A stretch of 64,000 nucleotides of DNA. It comes from Diacronema lutheri. Taxonomy: Eukaryota > Haptophyta > Pavlovophyceae > Pavlovales > Pavlovaceae. Location of the stretch: contig JAGTXO010000010.1 in assembly GCA_019448385.1 (NCBI GenBank), forward strand, positions 1-64,000. Direction: 5' to 3'. The notes beneath the pieces are model-generated. The model made no database searches. It saw only the letters and a program-made list of their open reading frames with translations, and was not told the DNA's origin. Shown here piece after piece: positions 1 through 64,000 of the stretch. Numbering within the stretch: position 1 is the first letter of the stretch; every line of letters begins with the position of its first letter. A program made the position numbers and the translations under genes.

Positions 1-391
<391 letters not shown>

Positions 392-825
392 TTCGACGCA
401 GCAGACCGCCGCCGACGTGGCGAAGCCTACGGGCAAGCGCGTGGTCGAGGCTGCCCGACGTGTCAGTCCGCACTCGGGCCCAGGCCGGGGTCATGCGCGT
501 GCCCTACGTGGAGCTCACGCGAGACCGGCACTGGCATGATGGCAGGCAGCAGACTGAGCGGCCCTACATCCCTACAGTCACATCAGTGTGGTCTTCGGAC
601 GCTTGCGACTTGCGAGTTTTTAGGAGTCCGGCCTTTTCCATCCTCTGTTCTTTATGTCCGGGTCGGTCGCGCAAGACGCACGCATCCCCCACGCTCGTCC
701 CGGTAGGGCGGCGGCGTTCGAGTCGACCGGGCGGAGCGTGCCGCTGCCCCGCTTGTCGAAAGCGCGCCTGCTCGCGGGTGCTCACGAGGCGCGCGACGGC
801 GCGCACGCGCGCCGAGCGCGCAGAC
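392..825. other. Subtelomeric non-coding stretch
   Basis: Unique GC-rich sequence between the telomere and the first gene. An open frame extends upstream of the next gene from 460, but its translation is Arg-rich and shows no recognisable domain, so I treat it as 5' leader. I see no repeat or RNA gene here. Confidence 0.5.
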
Positions 826-1866
826 ATGGTCACGCGGCTGCCTGCCGACGTGCTCGCGCGCGTCGGCGCGCTCATCGGGCCAGAGGACGCGCTGTGCGTG
901 CGCGCGTCGTGCCGCGCCTTTGCGCACGCGCTTCCCGCACCGACGCGCACGCCGCGCTCGGCGATGATGCGCTCGCGCGCGCTCGCCGCTTGGACGTGGG
1001 CGCTGCCCAGCTTCCGCTCGGCTGCGTTTCCCGCGCGGGAGCAGATCGAGCTGTGCGCGCTAGCGGCGAGGGCTGGGTGCGTCGGCACGATGGCATTGCT
1101 GCGCGAGCACGGCTGCGAGTGGGACATCCGCACGTGCTCCGCTGCAGCTAGAGGCGGCCATCTTGAGGTGCTGCAGTGGGCGCGCGAGCACGGCTGCGAG
1201 TGGTACAGCGACACGTGCTCCGATGCAGCTGGGGGTGGCCACCTTGAGGTGCTGCGGTGGGCGCGCGAGCACGGCTGCAAGTGGGACAGCCGCACGTGCT
1301 CCGCTGCAGCTAGAGGCGGCCATCTTGAGGTGCTGCGGTGGGCGCGAGAGCACGGCTGCAAGTGGGGCTGGGACACGTGCTCATCTGCAGCTGAGGGTGG
1401 CCACCTTGCGGTGCTGCAGTGGGCGCGAGAGCACGGCTGCAAGTGGGGCTGGGACACGTGCTCATCTGCAGCTGAGGGTGGCCACCTTGCGGTGCTGCAG
1501 TGGGCGCGCGAGCACGGCTGCGAGTGGCGCAGTTGCACGTGCTCCCTTGCAGCTTGGGGTGGCCACCTCGAGGTGCTGCAGTGGGCGCGAGAGCACGGCT
1601 GCGAGTGGGACATCCGCACGTGCTCCGCTGCAGCTGGGCGTGGCCACCGCGAGGTGCTGCAGTGGGCGCGCGCGCACGGCTGTGGGTGGGACAGCGACAC
1701 GTGCTACGGTGCGGCTAGGGGTGGCCACCTCGAGGTGCTGCAGTGGGCACGGGAGCACGGCTGCGAGTGGGATCCGCAGGATTGCTTGCGCGGCGCGCGC
1801 TCTTCTGGCAACGCGCGCATGGCCGATTGGGTGCAAGCGCAGCTGGCGCTGCAGCAGCTGCCGTAA
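826..1866 (+). CDS. Ankyrin-type 27-residue repeat protein with F-box-like N terminus
   Basis: Predicted 346 aa, single exon. Residues 1-35 (MVTRLPADVLARV, then a cysteine-containing helix) resemble an F-box-like start. From about residue 85 there are nine tandem 27-residue units built on REHGCEW...TCS.AA.GGHLEVLQWA, the degenerate ankyrin-like repeat common in giant viruses and algae. Units four and five are identical, which points to recent unequal exchange. The ATG at 826 was chosen because the conserved-looking sequence begins there; an in-frame start at 460 would add 122 poorly conserved residues. Proteins of this kind usually act as protein-interaction scaffolds, possibly substrate adaptors for ubiquitin ligases, but no partner is visible. 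The subtelomeric position fits a rapidly expanding family. Confidence 0.75.
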   Translation: MVTRLPADVLARVGALIGPEDALCVRASCRAFAHALPAPTRTPRSAMMRSRALAAWTWALPSFRSAAFPAREQIELCALAARAGCVGTMALLREHGCEWDIRTCSAAARGGHLEVLQWAREHGCEWYSDTCSDAAGGGHLEVLRWAREHGCKWDSRTCSAAARGGHLEVLRWAREHGCKWGWDTCSSAAEGGHLAVLQWAREHGCKWGWDTCSSAAEGGHLAVLQWAREHGCEWRSCTCSLAAWGGHLEVLQWAREHGCEWDIRTCSAAAGRGHREVLQWARAHGCGWDSDTCYGAARGGHLEVLQWAREHGCEWDPQDCLRGARSSGNARMADWVQAQLALQQLP

Positions 1867-1902
1867 CAACACGGCCCGTCGGTCAACTTTGCGGGCGAGT
1901 GC

Positions 1903-1939
1903 TATATGAACAGGTAAGCGTCGTTAGTATATGAACAGG
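1903..1939. repeat. Short element carrying TAAGCGTCGTTAGTATAT
   Basis: The 18-mer at 1915-1932 is flanked on both sides by TATATGAACAGG (1903-1914 and 1928-1939). The same 17-18-mer recurs twice in tandem at 33287-33341. It lies about 40 bp after the ankyrin-type gene. Confidence 0.7.
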
Positions 1940-1996
1940 ACCACCGCGACTTCCTTCCCTCCACTGAGCCCGCCCTTGCCGCCGCCCTCGCCGCCG

Positions 1997-2030
<34 letters not shown>

Positions 2031-2517
2031 GCCCGTCGCCGCCGCCGCCGCCGCCAGCGCCGCCCCCTCCAAGCCCAGCCCCTCCGCCGTCACTGCCGCC
2101 GTCACCGCCGCCGTCGCCGCCGCCGTCGCCGCCGCCCCCTCCAAGCCCGTCACCCCTAGCCCGTCACCCCTACCGTCGTCCCCACCGTCACCGCCGCCGT
2201 CGCCGCATCCACCGCCGCCGTCGCCGTCCCGCCCGCCGCCTTCTTCCCCATCTCCACCCCCTCCGGCTGCCGCACCGACGAGCACCCGGGCGGGCGTGAT
2301 CGCCGGCCGCGTCGTGGGCGTCGTGGGCGGCCCGGCCCTCATCGGGCTCCTCGAAGGCGCGTTCGCGCGCATGCGATCCAAGGCAGCATGGCCACCTTCT
2401 CGCGCTGAAGCTAGAGGCCGCGACCGCACTCAGGCCACCGTGGTCGCGACAGCGGACAGCCGCACGTCCCCCTGGTCGGACGGCTGCTTGGGCCTGTTCA
2501 CCCCTTGGACGCATTGA
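1931..2517 (+). pseudogene. Proline-rich ORF broken by a 14-bp duplication
   Basis: From the ATG at 1931 the frame encodes a Pro/Ser-rich tract through a 29-C homopolymer. At 2144-2171 a 14-bp unit (AGCCCGTCACCCCT) is tandemly duplicated. Downstream, the Pro-rich reading moves to another frame, which continues to a stop at 2517 and contains a Gly/Val-rich hydrophobic stretch (VIAGRVVGVVGGPALIG) that could be a membrane segment. Counting frames, loss of one 14-bp copy would put both parts in one frame. The sequence is low-complexity, so this may not be a gene at all; the homopolymer could also hide assembly errors. Confidence 0.35.
2000..2028. repeat. Poly-C tract, 29 bp
   Basis: An uninterrupted run of 29 C residues inside the proline-rich ORF. 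Length may be unreliable. Confidence 0.85.
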
Positions 2518-2781
2518 GTGTCCGGGCGCTGCGCGAGCAGCAGCACGCCCCGCACGGGATGTCCGGCCGAGCCGGGCCGCGCGCGGCCGCGCGTCAAGCG
2601 CCCTTGATCAACGCCTTCGGCGCGCGTGGCGCGCCGCGCCGCGCGCCATGGCTGCGCGGCGCCGAGGCCACTCGCCGCCGGCCATCGCGGAGCGGCGCGC
2701 CGCGCGCACGCGCCGCCACCCGTCCGTGCGGGCGCAGCCGCGCGCGCGCGCGCGAGTCCGGCGCGGCCCAGCTCGTGGCGC

Positions 2782-4573
2782 CTAGGCTGGCCGCTGCTGC
2801 AGGCACGGGAATTTGCACACGATCGCCGTGATGTCGTCGCGGTAGTCGCCCTCCTCCTCGCGCCACTTCGCGGCCGCGCGCTCGATCAGCTTGGTGCACG
2901 CCTGCGCGGCGTCGCGCCGGGCGAGTTCCGCGCGTCCCGCGCGCGTCAGCACGCGGCGCGGCGCGGCGCGCGCAACGCGGCACGGCGCCGCGCGCGCGCG
3001 CGCGCACCTCCGTGGCGCCGGCCTGCGCGACGATGGGCGCGCAGATGGCGACGGCCTCGTCGGAGCTGATGAACTCCCACACGCCATCGGACGCCATGAT
3101 GAGGAAGAGGTCGTCGCGGCCGAGCTCGTGCTCCATCACCTCGGGCTCGGCAATCACGCCGATCGACGTGACCAGGTGGTCGCCAATCGACCGCGCCATC
3201 GCCAGCCCGGGCAGCGTCATGTTCGCGTCCAGCCACACGCGAGCGGGCCTATCCGCGCGGCGCGGCGCGGCGTGGACGCGGCGCGGCGCGCGCGCGTCAG
3301 CCGCACCGCCACGCACCGCCGCGTCCGCGCGCCGCGCCGCGCGTCCGCGCCGCGCCGCGCGCCGCGCGCCGCGCCGCGCACCCGCCCCACTCCTCCTCGG
3401 GCGGCGAGACGAAGCCCTTCTTCTTCTTGATGCGCGCCATCTCCGCGGGCGTGTCGGGCTTCTGGTCCTCGGAGAGGTCGAGCGCGATGACGCCGCCGGA
3501 CGGCGAGCGCCTCGCGAGCACGGCTCGCGAGTCACCGGCGTTTGCGACGAAGAGCTTCGAGCCGATCATCACCGTCACGACCGCGGTCGTACCCGACAGC
3601 TCGGCGTCGATGGTCGGCTCCTGCTTGAGCAACGAGTCGCACTGCAGGTACGAGTGCTTGAGCGCCTGCGCCGGCTTGTCGGTGAGGAGCGGATGGTCCT
3701 CGAGGATCGCCTGCAACGTGTTCATAGCAAAATGGCTCACTTTGTCGCCGCACACGCCGTGCCCGTCGAAGACGGAGAACATCGCGATCTCGTCCGAGTC
3801 GGCGAACGGGTAGCAGACCGCACCTCGGTCCTGGTTGATCTTGGCGCTCGTCTCGCCGTGCCGCATCCCCGGTTCGACCTGCGCTCGTGCGCGCGGTGCG
3901 GCGGCGCGCAGGCGCCGTGCAGTCGGCGAGCGCGGCGGCAGGCGGATGGGCGGACTGGCGCACGCGCGGCGCCGGCAAGCGGGCGCACGGGCTAGCGCGC
4001 GCGCGCGCGCGCGCGCGCGCGCGCGCGCGCACCCCGTGGCACGAGTAGGTGCCAACTATCTCGAGCGGAAAGGGCAGGTCCGACTTCTTGCGCACCACGC
4101 CCATCTCCGGGCTGCGCGGCGCGCGGACGGCGCGGCGCGCGGCGCGAGCGCGGCGCCGCGAGCGAGCGTGCGAAAGTCGCGTGAAAGAACCCTTGGCGCG
4201 CCGACGCGCGCGCGCGCGCGCGCGCCTCGCGCCGAGGCAGGGCGCGAGGCACCGGCGACGAACCCCGCACGCCGCGGCGCGCGGCCGCGGCGCGCGCGCG
4301 CGCAGAGCTCGTCGCGGCGACGCGTGTCCCGGCGGCACCGCGCGGCGGTGGCAACGGGCAGCGGCGGCGGCGCGGCAGCGATCCGCACCTCATCGACATG
4401 CGCCGGATGCGCCGCTTCGAGTCCGTCCCATTCGGCGACTTCTCGTCGGCCGGCTCGTCATCAAACTCGGACGTATCGAGGTCGGCGACGGAGAGGCGGC
4501 GGCGGCGGAAGGACTGCTCCGAGGCCGATTCCTTGGAGGGTAGCGGCGGCGGGGCGCTGCCCGCGGCTGACAT
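2782..4573 (-). CDS. Protein phosphatase 2C (PPM family), five exons
   Basis: Mg2+/Mn2+-dependent Ser/Thr phosphatase, about 373 aa. Exons on the minus strand: 4573-4389, 4111-4033, 3878-3382, 3248-3008 and 2901-2782. All junctions keep frame and have GT donors and AG acceptors. Family motifs appear in order: NQDRGAV, VFDGHG (metal-binding Asp/Gly), GTTAVV, ANAGDSRAV, ARVWL..LPGLAMARSIGD, IMASDGVWEF and the late Asp in YRDDITAIV. The metal-ligand aspartates are therefore present. The N-terminal about 60 residues are charged and basic with Ser/Arg runs (RRRRLS) and could be a regulatory tail. No signal peptide or membrane segment is seen, so it is probably cytosolic or nuclear. It is divergent to the V-ATPase subunit d gene, with 292 bp between starts. 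The substrate cannot be inferred. Confidence 0.9.
3995..4030. repeat. Alternating (GC)18 tract in a PP2C intron
   Basis: Thirty-six bases of perfect GC alternation inside the PP2C intron between exons 2 and 3, a candidate Z-DNA-forming sequence. Confidence 0.85.
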
Positions 4574-4865
4574 GGCCCGCTGGCCCGCTCTGCGTCCGAG
4601 CGGTCGGCGTGCGCGCTACTCGCCGGCCCTCCCTGTGCTTACACCACCGCTTGCGATGTTCCACACCAGCAACAGGCGTGCGTTACGCCTCCCCCGTATT
4701 GCGCGGAGAGAACCTTTTGAAGCCAAAAGCGCAGGGTCCGGGAAGAAAATTTGGCGTTGGGGCCTTCCGGACACGCCCTGCCCCCGACCTCTGGGCAGAG
4801 CGAGAGAGAGAGCCGGCTCGGTCGACTCTCGAGGGCCGAACGCTGCGCCACCCCCGCGCGGCACC
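4574..4865. promoter_or_regulatory. Shared region between PP2C and V-ATPase d starts
   Basis: This 292-bp gap separates two divergent ATGs and must hold both promoters and leaders. It is less GC-extreme than its neighbours and has short AT-rich patches near 4715-4760. I see no clear TATA box. Confidence 0.5.
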
Positions 4866-6847
4866 ATGGCGTCAATGGGGTACTTCAACGTGGACAACGG
4901 CTTCCTCGAGGCGGTACGCGCCGCACGTTCTCGCGCCGCGCGCTGCGCGCCGCCCTGGACCGCCCACCGCTCCACGCCGCGTGGCGCGCCGTCCGGCCCG
5001 TATTGCCATAGGCGCGCGCGCGCGGCGCCCAAGCGCGGCGCTTGCACGCACAGCCGCCGACGCGCGGCGCGGCTCGGCGCCGCTCGCCCACAGGTCGTGC
5101 GTGGCTTCCGATCGGGTATCCTCTCAGCCTCGGACTACGCCAACCTGCAGCAATGCGACACTGTCGACGGTGCGCGCGGCGCGCTGCGCGGCGCGGCGCA
5201 CGCGCGCGGCTCGGGGCGACTGCTCGCCGGGGCCTCGCGCTGGTGGACGAAGCGGCCGTGCGCGCGCGGCGCGTGTGTCGGACAGCCGGGCGCCGGCGCT
5301 CGCAATTGGACGCACGGCCGGATGCCTCGGCGCCGCGCGCGCACGGGCGGGCACGGCCCGCAGCCCGCCGCGAGGCCGCTCGCCTCGTCGGCGCGCCACG
5401 AGGGCAATCGGCCCGTGCCTTTTGGCAGTGGGCTCTGTCTGGCCCGCGCTGGCGACATGCGTTCACCGCACGGACGGACGAGCGCGGCGCGCAGCGAGCG
5501 CGCGGGCAGCGAGCTTGGCGCGGCGAGCTCACGCGCAGAGCGCGCGCGCGGCGCGGCCTGTCGCCGCATCGCATCGCGCAGACATGAAGCTGCAGCTGCA
5601 GGGCACCGACTACGGCAACTTTCTGCAGGGCGAGCCGTCGCCGCTCTCCACCAACACGCTCGCGCTCAAGTGCACCGAGAAGCTCGTCGCCGAGTTTGAG
5701 CACTTGCGCGTGCAGGCCGTCGAGCCGCTCGCCACTTTCATGGACTACGTCACGTGCGCGCGGCTGCGGCGGCCGGCGCGGCTGGCGCGGCGCGCTGTAG
5801 CTGGCGCTGTCGGCTGCCGCCGCGCGCGGTCGCGCGCCGCTGCGGCTCGCGGCTCGCACCGCGCGCCGCGCGAAGGTCGCCTCTCTGCCCCCCGGCCCCT
5901 GCCAACCGACCAACCAACCCCCTTTTGGCCTCCCCACGCCCCTAGGTACGGATACATGATTGACAACCTGATGCTCATCATCACCGGCGCGCTGCATGAC
6001 CGCGACACGAACGAGCTGATGGCCAAGTGCCACCCGCTCGGCCTCTTCGAGGGCCTCTCCGCCGCGTCCATCCCCAACACGGCCAAGGACCTCTACGAGA
6101 TGGTCCTCGTCGAGACGCCGATCGGCCCCTATTTCACCGACGTGCTCTCGCTGTGGAAGCAGCCGCAGGTGGGCGAGCGGCAGCCCGGCGTGGAGGACCT
6201 GGACGAGCTCAACATTGAGATCATCCGCAACTCGCTCTACAAGGCCTACCTCGAGGACTTTTACGAATTCGTCACGACCAAGTGCGGGATGGAGACGGCG
6301 GAAGTGATGGGCGGCATCCTCTCGCTCGAGGCCGACCGCCGCTCGATCAACATCACGGTGAACAGCTTTGAGACGGAGCTGAGCAAGGACGACAAGTGCA
6401 AGCTGTACCCGTCCATCGGGCAGCTCCACCCCGAGGGGACCGCGCGCCTCGCGCTCTGCGCTGACGTCGACGCCGTGCGCGCCGCGCTCGACCCGTACCA
6501 AGACTACCGCAACGTGCTCGCCGAGAGCGGCGTCGGCGAGGAGAAGTCGGTGGAGAACGCGTTCTTCGAGCTCGAGGTGCAGCTCAACAAGGACGCCTTC
6601 GAGCAGCAGTTTCACTTTGGCCTCTTCTGGGCCTACGTCAAGCTGCGCGAGCAGGAGGTGCGCAGCATGGCGGCGCGACCACGCGCCGCGCGGGCCGCCG
6701 CGCGCGGGGCGGGCCGCCGACCGGACGCGGCGCGCCCCCTCGCCTGTCGCGCGCGTGCGCGCGCAGGTGCGCAACATTGTGTGGATCGCAGAGTGCATCT
6801 CGCAGGACCAGCGCTCGCAGATCACGCAGTACGTCAACATCTTCTGA
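4866..6847 (+). CDS. ATP6V0D: V-type ATPase V0 subunit d
   Basis: Subunit d couples the V1 rotor stalk to the V0 proteolipid ring of the vacuolar proton pump. Five exons (4866-4913, 5094-5169, 5582-5753, 5946-6657, 6767-6847) join in frame to about 362 aa, close to the 350 aa usual for the family. Diagnostic stretches match the eukaryotic subunit along its length: YFNVDNGFLEAVVRG, LQGTDYGNFL, KCHPLG, NIEIIRNSLYKAYLE, FEADRR-like LEADRRSINITVNSFGTEL-like, QFHFGLFWAYVKLREQE and the C-terminal VRNIVWIAECISQ...YVNIF. The protein is peripheral, without a signal peptide. Introns begin GTACGC, GTGCGC, GTGCGC and GTGCGC and end CAG, TAG or GCAG. Confidence is high in both identity and exon structure. 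Confidence 0.95.
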
Positions 6848-7304
6848 GCGCGCGCACCCGAGGCGCGTGCGCATAGCGGCCACCGCACCGGGCCCGCGCT
6901 GTCGGCGGCGTGCGGCGGCGCGCCGTCGCAATGCAGGCGCCGGCGGGCGCTCGCCGCGCGGCGGCCCGTTGGCCGGCCGGCCGTGGCGGCGAGCAACCGC
7001 CCGCGGGCCGCGGCCCGAGCGGGCGAGTCTCTGATGCCCTCTGACGGTGGTGGCAGACGACACACCTGCATACGTGCACGTGAGGGCGACGGTGGCTCTC
7101 GCGTGCGCTGAGATGGCGAATGACGCCAGTTGAAAGGAGTCAATTGGCGGCTGACCGTCGGGGCTGTCCGCCCGTGACTTCTTTACACCATCGCCCAACC
7201 TCACACTCGCAGTGGGAACTTCGCGCGCGCCGCCCATTTTGAAACCGCGGTTCTGGCGACGCTCCTTCTTCAACAGGGCGAGAGCAGGCAGGCCATTAGC
7301 TGTG
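6848..7304. other. Intergenic region before plastid L1
   Basis: This 457-bp spacer holds the 3' end of the V-ATPase gene and the leader of L1. A CACTCGCAG at about 7203-7211 could be an acceptor in the 5' leader. No further gene is supported. Confidence 0.4.
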
Positions 7305-8774
7305 ATGCTGGCCGGCCTCGCGCTCGTCTGCACGCACGCGCTGGCGGCGTCGGTTGCGGTGAGGCACAGCGCGCTTGCGGCGCCGGCGTGCGTGCGCGCA
7401 CCGAGCTCGTCGCGCGCCGCCGTGTCGCTCAAGCTCTCCAAGCGCATGGCGCTCGCCGAGAAGAGCGTCGACGCGGAGAAGCTGTACGTGCCCGAGGAGG
7501 CGGTCGGTCTCATGAAGAAGCTTGCGTCCGCAAAGTTCATCGAGACGGCGGAGGCGCACATCCGGCTCAACATCGACCCCAAGTACAACGACCAGCAGAT
7601 CCGCACGACCGTCGCGCTGCCCAAGGGCACGGGCAAGGAGGTGCGCATCGCTGTGCTCGCCGAGGGCCAGCAGGCGGAGGCGGCCAAGACGGCGGGCGCC
7701 GACCTGGTCGGCTGGGAGGACCTTGTGGAGTCGATCAGCAAAGGCACGCTCGACTTTGACGTGCTGATCGCTTCGCCGCCCGCCATGCCAAAGATCGCGA
7801 AGCTCGGCCGCGTGCTCGGCCCCAAGGGTCTCATGCCCTCGCCAAAGGTGAGCGCTGAGGCGGGCCGTCTTCCGCGCCGGCGCGTGTATGGCGTGGCGCG
7901 CGCGGTTTGGGTGGCGCGGGCGCATGCGTGGCGTTGTGCGCGCGTGGCGTGGCGTGGCGTGGCGAGCGCACGCGCGCGGCCGAGTTTGGGCGTGGCGCTC
8001 GTCACGGCGCACTCGCACGCATTCGCAGCGGCACCTCAGCGCCTGGCTGTGGCCGCGCGCCGCGCGCGGGCTTCGGAGAGCCGCCGCCGCGCTAGGCAGC
8101 TTGGCGGCGGCTCGCTTGGCGCCTGCCCTCCCGTCCTCCCGCTGCACGCGCTGGGCCGCTTGGCGCCTGCCCTCCCTTCCTTCCGCCGCACGCGCACACG
8201 GCCGCGCAAGCGAACCGCGAAGCGCGCGCGCATGCGCCCGGCCCAGAGCCGCGCCGCTGGCGCTTCCGCGCCGTGCGCTCACGCAGCTGGCGCACCGCGC
8301 CGGCGCGCGCGGCTTCAATCGCAGGCGGGCACCGTCTCGACGGACATGGGCGCAACTGTCGCGGAGTTCAAGTCGGGCAAGTTTGAATTCCGGTGCGACA
8401 AGCAGGGCATCGTGCACGTGCCCTTTGGCAAGCTCTCCTTCCCCGAGGCGGTGAGAAGCGCGACGCCGTATCGCCAGCGAGACCTTCCTACCCCTTCCCC
8501 CCAAAAACCCCAAGCCATGTCCAAATCCCCCAACCGCCCGCGGCGGAGCGTCGCGCGCGCGCGCGCAGCTGAGCGCACCCGACCCGCCAACTTGTGCCCC
8601 GCCTCGCAGGATCTGCTGAGCAACCTCAAGGCGGTGCAGGAGACCGTCGACAAGAACAAGCCGACTGGCGCGAAGGGCCGCTTCTGGACGAGCATGTACA
8701 TTTGCTCGTCCATGGGCCCGTCGCTCAAGATTGACATCGACGCGCTCAACAAGATGACGCCAGTCGCTGCCTAG
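7305..8774 (+). CDS. rpl1: Plastid 50S ribosomal protein L1 (nuclear-encoded)
   Basis: Binds 23S rRNA in the L1 stalk of the plastid ribosome and helps release the E-site tRNA. Exons 7305-7847, 8325-8450 and 8610-8774 give about 277 aa. The start MLAGLALVCTHALAA is an ER-type signal segment followed by an Ala/Ser/Arg-rich stretch, the two-part plastid address of secondary algae; the ATG at 7305 was chosen for this reason over an upstream in-frame position at 7212. L1 family sequence follows: LYVPEEAVGLMKKL, FIETAEAHIRLNID, IRTTVALPKGTGK, the hallmark GRVLGPKGLMPSPK at the first exon junction, then GTVSTDMG and the C-terminal GPSLKIDIDALNKM. The bacterial-type sequence argues for plastid rather than cytosolic function. 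The last codons overlap an uncertain opposite-strand ORF. Confidence 0.93.
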   Translation: MLAGLALVCTHALAASVAVRHSALAAPACVRAPSSSRAAVSLKLSKRMALAEKSVDAEKLYVPEEAVGLMKKLASAKFIETAEAHIRLNIDPKYNDQQIRTTVALPKGTGKEVRIAVLAEGQQAEAAKTAGADLVGWEDLVESISKGTLDFDVLIASPPAMPKIAKLGRVLGPKGLMPSPKVSAEAGRLPRRRVYGVARAVWVARAHAWRCARVAWRGVASARARPSLGVALVTAHSHAFAAAPQRLAVAARRARASESRRRARQLGGGSLGACPPVLPLHALGRLAPALPSFRRTRTRPRKRTAKRARMRPAQSRAAGASAPCAHAAGAPRRRARLQSQAGTVSTDMGATVAEFKSGKFEFRCDKQGIVHVPFGKLSFPEAVRSATPYRQRDLPTPSPQKPQAMSKSPNRPRRSVARARAAERTRPANLCPASQDLLSNLKAVQETVDKNKPTGAKGRFWTSMYICSSMGPSLKIDIDALNKMTPVAA

Positions 8775-9720
8775 GCCGTCGTAGTTCGAGGCTGGCTGCC
8801 GCGGCGCGCCCGCTAGACGCGCCGCCAGCCGCGCGCGAGCCGAGGCTGGTGATCCACGCGGCAAAGCCGAGGTCGGCGAGATTTGAAATTTCAAATTCTT
8901 CCTCGCCTGCCGCGATGGCGGGCAATGCGGCGTTTACGATCGCCGCCGGCACGACACCTGCCGCCACCGCAGCCGCGCTGCCCTTCCCGGCAACTGCGCG
9001 CGTCGCCTTGGCGCCGATCGTCGACAGCGTATCTTGGATCGTCAAATGCGCCTGCGCGACGGCCGGTGCGTGCACGACTTACTGCACTGGCCTGACGCGG
9101 TCAGTGGACAATCCGACGCGGCGGCGATACAAGCCCGCCGAGCAGCGCGCACACCGCCCGGCCAGTCGCCGACGCCCAATTGCGCGCTGTGGGAGGCTGT
9201 CCTTTGAGCCTCCGTCGGATTCGAACAGCTGCGAGGCGCCGTGGTCCCCGTCGGCGCAGCGCGCGCCGGCACGGCCGTGCCGGCCGGCAGCTTCGGAACG
9301 CCGGGTGCCTTGACGACGCCTGCCTTGGCCATCCAGGCTGCGACCTCGCGCTCTGATGGCCGCGCTCCGCGCGCCCCGCCGCCCCTGCCCATCGACTGCG
9401 CCGGCACCGCGAACAACGTACTTTTCGCCCCGGTCGGTGGGTTTGGGGGTGGCGGGGCACGCGTGCGCGGCCACGCGGCCAGCATCGCGGCGCTTGCCAC
9501 GCTGGCGGCGGGTGGTGGTGCGCTTCGCGGCGGCGACAGGAGGCTGCGACGCGGCGGGGAGGGTGGCGGCTCGCTGGCGGCGGGCGTCGCGCTCTGCAGC
9601 GGCGGCGGGCGGCTTGGCGACGTGGTAGGCGGCGGCTCGGGGGTGGCGGTCGTCGCCGACGATCTTCGGGCCTCGGCGTGCGCGTGCGCGTCGGCCGGTG
9701 GTGTGGTTGACGGCGGCCAC
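8775..9720 (-). CDS. Uncertain small minus-strand gene
   Basis: Two open stretches on this strand look coding but cannot be joined with confidence. Near 9500-9230 one frame reads ...SEREVAAWMAKAGVVKAPGVPKLP; near 9075-8830 another reads ATRAVAGKG, a hydrophobic Ala/Val segment, then EEEFEISNLADLGFAAW. An ATG at 9720 lies about 60 bp downstream of a TATATA element on the same strand, a plausible start. The acidic/hydrophobic C-terminal block could be a small membrane or thylakoid-associated protein, but I do not recognise the family. Introns are likely. Limits are approximate, and the tail may overlap the end of the L1 gene. Confidence 0.3.
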
Positions 9721-9782
9721 CGGTGCGGCGGCGCGCGGGCGGCGGCGCGCGGTGGCTAGGCGCGTGTGGGCCTTTGGGCCGA

Positions 9783-9789
9783 GTATATA
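9783..9789 (-). promoter_or_regulatory. TATA-like element
   Basis: TATATAT in an otherwise very GC-rich stretch, about 60 bp upstream of the minus-strand ATG at 9720. It is one of the few TATA-like boxes in the window. Confidence 0.4.
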
Positions 9790-9837
9790 TCACGCACACC
9801 GAGGTGTCTGCAGTCCGATGTCAGGAGCGTATGAGAG

Positions 9838-12084
9838 TCATAGGAAGGTGAGGTACGGGTCGTCGTCGTCCTCCTCGCCGTCGACGTAGTTAAACGCGTA
9901 CCGGCTCGCGCCTCCGCCGCTCACGCCCGACGTGCTGTAGCACACCGCAACGCCACCGCTCGAGCCGAGTTTCACGAGCCTCGGCGACGTGCATGGCGCG
10001 CGCGCGCCCACGCCCTGCGCGTACGCCGCGGCCGTCCGCGCGAGCGACTGCTCGATCTGCGCGCTCGAGCTTGCCGTCCCGCCGCTCGACGAGCGCGAGC
10101 GCAGCGGCGCGCTTGCCGACGGCGCTGACGGCGCGCGAAGCGGCTGCTGCGCCGGCGTATCACGTGCCGCGCGCTCGCCGCGCGCCAGCGCGTCCAACCT
10201 CCGCCTCTTGGGCTCCGCGACCTCCAACGCGCGCGCCGCCTCGCGCGCGCGCCACGTGCGGTGCTGCCAGCCGGCGCAGGCGCAGGCGACGAAGCAGGCG
10301 CAGACGGGCACGAGCACCGCCACGAGCAGAACCAACGTGCGCGTCGCGGCCGGCGGCGTGGCGCTGGGCGCGGCGACGGGCGTACCCTTCGAGCTGTCAC
10401 CACCGCCGCTGTCACCACCGCCGCTGTCACCACCGCCGCCGCCACCGTCACCACCGTCACCACCGTCACCCGCCGGCGCGGATTGCGGCAGCAAAAGACC
10501 GCGCGAGGCGGCGTCCAACCCAACGGCCGATACGCCCACGCCAATGGCGGCCTGCAGCTGCTGCGCAGTCAGGCGATTTATTTCGAGCGCGAGCCGCGCC
10601 GCCTCCGCGCCGCCGCCTCCCGCCGCGCGCACGAACGCGCTGACGAGGGTGCTCGCCGGCACGACCGCGCGGACAACAACACGCTCGGGATCCGACGGCA
10701 GGCCGAGCAGCGTAGCGAGCGCGTGCGCAAAGGCCGTCGCGTTGAACTCAGAAGGCTCCGCGTCGAGCACGGCCTCGAGACCGGCGCCCAGCTCCGGCGG
10801 CGGCGGCGGGCTGGGCGGCGGCCGCGGCGGCGGCTGCGGCGGCAGGCTGGGCGGTGGCCCCGGCGGTGGCGCAATATACGGCAGCTCAAATTCAAAGTGC
10901 GCGGCGTACGCAAACCGCCCGCCGCTCCAGATCGCCGGCGGAGTCTCGACATCGCCTGCCAGCACCACGTTGTGCTCGCGCGCGACTGTGAGCGCGAATA
11001 GGCCGTTGCCAAACGCGCAGCACATGCCATCGCCCAAACGATCGAGCACGGTTGCGATGAAACGGCCGTCGTGAAGGCAGCCCTCGCCACCCTCCGCGCC
11101 ACCGGACAGCACCTGCTCGCGCGAATCAGGGCGCACAATTGTCCATGATGTTTCGTCCGGGTGTGCGTCCGGAATCACCCGCAGCCTGACCCACGTGCAA
11201 GGAGGTGGAGGCGGCGGAGGCGACGGCGGCGGAGGCGACGGCGGCGGGCGCGGCGGCGGGCGCGGCGGCGGGCGCGGCGGCGGGCGCGACGGTGGCGGGC
11301 GAGGCGGCGGAGGCGACGGCGGCGGAGGCGACGGCGGCGGGCGCGGCGGCGGGCGCGGCAGCGGGTGCGGCGGCGGACGCGACGGTGGTGGGCGAGGCGG
11401 CGGAGGCGACGGCGGCGGGCGCGGCGGCGGGCGCGGCGGCAGGCGCGGCGGCGGGCGCGGCGGCGGTCGCGACGGTGGCGGACGAGGCGGCGGAGGCGAC
11501 GGCGGCGGAGGCGACGGCGGCGGGCACGGCGGCAGGCGCGGCGGCGGGCGCGGCGGCGGTCGCGACGGTGGCGGGCGAGGCGGCAGAGGTGACGGCGGCG
11601 GAGGCGACGGCGGCGGAAACGGCGGCAGGCGTGGCGGCGGGCGCGGCGGCGGTCGCGACGGTGGCGGGCGAGGCGGCGGCGCTGGCGGCGCGCGCGGCGG
11701 CGACGGCAGTGGCAGCGGCAGACTCAGTGGCGGAGGCGGAGGCGGTGGTGGATCAGGTGGACTCAGTGGCGGCGATGTCAAAGGCGGCGATGTCAAAGGC
11801 GGCGTAACCGTTGGTCTAGACGGCGGAGCGCTAGGTGGCAGCGGCGGCATAAACGGTGCCGACGGCGGTGGGCTGAGAGTGAGGCGTGGGGACGGTGATG
11901 GTGGAGGCGCCGGCACTGCCGCCGTCGACCCGCCGCCGACGGCGTGCTCCGTGAGGATGTAGCCAAAAGTAACAATAGCCACAGACAACCAGCGTAGTCT
12001 CCCGCCGTGGCGAACCCCTCGTCTCAGGCGGCGAGGAGGCGAGGCGCGCGCGTCCTTTCGTCTTCCCATCGGGCGGTCCGACAT
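9838..12084 (-). CDS. Proline-rich (extensin/pherophorin-like) type I membrane protein
   Basis: About 748 aa from the ATG at 12084; an in-frame start at 12207 is possible. A basic N terminus leads into a hydrophobic signal/anchor (LSVAIVTFGYILTEHAV). About 270 residues of PPP, SPPP and RPPP repeats follow, typical of hydroxyproline-rich cell-surface proteins. Next comes a globular block with DETSWTIV, a GDGMCC motif and NGLFALTV; this resembles a small beta-rich domain frequent in marine protist surface proteins. After a second Pro-rich linker there is a helical region (residues about 470-560), a Gly/Ser spacer, and a single membrane span (LVLLVAVLVPVCACFVACAC) with a basic cytoplasmic tail of about 130 residues. 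The layout suggests a cell-surface glycoprotein. Function is unknown. It lies downstream of, and on the same strand as, the M48 protease. Confidence 0.75.
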   Translation of the reverse strand: MSDRPMGRRKDARASPPRRLRRGVRHGGRLRWLSVAIVTFGYILTEHAVGGGSTAAVPAPPPSPSPRLTLSPPPSAPFMPPLPPSAPPSRPTVTPPLTSPPLTSPPLSPPDPPPPPPPPLSLPLPLPSPPRAPPAPPPRPPPSRPPPRPPPRLPPFPPPSPPPPSPLPPRPPPSRPPPRPPPRLPPCPPPSPPPPSPPPPRPPPSRPPPRPPPRLPPRPPPRPPPSPPPPRPPPSRPPPHPLPRPPPRPPPSPPPPSPPPPRPPPSRPPPRPPPRPPPRPPPSPPPPSPPPPPPPCTWVRLRVIPDAHPDETSWTIVRPDSREQVLSGGAEGGEGCLHDGRFIATVLDRLGDGMCCAFGNGLFALTVAREHNVVLAGDVETPPAIWSGGRFAYAAHFEFELPYIAPPPGPPPSLPPQPPPRPPPSPPPPPELGAGLEAVLDAEPSEFNATAFAHALATLLGLPSDPERVVVRAVVPASTLVSAFVRAAGGGGAEAARLALEINRLTAQQLQAAIGVGVSAVGLDAASRGLLLPQSAPAGDGGDGGDGGGGGGDSGGGDSGGGDSSKGTPVAAPSATPPAATRTLVLLVAVLVPVCACFVACACAGWQHRTWRAREAARALEVAEPKRRRLDALARGERAARDTPAQQPLRAPSAPSASAPLRSRSSSGGTASSSAQIEQSLARTAAAYAQGVGARAPCTSPRLVKLGSSGGVAVCYSTSGVSGGGASRYAFNYVDGEEDDDDPYLTFL
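11200..11780. repeat. Purine-rich GGCGG/GACGG minisatellite-like tract
   Basis: On the plus strand this is nearly pure repeats of GGCGGCGGGCG and GGCGGAGGCGACGG, encoding the Pro/Arg/Ser repeats of the membrane protein on the minus strand. Larger blocks (about 60 bp) recur, so unequal exchange is likely. Confidence 0.7.
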
Positions 12085-12377
12085 TCCTGTCGCACGTTTC
12101 GCCGTTTCGCATGCAATGCCCAATTTGGGAGGGCCTTTTGAAAGTCGGCGGGCGTCAACGCGACGGAGGAGTGAGAGGACCGAGGACCGCCTGGACCGGG
12201 TCACCACCTCACCGGGCGGCGGGCGGCGGGCGGCCAGCGCGAGTCAACGCCAAGCAGCAAGTCGGTACATCGCGCTGGGCAGGTGTGGGGTTGCCCGTGC
12301 TGGGACACCCAACCTCCACAAAGCCTCAAAGGCGAAAGGCCCTGAGACACCTCACCCGCGTGACTGACCCGCGTGAC

Positions 12378-13590
12378 TCAGCCGAGGGCGGCCTGCCGCC
12401 GCTTGGCGGACGAGACGAGCGCGCGGTACTGCTCGCCGCTCGCCCACCGGTTGAGCTCCGCCGCGCGCAGGATGGGCAGCGGGTGCGTGAGCGCCGCCGT
12501 CTGCGAGTTGGACAGCGCCGAGCCGACGCGCGTGGCCGCCGATTGGTCGAAGCGCTGCACCTGCCGGAGGAAGGCGTCGACGCTCAGCTCGCCGCGCAGC
12601 GAGACCGAGCCGCCCGTCAGCTTGACGATCACCGACAGCGCGATCGTCGGGTCCTGGCTCACGAGCAGCGCCGCGCGGTCGCACGACAACTCCGCAGCCC
12701 GCCGCCATCGCAGCAGCGCCGCCGAAACCGCCGCGCCAGCGCGGGGCGAGAAGGCGTCTGCGGCGAGGGCGAGCACGTTCGCAACGGTGATCCACAAACC
12801 GTGCTCGCACTTGATGTGCCCGAGCTCGTGCGCGAGCACCGCCTGGTGCGTCCGTGCGCGCGCGCGCGCGGAGCGGCCCGCCGGCAATGCGGCGCCTGAG
12901 ATCGCGGCGTGGCGGCGCGGCCGCGCGCGCGCGCGGCGCGTCGCAGCGCGCGCACCTGAGTCTCCTCTGGCGTGAGCAAGTCGAGCAACGCCGAGTGCAC
13001 GACGATGAACGGCCGGCGGCCATCGATTGCAAGCGTGTAGGCGTTGGGGAAGGGGTTATTTTTCACGTACAGGTCGACCTTGTCGCCGACGCCGAGGATG
13101 GCGCACGCCTCGACGAGCGCAGCGTGGAGCGAGGGCAGCTGGTCTGGGCCGACCAGCACGCCGCTCGCGATGTTGTCGAGGAAGGTGGCCTCCTGCCGGC
13201 GCGCGGTCGCAGTCGGCGCGCGACGGGCGGGCGCGAGCGGGTGGGCGCGCGCACGGCCAGGGCTGCGGACGCGGGACGGCCGCGCCGACGGCGGACCTCA
13301 ATAACGGGGAGAATGAGCGTACGAATCGCAGACTCGATGGGCCAGAAGGAGCGCAGCGACGCCGTGGCCGCCGCGTCCTCGCTGTGCTGAAAGTCGCGCG
13401 CTGCGAGCGTCGGAAAGCGCACGCGCCCGCGCGACGGCGCGCGCGCGGCACCAGCGGTGCTGCAGTGCACGGCCGCACGCCTGATGCCTGGCTTGGTGGC
13501 GGCGCGCCGAGCGAGCGGGGAGGTATCCACGCGCAGCGCGTGGCAGTGCGCCACCAGCACAACCAGCGTGGCTGCTCGAAGGCCGGCCAT
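12378..13590 (-). CDS. M48-family zinc metalloprotease, plastid type
   Basis: Three exons (13590-13297, 13192-12956, 12842-12378) join in frame to about 331 aa. The start MAGLRAATLVVLVAHCHA is a signal-like segment followed by a basic stretch, suggesting plastid targeting. The mature part matches the plant plastoglobule M48 type (Arabidopsis At3g27110/PGM48, from memory): ...GVLVGPDQLPSLH, NPFPNAYTLAIDGRRPFIVVHSALLDLLT, the zinc site VLAHELGHIKCEHG, a third-ligand region with AAELSCDRAALLV, and SHPLP-like THPLPILRAAELNRWA. The catalytic HExxH is intact and spans the beginning of exon 3. Such proteases take part in plastid protein turnover. No membrane anchor other than the N terminus is evident. 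Its stop lies 293 bp before the start of the downstream proline-rich gene on the same strand. Confidence 0.88.
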
Positions 13591-13702
13591 GTGGGATGCC
13601 CGCTTTCAAATGTGAGCACTACTGGCCCAGTCCAGTCTACACAGGGTACAGTAAAAATTTTCAGTCCGGGAGTGGCAGTCCGGGAGTGGCAGGCCCAGTT
13701 TG

Positions 13703-14427
13703 TCACTGAATGCCGGCGACGACCAAGCGGCCGCCTTGGCCCCAGCCAGCGTACGCGTCAGCCGCCTGACGAGCGAAGCCCTCCAGCTCCATGCCTGGCG
13801 GCAGTGAGGAGAGCAGGGCCCATTCTTTGCCGCCGGTGGTGCCGTAGAGCTGCATCTGCGCGGCGACTTGCGCCACCTCCGTTGGCGTGTTCTATGCCCC
13901 CCTTGCGCGGCGGCGGCGGCGGCCGCAGCAGGTGCACGGACTGCGAGGGCGCGAGCGACTTTAAGCTGGCTGTCGCGGCAGGGGTGTGCAAGCAAAGAAG
14001 GAGGGCCGCGAGAGCGGCACCATGCGGAGCGCACCCTCTGGCCCCTCCTGCGCGGCCTCCTCCGCAGCGGCATCGTTGCGATAAACTCGTCGCGGTGCGG
14101 GCGGTCGTCGGCGCAAACCAAGCAACTGCGCTGTTTCCACCGTGTGGAGTTGCAGTGTTCGACGACGAAGCCGCACATCATGCACACCGCTGCCTTGTTT
14201 TGCGCAGTCGGCACGCGCTTGATACCTTTCCGGTCGAGGGCGCTTGCGAGCGTCGCGCGTGCGCGCGCACGCGTAGCTGTCTTGCCCGCCTTGAGGCAGG
14301 CCATGCCACCGAGATCCAAGAAGATCGCCTCAAGACCAGAGTCATCCATACTGATGAGGGGCGTCTTGTGCTTGTCGACCACGGCGCGCAGGCACGCCGA
14401 CCAGACGGGCGACCCGTTGCGCGGCAT
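13703..14427 (-). CDS. Unrecognised two-exon protein with Cys2-Cys2-like motif
   Basis: Exon 14427-14035 and exon 13891-13703 join in phase across an intron with GT donor (GTGCGC) and AG acceptor (CATAG), giving 193 aa. The first exon reads MPRNGSPVWSACLRAVVDKHK, then ISMDDSGLEAIFLDLGG, a basic helical region, and CMMCGFVVEHCN...RSCLVCADD, which could bind zinc through CxxC pairs. The second exon is a compact block (TPTEVAQVAAQMQLYG, EWALLSSLPPGMELEGF, AGWGQGGRLVVAG) ending at TGA. I do not recognise the family. The zinc-ribbon-like part recalls accessory domains of transposases, and AT-rich repeats surround the gene, but no catalytic core is visible. Codon use is less GC-extreme than neighbouring genes. 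Confidence 0.5.
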
Positions 14428-14486
14428 GGCTGCCCGCCTGCGATCCGGTGTTTTTCCCTATCTACGTGCGTACCCACATGGGAGAA

Positions 14487-14577
14487 GTGAAAATTTTCAC
14501 CATTATTTTTCACCATTTTCAGTGAAAATTTCTGGTGAAAATTTTCAGGTGAAAACGTCAAAAAACATTTTCACGAA
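14487..14577. repeat. AT-rich island of GTGAAAA / TTTTCAC repeats
   Basis: Within 91 bp there are at least four GTGAAAA and three TTTTCAC heptamers. They include a perfect 14-bp palindrome (GTGAAAATTTTCAC) at 14487-14500 and a near-copy at 14535-14547. The block is AT-rich in an otherwise extremely GC-rich chromosome. Confidence 0.85.
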
Positions 14578-14647
14578 AAATCTCGAACCCTGAGTCTACA
14601 TAGCGATGCGCAGCGCAGACGAGCGGGCCCGCCAGACCGTTCAACTG

Positions 14648-14649
<2 letters not shown>

Positions 14650-14704
<55 letters not shown>
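14650..14704. repeat. Poly-C tract, 55 bp
   Basis: A 55-base uninterrupted C homopolymer lies immediately after the end of the hydrolase gene (which runs on the other strand, so G-rich in its 3' region). Exact length is probably unreliable. Confidence 0.85.
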
Positions 14705-14705
<1 letters not shown>

Positions 14706-14715
14706 CGCGCCAACG

Positions 14716-15897
14716 TCAGCAATACGACGCGCTCGTCTGCGCCAAGTCGAAGGCGAAGCGCGCGGAGCGCGCGGGCGCGTTGCCCGGCCCCGCGCCCGGG
14801 CCGCCCGCGCCGCCGCATTGGCACGCCTCGCGCCGCGCGTCCCACGCGCCGCCGGTGCGCGCGCACGCGGCGCGCGCAAAAAAGGCGCCGACCATCCCGC
14901 CAAAGGCGAAGCGCTCGAAGCCGCTCCCAAAGCTGTGCCCGCCGCGCTGCGCGACGCACACGACCGTCGCGGCGGCGCACGCTGCGCGACCGACGCAGCG
15001 CACGCCGAGGGCCGCGGCGGCGTCGGCGGGCTCGGCGGCGACAGGTGACGGTGCGGGTGAACACCTGTTGGCCAGCGCCCACGCGCCCCACGCGCCCTCC
15101 ACGCCGACACAGCGCGGCGCGGCGATGCCGCAACAGCAACCGCGGCCCGCCGCGCAGCAGCCCTCCGCGCGCACGATGGCGTCGTCGCGCGCGTGGAAGA
15201 GCAAAATCGGCGTCGGCGCGGGCAGCGTCGCGTTCAGCTCGCCGCCCGGCCGCGCCGCGTGCAGGTGCGTGGACGAGTAGCCCGCGACAACGGCGAGCCC
15301 GTCGAGCGGCGCGCCGGCACGCGCGAGCTCGGTTGCCATGAAGCCGCCATTAGACCAGCCGAACGCGTAGACGCCAGCGGCGCCAGCGCGCGGCGTGCCG
15401 AGCGCGCCACGCACGTGCGCGATCACCGCGCGGATGAAGGCCGCGTCGGGCGTGCGCTCGCGCAGCGCGGCGCCGCAGCACTCGCCCGCGTTCCACGAGC
15501 GCTTGTGCTGCTCGGGCGCGACGAGGACGAGGCCGAAGCGCTCGGCCGCGTTGAAGAGCGGACGCGCGACCGTATCCATCGAGCAGCCGTAGCACCCGAG
15601 CGCGAGCACGATCGGTGCGCTGCGCGCGCCGCGCGCGCTCGCGCAGACGGAGGGCGGGAGCCATGCGCCAAACCGGCGCGCCTCGCCGGGCACGGGCAGT
15701 AGCGTGAGCTCCTCGGCGCGCGCGCGCACACACAGCAGCGCCTCCATCTCGGATGCGTTGGCGGCGCGCGCCGTCGGCGCACTTCGCGCGACCGCGCACA
15801 GCGCGAGCAGCGCGCGCAGCGGTCTCGCCGTGACGCAACCCGCCAACCGGCGACTATGCCGGCGTAACGCCCAAAACCTTCTCGCTCCTCCCCCCAT
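14716..15897 (-). CDS. Secreted alpha/beta hydrolase, esterase/PHB-depolymerase type
   Basis: About 393 aa from the ATG at 15897 (alternatives at 15900 and 15906). The N terminus is basic, followed by a hydrophobic segment ([11 protein letters not shown]) typical of secretion. The fold matches the LpqC/feruloyl esterase/poly(3-hydroxybutyrate) depolymerase group: [28 protein letters not shown], the nucleophile elbow [10 protein letters not shown] (Ser), [11 protein letters not shown] (Asp) and RGGHSFG (His). The triad is thus complete. Cysteines are abundant, including [11 protein letters not shown] and a C-terminal CARTGG...CQCGG, suggesting disulfides outside the cell. Natural substrate is unknown; hydroxy-acid or aromatic esters are possible. 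The start lies only 8 bp from the divergent zeta-carotene desaturase ATG. Confidence 0.8.
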
Positions 15898-15904
15898 CAT
15901 TAGC

Positions 15905-17896
15905 ATGCTCGCATCTGTGCTCGTCGGCGCGGCGCTCGCGCACTCGCGGGCCGGGCTGCCGCGCGGCTCGGCGGTGCGCGGTGCCGCGGCGAGCCGCGGG
16001 CACGCACGCGCCGTCCTCGAGCGCACGCAGCTTGGCGACAAGGACCGGCTGCTCGACACGTCACTGACCGAGCGCGCGCTGCGCGGGCCGACCGTGCGCG
16101 CCAAGGACGGGCGCAGGCTCAAGGTGGGCATCGTGGGCGCGGGCCTGGGCGGGATGGTGACGGCGATGGACCTCTCCGAGGCCGGCTACGACGTCGAGAT
16201 GTTCGAGGCGCGCCGCTTCGTCGGCGGCAAGGTGTCGTCGTGGCTCGACAAGGACGGCAACCACATCGAGATGGGGCTGCACGTCTTCTTCGGCTGCTAC
16301 TACAACCTCTTTGGCATCATGAAGCGCGTCGGCGCCTTTGAGCCGGGGCTGCGCCTCAAGGACCACCGCCACATCTTCGTCAACAAGGGCGGCTCCATCG
16401 GCGAGCTCGACTTTCGGATGGGCGGGATCGGCGCGCCTTTGAATGGCCTCAAGGCCTTTGCGACGAGCGCGCAGCTCGACATCGGCGACAAGATCGCGAA
16501 TGCGCTCGCGCTGGGCAACCCGATCAGCTGCCCGATCGTGCAGGTCCGCCAGCGCGCGCGCCGCGCCGAACGGCGCGCTGCCCTTGCCAGCGCCGCGCCG
16601 CGCGCGCGCGTCGCCTGACCGTCCGCCGCCGGCCACGCCGCGCCGTGGCCGCCCCGCGCCTCTGCAGGCGCTCGTCGACTTTGATGGCGGGATGGACCGC
16701 GTGCGCGCGCTTGACGACGTCACCTTCTCCGAGTGGTTTGAGGGCTCGGGCGGCTCGCGCGGCTCAATCAAGCGGCTGTGGGACCCTATCGCTTATGCCC
16801 TTGGTTTCATTGATTGCGACCACATCTCCGCACGATGCATGCTCACCATCTTCCAGCTCTTCGCCGTGCGCTCCGAGGCGAGCGTGCTGCGCATGTGCGA
16901 GGGCTCGCCCGACACGTACCTGCACAAGCCCATCGTCAAGTACCTCACCGACCGCGGCGTCAAGATCAACTTGAAGTCGCGCGTGCTTGACATCTTGCAC
17001 GACGTGCGCGCCGCGCTCGGCCGCGCGCGCCGCCGCGCACGAGGTGCCGCGAGCGCTCACGCCGCGCACGCCGCCCGTGCGCGCCGCGCGCTGCCTCTCG
17101 GCAGGTCGACGCGAACGGCGCGCCGACGCGCGTGCACGGCATCTGCGTCGTCGACGGCAACGACGTGCAGTCCGAGCACCGCTTCGACGTGACGATCGCC
17201 GCAACGGACGTGCCGGGCATCAAGGGGCTGCTGCCGGACAACTTCCGCAAGCTCGACTTCTTCGACAAGGTGTACCAGCTCGAGGGCGTGCCCGTCGCGA
17301 CCGTGCAGCTCCGCTTCGACGGCTGGGTGACGGAGCTCGCCGACATGGATCGGTGGGGCATGACGAGCCGCGGCGCGCCCAAGGACGTGGGCTCCGACCG
17401 CGCCGACGGCCGCGCGCCCGGCATCGACAACCTGCTCTACTCGGCGGACGCTGACTTCTCGTGCTTCGCCGACCTCGCGCTCACCTCGCCCGCCGACTAC
17501 TACAAGCCGGGCGAGGGGTCGCTCCTGCAGTGCGTGCTTACGCCCGCCGACAAGTACATGGCCATGGACGCGCAGGAGGTGGCCGACCGCACGCTCGAGC
17601 AGGTGTACGCGCTCTTCCCGTCGGCCAAGGCGCAGGGCCTCAAGTGCACGTGGTCCAACGTCGTCAAGCTCGCCGAGTCGCTCTACAACGAGAAGCCGGG
17701 CATGGACAGGTTCCGCCCATCGCAGCAGACGCCGATTCCCAATTTCTTCATGGCAGGCTCCTTCACCTATCAGGACTACATCGATTCGATGGAGGGCGCG
17801 ACCAAGTCGGGTCTCGCGTGCGCCGAGGCCGTGCTTTCGCGCGCCGACGCGCTCGCCGCGATGGCCGACGAGTCCGCGGGCGCGCAGATCCGCTGA
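15905..17896 (+). CDS. ZDS: Zeta-carotene desaturase, plastid
   Basis: FAD-dependent carotenoid desaturase converting zeta-carotene through neurosporene to (pro)lycopene in the plastid. Exons 15905-16543, 16668-17003 and 17105-17896 join in frame to about 588 aa, the usual length. The start [12 protein letters not shown] is signal-like. The dinucleotide-binding motif is [29 protein letters not shown], followed by [18 protein letters not shown], and family blocks such as [20 protein letters not shown] and [10 protein letters not shown]. The C-terminal [20 protein letters not shown] separates ZDS from phytoene desaturase. Its promoter must overlap the 5' coding part of the divergent hydrolase gene. 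It ends 129 bp from the convergent THO subunit gene. Confidence 0.95.
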
Positions 17897-18025
17897 GTGC
17901 CGGTGCCGGCCCACTGCCCGGTTTGGCTTTTGAGGCGCACGCCGCGCATGAAATCAGGCGGACTCGCACTGCCATGTGAGTACGTGAGCGGCCTGTCACA
18001 TCCGTCGTGTCACTGGGCGTGACCG

Positions 18026-19083
18026 TCAATCATCCGCCCCCTGCGCGACCGCCTCATCCTCGTCGTCGCTCATCGGCACGGCCACGACCGCCTCTGCACC
18101 GCCGCCGGCGCGCGCGTTAGCGGCGGTGTGGCCATCGTAGCCGTCCGCGCGCGCCACTGCGTCACCACCATCGCCATCGTCGGCACCGTCAGCGTCGCCT
18201 CCGCCATCTCCTCCGTCCGCGCCGTCGGCCGCGCGCTCGTCATCCGCCGCCGCCGGCGCATCGTCGTCCTCCGCCTTGCCGCCCGACTTTGCCTCAGCCC
18301 GCGCGTCCGCGCCGCTCACTGCGAGCGCCACCGCTTCGATGCCATCCTTCTGGTACTTGTCATCGAGGCCGAGGTCCGTCTTGTGCATCAGGCGCAGCGC
18401 CTTCCAGACGAACGCCTTGTCATTCTTGAGCTTGTACCTGGGGCACGGCGGCCATGCCGGGTAATGGCGGGAAAGGGGAAACCGGAAATAAAAGGACGAG
18501 GAGGTGGAGAAGCGATGGCGGACGGCGGGGCAAAGCGGCGGGCGCAGGCGGAGCAAGTTGGGCCCGGGCGTCAGCCGCGCGCGCATAGCACGCGAGCGGC
18601 ACGGGCGCGAGCCCCGTCAATCGCGCCTGGCAAGGCGCGCACTCATCCTCAATGCCCTCGGCCGGGTCCATCTGCTCCAGCACGGGCCGCAAGAAGACCT
18701 CGAGCGGAGGCACGCTGCGCGGCGAGCCGCGCGGGGGACGGCGGTGAGGCATGCGGGCGCGCAGCGCGCGTGCGGTCGGCTCGGGGGTCAGCGTCGCCAG
18801 CGCGCGGCGCGCCAAGGCCGAGGCGCGGCGCGCGCGCGCGGCTCGGCCGGGCCGGAGCGCTCGTCGGCGCGCGCGGCGTGCGGGCGCGCACGTCTGCCTG
18901 TCCGCCATCGCCTCGAGCTCAAGCAGCGAGTCGCCTCCCTGGTTCCAAAGGCGAGTGAGCTCGGCCAACCCAAGCTGCACAATCCGCCGCTTCTCGCCAT
19001 AACCGCCGCCGCTGAGCGCTGATCTGCCCGCGGACGCGCCGTCGTCGCCGCCGCACGCGGCGGACGGACGCTTGCGCAGTGTC

Positions 19084-19121
<38 letters not shown>

Positions 19122-20655
19122 CTCGTCCGCGCCACCGCCGTTTCTCGCCTTTTCGAGAGGCGCGCGTTCAAATCCGGCGCAGCCCGATCGCTTCCAAGCC
19201 GTCCAGTCCTGCTCGGCGGTGAGGAGCAGCCGGACTGTGCGCGCGAAGAGGGGCGCGGCCGGGCCTGCGAAGCGCGCGAGCGGCGATGCGCGGCGCTGGC
19301 GGGTGGGAGGGAGCGGCGCGCGCGGCTGCGCGGCGCGGCGCGCGCGGCTGTGCGGCACGGCGCGCGCGCGGCTGCGCGCGCGCCGCACCCGTCGCTGCAA
19401 GAAGCGCGTCGGCGCGCGCAAGGAGCCGCGCGGCCGTCGCGCACTGCGCGGGGCTCGCGCCGCCGCCACCGCCGGCGGCGGCGGACTGGGCGAGGACCGT
19501 CTGGCAGAAGATGAGTAGCTGGGTAAGCACGTGGCGACGAAAGTACCCGTCGCGTATCTGTAGGCCAATCAGGCGCGAGCTCGTCAAAAACTTGGGAAAG
19601 TACAGCTCGCGCGCTCGAGACGCGCCGCCGGTGGCAGCAGCGGCGGCGCGCGTCTCGTCCCGCTGCGCGGCGAGCTCGGCGGCACAGCGCTCGATCTCGG
19701 CGAGCAGGTCGCTCGCGCGCGGCACCGGCGGCACGCCATCGTTCGCACCCGCGCCGCCCGCGCCGCCCGCGTCGCCGGTTGCGCCGCCGACCGGCGCCTG
19801 CGGGGGCGCAGATGTGTCGAACGTGTCGAGCACCGCCTCGATGCGCGCGACCGCCTCGTCCCACGCGCCGCCGGGCGTTTGGTCAGCGAGCGCGAGCTGC
19901 GGCTGCTGGAAGGCGGCCTGAAGGCCCCAAAACGCGCGGTGCAGTCCACCGGACAGGCCGCCGGATAGACCGCCGCCAAGCGAGATGCCGAGCGCGCTCA
20001 TGCCCGCCGCGCCCATCGCACCTTCCTCGCCGAGCGTGCCTGCGACCGCCGCGCCCGCCTCGCCCGGCGCGCCGCCGCCCCCGTCGGTTTCAGCGTCGGT
20101 TTCAAGGTCGAGCGGCTTCACGTTGTGCGCGCCGCGCACGTTGACGCCCGAGCGCTCGGAGAGCGGGAGCGTGTAGGCGAGGAGCATGAGAATGCGCCCA
20201 CAAAAGTTGGTGTTCTTTGTCTTGGACAGCCGGCGCAGCAGCTCGTTGCACGTGCGGAGGAGCACGAGCTTCGCGTTGGCGGAGGCGCGCACGAGCTCGA
20301 ACACAGTAGCGCGCCGCTCCTCGACGAGGTGGAAGAGGCCCTCGCATTCGGAGGTGACGCGCGCGTCAAAAAGATCCTCGAGTAGCAGCAGTGGCAACCG
20401 CGCGTCCGCCACGCCGGACGCCGCCAGGTCAGCCGCGAGGTCGACGAGCCGGCCGGCGAACTGCGCGACCGCCGCGCCGCTCTCGGCTGCGAGCGCCGGC
20501 TCGAGCGCAGCGCGCGCGGCCTGAGTGAGGGCTTCGCGGTCGCCGTCTGGACCCATCTCTCGCGCTGCGTGCGCCGCCGCCTTCTCGCGCGTCGGCAGCT
20601 GCAGCGCCGCCGTGACGAGCGTGCGCGCGCGCGCCACGCTCGACTCGAAAGCCAT
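18026..20655 (-). CDS. THOC1: THO complex subunit 1 (HPR1-like)
   Basis: Component of the THO/TREX complex that couples transcription to mRNA packaging and export in the nucleus. Four exons (20655-19389, 19264-18892, 18714-18643, 18437-18026) keep frame through three GT-AG introns and give about 707 aa. Family landmarks include LRTCNELLRRLSKTKNTNFCGRI-type sequence near residue 150, LPLSERSGVN, FPKFLTSSRLIGLQIRD, FRRHVLTQLLIFCQ, LTAEQDWTAWK, LWNQGG, FLRPVLEQMDPAEGIEDEYK and FVWKALRL. The C terminus is a long acidic Asp/Ala/Gly tail. Ala/Gly-rich insertions between about residues 200 and 330 are not in animal or plant homologues. It diverges from the GT25 gene with only 80 bp between ATGs. Confidence 0.88.
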
Positions 20656-20735
20656 GGTGGCTCGAGCGTAACTTTTAAAAAGTTTGCCTGTACGCGCCCG
20701 AAAGGCTGCAAGGGCGTTACGGCCCACGGGTGGCG
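20656..20735. promoter_or_regulatory. 80-bp bidirectional promoter
   Basis: The only sequence between the THOC1 and GT25 starts. It holds an AT-rich near-palindrome AACTTTTAAAAAGTT (about 20668-20682), the obvious candidate for a shared TATA-like core element. Confidence 0.5.
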
Positions 20736-22502
20736 ATGGGTGTCGCCGCGTTCGACACCTTCGACCTTCACGCGGCGGTCTCGCTACATGAGGAGCGCGA
20801 GAGCGACATGCTCGCCTCGCTCGAGCGGCTGCGCAAGCGCGGCGGCGAGCCCATGGTCTCCGAGCTCGTCCAGGCGCTGCAGGCGAGGCTCGCGCGCGCG
20901 CGGGCGCGCGCGCGCGGCGCGGCGCGGCGCGGCGCGACGAGCGCCAACGTGCACCCGCCCACACGCGCGCTCGCGTGCGCGCGCAGTCGCTGGACCTGTG
21001 CGACGGCATCGACTCCGAGACGATCGAGCGTGTCGTCCTCGGCACCGCCGCCGAGCTCGGCCATACGCTCGTGCGCGCGCGCGCCGCGCGGCCGCCCGCC
21101 CCGTTGCCGCGCGCGGCGCGTCTTCGCCTCGTCGCCCCTCGCCGCCCACCGCCCGCCGCCGCTCGCTGCTCGCGCGCGCGCTCGCCGCCGCGCGCAGGCC
21201 ACGCCGCTCTCGCACGACTCGTGCGTTCGTTACTACAATGCGCTCGTCGACTTTGTCAACTCGTACGAGGCGCGCCTCGCGGACCCGAGCCGGAACTGCA
21301 CGCCGCAGTACACGGTAGCGGGGCTGGACATGCCGCACACGTTCTGGATCAACCTCGACCGCGTCGCCGACCGGCGCGCCAGCATGCAGCGCCTCCTCCG
21401 CGGGTACGCGCACACGCGCGTGCCCGCCGTCGACGCGTCGGGCGACGCGTGGTGGAGCGAGTGCGAGCCGCTCGGGCTCGGACGGCCGCTCAAGGCGACG
21501 GCGGCGGAGCGCTGCTGCACGATGAGCCACCTCGCCGCGCTCGAGGCCATTCGTGCCACGCGCGCGCCGCTCGCGCTCGTGTTGGAGGACGACATCACTT
21601 TCAAATTCATCCCCCAATCCTTCTCGTTCGCGCAGACAGTGAGCGCGCTCCCGGCTGACTGGGACGTGCTGCACGTCTCGGCGCGGTCGAACCCGCCGTC
21701 CAAGCTGCTCAACATCCCGTACCAGTTCTGCGAGTGGCGGCCCAAGCTCTGCTACTCGACCGCAGCCTACCTCGTGAACGGAGGGCACATCGACGCCATC
21801 ATTTCAAAAATGCGCGTCGCGCTTCTAACAGGCAAGGAGGCGCGTGCCGACTGGGTCATCTACGGCTCGGTGACGACGTACGTGCTCACGCGCCCGCTCA
21901 TCGACGAGGACCCCTTCCACTTTGCCTCTGAGATCCACTCGGAGAATGAGGTGCGTGCGCGCGTGCGCGGTCCGGAGCGCGCGCGGTCCGGAGCGCGCGC
22001 GGTCCGGAGCGCACGCGCGCGTCGGCCCCACCGCCGGACTGCGCGCGCTGTGGACTGCGTGCTGCAGGAGTACCACCGGCACATGCACGTCGCTCTGAGT
22101 GAGCTGTATTGCAACGAGGAACGTCAAAGGCGAGGCTTGCCCCTCGTGCCGCTCTCTTTGCCCAATGGCTTTCGCTCGGCAACGGGCACACAGCTGAGGC
22201 CTGGCGAGAAGCCGCCATCGCTCCCGCTGCTCACGCTCGACGATCTGCGTGCGATGCGCAACGGCACCTACGTGGCGAAGGAGGCCGCACAGGCCGCGCC
22301 GCCCGCCGCGGCGGAGGGCGCGCAGTCGGCGGACAAGTCGGCGAACGTTGCCAGCTTGAGCGCATGCGCGGCGTCAGCCGATGTGCCCGAGGGCAACGTC
22401 GCGGGCGAAACCGCCGCTGGCGAAGCCGCCACCGGTGAAGCCGCCGCCGTTGCGCTGAGAGTGACGGTGGCTGCGGCACCCGCAGCTGCGCCGCCGCCAT
22501 GA
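20736..22502 (+). CDS. Glycosyltransferase family 25 protein
   Basis: Exons 20736-20882, 20987-21070, 21198-21950 and 22068-22502 join to about 472 aa. GT25 enzymes (bacterial LPS galactosyltransferases, animal procollagen galactosyltransferase) transfer galactose from a nucleotide sugar. Seen here: FWINLDRVADRRASMQ near residue 127, a CTMSHLAALE block, LALVLEDDITF near residue 206 (the acidic metal-binding motif), and a later WRPKLCYSTAAYLVNG. The first 77 residues are helical, without a clear signal peptide; the C-terminal about 80 residues are Ala-rich and disordered. The first intron appears to use a GC donor (CAG/GCGAGG), because only that join keeps frame into LDLCDGID. Acceptor sugar or protein is unknown. 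Confidence 0.82.
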   Translation: MGVAAFDTFDLHAAVSLHEERESDMLASLERLRKRGGEPMVSELVQALQARLARARARARGAARRGATSANVHPPTRALACARSRWTCATASTPRRSSVSSSAPPPSSAIRSCARAPRGRPPRCRARRVFASSPLAAHRPPPLAARARARRRAQATPLSHDSCVRYYNALVDFVNSYEARLADPSRNCTPQYTVAGLDMPHTFWINLDRVADRRASMQRLLRGYAHTRVPAVDASGDAWWSECEPLGLGRPLKATAAERCCTMSHLAALEAIRATRAPLALVLEDDITFKFIPQSFSFAQTVSALPADWDVLHVSARSNPPSKLLNIPYQFCEWRPKLCYSTAAYLVNGGHIDAIISKMRVALLTGKEARADWVIYGSVTTYVLTRPLIDEDPFHFASEIHSENEVRARVRGPERARSGARAVRSARARRPHRRTARAVDCVLQEYHRHMHVALSELYCNEERQRRGLPLVPLSLPNGFRSATGTQLRPGEKPPSLPLLTLDDLRAMRNGTYVAKEAAQAAPPAAAEGAQSADKSANVASLSACAASADVPEGNVAGETAAGEAATGEAAAVALRVTVAAAPAAAPPP

Positions 22503-22591
22503 GAGCAGCGCGGACGGGGCGCGGACAACAGGATGAGCAAATACTGATTGTTTTGTCACGAAATCGCGTCACGCGGCAGCGTGTCACCCCG

Positions 22592-24248
<1,657 letters not shown>

Positions 24249-24448
24249 CCCGGCCGCGTCCAACGCCGCCCTGGGCGCGGTGAGGTTTCGTCCGGGCCTT
24301 GCGGTCCAGGATGGCGGACGCGTTGGCCGGGAGGCGCGGACGGACTGGGCGACGAACCGTCGGGGCAGTGTGCGGCCTGTCAAGGCTCAAAGGCCCGTAC
24401 GGGGCTCGCATCCCGACCTTTCATCACGGCCTGCGCAGCGCACCCGCC

Positions 24449-29220
<4,772 letters not shown>

Positions 29221-29472
29221 GCCCGCCGCCGCGAGCTCCGAATCGCCGGCTCACGCGAGAGTCGTTTCGCGGAAAGGTCGCTGTCGTTTCCAGCTCCCCC
29301 CCCGTGTGACGTTGCAAGTACTCTGACAGTAGGATGGGTTCTTTCGAAACGGTGCGAGACAGACCACACTCGCGGCGGCCCCTCGGCGCCACGCGCGTCC
29401 TCCGCGCGTGCGCGCCGCGCCACTCGGCCGGCCCTCGACCCTTCGCCCGCGCCGGCACCGGCCGACGGCCGC

Positions 29473-31565
29473 TCACGCGCCCGCGGCGCTCCGTTGCCGC
29501 TCGCGCGCGCGGCGCGCCGCCTCGCGCGCCTCGTCGTCCTTGGCGCGCTTGCGCTCGCGCTCGTCGGCGCGCGCGCCCAGCCGGAGCAGCAGCACATGCG
29601 CGAGCGCGGCGGCGGGCGTAAGCCTCGCGAATTGAAATGTGGCGCGCTCCGAGCAGTACAGGTTCTGCCCCACGATGAGCTCGCGCGCGAGGCGGCTTGA
29701 CCAGAGCGTCGCGAGGAGACCCAGCCGCTCGCGCGAGCGCAGCTCGACAAGCGCGCCCTCCGAAAAGACGTCGCCGATCGTCGCGCACAGCACGGCCGCG
29801 AGCGCGCGCATCGCGCGCCGGTTGGGCAGGTCGGCCGCCTTGCGCCGGCGCTCGGCTTGCGCGCGCACGGCGCGCTGCAACCGGCGCGCCATCAGCACCT
29901 CGTGCGCGACCTGCGTCCTGCCCGCGCGCAGCACGCGACGTAGCAGCCACAGCCGCTCGCTCAGCGGCGCGCGCGTCGACGCGTTGCTCTGCTCGGCGCT
30001 GTGCGCCGCCGTGTTGCGCAGGTACGCGTCGAGCAGGATGGCGATGACCACGTTGGTCATCACGACGCCCGCGACGAAGCCGTACGAGACGAAGAAGGGC
30101 GCGGCCACCGCGATCCCGTCCTCGTACAGCAGCGGCTTGGCCAAGCCCGAGTATGCCGAGTCGCCCGTCATCACCTGCCACATCGTGAACATGGCCGCGG
30201 CGAAGGTGCCGAAGAGCTGCGGGCGCGCGGCGCCGAAGAACTCGACGCCAATGATCGACCAGATCCCCATCAGGATCGCGAGCACCGCGAAGGCGTTGCC
30301 CACGCCTCGCATCGACGCGACGACGCTCTCAATAATCTTGCGTAGGCTCTCGACGCGCTTGAAGAGGCGGAAGACGCGAAAGGCGCGGAAGAGGCGCAGG
30401 ACCGACACGCCGGGCAGGTCCTGCGCGGACATGGAGAGCCACGAGACGAGCACGATCGTCACGTCGAAGACATTCTAAAGGGGGCGCTCGGCATAAGGCG
30501 GCACAACGCGACGGCGCGCCGGGCCGCCGCGTGAGCGCCGCGCACGGCGCGGCGCCGCGCGGCAACGCGCTGCGTGCGCCGCGCCGCGCCGCGTCACGCC
30601 GTCGCGCCGCGCCGCGCGTCGCGCGCCGCGTCGCGCGCACGCCGCGCCGCGCCGCGCCCTACCCATGGCGACATCCAAAAGGCCTTGAAAAAGTGGGCGT
30701 ACATGTTGAGCAGCAACTCGACGGAGAAGCAGGCGTTGAACGCGTACTCGAGCGCGACGAAGCGCGCTGCCTCTGGCCCGCCCGGCGCCGGCAGCAGCTG
30801 CGCCTCGATCGCGTTCGCCACAAAGTTTGCCGCGATGATGATCGCCACAATGATCTGCACGCTGCTCGACCCGTACCAGCGCGCGAGCCGGCGCTGGCGA
30901 GGCAGGCGAAAGCGGTGGCCAGCGCGCGCGTTGCCGCGCACGATTGCGTGCGGCGCGTCGGCCGGCTCAGTCGACCCGCACATCGCCGCCGCGACGTCGG
31001 CGCAGAAGGACGAGAGGTTCGCGCCCTTTTGCCGAACGACAGCGACCTCCGTCGCGCGCTTGGCGACCGAACCGATCGCGCTGCGGCCCTTGGTGGGTGG
31101 CGCGAGCGCGGGCGTGGGCAGGTCAAGCGACATCACCGTCTCCGTGTTGACCGCCGACGCGCGGCCGGGCGCCACTTGCGGCGCGACGCCGAGCACGGGT
31201 GGCGCGCCGAGCCACGCGGCCGGTGGACGCTCGGCGGATGCGCCCGCGCGTGAAGGTGAAGGCCTCTGCGCTGGCGGCTCGGCGGCCGCGGCGGGCGCGT
31301 GCGAGGCGGGCGGCGTGTGGCCCCACAGCGCCTCGCCCGTGTCGATCTCGACCATGTGGTCCGCGGCGGCCACACCCGCGGCCGCGATCGCGAGCCCGAC
31401 CGTGCGCGGCTTGGACGGCTTTTGGGTCGGCGACGGCACCCCGCCGTCGTCTTCGTCAGACGAATCGGTCAGCGCGTACTGCGCCTCCTCCGCCGCTTCG
31501 CGCGCCGCATCGCGCTCGTGCTCCTCACGGATCTTCCGCGCCGCCGCCACCGCCGCCACCGCCAT
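29473..31565 (-). CDS. Single-domain voltage-gated cation channel
   Basis: Exons 31565-30663 and 30474-29473 join (TGG/GTAGGG ... TTTAG/AATGTC) to about 634 aa. After a disordered N terminus of about 225 residues, six membrane segments follow: S1 VQIIVAIIIAANFVANAI, S2 FVALEYAFNACFSVELLLN, S3 NVFDVTIVLVSWLSM, S4 VLRLFRAFRVFRLFKRVESL with regularly spaced Arg/Lys, S5 AFAVLAILMGIWSIIGVEFFG, a pore loop TFAAAMFTMWQVMTGDSAYS, and S6 FVAGVVMTNVVIAILLDAYL. The S4 and the pore loop resemble one repeat of Cav/Nav channels, so four subunits would form a pore. The GDS filter residue suggests Ca2+ or mixed selectivity. The C terminus is a long basic helical region that may regulate assembly. Confidence 0.88.
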
Positions 31566-31648
31566 GGTGCACCTCCACCACGAGTTTGGCAGGGAGCACC
31601 TTTTCGTCTGACAATCTCCGGTCGCAACGAACCCTCGAAGCCCAGGAA

Positions 31649-33170
31649 ATGGCCGACTTCCCGCGCGCCAGGCATGCATTTGCGCACGAGGTCGCCCCTT
31701 CGCACGCGCGCGCCGAGCCGCTCTACCGCGCGGACGTCGCCGGCGAGCTGTACGCGGGCACGAACCAGGGCGTGACGCGCGGGGCGCTCAATCTTTTGCG
31801 GCGGGCGAGGTGCGGCGCGAAGTGGCGATCCAGATGGCGGTGAGCGGGCCAAACGTGCTGCAGGTCTACGGGGCGATGACGCGCGACCCATCGCGCCTTT
31901 GCCTCGTCCTCGAGCTCGCGCCCGACGGCAGCCTGCTCGACGCGATGCGCGCGCGTTCGCCGACCCACCGCCCGCCGTCGAGCTCGCGCGCTGCGCGCGC
32001 AACGTCATGGCGGGCGTCGAGCACCTGCTCGTGCGGCAGGTGCACCACGGCGGCCTCAAGTCGGCCCACGTGCTCCGCTGCGCGGGCGGCGTGTGGAAGC
32101 TCTGCGACTTTGGCCTCGCGCACGCGCGGTGCACGACGAGCGCGACGCGCTCGACGGGCGACGCGGCCGGCACGCTGTCGTAGATGGCGCCCGAGCTGCT
32201 CGACCGCGCGCGCGACCGTATGGCGATGTGCGACAAGGTGGACTGCTACGCGCTCGGCTGCGTGTTTCACGAGCTCCTCGCGTGGCGCACGCCGTGGGAG
32301 GGAAAGTTGGACGCGGTCGTGTACGACGCGGTGCGCGCGGGCGAGCGGCCTCAGCTGCCTGTCGATCGGCGGCCCGTCGATCGGCGCTGCATCCGCTCGT
32401 CGGCGTGATGGCGCAGCTGTGGGCGCACCGAGCCGTTGGACCGGCCGCCGGTTGACCTGGCCCTCGTCGCGCGCGCCCAGTGCGTCGTCGAGGCGGCGGA
32501 GGCCGCGGACGCGGCGGCGGTGGCGGTGGTGGCGGCGGGCGGTGGTGGCGGCGGTGGCGCAGAGGTCGCGCGCGCGCAGCAGCAGCCGCCACCGCCGCTC
32601 GACGCGCCGCCGCCCTACTTGCAGGCCGTGCGCGACGCGCTGCCGCCCGTCGCACAGCGGCCGCCGCCCACTGCCGACGAGCTCAATGCGATGTCGTGGC
32701 CGCAGCTTCTTAGGGCCGTGCGCGCTGGCGCCGCGCCGGCGAACGGCGCTGGGGCCGGCGGTGAGGACGGGGGCGTGGCGATGGCGGAGCGGGCCGAGAA
32801 CGCGGCCGCTGCCATTGTGGCGGTGTCCCGTCGCACAATGGCGGACGTTGCGAGCTGCGAGAGGGCTGTTCACGCACTCGGGCGTGTAGGAGCGGGCGTG
32901 CTGCGCGCTGGTCACCGTCTGCGCCGGCACCGATGCGGCCGGGCTCGCGCGCGCGCAGCGGGCGGTGGAGGCGGGCGCGCTCGAGGCCGTGGTCGTCGCG
33001 ATGCGCGTGCACGCCGCGCGTACGGCCGTGCAGGAGCGGGCGTGCTGGGTGCTAGCCAACATCCGCGCCGGCACCGATGTGGCCGGGCTCGCGCGCAAGC
33101 GGCGGGTGGCGCAGGCGGGCGCTCGCAGCCTTACACTGGCCGGACCAGCCCGGACCGCGCCGTGTTCCCG
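31649..33170 (+). pseudogene. Decayed TKL-like kinase plus armadillo-repeat gene
   Basis: Kinase sequence is recognisable but scattered over frames: FAAGEVRREVAIQMAVSG, VLELAPDGSLLDAM, ARCARNVMAGVEHLL, VWKLCDFGLAHA, then GTLS, a TAG at 32181-32183, and MAPELLDRA, where the family has Tyr. VDCYALGCVFHELLAWRTPWEG follows, then a stop and a frame change near 32390. The Lys-containing first lobe is missing or garbled and the HRD motif reads HGG. Downstream, armadillo repeats (GTDAAGLARAQRAVEAGALEAV, QERACWVLANIRAGTDVAGLA) are interrupted by a TAG at 32887-32889 where the sister repeat has CAG. Several frameshifts plus two nonsense codons make a functional protein unlikely, although unusual introns could explain some frame changes. 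It starts 83 bp from the divergent channel gene. Confidence 0.75.
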
Positions 33171-33286
33171 CTGCCGGCGTGCACAGGATCGACGCCCTGA
33201 TTTCGGCCTGATGTTGCGTGCGCCCTTTCGCTCGCTCCGTTTGTCCAGCCTCGGCCCCGTGCGCGCCCCTCCTGCTGACCCGCCTG

Positions 33287-33341
33287 TAAGCGTCGTTAGT
33301 ATATAGAGAACGGAAAGCGTCGTTAGTATATAGAGAACGGG
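33287..33341. repeat. Tandem pair of AAGCGTCGTTAGTATATAGAGAACGG
   Basis: Two adjacent copies of a 26-27-bp unit whose core matches the element at 1915-1932. It lies just after the kinase/armadillo pseudogene. Confidence 0.8.
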
Positions 33342-33647
33342 TTGTCAACAAGACGGGCGGCAATTTTCCGTGCGGCGAGATCATCAGCAACACGGCGACC
33401 GTCGGTCGAGGATGTGGGGTGTCATGTGGGTCTCGGTGGCGGTGTCGCAAGGACAAGACAGCCGCGGGCGCGCGGCGGATGGAACAATGGACATGCAAGT
33501 GGAGGGAAGAGGAAGCGGGGAAAATATGAGGAAGAGGAAGCAAAGGGGGGGAAAGAAATGAGGAAGAGATTGAGCTCGAGCGCTTAGGCAGCTCGACTCG
33601 GCTCGCAGCGGCTCGACGGGCGCGACCGCCGAGTGCGTGGCTCGTGT
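33342..33647. other. Convergent intergenic spacer
   Basis: Mixed-composition sequence with an AG-rich stretch (about 33500-33565) between the pseudogene and the convergent SLC4 gene. No gene is supported. Confidence 0.4.
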
Positions 33648-35903
33648 TCACTTGTCGAGGATGCGGACGGCGTCGGCGGTGAAGTAGCGCGGCACGACGT
33701 AGAGGCGGAACGGGATCATCGTCGCCATCAGGAAAGGGAAGGCGATGGCGATCTGCGAGACGCGCGAAATCGCGACGAGCACGCACGTGATCACCACTTG
33801 CATGATTGTGAACCGCGTCATCTCGCGCCGCTCGACATCCTGCACGTAGTAATATCCCGGCCATCGATCCCTTTCAAACGTGAGCAGGACGAAGGCGCGG
33901 TCGAACATCTGGTTGCCCTGAATGGACGAGATGCCGAGGTAGAGGAAGATGCCGATGATGATGGGCTGCGGCACCTGCGGTGTGCGCGGCGCGCGAGACG
34001 GCGTGTGCGCGCGGCGCGCGGGCGCGTCAGCTCAGCGCGGCGCGGCGTGCGGGCGGCGTCGCGCTCGGTGGGCCCCAGGCCGCGTCGCGCGCACGTATTT
34101 GAGCACGGGCCCCGCGGCGAGCGCGACGAGGATGAGGATGTGGATCACGAGGTGCGTCACGCGCTGCTCGGCGACGCCGACAATCCGGACGGTCGCGCCC
34201 TTGCCGTCCGGCAGCGGCACGACCTCGGTCGAGGTGAGCGCCATCACGTGCGCGAGCGAGCGGACGGTGGCCGGGTGGCATGCCGGCAGGCCGAGCAGCG
34301 CGCAGATCGGGTAGAGCAGGCAGCCGACGACCTGCGAGCGGGCGGGTGGCGCGAGCAAGCGCCGACGCGTTGGTCACGCCGCACGCGCCGCGTGCCGCGC
34401 GCCGCGTGCCGCGCGGTCGTTTCGCGCGCCCGCTGGCGCCACACGCACGCCGCGCACCATGTTGCTCAGGTGGTAGGCGGGCAGCTTTTTGAACATGCGG
34501 TCCTTGCGGTTGACGAGCACCTCGGTCAGGTTCTGGTCGAGGTAGCCGAGGAGGCAGCCGCCGATCGCGGGCAGGATCATCAGGAAGATGGCCCACGTGG
34601 GGAATTGCTTGCTTGGGTCGTTCGAGTAGCCAAAGGGCTTCACGAGCCAGCCGCGCCGCGCCTTCGTCACGGGGTCGACCATCGTTGGTTGGATCACGTC
34701 GGGCACGTTGAGATAGACGATGTCGGTGATGCCGAGCACGGGCGTGATGAGCGACGAGACGATGGTCAGGGCGATGATCACGATGGACACGCCATAGTTT
34801 GCGAGCTGCTTGCGCAGGCCCGAGTTGAGCCAATCAGACGAGCGGAGCTGACGGAACTTGACGGCAAAGGAGTACGTAAGGATGACGATGAGCAGCGTGT
34901 ACAGCTTGCCCTGCATCGACATGCAGCCCGACGTCTGATTCGCCGCGCAGATCGCCGGATCGGGCCGGATGAAGACGCGCACAATGTTGGTCCCCGCCGC
35001 GACGATCTCGATGAGCGAGATCATCGCCGAGAAGATCTCCTCCGTGAAGCGCGTCACCTTGTTGATCAGGCAGCACCACTGCAGCAGCGTGTACGCGATC
35101 GTCATCAGCGACGTCCACAGCCCCGCCCAAAACTTGGCCGGCATGAACTCGATTTTGAGCGTCGTGCACAGCGCGACGAGCATCTGAATGTAGGCGAGCT
35201 CGGGGCCGGTCGGGCCCTGGATGGTCATTGCCTGGCCGGAGAGGACGGCGTTGATGATGCCCGAGATGCCCGTCGCGAGCAGCGTCTCCATGATGCCGAT
35301 CTGCCCCCCCGTCGCCGAGTCGTAGATGGCGCCGAACGCGAGCGCGGGCGCGAGGCACGCGAAGAAGATGAAGAGGATGGTCGAGATGACGATCGACAAG
35401 TTCTCGGAGAGGAAGGCGTCGGTCCAGTCGGTGCGGTAGTAGCGCGCCTTGCGCCGGATGTCGACGATCAGCCCCGTGTAGAAGCGCTTGTGGTACTGCA
35501 GCGGCGCCGGCAGCCCGTCCGACGGCACCGCGCCGCCAAGGTCCTCCGTGCCGACGGCCGGCACGTCCGCGACGTCCTCGGCGACGGGCTGCGCGCCCTT
35601 CTCGGCATCAGCAAAATCGTCGCCGTGCGGCGTCGCCGGCGTCGCGTGGTCGAGCGGCATGCCGCGGATCGAGAACTCGCGCCGCGACATCTGCGTCGGC
35701 GCCGTGCGCTGGATCGTCTCCCTCGTCGAGATCGGCCCGAGCACCTGGCTCGAGAAGAGCTGATTGTTGCGGACGGGCGCACCGATGCGCGCGTGCACGC
35801 CGTTGGGCGCGTTGCGCTGCAGCTCCGCCAGCGTGGCCGCCGCCGGGTCCACGTCGCCCGGCATGTCCGCGCCCGCTGCGGGCGCGATGCGCTCTGCCGG
35901 CAT
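33648..35903 (-). CDS. SLC4-family bicarbonate/anion transporter
   Basis: Exons 35903-34458, 34331-34095 and 33974-33648 join in frame to about 669 aa. The N-terminal about 130 residues are soluble and shorter than the band-3 cytoplasmic domain. The membrane part matches SLC4 transporters: FTGLI-like FYTGLIVDIRRKARYY, DAFLSENLSIVISTILFIFFACLAPALAFGAIY, IQGPTGPELAYIQMLV, a loop with CAANQTSGC, FAVKFRQLRSSDWL, and LMILPAIGGCLLGYLDQNLTEVLVNRKD..KKLPAYHLSNM, which corresponds to the conserved DQ..T..IVNRKE..LKKG.GYH region. The C-terminal exon carries LGISSIQGNQMFDRAFVLLTF and the last spans. In haptophytes SLC4 proteins supply bicarbonate for photosynthesis or calcification; the substrate here is inferred from family only. 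The third exon follows a GTGCGC donor at KY. Confidence 0.92.
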
Positions 35904-36398
35904 CAAGGACGAAGATGTGGAGATTGCGGATTCCCACGTGCTCCGGCACCCGCCACCCGTTGGCAGGTTGATTAATGATGATTACCCCCGCGCTTTGTGA
36001 TTTTCGCGGGTGAGAAGGTGTCGTTTCCGTTTCGCGGGCTCTCGCGAACACACGCGAGACGGTTGACTGGGTCCAACGAATCGAGAGCGCTCGCAAGGAA
36101 CTGAAGGAAGGCGTGACGCGAGGGCCCTGCTCCCGCGAGCTTGTCGGCGGGCGCGCGCACCGCCTTGCGGACTCGTCACGCGATCGACTCGCGACCGCCG
36201 TTCGCGCTGGCGCAGGCCCAACGGCTGCGGGGCGCGGGCTGGCCGAGGTCCAGCTCGGACCCTGCGTCCGCTCAAAGTCACGAACGTGTCGGTGACCCAC
36301 GCTGGGCCACAGTTTCGGACACACTGACACACCACTGCTCTCACAGTGAGGGCAGCTCTCACAGTGAGAGCAAAGCGGATCGCCCGGTGAGTGGAAGC
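35904..36398. other. Intergenic region upstream of SLC4
   Basis: This 495-bp stretch holds the SLC4 leader and promoter and the 3' end of the J-domain gene. Two near-copies of CTCTCACAGTGAG(G/A)GC, themselves partly palindromic, lie at about 36339-36372. No gene is supported. Confidence 0.4.
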
Positions 36399-39300
36399 TC
36401 ACGCCCCAAACTTGGCGAGCAGATCGGCGACCTCGGATGACGACAGCGGCGCCTCTGGCTCGTCGCCGCTCTCGTCGCGGCCCCCGCCCTCAGCATCACG
36501 GTACGCGTAACGGTATGCGCCTCTGCCGAACTCGGCCTCGAAGAGCTCGGCAAAGCTCGCGCGATCGGCCGCGGCCGCTGGCGCCGTCCATCCGCCGGCC
36601 CAGCCGCCGGCGCGCGCGCGGCGCGGCGCGCGCGCTGCCCTGCCCTGCTCGCGCAGCAGCCGACGCGCGTCGTACTCGGCGCGCGCGCGGCCATCGCTCA
36701 GTGTGGCAAGCGCCGTCTGCGCGATGAGGAACGCGCGTGTCCGGACGTCGTCGGAAGGCGCGCGCGTTTTGTCCGGGTGGAGGAGGAGGGCGATCCGGCG
36801 GAAGGCGCGTCGGATGCTCTCACGGCTGGCGGACGAGCCCACGCCGAGGGCCGGTTGGCGACGAGCGCGGCGGGCGGCGGCGCGGGCGGGCGGGCGGCAG
36901 GGGCGGCGCGTGGGCGGCGGCGCGGGCGGTAAGGCGGCGCCGGACGCGCACACGGCACGCGCAGCGCACGGCGCGCGCGGCGTTCCGAGCGCTCGATCGC
37001 GGCTGCAGGGCGGCGCGCTGCACCGCGTTGCTCACTTGGTACAAATCCGCGCCGGCAGCCATCGTGCCATCCGCACCGGCGGCAGCCATCGTGCCAGCGC
37101 CCAGCGCGTGCTCGCCGCTGTCGTCGTCGTCGTCGTCGTCGAGGCCGGCGAGGGAGCGCTCGGCCATGCGCAAGAGCGACGCGAGCGCTGCGTCCTCGCC
37201 CTCCGCCTGCGCCGTCTCCTCCGCCTCCGCCATCTCCTCCGCCTCCGCCGTCCCCTCCGCCGCCGCCGCCGCCGCTCCACCCTCGCGCACGTTCGCGCCC
37301 TCCGCGCCCGCGCCCGCGCCTTCTACACGCGCGCTCTCTGCGTCGACGACGTGGGCGGGCGACGCGGCCGCGCGCTGGTCATCCGCGCCATCGCCGCCGC
37401 CATCGCCGCCGCCATCGCCGCCGCCATCGCCGCCGCCATCGCCGCCGCCATCGCCATCGCGATCGCCATCGCCGTCGCCGTCTGCGCGCTTGGCGGGGCC
37501 ACCCTGCGCCACGATGGCGGCGGGGCCACCCTGCGCCACGATGGCGGCGGGGCCACCCTGCGCCACGATGGCGGCGGGGCCACCCTGCGCCACGATGGCG
37601 GCGGGCGGCAGCGCCGACGCGTTCGCCGGCTCGGCGACGCGCGCGGCCGCAGCCGTGGTGGCGGCCGCGTCTGCCGCCCCCGCCTCCGCCGCCTGTGCCG
37701 CGGCGGCTCGCCGGTGCGCGGCGGCGTTGCGAGGAGCGGCTGCACGCGCAGCCGGAGCCTCTGCGTGTGCCCGCGCCCGTGCCGCCGCCTGCGCAACCGC
37801 CTCCGCCTCAACCACCGCCGCGTCCGCCGCCGCCGTCTCCGCCGCCGCTCCCGCCTCCGCCATCACTTCCACACGCGCAGTGCTGAAAACGTCCGTTTCG
37901 TCCGTTTCGTCCGTTTCGTCCGTTTCGTCCGTGTCGTCCGTGTCGTCCGTGTCGTCCGTTTCGTCACCGACGCCATTGCCGTCGTCCGCACCCTCGCCGT
38001 CGCCGTCGCCGTCGCCTCTGCCGTCCCAGCCGCCACCACCACCGCCGTCGCCACCGTCGCCCGCCGCGCCGCGCACGCTGTCGTCGAGTGCCGCCGCGAC
38101 GCCGCTCGCCGCACGCGCCGCCGCGCGCGCCACGCGCGCGAGCCAGCGACGCGCGCCGCGCGCGACGCGCGCCGCGCCGCTCGGCAGTCGCAGCCCGCGC
38201 GTCACCACCGCGACGGCGCCCGCCGCGCCGCTCGCTACCGGCCGCGCGAGCCCGTGGCCGGCCGCGAGCGCGCGCGACGCCGCAGCGGCCGTCGCGTCGA
38301 TCGAGCCGCGCAGCGCGAGCGCACACGGCTCCCACCGGCGGTCTGCGCGCGCCTCCGCCTCGTCGCCAAATTCCGCCTCCGCCTCCGCCTCCGCATCGCC
38401 CTCACCGTCGCCGTCGCCCTCCATCGCGGCCTCGCGCGAGCTCAGCTGCGCGATCGCCCGGCGCAGCTGCTCGCCGCATGCCGCCCAGCCCGCGCCGCGC
38501 TCGCGCGCCGCCGATGCCGGCGCCTCCGCGAACGTGTCGGCGCGCGAGGCGCGCTCCGCCCCTCCATCGCGCTCGCGCCCGCCAGCCTCGGCCGCGGCCT
38601 GCGCAAAAGGCGAGCGCGTCGGCGCTTCGGCCGTCAAGTCGCCGCCGCGCGGCCGCTCGGCGCGCGCGGCCGAAGCAGCGCGCGCGTCGGCGCCGCTGCC
38701 GACGCCGTCGCTGTCCGATCCGCCGTCGGCCCGCCGCGCGCGCGCGCGCTCGTCCCCGCCTCCGCTCGCGCCCTCGCGCCGGCGGCCCGTACCACCCGAC
38801 GGCGGGTACGATGGCGGCGGGTACGATGGCGGCCGGGGCGCGGTGGCGGGCCGCGCGGCGTCCTCCGCGCCGCGCGCCGCCTGCGTGCGCGCGCGCGGCG
38901 CTCGCACCACCTCTTCCGCCGCCACGCCGCTCGCGCCGCCGTCCGCCCACGAAGCTTCGTCAAACGGGCTCGCGCGCGTGGGCTGGGGCCGTGCGCTGCG
39001 CGCGCCGCCCGGACTGCGCGCGCCGCCCGGACTGCGCGCGCCAGCGCGGCTGCCCGCGCCGCCGTCGGGCGCGGGCGCGCGGCCTGGCGCGGCAGAAGCG
39101 GCGCGCGACTCGCCCTGCGCGCCCCGCCCTCCGCCGCCGCCGTCGCCGCCGCCGGACGGGCGCGCGCCGGTCGCGTCCGCGCCGCCGCCGTGCCCGCGCG
39201 CGACATCGGCCGCGACATTGGCGCCGGCGCTGGTGGTGCGCCGCGGCGCGTCGGCAGCTCGCGCGGGTGCGCCCGCGCGCTCGTCCACGTACCCTTGGCG

Positions 39301-39546
39301 TGCGCCGCCGCCGCCGCCGCCGCCGCCGGCGCGCGCGCGCGCGCCGCCGGGCGCGGCCTCCGCGCCGCGTGCGCGCCGCGGGCGCGCCGCGTCGGCGGCG
39401 TCATCGTCGCGCACGAGGCCCTCCATCGCGGCACGCATGGTGGCAAAGTCATCGTTCGCCGCGCCGAGCTGCGCGCACGCCACCGCGAGCGCGAGCAGCG
39501 CGAGCGCGCGCGCTCTGCGGCCCGCCCTGTCCACGAGGTTCGCCAT
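36399..39546 (-). CDS. Secreted/ER low-complexity protein with C-terminal J domain
   Basis: Exon 39546-37036 (837 codons) begins MANLVDRAGRRARALALLALAVACAQLGAA, a clear signal peptide, then a long Ala/Gly/Asp/Arg-rich, probably disordered region with small repeats (AAIVAQGGP x4, DTDDTDETDETD). It ends ...MAAGADLYQ at a consensus donor CAA/GTGAGC. A second open stretch, 36851-36399, begins ALGVGSSASRESIRRAFRRIALLLHPDKT with the HPD motif of J proteins. Joining the two gives LYQALGVGSSA, an exact J-domain start, but no AG lies near the required acceptor, so the splice is unproven. Joined length is about 987 aa. J domains stimulate Hsp70 ATPase; with a signal peptide the partner could be an ER or plastid-periphery Hsp70. 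Start codons of this gene and the next are only 40 bp apart. Confidence 0.65.
37498..37608. repeat. 27-bp coding repeat x4
   Basis: Four perfect or near-perfect 27-bp units (GCCACCCTGCGCCACGATGG core) encode AAIVAQGGP on the minus strand. Confidence 0.85.
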
Positions 39547-39586
39547 CGCCCCCCCCGCCCCGCCCCAGCACTTTTTCAGCTGATGG

Positions 39587-40226
39587 ATGCCCTGGCAGCC
39601 GCGTGGGCGTTCGTTCTCGCGAGAAATGGCGCTTCGGCGGGTTGTCGCGCTCGCGCCTCGACGGTTCTTGCCCGGCCGTGCGCTGACGGGCTCGTCGACG
39701 GACGGCGCCGGGCGTGGCTCGGACGGTGCAGACGACGCTTCGTCTGCCGGCGACACCCCGCTCGATCTCTTCACCCGCGCCGCCGGCCGCGGTCGCGGCC
39801 GCGCGGCGGCCGCTCCGCTGTCTTCGCCACCCGCGCCGCCCGCGCTGGCGCCGGCCGGCGCGTCGACGGCAGATGCGGCGGCTCGCTTCGCCGACGCGGA
39901 CGAGGAGCCGATTGCGCCATCCGCGCCGCCGCCTCGCGCCGCTAAGCCGAGCCCCGCTCCGTGGCGCTCGCGCCCAGCCGGCGGCCCACGGCCGATCGCG
40001 CCGCCCGCCGCGGCCAGCGACGCGGGCGAGGCGCGCGAGGCGCGCGCCGCGCCGCCGGCCGCCGCGCAGGCCGCTCCGTCCAACGCGGTGCCCCCACTGC
40101 CCGCCCCGCCCGTCGTCAACGTGTTCGCGGCGCCGCCAACCGGGCGCGGGCGCGGGCGCACCGTTGGCGAGCGCCGTGACGACCACGCGCCGCTTGAGCC
40201 GCCACCGCCGCCGCCACCGCCGCCGC

Positions 40227-40263
<37 letters not shown>

Positions 40264-43200
40264 CGAGCCGAGCGGTGTACGCGGGCCGCAGCCACCACCG
40301 CGGCGCGCGAGCACGGCCGCCGCCGTCACGCGCGCCGGCGGCGCCGGCGGCGGCCGGGCGGGCTCGGCGCCCGCGCGGCCGGCGGGCGCGGCCGCGCCGG
40401 CGGAGAGCTCCGGGCACGCGGACGGCGGCATCAGCCTCTTCGACAAGGGTGCGCGGCGCGCAGGGCCGGCCAAGCTCGGCGGCGCGTTTGGCATCAGCCG
40501 CGTCGTAGACGAGCTTCTCGACTCGCTTGGCGGCGGCGTTGGCGGCGGCGCCGGCGCGGCGGGCGCCGGCGCCACCACCACCACCGCCGACGCCGACGCC
40601 GACGCGGCGAACGCGCTGCTCGACCGCTTGGAGGAGCAGCGGCTCATCGCCGCGGGGCTCGAGCCCACGCACGCACCGCCGCCCGCAGACTTTGACTCGA
40701 TGCTCGACCAACTCGTGCGCGCCTCCGACCGCGCGGACACGGCCGTGGCCGTCGCGCTGCCCCGCGCCGAGCGCCCGGCGCAGCTGCCGCGCGCGCTGCG
40801 CGCGCTAGACGCGCTCGCGGCGGCCACGGCGGACATCTCCGCGGACGCGGCGGCCGGCGAGAGCGGCGCGCTGCCGCCCCTTGACGTCACCCTCCTCCCG
40901 GCCGCCGAGACAGTCCGGCTGCGCGCGCTCGTCTCCGGACTGCCGTTACCGCCCGCCATCGGCCCGGGCGGCCGGCCGCGCACGTCGGCGGTGCGCGCGC
41001 TGGCAGGCGGCGTGCTCCTGCGCTCCGCCGAGCGCGCCGAGCTGAGCGGCCGGTTGAGCGACGCGCTGCTCGTGCAGGACGTGCGCTCGTGGATTGCCCT
41101 TCTCGCGCCCCTCACCGTCGACAGCATGATCGCAGACAACGCCCTCTCCATCGCCCTCCTCGAGTTCGTCACGGCGCGACCGCCGCGCGCCGCGCCCGAC
41201 CGCGCGCCCAACGCGCGCGCGAACACGGACGTGCTCGCGTTTGCGCTCGACGCGCGCGCCGACGCGCTCGCCGACGCCGTCGACGCGGCGCAGGCCGCCG
41301 TCGCGGCGCGCGCGCCGCTGCCGCTGCTCGACCACGCGCCGCTCGCCGCCGCGCTCGCCAACGCGGCGCGCGCGCCCGCCGACGGCGGCGCCGACGCGCC
41401 GGAGCACGCCGCGTGGGCCGCGGCGTGCGCCGGCGCGTCGGCCGCGGCGAACGGCGCGGAGGCCGCCGAGGCCGCCGCCGCGCGCGCGCCGGCGGGCGCG
41501 GCGCTCGCCGCCGCGGCGGCGCTCGCCGAGCAGCTCGGGCTCGGCGACGCGCAGCGCGGTGGTGTGCGCGCGCGCGCGGCGGATGGCCTCGGCGCGGTGG
41601 AGGCAGCGCTCGACCGCGCGCGCGCGCTGCTGCGCGCCGAGGCAGCGTCGGAGCTGCGGCCCGGATACGAGACCTTGCTCGCGCTCGCGCGCGAGAGGGC
41701 GGCGGACGCCGACGCGGACGCGAAGGCGAAGGCGGAGGCGGAGGCGGGTTGGGAGGTGGAGGCGGAGGTGGAGACGGCGGCGGAGGCGAAAGCGACCCAT
41801 GCCGCGCGCGGCGAGGGCGAGGCGGCGTTGGACGCGCGGCTCAACGACGGCACTGCCGGCGTGGCCGACGCGGCCGACGCGCGCGCGAGCCGCGCGATGT
41901 TGCGCGCGCTCGCTGAGCTCGGCGCTGGCGGCGGCGCTGGCGGCGGCGCTGGCGGCGGCGCTGGCGGCGCTCGCACCGGACCGGACGCCGCGGGCTTTGC
42001 GGGCGCGGCAGGCGGCGCGGTCACGACAGTCGCTGCGCTTCCGCTCGCGCGCGGCTCGGCGGGCGCGCGGCGCGCGAGCACGCGCTTCCTCCTTGAGGCG
42101 GCGGCGGGCCTCGCCGCGCATCTGCCCGCCGCGACCATGATCGCCGACGCGCGCGCGCCCGACGCGCCGGCGCAGCCGCGCCCGCACGGCGCGCCCGCGG
42201 ACGGCGCGGCCGCCGCGCGCGCGCTCGGACCGGCACGCGTGCTTGAAACGTTTGACGAAACGCTCCCATCATGGACGGTTGCGCAGCAGGGCGCGTCGGG
42301 CCGCGTCCAAGTGCCCGCCGCGCTTCGCGCGTGGCCGTACAAGCCGCACCTCTTCGCCTCGCACGTGCACATCGGCACGGCGTTCGTGCTGCGCGCCGAC
42401 GCGACGACGCCGACGGGCGCGGCGAGCAAAGACGAGCGCGCGCTGTGGGGCGCGCTTCAGACGGCGCTCGCGCAGGCGCAGCGCGGCACCACCGGCGGCC
42501 GCTTTTTGGGCGGCGCCGTGAGCGACGCGGCCGCTCACCTGTGGGGCGGCGACGAGGTGGCGGGCTGGCTGCAGCAGGTGCGCCATGCGCTCACTGCCGC
42601 CATGCGCTCACTGCCGCCATGCGCTCACTGCCGCCATGCGCTCACCGCCGCCATGCGCTCACCGCCGCCCGCCGCCCCCGCCGCCCCCGCCGCCTCCGCC
42701 GCGCAGGCCGGGATGAGCGACGAGACATGTGAGGCGGCGGTCAAGTTTGCCGTCTACGGCAAGGCCCTCCTCACCGCGCGCCAGCGCGCGCGCCTCAGCA
42801 CGCTCAGCGCGGCGGGCGCAGGTGCGGCGCCCGCCGCCGCCAACGCCGGCGGGGCGGGCCTTCGTCCGGCCGCCGGCGCCGCGCCGCTCGCCGCCGCCGA
42901 CGACGACGACGACGCCGACGCCATCCTGCGCGAGCAGCTCGTCATCTCTTCCAACGGGCAATGGAAGCGCTTCCGCCGCGCGCTCCGCCAGCTGCGCACC
43001 GACTTTGACGCGCTCGCATTTGTCGCGCCGCGTTGGTTTCAAAGCGGCGCCGCCGGCGCTGACCGCGGCGCGCCTATCGCACCGGACACCGACGCCATCG
43101 CACCGGACACCGACGCCACCGCACCGGACACCTCCAGCGCCGCGGGTCCGGACGGCGCGCTGCGGCTGCTCGTGCTGCAGCAGCCGCGCGTCAAGTTGAG

Positions 43201-43903
43201 TCACGACCGTTACCCACGTCACGCCGTGACGCTGCAGCTCAACCCGCAGCAGTGGACGGCCCTGCGCACGGCCGCCGCCGCGCAGCGCGCCGAGGCGCGC
43301 CGCGTCGCGGCGGCGGAGGCGGAGGCGGCGGTGGGCAGCGCGCTCGTGCAGCGCGAGCTGCAGCGCGTGCGCGAGCTCCTGGGCCTCAGCGCGCAGGTGC
43401 GCCGCCGCGCCGCTGCGCGCTGCGCCGATCGCGCGCGCACGGCCGACTGGCGTGACAGGCGTGCTCGTGACGGGCGCACGCGTGACGGGCGCACGCGTGA
43501 CGGGCGCACGCGTGACGGGCGCACGCGTGACGGGCGCACGCGTGACGGGCGCACGCGTGACGGGCGCACGCGTGACGGGCGCACGCGTGACGGGCGCACG
43601 CGTGACGGGCGCACGCGTGACGGGCGCACGCGTTTCTCACCCCGCACGCCGCGCCCGTTGCCGCGCCCGCGCATGCGCGCGCGTGCGCAGGAGTGCACGA
43701 CGCTCGAGCCCGCCGTGTCCGCGCTTCTCCTCTCCGACCGGCATACCGCCTCCGAGAAGCGCGAGATGTGCGAGCGAATCGCGCGCGAGATCCAAGCCGC
43801 GCCCAAGTTGGACGCGCTCTTTGCCACCAAGGGCTTCCCGCTCGCCGACTTTTTGCGCGGGTACGCGCCGCAGGATGGTGCGGCGTCTGAGCGGCAGCAG
43901 TGA
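39587..43903 (+). CDS. Large uncharacterised Ala/Pro-rich protein
   Basis: Exons 39587-42577, 42707-43396 and 43691-43903 join in phase 0 (all GT-AG) to about 1,297 aa. The N terminus (ALRRVVALAPRRFLPGRAL) is basic and hydrophobic and could be a mitochondrial presequence. Residues about 30-230 are low-complexity with Pro10 and Thr12 runs. The middle is Ala-rich helical sequence (residues about 330-820). Compact parts are more complex: SWTVAQQGASGRVQVPAALRAW, HVHIGTAFVL, LWGGDEVAGWLQQ/AGMSDETCEAAVKFAVYGKALL across intron 1, which has the look of a SAM-type helical bundle, then QWKRFRRALRQLRTDFDALAFVAPRWFQS and a final exon KREMCERIAREIQAAPKLDALFATKGFPLADFLRGY. I do not recognise the family. 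Both introns carry tandem repeats. Confidence 0.7.
42578..42706. repeat. Intron 1 with 17-bp tandem repeat
   Basis: Five copies of CATGCGCTCACTGCCGC fill most of this 129-bp intron of the uncharacterised gene. A 17-bp unit would shift frame, which supports the non-coding interpretation. Confidence 0.75.
43466..43634. repeat. 15-bp minisatellite in intron 2
   Basis: Eleven almost perfect copies of CGTGACGGGCGCACG lie between the donor at 43397 and the acceptor at 43690. Although open in one frame, the flanking splice sites restore a continuous protein without it. Confidence 0.85.
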
Positions 43904-44138
43904 CTCAGTGATCCTCAGTGAGTCCGTGGGTCAGTGCGGCGCGTGGCCGTGCACGGCCGGGCGTGCAGTCGGCCGCGCTGTCGGCCGGCAAGGCCGCCAC
44001 TCAAAGCCACGAGCGCCCGCCTCTCGGCAAGCGAAGGCTGCGACGAGGCGGCTACCATTTGTAGCTGCATAGCCCGTGCTGTCATATCGCCAGGCCCCCA
44101 TTCACCACCGCTGTCTTTTGAAAAGGGAGTGACGTGTT

Positions 44139-46649
44139 CTACGCGTCATCACCGTACGTCCACTGCTTGGCGCCGTCCAGGTCGCCATCGTGGAAGGCGC
44201 GCAGCTCGCCGCGCGCGACGGCCCAATACTCGCGCACCGTCGCGCGCAGGAAGTATTGGTCGTGCGAGATGACGACGACGGCGCCGCCGAAGCGCGCGAG
44301 CGCGTCGATGAGGACGTCGATCGTCTCGAGGTCCAAGTGGTTGGTCGGCTCGTCGAGCACGACGAGGTGCGGTGGCTGCCATGCGAGCTCGCAAAACGCG
44401 ACACGGCTCTTCTGCCCTCCCGACAGCGAGCGCATCTTGCGGAACGCGCCGCCGTCGACGAGGCCGAACGCGGCGAGGCGCGTGCGCGCCTCAAGCTCCT
44501 TGGTCCCCGGGAAGCGCGCGAGCAGGTGCTCCAGCGCCGACTTGTCGAGGTCGAGCTGGTCGACATGGTGCTGCGCGAAGGAGACGACCTGCGCTGCGCG
44601 GTTGAGGCTCGCCTCGCCGCTGAGCGGCGGCAGCTCGCCCGTCATCGTGCGAAGCAGCGTCGTCTTGCCCGCGCCGTTGGCGCCGAGGATCCCCACGCGC
44701 GATGTCGCGTGCAGCTGCGCGCACACGGCGCGCACGAGCGGCGCGTGGCCCGTGTAGCCGATCGCCGCGCTGTCGAGGGCAAGGAGCTGGCTGCGCTTGA
44801 GCGGCGGCGGCGGCGGGAAGTCGAGCTTGACGCGCGCGAAGCCCGACTCCTTGTCCGGGTCCTCGAGCAGCCCCTTCTCCTCCATGCGGCGCAGCGCCTG
44901 CTCGCGGCTTTTCACCTGCGCCATCGCAGACGGCGTCCGTTTCGCTTTCCGGTTGTGCTCGGCGGAATTTTTGGACAAATCGAACTTGTCGACCATCGCC
45001 TGCAGCGACGCGACCTCCGCCTGCTGCGCCTCGTACGCCCGCCGCGCCGCCACGTACTCCTCCGCCTGCACGCGCACGAACGTGGACACGTCGCCGCGGT
45101 ACGCGCTGAGCGTGCGGCGCGCGAGGAGGAGCACGTCCGTGCACACCGCGTCGAGGAAGTCGCGGTCGTGCGAGACGATGAGGCAGGTCTGCTCGCGCTG
45201 GCGCAAAAAGGCCGTCAGCCAGCGCAGCGCGACCAGGTCGAGGTGGTTCTGCCCGCGCGCGCGCCGCGGCGGCGGGCAGGCGGGCGGGCGGGCGGCGGCC
45301 GTCGATAATTGGCGCCTGGCGCAATGCGCGCGCGCTCGCGGGCGCGGGCGCGCGCGCGGGCGCGCGCGCGCGCGCACGGTGGGCTCGTCGAGGAGGAGCA
45401 GGTCGCACCGCACGAACAGCGCCGCTGCAAGGCACACGCGCACGCGCCACCCGCCGGAGAGCGCGCGAACGGGCTGCGCGCGCATCCGCTCGTCCACGCC
45501 GAGCCCGTGCAGGATCTGACACGCGCGCTGCTCGGCGCTGTCGGCGGAGAGCGCGGCGAGCGCGTCGAGCGTCTGCACGAGCTGCTTGCTCAGCGCTGCG
45601 CTGTCGCCCTCCGCCGCCGTCGCCGCGTCCGACGCCGCGTCGCTGCCGTGCGCGCCGTCCGCCGAGCCGCCGCCGCCGCCGCCGCCGATCGCCGCCTCGA
45701 GCTCACGCCGCCGGCGCTGTAGCACGCGCAGCTCGACGTCGGCCTTGAGCACGGTGGCGAGCGGCGTGGCGTCGAGGTCGACCGCGCCCTCCTGCCGCAC
45801 GTGCACCACGCGCAGCGCCTCCGGGAAGCCGACGAGCTCATAGGCGGCAATGGCTCGCAGCAGGCTGCTCTTTCCGGCGCCATTCTGACCAAGGAGACCG
45901 TACTTTCGCCCACCGGACAGGCGGAGCGATGCGCTCTCGAGCAGCGGGCGGCCGTCGGGCGCGAGGAGGGTGAAGCTCTTGACGTGCACGTCGCGCGACG
46001 CGTTCCGGTTGCTCGCGCGCGCGCGCATGTACTTCTTGACCGCCGCCTCCGCCTCGGCCTCCTCGGCGAGCGCCGCGTCGCGCGCGGCCACGTCCGCCGC
46101 CGCGCGCAGGCGCGCGCGTGTCTCGGCGAGCGACGTGAGGCGCGGGCCGTCGGGCGCGGCGCCGTCCTCGCCCGCGCCCGCCCTGCCCGCCGCCGCGTCG
46201 ATCGTCGCGTTCCCGTACTTGGCCGAGTTGTCCGAATTGCCGAACGCGCCGCCGCCGCTCTGGCTCGTCATCAGCTCTGCCACGAGCTCCGGCAGCTCGC
46301 CCTCGCCGCTCGCGAGCAGGATGGGCACGTCGAGCGCGGCGGGCGTCGATGGAACGACCGGTGCGCCAATCACGCCCATTGCGTGCGCCGCGCCCGCCGC
46401 GCCCGTTGCTGGCACGTCGCGCGCGCGCCTCAAGATGTCGGCGCACAGCCGCGCGAGCAGTGCGCCGTCGCCGACCGCGAGCACGTCGTCGAGCAGCGGT
46501 GCGATGGCCTCGAGCACGTCGTCATCGGCCTGGCCCTCGTCGAGCGCCGAGTCGATCGTTCCCGCGACGTACTCGATTATCGCATCGTCGAGCGCGCCCG
46601 AATCGAGCCCGGCTTCCGTCACCGCCGCGCGCACGGCGTTCGCGGCCAT
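44139..46649 (-). CDS. ABCF-type (GCN20/ABCF3-like) ATPase
   Basis: Exons 46649-45378 and 45248-44139 join at DEPT/NHLD to about 793 aa. There is no membrane domain; two ABC cassettes lie in tandem. Cassette 1: Walker A GQNGAGKSS, signature LSGGWRVRV, Walker B LLLLDEPTNHLD, switch His in IVSHDRDF. Cassette 2: GANGAGKTT, LSGGQKSRV, LVVLDEPTNHLD, VISHDQYF. The linker contains KFDLSKNSAEHNRKAKR and ESGFARVKLDFPPPPPL, typical of ABCF3/GCN20. The first about 200 residues form the N-terminal helical extension. ABCF proteins act on ribosomes; GCN20 supports activation of the eIF2alpha kinase GCN2. The start sits 43 bp from the left arm of the inverted-repeat element, so its promoter is probably inside that arm. 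Confidence 0.93.
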   Translation of the reverse strand: MAANAVRAAVTEAGLDSGALDDAIIEYVAGTIDSALDEGQADDDVLEAIAPLLDDVLAVGDGALLARLCADILRRARDVPATGAAGAAHAMGVIGAPVVPSTPAALDVPILLASGEGELPELVAELMTSQSGGGAFGNSDNSAKYGNATIDAAAGRAGAGEDGAAPDGPRLTSLAETRARLRAAADVAARDAALAEEAEAEAAVKKYMRARASNRNASRDVHVKSFTLLAPDGRPLLESASLRLSGGRKYGLLGQNGAGKSSLLRAIAAYELVGFPEALRVVHVRQEGAVDLDATPLATVLKADVELRVLQRRRRELEAAIGGGGGGGSADGAHGSDAASDAATAAEGDSAALSKQLVQTLDALAALSADSAEQRACQILHGLGVDERMRAQPVRALSGGWRVRVCLAAALFVRCDLLLLDEPTVRARARPRARPRPRARAHCARRQLSTAAARPPACPPPRRARGQNHLDLVALRWLTAFLRQREQTCLIVSHDRDFLDAVCTDVLLLARRTLSAYRGDVSTFVRVQAEEYVAARRAYEAQQAEVASLQAMVDKFDLSKNSAEHNRKAKRTPSAMAQVKSREQALRRMEEKGLLEDPDKESGFARVKLDFPPPPPLKRSQLLALDSAAIGYTGHAPLVRAVCAQLHATSRVGILGANGAGKTTLLRTMTGELPPLSGEASLNRAAQVVSFAQHHVDQLDLDKSALEHLLARFPGTKELEARTRLAAFGLVDGGAFRKMRSLSGGQKSRVAFCELAWQPPHLVVLDEPTNHLDLETIDVLIDALARFGGAVVVISHDQYFLRATVREYWAVARGELRAFHDGDLDGAKQWTYGDDA

Positions 46650-46691
46650 CGTACCGCGTGCCCCGAGCGGTGGGAGTATAGGGGTTTCCAC

Positions 46692-47327
46692 TCATACGCC
46701 TCAGGAGACGTATCTTGCACGCGGCGAGGCGCACGCCTGAAAAGGGCCACCGAGGGCACATTATGCGGATTCGGCGGCATGGCCGTATCAAGGGCGGGTG
46801 GGCGTGGACGGACGGACGCGACAGCAGGGGAGAGACGCGGGTGGAGAGGACGAGGAGCGGCGCGCGCTTGGGCGTGTGGAGAGGACGAGGAGCGGCGCAC
46901 TTGGGATTTTGACGACCACCGTCCATGCCTCGTGCGTATCGGCCAGCGCCACGCCGGCCAGTGGCTCGCATCGAGCGGGCGGCGGACCGCGGCGGCCGGC
47001 GCGCATCGCGCGTCGGATCGCGCGCCAGAAATTCCGCGCAAAAGCCGTGCGCATCGAGCTCACCGGCGGCGCGCGATCATCATACTCGGCTCGCTGCGAG
47101 GGATCATCGCTCTCTCGGCTCTCGGCCTGGCGGGTGACCCTATACGCCCGCTCGGGCGCAATCGCCGCAGCCCGGCCCAGCCGCGCCGGCGACGTCGGAC
47201 GACGACGACCTCGGCAGCCACGCCTCGGTGGTTGCTCGCGCCACGTATAGAGACTACGCGCTGCGCATCGCCAGGCTGCCATGCAGCCAACGCGCGCGGG
47301 CGGGCGCTCAAGGGACGAGGCGCGGAT
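46692..47327 (+). repeat. Left arm of 636-bp inverted repeat
   Basis: Begins TCATACGCCTCAGG and ends CGAGGCGCGGAT. It is the reverse complement of 48200-48835, with one difference noticed (near 46736). It contains a partial tandem duplication of GTGGAGAGGACGAGGAGCGG. Confidence 0.9.
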
Positions 47328-47358
47328 TATGCGAGTCGTGCGGCCGCGCACAAAAGCG

Positions 47359-48199
47359 TCACCAGGCCACTCGGTGCACGCCAAGGCTGCTCGCGGGTCT
47401 GCTCGCGGATCCACAGAAACTCGCGGCTTGCTGCGCGGCTGCACGCCTGGCTTTGTCGGCTGGAACCCAAGGGTTAGCCAGCTCGGCCGCGGTGTTAAAA
47501 CCAGAATCAAAAAACTTCTTGAAGAAAGCGCAGATGAGCACGTTGCACCGCGGCCCGCAAGGGCCCACGTCCTCGCGATTGCAACCGCACTTGGTCACGT
47601 GCTTAAGCGTCGAGGAGTACACGGACATCTCCGCCAGCGGCAAACACGCGCGAAGGCTGCAGGCAGCGGGCGGCCACGCGCCTGTGTTCACGACCGGCGG
47701 CGCGTCGGTCTTGAACGTGACGCCAATGGCGGCCCGGCCGGCCTGCGCGGCCTTCCATTCGAAGACGCCAAAGCCGTCCTTAAAAACACCGTTTCGCGTG
47801 TGTTGCGCGACATCTGCGCATCGCTCGAGGGCTGCGCAGCGTCGGCTGGGTCGGTGCCCTCGCGTGAGGCACCGAGCGCGCCGTGGGCATGCTTGCGCCT
47901 TTTCGCGAGCGCGGCAGCTTCAACTTGGCCGGCGAGCGCGCACGCCTGGTGCACGATAGCTTCTTGCAACTCGATATACGTCGCGGCCGGCTTAGGCAGA
48001 AGGCCCTTGCAGCCCAGGCCGTCGGGAGTCTTGCGAAAGTTGCGCGTCATTGTGCACACGTGATTCTTGTCGGTCAGCGAGTAGCTGCCTTTGAAGCCAG
48101 TCTGCCACATTTCCCTGAAGTCGGTGTCCGCACCGATGCTCAACGTAGGCGCCGCGCCCTCGACGGCCGGCTGGAGCGTGACGCGGCACGGCGACGATC
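47359..48199 (-). CDS. Unrecognised coding sequence inside the inverted-repeat element
   Basis: Two open stretches on the minus strand look coding, judged by mixed residue composition. The first reads VTLQPAVEGAAPTLSIGADT, then MWQTGFKGSYSLTDKNHVCT, and FRKTPDGLGCKGLLPKPAAT. The second reads NGVFKDGFGVFEWKAAQAGR, then VTFKTDAPPVVNTGAWP, and a Cys-rich block KCGCNREDVGPCGPRCNVLI. They are in different frames and could be joined by an intron near 47830-47940 or separated by a frameshift. No ATG precedes the first; an in-frame stop lies just upstream at the arm junction, so the 5' end looks truncated or starts in the arm by splicing. I cannot name the family; no DDE, HUH or tyrosine recombinase motif is evident. 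It may be the cargo or a decayed transposase. Confidence 0.4.
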
Positions 48200-48835
48200 A
48201 TCCGCGCCTCGTCCCTTGAGCGCCCGCCCGCGCGCGTTGGCTGCATGGCAGCCTGGCGATGCGCAGCGCGTAGTCTCTATACGTGGCGCGAGCAACCACC
48301 GAGGCGTGGCTGCCGAGGTCGTCGTCGTCCGACGTCGCCGGCGCGGCTGGGCCGGGCTGCGGCGATTGCGCCCGAGCGGGCGTATAGGGTCACCCGCCAG
48401 GCCGAGAGCCGAGAGAGCGATGATCCCTCGCAGCGAGCCGAGTATGATGATCGCGCGCCGCCGGTGAGCTCGATGCGCACGGCTTTTGCGCGGAATTTCT
48501 GGCGCGCGATCCGACGCGCGATGCGCGCCGGCCGCCGCGGTCCGCCGCCCGCTCGATGCGAGCCACTGGCCGGCGTGGCGCTGGCCGATACGCACGAGGC
48601 ATGGACGGTGGTCGTCAAAATCCCAAGTGCGCCGCTCCTCGTCCTCTCCACACGCCCAAGCGCGCGCCGCTCCTCGTCCTCTCCACCCGCGTCTCTCCCC
48701 TGCTGTCGCGTCCGTCCGTCCACGCCCACCCGCCCTTGATACGGCCATGCCGCCGAATCCGCATAATGTGCCCTCGGTGGCCCTTTTCAGGTGTGCGCCT
48801 CGCCGCGTGCAAGATACGTCTCCTGAGGCGTATGA
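48200..48835 (-). repeat. Right arm of 636-bp inverted repeat
   Basis: Reverse complement of 46692-47327. It ends at GAGGCGTATGA before unique sequence ACACATCCACC. Confidence 0.9.
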
Positions 48836-49059
48836 ACACATCCACCTAGGTTGGCGGTGGCACGTTTTTGCGACTGTGCCGTTTGCACTTTGCAATTTGA
48901 GTGGGTCGCCTCCGGGCGGCAGGCGGCAGCTGACAGGCACGACACGGACGCGCGGATCGACTTCCCGCGACGCCGCACCGCAATTATGCTTCGCGCGCAT
49001 GGCATGCCCAAGCCGGGCACGCGCCCGTCCGCCGCCGCCGTCCAGTGAGCCGTCCACCG

Positions 49060-52000
49060 CTACGGATCGCGCGGCGCGCGCGCCGGCACGGTGAGCGAGC
49101 CGATCGGCGCGACAAACTCGTCCGAGTCAGCGTCCCACCGCCCGACTGAGCCCTGCTCCAGGTAAAAAGCCGTTGCCTCGCCGTACCGGCGATACGGCGC
49201 GCCGGGCGCCTGCAACTTGGCCGCGTCCTGCCAGTCGAGCGAGAGCCACGCGAAACCGTCGCGGTCGGTGCGAAAGTGGAGCGTCCGCGCCTCGCGGCTG
49301 CCCGAGTAGATGCGCGCCGCCCACTGCGACAGCCGTTGCTGCCCTCGACCGATGCGCACCTCACACCACAGCGCGCATTCGCCCGCGCGCAGCGGCGGGC
49401 CGCCCTGCGCGGCCGCGTTCGCCGCGCGCGCCGCGCGCGCGCCCGCCGTCGCGCCGACGCGGCCGGGCGCGGCGGGGCCGGCGCCGTCGGGCACGGCGCA
49501 GCCGTACACGAGGCGGAAGCGCGCGCCGGCGGCGCGTAGCAGCGCGGCGAGCAGCAGCGCGAAGGCGTTGCCGTCCGCCGGCGCGGCGAGCGCCTCGGCG
49601 GCGCTCGGCAGCGCGGCGCGCACCGCGCCGGCGCTTGCGGGCAGCGGCGCGCGCACGGCGAGCTGCAGGCCGGCGGCCTCGGCCTCGGCGCGCGCCTCGG
49701 CCGTCAGCCCACCATCGGCGAGCGCCGGCGCGCCGCCCGCAAGCGCCTCACCGCCGCGACGCTCGCGGTGCGCGCGCACGGCGAGGGTGAGCGTCTCGTT
49801 GAGCGCGGGCGGCAGGCGCGTGCGCTCGGGCAGCGCAAGCATGCGCGTGAGCTCGAGGAGAAGCGCGCTGTCGGAAAGTGCCGGAATCAGCTCGAAGCCC
49901 GAGAGCACACTGTCCACGTATCGGAACACATCGGACTGCTGGCTCGCGTTCAGCGGCGGTTCGACGTCGGGCAGCGCGTGCACGCCGTCCGCCGCGCCGC
50001 CCTCCGCGTCGAGCGGCGGCTCGACGTCGCGCGCACCCTCGCCGCCGTCCGCCGCGCCGGCGCGATCGGCGCCGTCCGCCTCGCCTCCGCCCCCGCCGCC
50101 ATCACCATCACCATCACCATCACCATCACCATCACCGGCGCCGCCGTCCGCGCCGCCGCCATCGCCGCCCGGCGCAGCCGCCGCCGGCGGCATTTGCGCT
50201 TTCACGATGGCGAGCAGCGCTTCAAACGCCTGCTGGCGGCGGAACTCGACCCGCCGCGCCTCGCGGTGCGCGCGCGCCGACGCCTTGAAGAGCGCGAGCG
50301 CGCAGGGGTGCAAGTCGGCGGCGCTCAGGTTCGCCGCGCCGAGCAGCTCGATCGCGACCTCGTCCTCGTCGCCGTCAAGCGGCAGCTCCTGCCAGCTGAT
50401 CGCCTCGGAGACGGCCGCGTCGAGGCTGCGGTTGAGCGCGCGCACGGCCTCGCCGTCGAGCTGCGCGTCGAGCGGCAGCTCGGCGCGGAGCGGCGCGCGC
50501 GCGCGCGCAAATTCGGCCGCCTCGAACGCGTCGCCGCCGTCCGCGCCGCGCTCGGCGTCCGAATCGACACGCGTCGGCTCCGCGCCGCCGTCGCCGCCAC
50601 CCGTGCCGGCGGGCAACACGCGGAGGAGGCCGTCCGTCCACAGCCGTGCGCGCACGCGGCGCATCGCCTCGCGCATCGCCGCCGCGTGCGACGTGCTCCG
50701 GTCGGCGCGGTGCGCGCGCACGGCGAGCGCGAGCGCGACGCGCACGGTCTGTCGGATCTGCAGCCCGTCCGCGTCGAGCATCTGGAGCAGCTCCTGAAGC
50801 ACCGCGTCGTCGGTCATGTTGGTCGGCAGGTCGTATTCGGCGAGCGTCGCGTTCACCAGCTCCGTCGTGAGCGCGAGCAGCAGCGCGCGCTGCTCGTCGT
50901 CCTCGGCGCTCGACGCCGCAGCGGACGCGGCGGACGCGGCGGCCGCGGCCGCGGCCGCGGCGGACGCGGGCGCGGGCGCGAGCGCGTCCGCCGGCGCGGC
51001 GCCGTCGCCGTCGCCGGCGGCGGCGGACGGCACCTCCGCGTCCGCCGCGGCCGCGCTGCCGTCGAGCGCCGCGCCGTCCTCGGAGGCGGCCGGCGACTCC
51101 GCCATCGCCCGGCCACTCGCCTCCGCGCGCGCGCCGCCGTCCGCCGCCGCCGCCGTCTCGCCCGCAACGCGCGCGCCGCCGACCGCGCGCGCGCCCGCGC
51201 GCACGAGCGAGCGCAGCTGGGCGAAAGCGTCCGCGACAGCGCGCCGCTGCTGGCGGTAATGCGCGACCGCGCGCACCCACACGGGTCGCGCGCTCGGCAA
51301 GATGGTCATCTGCCCGTGCCCGAGCATCGTCACGCCAATCTCATATGTGACATCGTCGTCACTCATCTCGGCGGGAAGCTCCGACCTGCCCAACGCCTGG
51401 TAGACGATCGCCACGACGGCCTCGAGATCGGGCACGACGCGCGCGCCGGCGCCGTCGCCGGCGCCCTGCGCGAGCGCGCCCGCGCCGTCCGCGCCGCCGC
51501 GCGCATCGGCGGCAAGGCGCGGCGCGGCGCGCGCGCCGGCGCCGTCGCCGGCGCCCTGCGCGAGCGCGCCCGCGCCGTCCGCGCCGCCGCGCGCATCGGC
51601 GGCAAGGCGCGGCGCGGCGCGCGCGCCGGACACGACGCCGGCGCCCTGCGCGAGCGCGCCCGCGCCGTCCGCGCCGCCGCGCGCATCGGCGGCAAGGCGC
51701 GGCGCGGCGCGCGCGCCGGGCACGACGCCCGCCGCAGCGGCGGTGCCCACCCACGCGTCGAGCGCCAGCTGGTAAGCGAGCAGCACGGCGGGCGAGTCAG
51801 CGGCAAGGCCGAGCGCGCGTGAGCCCGCGCCCGCCGCGCCGCTGCCCGCGCGCACGCGGGCGGCGAGCGCGGCGAGGCGCGCGCTGCCCGCGCCGCCGGC
51901 GTTGGCGCCAGCCCCGGCGCCGGCACCGCCGCGCGCGCTCGCGCCGTCCAAGCCGGGCGCGGCGATGGCCGTCGCCGCGCGCAGCTCGCGGCAGAGCAGC

Positions 52001-53328
52001 GCCGCGCCGCCGCCGGGCGCGTCGACGCGCGGCGCGGGCGCGTCGGGCGCGAGGCACGAGCCGCCGTGCGCGCCGTACGGCAGCCCGTCGGTGCCGCGCG
52101 CGCGCGCGCCGCGCAGGTCGCCGCCACCCGCGCCGCCGCCCACGCCGCCGCCCACGCTGCTGCTGCTGCCGGCACCGCCACCGACGCCGCGCGGCTCGTG
52201 CGGCTGCGTCGCTGTGTGGTATACGACGGCGAGTACTAATAAAACGGCCTGCGCGCACCGGACCCATCCGGCGGAGGGCGCGTCGGACGCACCCTTCGCC
52301 GACGCGACGGTGCGCGCGCGCGACGGCCACGCCGCGCCGCCCACCAGCCGCGCCGTTGGACCCGCCGGCGCGGCGCGCACGGCCGCCGGCGGCGCGTCGG
52401 CCGGCGGCGCGCCGATGGCCGTAGCCGCGGCCGGCGCGCCCTCCGCCATGCTGCCGGGCTCGCGCGCGCGCGGCTCGGTCGCGTCGGCGAAGGGCGTCGC
52501 GCCGGCGCCGTGCGCCGTCTGCGCGGTGTGCTGCGCCGCGCTCATGCCGAGCGCGCGCGCCGCACGCGCGCGCGCGCCACTCGCGCCGAGTGGTAGCAGC
52601 GCGGCCGCGCCGACGCCGGCGCCGACGCCGCAGAGGAGGGCGAGGCCATGCGCAGCGCCACCGAGCAGCGTGCCGGCGGCGACGAGAATCCATGGCAGCG
52701 CCCCGGGCGGCGCGCCCACTGAGAGCACGTCCACCATCCGCAACACCTGCGCCGCGAGCTGTGCGCCGCTGGCCGCGCCGCCCGCGCCCGCCGGCGCGCG
52801 CGGCTCGCCGCCAGCGGCGCTCGCGCCGAGCGCGCCCGGCGAGGCGTTCAGGTGCACGACGAGCGTGACGATGCAGACGGTCAGCGGCTCAAAGACGCGT
52901 AGAGGCAGCGCGTCGCACGCGCCGCCCGCCGTGCAGCGCGCGTCAAGCCGCCGGCCGAGCGCGAGCCACTGCGCGCAGCCAATGCCCACGCCACAGCCGC
53001 ACAGCACGCGCGCATATGCGCCGGGCGCATCGGCGAAGGTGCGGCGCTCGAGGAGCGCGCCAAACGTGGCAAAAAACCACGCGCCGAGCGCCAGGCCTAA
53101 GCTCAGGCTGCTCGCGCCGAACGCTGCCGCGAGCGCGCGGCCGAGCGCCGTGCCGCTCAGCGCCGCGTCGGGCGCGGCCGCCACGAGCAGCGCGGCGCAG
53201 ACAATGGCGGCGGTGATAGGCGGAAGGCGGACGGATCCAAGGGAAAATGAGGCGTACAGCCGCGCGACGAGCGCGGCCACCGCCAGCACGGCAAGCACGT
53301 CGAGCCATGGCTCGTGCAACGCGCGCAT
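49060..53328 (-). CDS. Multi-span membrane protein with four novel repeats and transglutaminase-like C terminus
   Basis: About 1,422 aa, apparently one exon, from the ATG at 53328. The first about 270 residues hold several hydrophobic spans (LDVLAVLAVAALVARLY, AAIVCAALLVAAA, LGLALGAWFFATF, LPWILVAAGTLLGGAAHGLALL), and a further one lies near residue 375 (AVLLVLAVVYHT). A Gly/Ala-rich region with three tandem 33-residue units (51441-51720) follows. Then come four degenerate copies of a roughly 60-residue module (LP..M(S/T)DD.V..E...ML...LAVRAHR). The end (GNAFALLLAALLRAAGARFRLVYG, GECALWCEVRIG, WLSLDWQD) follows the transglutaminase-like core layout, but the catalytic Cys position is occupied by Asn/Ala, so it may be inactive. 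No function is known. An upstream in-frame start at 53406 is possible. Confidence 0.65.
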   Translation of the reverse strand: MRALHEPWLDVLAVLAVAALVARLYASFSLGSVRLPPITAAIVCAALLVAAAPDAALSGTALGRALAAAFGASSLSLGLALGAWFFATFGALLERRTFADAPGAYARVLCGCGVGIGCAQWLALGRRLDARCTAGGACDALPLRVFEPLTVCIVTLVVHLNASPGALGASAAGGEPRAPAGAGGAASGAQLAAQVLRMVDVLSVGAPPGALPWILVAAGTLLGGAAHGLALLCGVGAGVGAAALLPLGASGARARAARALGMSAAQHTAQTAHGAGATPFADATEPRAREPGSMAEGAPAAATAIGAPPADAPPAAVRAAPAGPTARLVGGAAWPSRARTVASAKGASDAPSAGWVRCAQAVLLVLAVVYHTATQPHEPRGVGGGAGSSSSVGGGVGGGAGGGDLRGARARGTDGLPYGAHGGSCLAPDAPAPRVDAPGGGAALLCRELRAATAIAAPGLDGASARGGAGAGAGANAGGAGSARLAALAARVRAGSGAAGAGSRALGLAADSPAVLLAYQLALDAWVGTAAAAGVVPGARAAPRLAADARGGADGAGALAQGAGVVSGARAAPRLAADARGGADGAGALAQGAGDGAGARAAPRLAADARGGADGAGALAQGAGDGAGARVVPDLEAVVAIVYQALGRSELPAEMSDDDVTYEIGVTMLGHGQMTILPSARPVWVRAVAHYRQQRRAVADAFAQLRSLVRAGARAVGGARVAGETAAAADGGARAEASGRAMAESPAASEDGAALDGSAAAADAEVPSAAAGDGDGAAPADALAPAPASAAAAAAAAASAASAAASSAEDDEQRALLLALTTELVNATLAEYDLPTNMTDDAVLQELLQMLDADGLQIRQTVRVALALAVRAHRADRSTSHAAAMREAMRRVRARLWTDGLLRVLPAGTGGGDGGAEPTRVDSDAERGADGGDAFEAAEFARARAPLRAELPLDAQLDGEAVRALNRSLDAAVSEAISWQELPLDGDEDEVAIELLGAANLSAADLHPCALALFKASARAHREARRVEFRRQQAFEALLAIVKAQMPPAAAAPGGDGGGADGGAGDGDGDGDGDGDGGGGGGEADGADRAGAADGGEGARDVEPPLDAEGGAADGVHALPDVEPPLNASQQSDVFRYVDSVLSGFELIPALSDSALLLELTRMLALPERTRLPPALNETLTLAVRAHRERRGGEALAGGAPALADGGLTAEARAEAEAAGLQLAVRAPLPASAGAVRAALPSAAEALAAPADGNAFALLLAALLRAAGARFRLVYGCAVPDGAGPAAPGRVGATAGARAARAANAAAQGGPPLRAGECALWCEVRIGRGQQRLSQWAARIYSGSREARTLHFRTDRDGFAWLSLDWQDAAKLQAPGAPYRRYGEATAFYLEQGSVGRWDADSDEFVAPIGSLTVPARAPRDP
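51441..51720. repeat. Tandem 99-bp coding repeat, about three units
   Basis: Units encode GAGxxxGARAAPRLAADARGG... blocks on the minus strand and differ at few positions. Confidence 0.85.
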
Positions 53329-53807
53329 GACGAGGCTCCCCCAAATTGAGCACGACGTACACGCGCAATCGCGAATGCCGATTAATGACGCGGGAAGCCT
53401 TTTCAAAAGAGGCGCAGTGACGCTTGCCAGCGCGCATCCCGGCGTCTCGTCGATTGGCGGTGAGCTGTCGTGAAAAGGTCAGTAACCCAAAATTTCTCGC
53501 CGTTATGAGGAGCGGCCATAGGTGTCGGAACATACCGGAATCCACTCGAACTCCGAAGTCAAGCCGGCAACCGTTCAGGTAGTAGTGCGGTGGGGGACCA
53601 CGCGCGAAGTCTGGATGTTGCTCTTTTCTTGCTCTTTTTTTGGGGGGTGCGCAAGCCACCGCGCTTGTCGTCTGCCGCTCGTCCGCGCACCGCTGGCCTC
53701 TCCGCAAAGCGTGCTGCCTGGCCTCATCAGCCCGCCCTTTACATCCTGCCGCTGCCGTGATGCCTCCGCCGCCCATCGCCCGGCCGCGAGCCGCCGCCGC
53801 CCGCCGC
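53329..53807. other. Intergenic spacer
   Basis: This 479-bp stretch is between the start of the membrane protein gene and the end of the phospholipase-like gene, both on the minus strand. It is less GC-rich near 53470-53640. I see no supported gene. Confidence 0.4.
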
Positions 53808-55706
53808 TCAGCGCGCGCGCGCCTCGGTGGCCGTCGTGCCCGCCGCCGCAGCGAGCGCGCGCGCGCGTCGCGCGCGCAGGCAGCGGCAGAGCCACCGGAG
53901 CGGCCTCCCAACGCAACGCGCCGTTACACGCGCCGTTACACGCGCCGTTACACGCGCCGTTACACGCACCGTCTGTCGCATGCGCGCGCCCAGCCGTAGC
54001 CGGCGCGGCCGCGAGACGGGCGCGGCGCCGCTTGCCGCGTCCGCGTGCGCCGCGTCGGTGCCGCGCGCCTCCCTAGCCCAGCGCGCGGCGCGGACGCGGC
54101 CGGTGCGGTGCTCTCGCGCGCCGGCGCGCGCGGGCGGCGGGCTGTCGTCGGCGGCACGCGCGGGCGGCGGTGGCTGCGGCTGCGGCGCGGGCGGCGGCAC
54201 GTGCGCCGCCGGCACGCCCGGCGCGCCTCGAGTGCCGGCGCTCGCCGGCGCGGCGTGCGCGCGCGCCGGCGCCCCCTCGAGCGCCGACTGGGGCGCGCGC
54301 GTGGCCGTAGCGACGAGCGCAGCCGCGCTGCGCGCAGGGTTGCGCTTTGACGATGGCGTCGATGGCGTCGACTGCGCTGCCCGCTGCTGCCGCCCAAACG
54401 GGGCGTCGCCTCCACCCATGCGCACGCCGCCGCCCTCGTCGTCGCCGTCTGCGCGCGCGCGCGTGCGCGCGTCGGCCGGCGCACCGCCCGCGGGCTGCGG
54501 TTGCGCCCGCGGCGCGCCAGCGCGCGCGCCCTTTGGCGGCGCGCCGCTGCCGCCGGCGCGGCGACCGGACGCGCCGGCGCCGGCGGCGCCGTTGCTGGCG
54601 AAGGGCCACGCCCACCACGCCGCGTGCGCCGAGCGCGGCGCCGAGTTTGAAATGGCCGCGCGCGCGGCCTCGAGCGCGAGCAGCAGCTGTGGCGGCAAAT
54701 GAATTTCGGCGGCATGCAGCAGGGCCTGCGAGACCTGTGCGATGGCGGCGGTCGCGTTCTCCGCGGTCTCTTCGAAGGCCGCGCGCGCGGCGTGGTAGCT
54801 CAAGTTGCGCCGGACCTGCGAGCGGCCGAGGCGCAGCGCGGCGGCGCGTCGCGGCGCAGTGAGCGGCGCACGCGCGCGCCGTGCCGAACACCGCGCGCGC
54901 GCGCGCACCTTGTGTCGCTCATACGCGCCGATGTAGGTTGCGGCGAAGCGGCAGAGCACCCCGCGCGGCCCCCACCTGCGGTAGCGCCACGACGCGTCGC
55001 GCGCGTTGGCGCTGCTCGGCACGACGCCGCCGCCCGGACCCGCCTCGCCGGCGTCGGCCGCGCTGATGGGCGCGTCGCAGATGGGCATGTGCTCAAACTG
55101 CTCGCAGATGGGCGAGCGCGGCAGCCCGTCGCCCGCCGCCGGACAGACCACACGCCGCGCCGCGAGCGAGCGGAGCATCGCGAGGTCGCATTCGGCGATG
55201 CGCGGCGCGAGCTCGGCCGCGCGCCACGCGCCGAGCGGCGCGCCGCACTTGCGCGCGTCGGCGTCGGCGGCGCGGAGGGCGGCCTCGACGGCCTCGAGCT
55301 CGTGCACGAGTGCCTGCTCATCGGGCGCGCGCCGTCGCCGCTGCGGCGGCTCCGCCTTCGGGTACAGGTGCGCAAGGCCCTCGGAATGTTCGATGCAGAA
55401 GTCGTGCTGCGCGCAGATCGCGTCGAGCCCATCGACGGGGGCGAGCTGGTACTCGCGGCCGTTGGCCGGGCCGCAGTACGCGCCGAACGGGTAGAAGACG
55501 CCCACGTTGGCCCGTTCGAGCAGCGTCTTGGCGCACTTGTCGCGCGGCGCGAGCGTCGAGAGAATGAGCGCGCACAGCCCGGCCGACAGGCCGACGTGGC
55601 GCGGGCGCGGCCGGCGGCGCGCGCGCGCGCGGCCGTCCTTGGAGCGGGGCTCGCACTCGCTGTCAAGTCTGCTCGCGCGCGAGTGGCAGTGCGACACCAG
55701 CCGCAT
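53808..55706 (-). CDS. Secretory phospholipase A2-like protein with long disordered tail
   Basis: Exons 55706-54909 and 54815-53808 join (AAG/GTGCGC ... GCAG/GTCCGG) to about 601 aa. A basic N terminus is followed by a hydrophobic signal/anchor (HVGLSAGLCALILSTL). Residues about 70-105 contain YPFGAYCGPAN and PVDGLDAICAQHDFC, the calcium-loop and Cys-x-x-His-Asp-x-Cys catalytic region of secretory PLA2 enzymes that cleave the sn-2 ester of phospholipids. Further cysteines could form the usual disulfides. The second exon has an amphipathic helical part, then more than 200 residues of Pro/Ala/Arg low-complexity sequence not found in canonical PLA2, so the enzyme domain is a small part of the protein. 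The four RVTA repeats near the end come from a 12-bp DNA repeat (53926-53970). Confidence 0.75.
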   Translation of the reverse strand: MRLVSHCHSRASRLDSECEPRSKDGRARARRRPRPRHVGLSAGLCALILSTLAPRDKCAKTLLERANVGVFYPFGAYCGPANGREYQLAPVDGLDAICAQHDFCIEHSEGLAHLYPKAEPPQRRRRAPDEQALVHELEAVEAALRAADADARKCGAPLGAWRAAELAPRIAECDLAMLRSLAARRVVCPAAGDGLPRSPICEQFEHMPICDAPISAADAGEAGPGGGVVPSSANARDASWRYRRWGPRGVLCRFAATYIGAYERHKVRARARCSARRARAPLTAPRRAAALRLGRSQVRRNLSYHAARAAFEETAENATAAIAQVSQALLHAAEIHLPPQLLLALEAARAAISNSAPRSAHAAWWAWPFASNGAAGAGASGRRAGGSGAPPKGARAGAPRAQPQPAGGAPADARTRARADGDDEGGGVRMGGGDAPFGRQQRAAQSTPSTPSSKRNPARSAAALVATATRAPQSALEGAPARAHAAPASAGTRGAPGVPAAHVPPPAPQPQPPPPARAADDSPPPARAGAREHRTGRVRAARWAREARGTDAAHADAASGAAPVSRPRRLRLGARMRQTVRVTARVTARVTARVTARCVGRPLRWLCRCLRARRARALAAAAGTTATEARAR

Positions 55707-55861
55707 GCCTCGCGCGCCCGCCCACCCGCCCGCACGTCCACCGGCTGATGGACCGGATGCGCCCTATCACAGGGGGCGTCCAGCCACAGGGCAGAGGTGG
55801 TGCCGCGCTCAGTTCCGTTCTTGTCCGGTCCCGGTTGGGTCCCGACACCCGAGCTCCACCC

Positions 55862-56513
55862 ATGGTGAACATGGTGCCGGCCCTCCGGCGGCGGCACGCG
55901 TGCGCGCTCGTCGCGGCGGTGGCGCTCGCGCACGTGGCGCACGCGGTGGCGGCGGCACCGGCGCGCGCAAGAAGCAGCGCCTTTGTCGCCGCGCGCGCCG
56001 CGCCGCGCGCGCGCCGAACCGCCGTCGCGCTCGCCGACGTGCTCGTCGGCTCGGAGCAGGAGATGATCGCGATCTCACCCGCTGCGATGGCGCAGCTCGT
56101 CGCGCTCAAGGAGGGCTCGGGCGGCGAGGTGGTGCTGCGGATGGGCGTGCGCTCAGGCGGCTGCTCCGGCATGAGCTACGTGATGGACATGATCGCGCCC
56201 GACGCGATCGGCGAGCAGGACGTTGTGATCGCCTACCCCGAGCACGGCCTGCGGTGCGTCATCGACCCAAAGTCGTCGATCTTTCTGTACGGCCTGCAGC
56301 TCGACTACTCGAGCAAGCTCATCGGGGGCGGCTTTGGCTTCAAGGCGAGCGCGCCGCCGCCGCCGCCCGGCGCGCACGCGCGCGCGCAGCCGCCGCGCCG
56401 CGCACGTTCGTGGGCCGATCGCGCTGCGCCGCCGCCGTGCGCGCCGCCGCCGCGCCGCGCAGAATCCGAACGCCGAGTCGACGTGCGGCTGCGGATCGTC
56501 CTTCAGCGTCTGA
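55862..56513 (+). CDS. sufA: SufA/IscA-type iron-sulfur cluster carrier, plastid
   Basis: A-type carrier that accepts Fe-S clusters from the SUF scaffold and passes them to apoproteins. Exons 55862-56344 and 56463-56513 give about 177 aa. The start (ALVAAVALAHVAHAV, then RSSAF, then Ala/Arg-rich) is a signal plus transit peptide with Phe at the presumed +1 site, a hallmark of red secondary plastids. The domain has [77 protein letters not shown]; the three cluster-binding cysteines (GGCSG, CGCG) are present. The last 16 residues are on exon 2, which can only be reached with a GC donor (AAG/GCGAGC) and CGCAG acceptor. The precise fit to the family makes this the best evidence for GC-AG introns here. 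Confidence 0.93.
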
Positions 56514-57011
56514 GCCGCTCCGCGCCGCCGCGTTGCGTCGCGCCGTGTCGCGCGGCGTGCGTCCGGGTCTGACAGCTGTCCGGATGCCGTGCCGCGAAGG
56601 TCGCGTGCACAGGGGGTGCCCAGCCGATTTGCGTTGGAGCGCAGCGGAGCACCGTCCCATCCTCAGCAGCGTGGCCCTCCCTGCCTCCGTCCATCCCCTT
56701 CCAAACATCTGAAAACGGTTGTCGTCGCCCCACCCGGCCACCCCCCGCCCAGACTTCCCGCGGGTCGACGTCACGGCCTCGCCTTCCTGAATTGCACCGG
56801 CGCAGGTCGCACGCGTGTGCACGAGTGGCGCTGCCCGCCCGAAGTCCACAGGCTGTCTCAGGCGGAGCGCAGTTCAGTCCACAGGCTCTGTTGCGCCATG
56901 CCGAGCACGCCGACCGCGGCACAGACTCAGACTCCATTATTATTTTGAACACAGACGGCGGGGGAAGCGCGGCGCGCAGAAGCGCGGCGCGCGTCGACGT
57001 GCGCGGCCGCC
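56514..57011. other. Intergenic region before the ankyrin/Rdx gene
   Basis: This 498-bp gap is less GC-rich and has an AT-rich patch CCATTATTATTTTGAACAC at about 56934-56952, some 60-75 bp upstream of the next ATG, which may serve as core promoter. No gene is supported. Confidence 0.45.
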
Positions 57012-60000
57012 ATGCAGGCGCAGGCGATCGGCTCTGACGCAAAGGTGGACGCCGCAGTCGAGCGCGTCGTCCGCCATGGCGGCACGAGCCTCGACTTGTG
57101 CGGAGCCGCGTCGCACCTCAACCTCGCGCCGCGCCTGACCACGCTCCCGCCCGCCGTCTTCGGCGCGGCGCACCTGCTGCAGCTCGACTGCTCGTCAAAC
57201 GAGCTCGCGGCGCTACCCGAGGACATTGGCCGCCTCACCGCGCTGCAGCGCCTCGACGCGAGCTCGAATCGGCTCACGGCGCTGCCGGACGCGATCGGCT
57301 CGCTCGCCGCGCTGCGCGAGCTGCTGCTGCACGCGAACCGGCTGGGCGCGCTGCCGCACAGCCTCGCCCGCCTCATTCCGTCCCAGCCGCAGCACGTCAG
57401 CGGGACCGTCGCCGTCACCGCCGGCGGCGCCCTTCTCGCGCTCACGCTCCACGGCAACGAGACGTTACCGCCGGCCGCGCGCGCACTCGCGACCGAGTCC
57501 GGCAAGATCGACACGCGCGCATGGGCGGCCTTTTTTGGCGGCGTCGAGCCCGCGCGCGCGCAGTTGGCGCCGCCGCAGGGCCACGCGCCGCCGCCGACGC
57601 CGCAGCCGGCGCAACCGCCCGTGCAACCGTCGCGGCTGGGCCAGCCACCCACCCAGCCGACGCCGCAGCCGGCGCAACCGCCGGCGCAGCCGCAACCGCC
57701 GCCGCAGCCGCAACCGCCGGCGCAGCCGCTCGCGCCGGCGCAACCAACGGCCTTCGCCGCGCCGCAGCCGCCGGCGCCGCACAAGGCGGCGGGACGCGCC
57801 GCGCCGCTCGCGCGCGCCGCGCCGCGCGCCGCTGTGGCGGGCGGTCGCGCGAGCGGCGGTGGCGCGCGCGCGGGCGGCACAGGCGCGCTCGCCGCCGCGC
57901 GCGCGCGCATCGCCGACCCGCCGTCCGCGCGCGACGCGCCCGAGCGCGCGCGCGCGGACGCGGCGGCGGACGCGCTGCGCGCGCTCGTCGGGGCGTTTTG
58001 CGATACCGACGCGCGTGAGCCGCTCGGTGTGGGCCGGCTGCGCGCGCTGCTCGACGCGTGCGTCGCGGCGGGCGTGCCGCGCGCCGCGGCGGCCAACGCG
58101 CGCGCGCCCGACGGCAGCCCGCTGATCCACCTCGCCGCAACTTCCGAGAAAGCTCCGATCGAGTCCGAGGCGGCGGCCGTCCGGCTGCTGTGCGAGTCCG
58201 GCGCCGACCCGGACGCGATCGACCCGGACCTGTCGGACACGGCGCTGCACCGCGCTGCGTACAACGCGAACGCGCCCGTCGCCGCCGCGCTCCTCGCGTG
58301 CCGCGCCGACCCGAACACGCGCGACCGCGGGCCCGAGGGGCGCACGCCGCTACACATTGCCGTGACGTCCTCCTTCGCGTCGGCGCCGCAGCGCGTCGGC
58401 GCGCGCGACGAGGTGGCGGTGCTGCTGCTGCGCGCGCGCGCGGACGCGGCGCGCGCCGATCGCGCCGGCCACGGCGCGCTGCACGCCGCGTTGCGCACGC
58501 CGGTCGGCCGACCGGACGCGCCGGACGCGCGCACGTGGCCGCTCGACGCGCCGCTGCTGCGGCTGCTGCTCGAGCACGCGCCGGGCGGGCGCGCAGGAGC
58601 GGCGCGCCTCGCGCGCGCGCACACGCGCGACCGCGCGCGCCGCACGCCGCTCGGGCTGCTCGCGCACGCCGTCGCGCTCGGCGTCGGCGTTGAGCAGCGC
58701 GCGCCCGCCGACGGCGGCGGCGGCGGCGCGCGCGCGCTGTCGCAGCCGGCGCCGAGCGGCGGCGCGCCGACGGGCGCGGCCGCCGGCCGGCGGCTGCTGC
58801 AGTGCGCGCAGCTGGTGCTCAACGCCTCCGGCCCGGCAGCGCTCGCCGACACGGACGGCGCGACCGGCCGCACGCCGCTGTGCGAGTTGGCGCGCGCTGC
58901 AGCCGCCGACGGCGCACTCGCCGGCGCGCTCATCGGCATGTGCCTCGACGCGCTGGCGTTGCCCGCGGCCGCGGCCACGCACGCGGCGGTGGACGCGCCG
59001 TCCGCCTCGCCGTCGCCCGTCCGCCATCGCCCGTCCGCCCTCGCCGTGCTCTCGCCCGCGCGGCCGCATGGCGAGAACGCTCTCATGCTTGCGGGCGCGC
59101 ACGCGGACGAGGCCACGACCGCCGCGCTGCTCGCGGCCGCGGCGGGCGGTGGCGGCGGCGGCGGCGGCGGCGAGCTCGCGGCGCGCGCGGTCGCGGCAGT
59201 TGATGCGCTCAACCGTTCCGGACTTTCCTATGCGGCAGCCGCCGGCCGTCCGGACTCGCTCGCCTTGCTGCTGCGCGCCGCGGCGGCGGCCGGCGGCGCC
59301 AACGCGGACGGCGCGGTGCGCGCGCGCGACGCGAGCGGCGCATCGGCGCTGCACCACGCGGCAGCCGCCGCCTCGCCCGACTGCGTCCGTCTGCTCCTCG
59401 ACGCGCGCGCCGACGCGCGCGCCCTTGACGCGCGCGGGCGATCCGCGCTCGTGCTCGCCCTCGCGCCCGGACCGAGGGCGGCGAGCGCGCCCGGACCGCA
59501 GGGGCCGTACGGTCCGGGCGCGCTCGCGGGCCTGTGGGCCGGTGCGCAGAGCGCGCGCGCACCGGCAACGGCTGCGCCGCCCGCGTCGGCAGCCATGGCG
59601 ACGGCAGCCATGGCGACGGCAGCCATGGCGACGCCTTTTGACGAAATCGTCGCCGCGCGCGCCGCGCGCGTGGCCGAGCTCGACGCGCGCGCGCGCGTGC
59701 CCCCAACGCCCGCCGCGCCAGCTGGCGCCACGGGGCCGGCCGCGCCGGCCGCGCCAGCTCGCGGCGGCGGCGGCGTCGGCATCGGCGTCGGCGGCGTGGA
59801 GGCCGCCGCCGCGTCGCTCGCGCTGCGCGCGCAGTGCGCGCGCCTCCTCGTTGAGGCGGACAGAGCGCAGCGCACGATGGCCGACAGAGCGCAGCGCACG
59901 ATGGCGGACAGAGCGCAGCGCACGATGGCCGACGCGCGCACGCGCGTGCCCGAGTCCGCCGCCGAGCCGGCGCTCGCGGGCGTGGCGGCGGTGGACGGGC

Positions 60001-63000
60001 TGACGCCGCTCGCCGCCGCCGCGCAGCTCACGGACGACGCCGAGCTGCTCGAGCTCCTCCTCCATTCGCTGAACGAGCCGCCGCCGCCGCCGCAGCAGCA
60101 GCCGCCGCCGGCGGCGCGCGCGCACGTGGACGCGGATGCGGACGGTGGCGCGCGCGGCGGTGCCATGGGCGCCCTCGGCGGGTTCGTCAGGGGCGCCGCG
60201 AACGGTTTTGCTTTTGCCAAGGGTGCTGCAAACGATGGCGGCGGTGCGAGCCAGGACGCACCGAGCCAGGACGGTGTTTCGTCAAGCACCGCCGCGGCGC
60301 CTCCACGGGCGCCCGCCCTGCTCGCCACTTCCGCCGAAGGCCAGGCGCTCGCCTCGGCGCTCGTCGCCGCGTGCGCCGCCGGCCACCCGACGGCCGCGCG
60401 CCTTGTCCTCGAGCAGCTGCGCGGCCGCGTATCGCCCGACCCGGCGCTGGGCAGCGCGCCATTTGCTGCGCCGCCGTCCGCGTGGACCGTGCCCGCCAGT
60501 GCGCTGCACGCCGCGGCCGCGTCGGGCTGCGATGGCGCGCTCGCCGCGCTGCTCACGCCGCCGCCGCCACCGGCGACGGGCGCCACGGCGCGCGCCGCCG
60601 GAGGCGACAGCGCGCGCCACGGCGCGCGCGCCGCGCCGTCGGGCGCGCCCGCCGACCAGTGGGTGCGCGCGTGTGTCGGCCTCATCGACGGCCGCTCACG
60701 CCGCTCGCCGCTCGCGCACGCGTGCGCGGCCGCGCGCGACGCTGCCGTGCAGCTCCTCCTCGCCGCTGCACCTCCGCACGGCGCCGATGGCGCCGCCGAC
60801 TCGGCCGCGCGACACGCCGGCGGCGCGGCGGCGGCGGCTGCGTCCGGCATCGAGCGGCGCTTCGTGGGCACGATCACGCTGCACGCTCTCCGCCTCTCGC
60901 GCCCGCTCTCCGCCTTTGACGGTGCGCTCGGCGCGCGCACGCGCGCGTTCCGCCTCGAGGCTGACCTGCCGGGCGTTGACGAAACGAGCTATTTGAAATT
61001 CCAGGAGCTCGTGCCGGCGAGCGCGCAGCGGATCGCGCCGCCGCCGGCAGCGCTTGAGCCGCAGCCGGCGGCGGCGACGGCGGCGGCGGCGGCGACGACG
61101 AAGGCGACGAAGGCGACGACGGCGGCGGGCGTGGGCGCCGGCGCGGGCGCAGGCGCCGAGTGGCGGGAGTGGCAGTTGAATGAGCGACTGAGTGCGGGCA
61201 TGGTGGTACACTGGGCGCCGAGCGCCGAGCAGCTCACACTCGTGCCGCAGCAGCCGCTGCAGCCGCCGCACGCTACACGTGCTGCGCTCGGCGGCGCGGC
61301 GGGCGGGTGCCCGACCCCGGCCGTTGGCAGCGCGGGCGGCGGCGCGGGCGGCGGCGTGGGCGGTGGCGTGGGCGGTGGCGTGGGCGGTGGCGCGGGCGCC
61401 GGCTTGTGCGGTGGCGCAAGTGGTGGCGCCAACCTTGCCGTCGGCGGCAGCACGGCAGATGAGGTTGAGTTTTACCTTGTCGCGCTCTCGCACACGCAGC
61501 CCGAGCTGCCGGCGGGCTCGCCGCACGCCACGCCCGCTGGCAGCGCGGCGGGCGCGGCGGACGCGGCGGGCGCGGCGGGCGCGGCGGGCCCGGCCACGCC
61601 GCGCGCGCAAAACGTGGGCATTGCCTACCTGCCCGCCCTGCGCGCCGGGAGCCGCCTCGAGCTGCCGCTGCGCGACGAGAGCGAAGTTCACGTGATCGGC
61701 AGCGTGCTCGTTACATATCACGTGACGCCCGCGAGCGTGCTCGTTACATATCACGTGACGCCCGCGCCGGACGACGCGCCGGACGCGCGCGGCGCGCGTG
61801 GCGCGCTCGCGGTCGCGCTGCCGTGCGGCAACGATGGCTGCGCGGATCCGGACGGGAGGGAGCGGTCCGGGCTGCGCCGGACTTCGCTCATGCTCGCGGC
61901 GGGCGGCGAGCACGTGCCCCCATCCGCCGTCCCGGGCGGTAACGGCGGTAACGGCGGTAATTGCGGCGCAGAACCGGGTGCGCACGCACCCGTGCCCGCG
62001 CACTCGGATGCGGGCGATGGCGCACGCGCCGACGCCGACGCCGACGCCGACGCGGACGCGGGAGCGGAGGCGGAGGCGGAGGCGGAGGCGGAGGAGGAGG
62101 CGGAGACGGAGGCGGGGGCGCGCGCGGCGATCGTCGGTCGGCTGCTGCGTGCGCGCGCGGACCCGGCGCTCACCGACACGCACGGCCGCACCGCGCTGCA
62201 CTACGCCGCGTGCCACGCGCGCGGCGCCCTGTGCGTCGACGCGCTGCTCCGGCCGCCACCCGAGCCCGTTACCGGCGGCGAGCCCGTTACTGGCGGCTCA
62301 GCGCGTGGAGCCCTGTCACCGCCAGCCGCGCCTGTCGCGCCGCCCGCTGACGCGCAGCCGTACGCCAGGTCGCCCATCGAGGCCGTCGACGCGGCCGGAC
62401 GAACGCCCCTTCTCACCGCCGCCGCGGCAGGCGCGACGGCAGCCATGACTGCGCTCTTGAGCGCAGGCGCGGACGCGAGCGCGCGTGACGCGCGCGCGCG
62501 CGGCTGGGTGGAGCTCGCGGCGGTGGGCGGGCACGCGAACACCTTGCGCGCGCTGCTCGCGCACGAGCGCGCGGCAGCCGCCGCGTCGCCGCCCGCGCTT
62601 GCCGCCGCGCTGCGCGCCGCGCTGCGCGCCGGCCGCACCGACGCCGCGCTCGCGCTGCACGCGCACCTGCGCAGCGCCGTTACGACCGACGTTACGGCGG
62701 GCGTTACGGCGGACGTTACGGCGGACGTTACGGCGGGCGTTACGGCGGGCGTTACGGCGGGCGTTACGGCCGTCACGCGGGCGCAACCGGCGCACGACGC
62801 TTCACCGACGAGCGCGCAGGCCGCCGCGCCCGTCATCAGAGCGCCGCCCGCCGCGCCGCCCGCCGCGCCGCCCGCCGCGCCGCCCGCCGCGCCGCCCGCC
62901 GCGTCCACAGCGTCCGAGACCGCCGAGATCTTCCGCTTCGCCGCGCTCGCCGCGCACGAGGACGCGGAAGTCGTCCTCGTCGACCTGCTCCGCCGTCGGC

Positions 63001-64000
63001 TGCTGCCCGGCGCAGCCGCGCCGGGCGGCGCGGCGGGCAGCGACGAGGACGACGGCGCCGACGACGCTGACGGTGATGACGGCACCGCCGTTACAGCCGT
63101 TACAGCCGTTACCGGCTGTAACCTGCCGTTACAGCTCGTGCGCGCGCACTGGGGTGCGCTGCTCCACGCGGCCGTTGGCGGCGGCGCGGCGCGCGCGTGC
63201 GCGCTGCTCGCGGCCGCCGCGCCGCGCGACGCGCTGCTCGCGCGCGCCGCGGACGGCATATGGACACCGCTCGGCGCGGCGCTCGCCACGCGACGGATGG
63301 CGTTACACGCGAGGCTCAGTGTAACCGTCATGGCGCGCCTGCGCGTGCGCTGCGAGGTCGTCTTCGCGCCCGCCGGCGGCGCGGGCGCGCCGCCGTCCGC
63401 CGGCGGCGAACGCATCGCGCTGAGCCGTGCGGAGCGCACCGCCTCGCAACACGCGCACGCCGCAGCCCTACTGCTGCGCGAGCGCTGGCCGGGCCTGCAC
63501 GTGCGCGTCTCACCTGTCGGCAAGGGAGCAGGTGCGGCCAAGTAACGCGGCGGCTCTGCGCATATGCGACAGCGCCGGCCTCCGGGCGTGCACGAGTCAG
63601 CGGCCGCGCTGGCCGGGCCTGCACGTGCGGCCGCGCGCCCTCAACGCGGCGCGCCTCATCGTACGTCCGCCCGCGTCCGTGCGCTCCCGCCGCGCGCGCG
63701 CGCCCGCGCCCGCACCCGCGCCCGCGCGCGCGCCCATGCGCCGCAGGCCTTTTCGAAGTGCTCGCCGTTCGCGAGGCGACGGAGCACGTCGACTTCGCGC
63801 ACGCGCACGTGCCGTCGGCCGTCGCCGCGAGCGGCGCCGACGGCGCGGTCGCTGAGCCGCCGGCGCCGCGCGCGGGCGCTGGTCGAGCGGGCGAGGGACG
63901 GCACACGACCATCGTCTTCTCGCGCCACCGCGCTGGCCGCTTCCCGACCGACGCCGAGCTCGTCGGCGCGCTCGCGCGCACGCTCGAGGGCGGGGGCGAT
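57012..64000 (+). CDS. Giant LRR-ankyrin protein with Rdx (selenoprotein W-like) C terminus, partial
   Basis: Exon 57012-63531 and exon 63747-64000 (continuing beyond the window), more than 2,250 aa. Residues about 25-150 form leucine-rich repeats (LLQLDCSSNELAALPEDIGRL, LQRLDASSNRLTALPDAIGSL). A Pro/Gln linker precedes many ankyrin repeats (SPLIHLAA, TALHRAAYNANAPVAAALL, RTPLHIAV, SALHHAAAAASPDCVRLLLDA, RTALHYAACHARG, RTPLLTAAAAGATAAMTALL). Between them is a C2-like beta block (FVGTITLHALRLSRPLSAF). The end LRVRCEVVFAPAGGAG, LRERWPGLHVRVSPVGKGAG, spliced to LFEVLAVREATEHV and IVFSRHRAGRFPTDAELVGAL, follows an Rdx/SelW domain. The TAA at 63543 lies in the intron (G/GTGCGG...CGCAG). The CxxC/U site reads AxxG. 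Probably a scaffold. Confidence 0.75.

What the first reader, a model, noticed from the sequence alone, without database searches (positions are those of the whole stretch)
46692..48835. Near-perfect 636-bp inverted repeat flanking an unrecognised gene
Two arms of identical length (636 bp) and about 99.8% identity lie 872 bp apart in opposite orientation, directly upstream of an ABCF gene. Equal arm length, sharp edges and near-identity argue for a single young event: a foldback/MULE-type transposon with long terminal inverted repeats, or a palindromic duplication. The centre codes for a protein I cannot place. The left arm edge is 43 bp from the ABCF start, so it may supply that promoter.
Basis: partly seen in the sequence, partly recalled or inferred. 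Interest (0 to 1): 0.72.

Follow-up and report, generated by a model that had tools for sequence, protein, structure and literature searches.

The report
Stripped-down jumping gene beside ABCF gene
The long mirrored repeat is a real, recently inserted DNA transposon that has lost most of its insides, and a 9.5-kb relative carrying more of its genes sits elsewhere in the same genome, so the find is solid but of a familiar kind.

Summary
The inverted repeat is real: arms 46692-47330 and 48197-48835 (639 bp, two mismatches). It is not the whole element. Both flanks share 18 further bp with a second locus, giving an element at 46674-48853 (2,180 bp) with a perfect 7-bp target-site duplication (GCGGTGG). 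The second locus, C89:633334-642794 in the same genome, is a 9,461-bp element with the same ends and arms and its own 7-bp duplication (GGATGCT). The window copy keeps its left 748 bp and right 1,300 bp (about 99.7% identical). A 132-bp stretch with no other match in the genome replaces the remaining 7.4 kb. The window copy is therefore a young, internally deleted, non-autonomous DNA transposon; its 'unrecognised gene' is a fragment of a gene of the long copy. The long copy encodes a Ulp1-type protease and a weak cysteine cluster of the kind associated with KDZ (Kyakuja-Dileera-Zisupton) transposons. Its 7-bp duplications and one CA/TG-type end fit Kyakuja. No KDZ catalytic core was detected, so I call it KDZ-like and do not file it as a member. 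MULE or foldback is not supported; artefact is very unlikely. The insertion lies 17 bp (plus duplication) upstream of the probable ABCF start codon. The genome is very probably Diacronema lutheri.

The parts
46667..46673 (.). Left target-site duplication GCGGTGG (7 bp)
   Evidence: Identical to 48854-48860; chance of a 7-bp match at window composition 2.7e-4
46674..46691 (+). Left outer end of the element, 18 bp (GAGTATAGGGG...), outside the inverted arms
   Evidence: Identical in the C89 copy; 7 of 18 bases match the reverse complement of the right outer end
46692..47330 (+). Left inverted arm, 639 bp
46837..46898 (+). Two copies of a 27-bp motif 35 bp apart inside the arm (46837-46863, 46872-46898); candidate transposase binding sites (inference)
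   Evidence: family D6, 96% identical; mirrored at 48629-48690 (family D7)
47331..47421 (+). Left inner sequence shared with the 9.46-kb copy
   Evidence: 748 bp from the element end with 2 differences
47422..47553 (.). 132-bp stretch in place of about 7.4 kb of the long copy; no other copy found in the genome
47554..48196 (+). Right inner sequence shared with the 9.46-kb copy
   Evidence: 1,300 bp to the right end with 3 differences
47688..48143 (-). Probable first exon(s) of the element's own minus-strand gene; no Pfam family
   Evidence: Open in both copies; codon-position G+C pattern fits the minus strand; Pfam 0 families
47359..47691 (-). Probable continuation of that gene, cysteine-rich, running into the 132-bp stretch
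   Evidence: First 48 residues 94% identical to C89:641489-641632; Pfam 0 families; in-phase GT-AG joins to the stretch above exist, none confirmed
48197..48835 (-). Right inverted arm, 639 bp
48836..48853 (-). Right outer end, 18 bp (reverse complement CAACCTAGGTGGAT...)
   Evidence: Identical in the C89 copy; a similar end on a diverged relic at C89:1352519-1352537
48854..48860 (.). Right target-site duplication GCGGTGG
44139..46649 (-). ABCF-type ATPase gene downstream; probable ATG with first base 46649, 17 bp from the duplicated target
   Evidence: ABC_tran with two stretches, plus ABC_tran_Xtn; strong third-position G+C to about 46640; open frame

Best explanation
Window 46674-48853 is a non-autonomous, internally deleted copy of a cut-and-paste DNA transposon family. 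It has 18-bp outer ends, 639-bp inverted arms just inside them, and makes 7-bp target-site duplications. A longer relative (9,461 bp) is at C89:633334-642794. Inferred mechanism: a transposase supplied in trans recognises the ends and arms, excises a copy and inserts it at a staggered 7-bp cut; the window copy arose by an internal deletion patched with 132 bp, or from another element variant. The transposase is most likely of, or near, the KDZ (Kyakuja) superfamily. The insertion put 2.2 kb between the ABCF coding region and its native upstream DNA, so that gene is probably now transcribed from inside the element, or through it. Shown: ends, arms, duplications, second copy, deletion structure, Ulp1 domain. 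Inferred: transposition in trans, the superfamily (about 0.6), the effect on ABCF.
For: Second locus with the same arms 9.4 kb apart and different flanks. Both flanks share exactly 18 further bp with the window copy, after which the sequences part, and each copy is bounded by its own perfect 7-bp duplication, GCGGTGG and GGATGCT. Left 748 bp and right 1,300 bp are about 99.7% and 99.8% identical; the middle differs. Long copy: Peptidase_C48/Ulp1, E 2.3e-10, 41.1 bits against a cut-off of 20.7, matching solved Ulp1 and SENP proteases; CxC3 'cysteine cluster associated with KDZ transposases', E 0.0014 but below the cut-off (18.9 against 26.6 bits). Two Kyakuja families of Laccaria make 7-bp duplications and have CA..TG ends without terminal inverted repeats (PMC12730594, passages); the right end here reads CAACCTAGG on its own strand, and so does the relic's end. 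KDZ-type elements are reported from algae: Chlamydomonas (PMC8226300, passages; PMC10828217, passages) and Ectocarpus (PMC12477816, passages).
Against: No KDZ catalytic core (PF18758): no match in the own genome (its 14 control genomes were silent too) and none in six frames between the arms of the long copy at E up to 10. A genome search with the CxC3 family also gave no match at E 0.001, although the weak CxC3 stretch is there, so that tool's misses prove little. CxC3 stays under its cut-off, and joining its two predicted exons lowered the score slightly (17.7 bits). The left end begins GA, not CA. Fungal Kyakuja lacks terminal inverted repeats, and a Chlamydomonas Kyakuja insertion made an 8-bp duplication. 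Ulp1 proteases also ride on other transposons (recalled). Only two young copies were found, so no amplification is seen.
Confidence: 0.87

Rival explanations
1. Same element and same deletion history, but the mobilising transposase is of another superfamily that carries Ulp1 (MULE, EnSpm, Ginger; recalled) or makes 7-bp duplications (hAT7).
For: Ulp1 is not specific to KDZ (recalled); hAT7 elements with 7-bp duplications are reported from rust fungi (PMC12730594, passages); no transposase core of any superfamily was found between the arms of the long copy.
Against: The only transposon-related Pfam match besides Ulp1 is a KDZ-associated one; no MULE, hAT, EnSpm or integrase domain in six frames at E up to 10 (stops read as X and introns not removed, so sensitivity is limited); the ends are not CAC..GTG as in EnSpm.
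Confidence: 0.25
2. MULE or foldback transposon.
For: Long inverted repeats and a deleted centre look MULE-like (inference).
Against: 7-bp duplications in 2 of 2 copies, where MULEs usually make 8-11 bp (recalled); no MULE domain; the arms are subterminal, with unlike 18-bp outer ends.
Confidence: 0.05
3. Assembly artefact: a fold-back read or a collapsed palindrome.
For: Near-identical arms in what is probably a PacBio assembly (PMC8379373, passages).
Against: The same arms with the same edges lie at a second locus 9.4 kb apart with other flanks; both loci have target-site duplications; the arms differ between the loci at positions 44 and 269; coverage was about 315-fold with Illumina polishing if the genome is D. 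lutheri.
Confidence: 0.01
4. The 132-bp stretch is original element sequence and the C89 copy is rearranged there; the window copy then derives from a different full-length variant.
For: On the minus strand the open frame of the centre gene runs through the 132 bp without a stop; no other source was found in the genome.
Against: At the left breakpoint the diverged relic agrees with the C89 copy, not with the window copy, so that side is derived in the window copy; third-position G+C over the stretch is lower than in the frame before it (0.64 against 0.84).
Confidence: 0.25

Closest known systems
Kyakuja elements of the KDZ superfamily (fungi, Chlamydomonas)
   Same: 7-bp target-site duplication (fungal Kyakuja); a CA/TG-type end on one side; KDZ-type cysteine cluster (weak); reported from an alga
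   Different: 639-bp inverted arms inside the ends; left end GA; KDZ catalytic core not found; Chlamydomonas Kyakuja-3 made an 8-bp duplication
Zisupton (KDZ)
   Same: Large multi-exon DNA transposon with inverted repeats
   Different: Zisupton makes 8-bp duplications (PMC12730594, passages); core not found here
MULE / Pack-MULE (recalled)
   Same: Long inverted repeats and internal deletion derivatives; the long copy carries a 368-bp stretch 86% identical to a separate locus on C49, as Pack-type elements carry host fragments
   Different: 7-bp duplications, no MULE transposase found, subterminal arms
Internal-deletion derivatives such as Ds of the Ac/Ds system (recalled)
   Same: Ends kept, coding interior lost, presumably mobilised in trans
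   Different: Different superfamily; trans-mobilisation not shown here

Membership tests
Cut-and-paste DNA transposon with inverted repeats | Defined ends shared by copies at different loci, each flanked by its own target-site duplication of constant length | tested here: met
   2 of 2 young copies: 7-bp GCGGTGG and GGATGCT; the relic has one end only and was not tested
Cut-and-paste DNA transposon with inverted repeats | Inverted repeats at the ends | tested here: met
   639-bp arms 18 bp inside the ends; the outer 18 bp match at 7 of 18 positions only
KDZ superfamily | KDZ transposase core (PF18758) | tested here: not met
   No match in the own genome (control silent, so sensitivity unproven) nor in six frames between the arms of the 9.46-kb copy; multi-exon genes and the foreign 368 bp in the long copy limit the test
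KDZ superfamily | CxC-type cysteine cluster | tested here: inconclusive
   CxC3 E 0.0014, 18.9 bits, cut-off 26.6; 17.7 bits on the joined exons; no match in the genome search
Kyakuja | 7-bp target-site duplication | tested here: met
   criterion from PMC12730594 (passages); 8 bp reported for a Chlamydomonas Kyakuja insertion (PMC10828217, passages)
Kyakuja | 5'-CA..TG-3' ends, no terminal inverted repeats | tested here: inconclusive
   Right end CAACC; left end GAGTA; long inverted arms present but subterminal
MULE | 8-11 bp duplication and MULE transposase | tested here: not met
   7 bp in 2 of 2 copies; no MULE domain; criterion recalled
Foldback transposon | Arms made of many short tandem subrepeats | tested here: not met
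   Inside each arm one search shows one 27-bp motif in two copies; criterion recalled

The most novel reading that the evidence does not exclude
A previously undescribed transposon lineage in a haptophyte alga that has KDZ-type accessory parts (CxC cluster, Ulp1 protease, 7-bp duplications) but no recognisable KDZ core. Its 639-bp subterminal arms are kept identical within each copy by arm-to-arm conversion: at arm position 269 both window arms read A and both C89 arms read G. One deleted copy has taken over the promoter position of an ABCF gene.
Probability: 0.25. Interest if true: 0.5.

Novelty: new member of a known kind. Interest (0 to 1): 0.33.

Why it matters
It turns an odd inverted repeat into a defined transposon family with exact ends, target-site duplications and a longer relative that carries protein domains. 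The host is probably a haptophyte, a group for which none of the KDZ-name papers listed here (40 of 68, 10 of 14) is about such elements. It gives a clean natural case to test whether a young insertion at a start codon drives or silences the gene, and how long inverted arms stay identical.

Tried and rejected
KDZ core search: PF18758 and PF18804 gave no match in the own genome, and the 14 control genomes were silent too. Six-frame Pfam scans between the arms of the long copy at E up to 10 gave only Ulp1 and the weak CxC3. The two CxC exons joined across a predicted intron did not raise the score. The centre proteins have no Pfam family. Neither the centre protein (48 pattern matches, 0 confirmed) nor the Ulp1 protein (5 pattern matches, 0 confirmed) has a relative in viral contigs. 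The terminus pattern with up to 2 mismatches gave 7 places, against 3 for the backward control: 2 are the known right ends, 1 the relic, 4 others. Of those 4, C81:48828 shows no match to the long copy and no long inverted repeat within 20 kb; the other three (C3, C47, C74) were not examined. C9:978094-978449 (65% to part of the long copy) aligned at protein level over 28 residues only and led nowhere. No structure was predicted: the long copy's proteins came from a source that the structure tool does not list, and the window's centre protein has no relative but the C89 copy to align.

Full report
OBSERVATION. The tool extends it to 46692-47344 / 48183-48835 with 8 mismatches, seven of them in the innermost 17 positions; the clean arms are 639 bp, 46692-47330 and 48197-48835, with mismatches at arm positions 44 and 637. 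Of the other inverted pairs shown (24 of 26), none exceeds 31 nt.

GENOME. The window is contig C86, bases 1-64000, of a 43,492,796-base assembly in 103 contigs. D. lutheri NIVA-4/92 is published as 43,502,671 bp in 103 contigs with 73.25% G+C (PMC8379373, passages); the window has 74.4%. The identity is therefore very likely but was not proven by any named record.

SECOND COPY. A DNA search of the own genome with the whole finding gave nine matches. Besides the window's own, the left part (query 1-730) lies at C89:633352-634081 and the right part (query 863-2144) at C89:641495-642776, with the arms matching each other as expected; two more matches are a diverged relic. Aligned at both loci, the two elements share 18 more bases outside each arm and then part. 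The element is thus 46674-48853 (2,180 bp) in the window and C89:633334-642794 (9,461 bp) on C89. Each is flanked by its own perfect 7-bp direct repeat: GCGGTGG and GGATGCT. On C89 an eighth base (G) also matches if the first base of the element is counted; the window copy fixes the edge at 7. At the window's base composition a 7-bp match has a chance of 2.7e-4; two at fixed positions make about 7e-8, before allowing for some freedom in placing the edge. The two outer 18-mers are of equal length but match at only 7 of 18 positions, so the long inverted repeats are subterminal.

WHAT THE WINDOW COPY LOST. Its left 748 bp have 2 differences from the long copy and its right 1,300 bp have 3; one of the latter is the third base from the junction. 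Between them the long copy has about 7.4 kb and the window copy 132 bp (47422-47553). That stretch matched nothing else in the genome. At the left breakpoint an old relic agrees with the long copy, so the window copy is the derived one on that side.

AGE AND ARM HOMOGENISATION. Across the 639-bp arms of both copies three columns vary. Position 637 differs between left and right arms in both copies. Position 44 is private to the window's left arm. Position 269 is A in both window arms and G in both C89 arms. One site is thin evidence, but it is what arm-to-arm conversion within a copy would leave. The copies are young; no rate is at hand to date them.

OTHER COPIES. Arm and end searches found no further young copy; the tool scores only its best candidates, so this is a lower bound. 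One relic, 77.5% identical, has its left end at C89:1352537, with the terminus CAACCTAGGGGGATAGG, on the minus strand. It is split: element positions 92-759 lie at C89:1352504-1351861 and positions 1033-1694 at C89:1320538-1319554, in the same order and strand. The N-terminus of the long copy's cysteine-cluster protein is recognisable there at 61% with one stop. The stretch between, about C89:1320756-1351791, begins and ends with sequence that also forms the ends of other contigs, so a large repeat probably inserted into the relic.

WHAT THE LONG COPY ENCODES. Plus strand: a Ulp1-type cysteine protease (Peptidase_C48, E 2.3e-10; best solved relatives Ulp1 and SENP1/2). Upstream of it is a cysteine-rich protein with a weak CxC3 match (E 0.0014, 18.9 bits against a cut-off of 26.6; 17.7 bits for the joined exons). 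Soon after the CxC3 stretch lie 368 bp (L009:3117-3484) that are 86% identical to C49:209177-209544, inside a long open frame at that locus, with host-like third-position G+C. The same search gave 60 matches in all; besides the element itself and C49 they are short or weak (67-87% identity, bits of 77 or less), as expected of coiled-coil-like code. I read the 368 bp as a captured host gene fragment that interrupts the transposase gene, which would help explain the missing core; that is inference. No transposase core of any superfamily was found in six frames between the arms. The Ulp1 protein has no second match in the genome, and a 3.1-kb interior stretch (L009:5600-8700) has only three short weak ones.

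SUPERFAMILY. Two Kyakuja families of the fungus Laccaria make 7-bp duplications, end in CA..TG and lack terminal inverted repeats; Zisupton makes 8 bp (PMC12730594, passages). A Kyakuja insertion in Chlamydomonas made 8 bp with imperfect inverted repeats (PMC10828217, passages). Giant transposons of up to 30 kb, KDZ among them, are reported from Ectocarpus; many carry extra genes, and frequently the transposase gene is broken (PMC12477816, passages). The 7-bp duplications, the CAACC end and the CxC3 match fit; the missing core and the GA left end do not. I therefore call it KDZ-like (about 0.6) and do not file it as a member.

EFFECT ON THE NEIGHBOUR. The ABCF reading frame (44139-46691 on the minus strand; ABC_tran with two stretches) has its first plausible ATG at 46649. 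Only 17 native bases and the 7-bp duplication separate it from the element. The next long open frame upstream ends at 49060, so the gap before insertion was about 223 bp by these coordinates. The element now stands between the gene and that DNA. Whether the gene is silenced, read through, or driven from the element cannot be told from sequence.

LITERATURE. A search for the three KDZ names found 68 papers, of which 40 were listed. Searches with Diacronema/Pavlova or haptophyte words found 2, 9, 4 and 14, of which 10 were listed. By their titles and abstract openings none of those listed is about such elements in haptophytes; one (PMC10828217) names both haptophytes and Kyakuja but concerns Chlamydomonas and Phaeodactylum. 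Only listings were read, apart from passages of the papers cited. The held text of the D. lutheri paper does not contain 'transpos'. Many subscription papers, including the original KDZ paper, are not held, so absence from print is not shown.

Noticed in passing
window 1-393 (contig C86 start); contig ends L055-L063: The window starts with a telomere-like array of CCCTCA units (48 exact units in the first 600 bp). Of 10 contig ends viewed, 5 carry such arrays, with three different units: CCCTCA (C86 start, C49 end), CCCTTA (C89 start) and CCCCTA (both ends of C9, mixed with CCCTA at one). Different telomere units on different chromosomes of one genome would be unusual.
   Followed up: partly
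L009:3117-3484 (C89:635916-636283): 368 bp inside the long copy are 86% identical to C49:209177-209544, a coiled-coil-like open frame: probable capture of a host gene fragment by the transposon.
   Followed up: partly
C89:1320756-1351791 (L053, L054, L030, L012): About 31 kb splitting the old relic; its edges match the ends of contigs C89, C49, C86 and C81, so it looks like a giant multi-copy repeat at which the assembly breaks.
   Followed up: partly
L009 about 1390-1465: A run of at least 55 G inside the long copy; the window has a 55-base C run at 14650-14704.
   Followed up: no
window 49060-53406 (-): A 1,448-residue Ala/Gly-rich open frame upstream of the element with internal repeats; its only Pfam match (TrAA12-like, 18 bits) is below the curated cut-off.
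   Followed up: no
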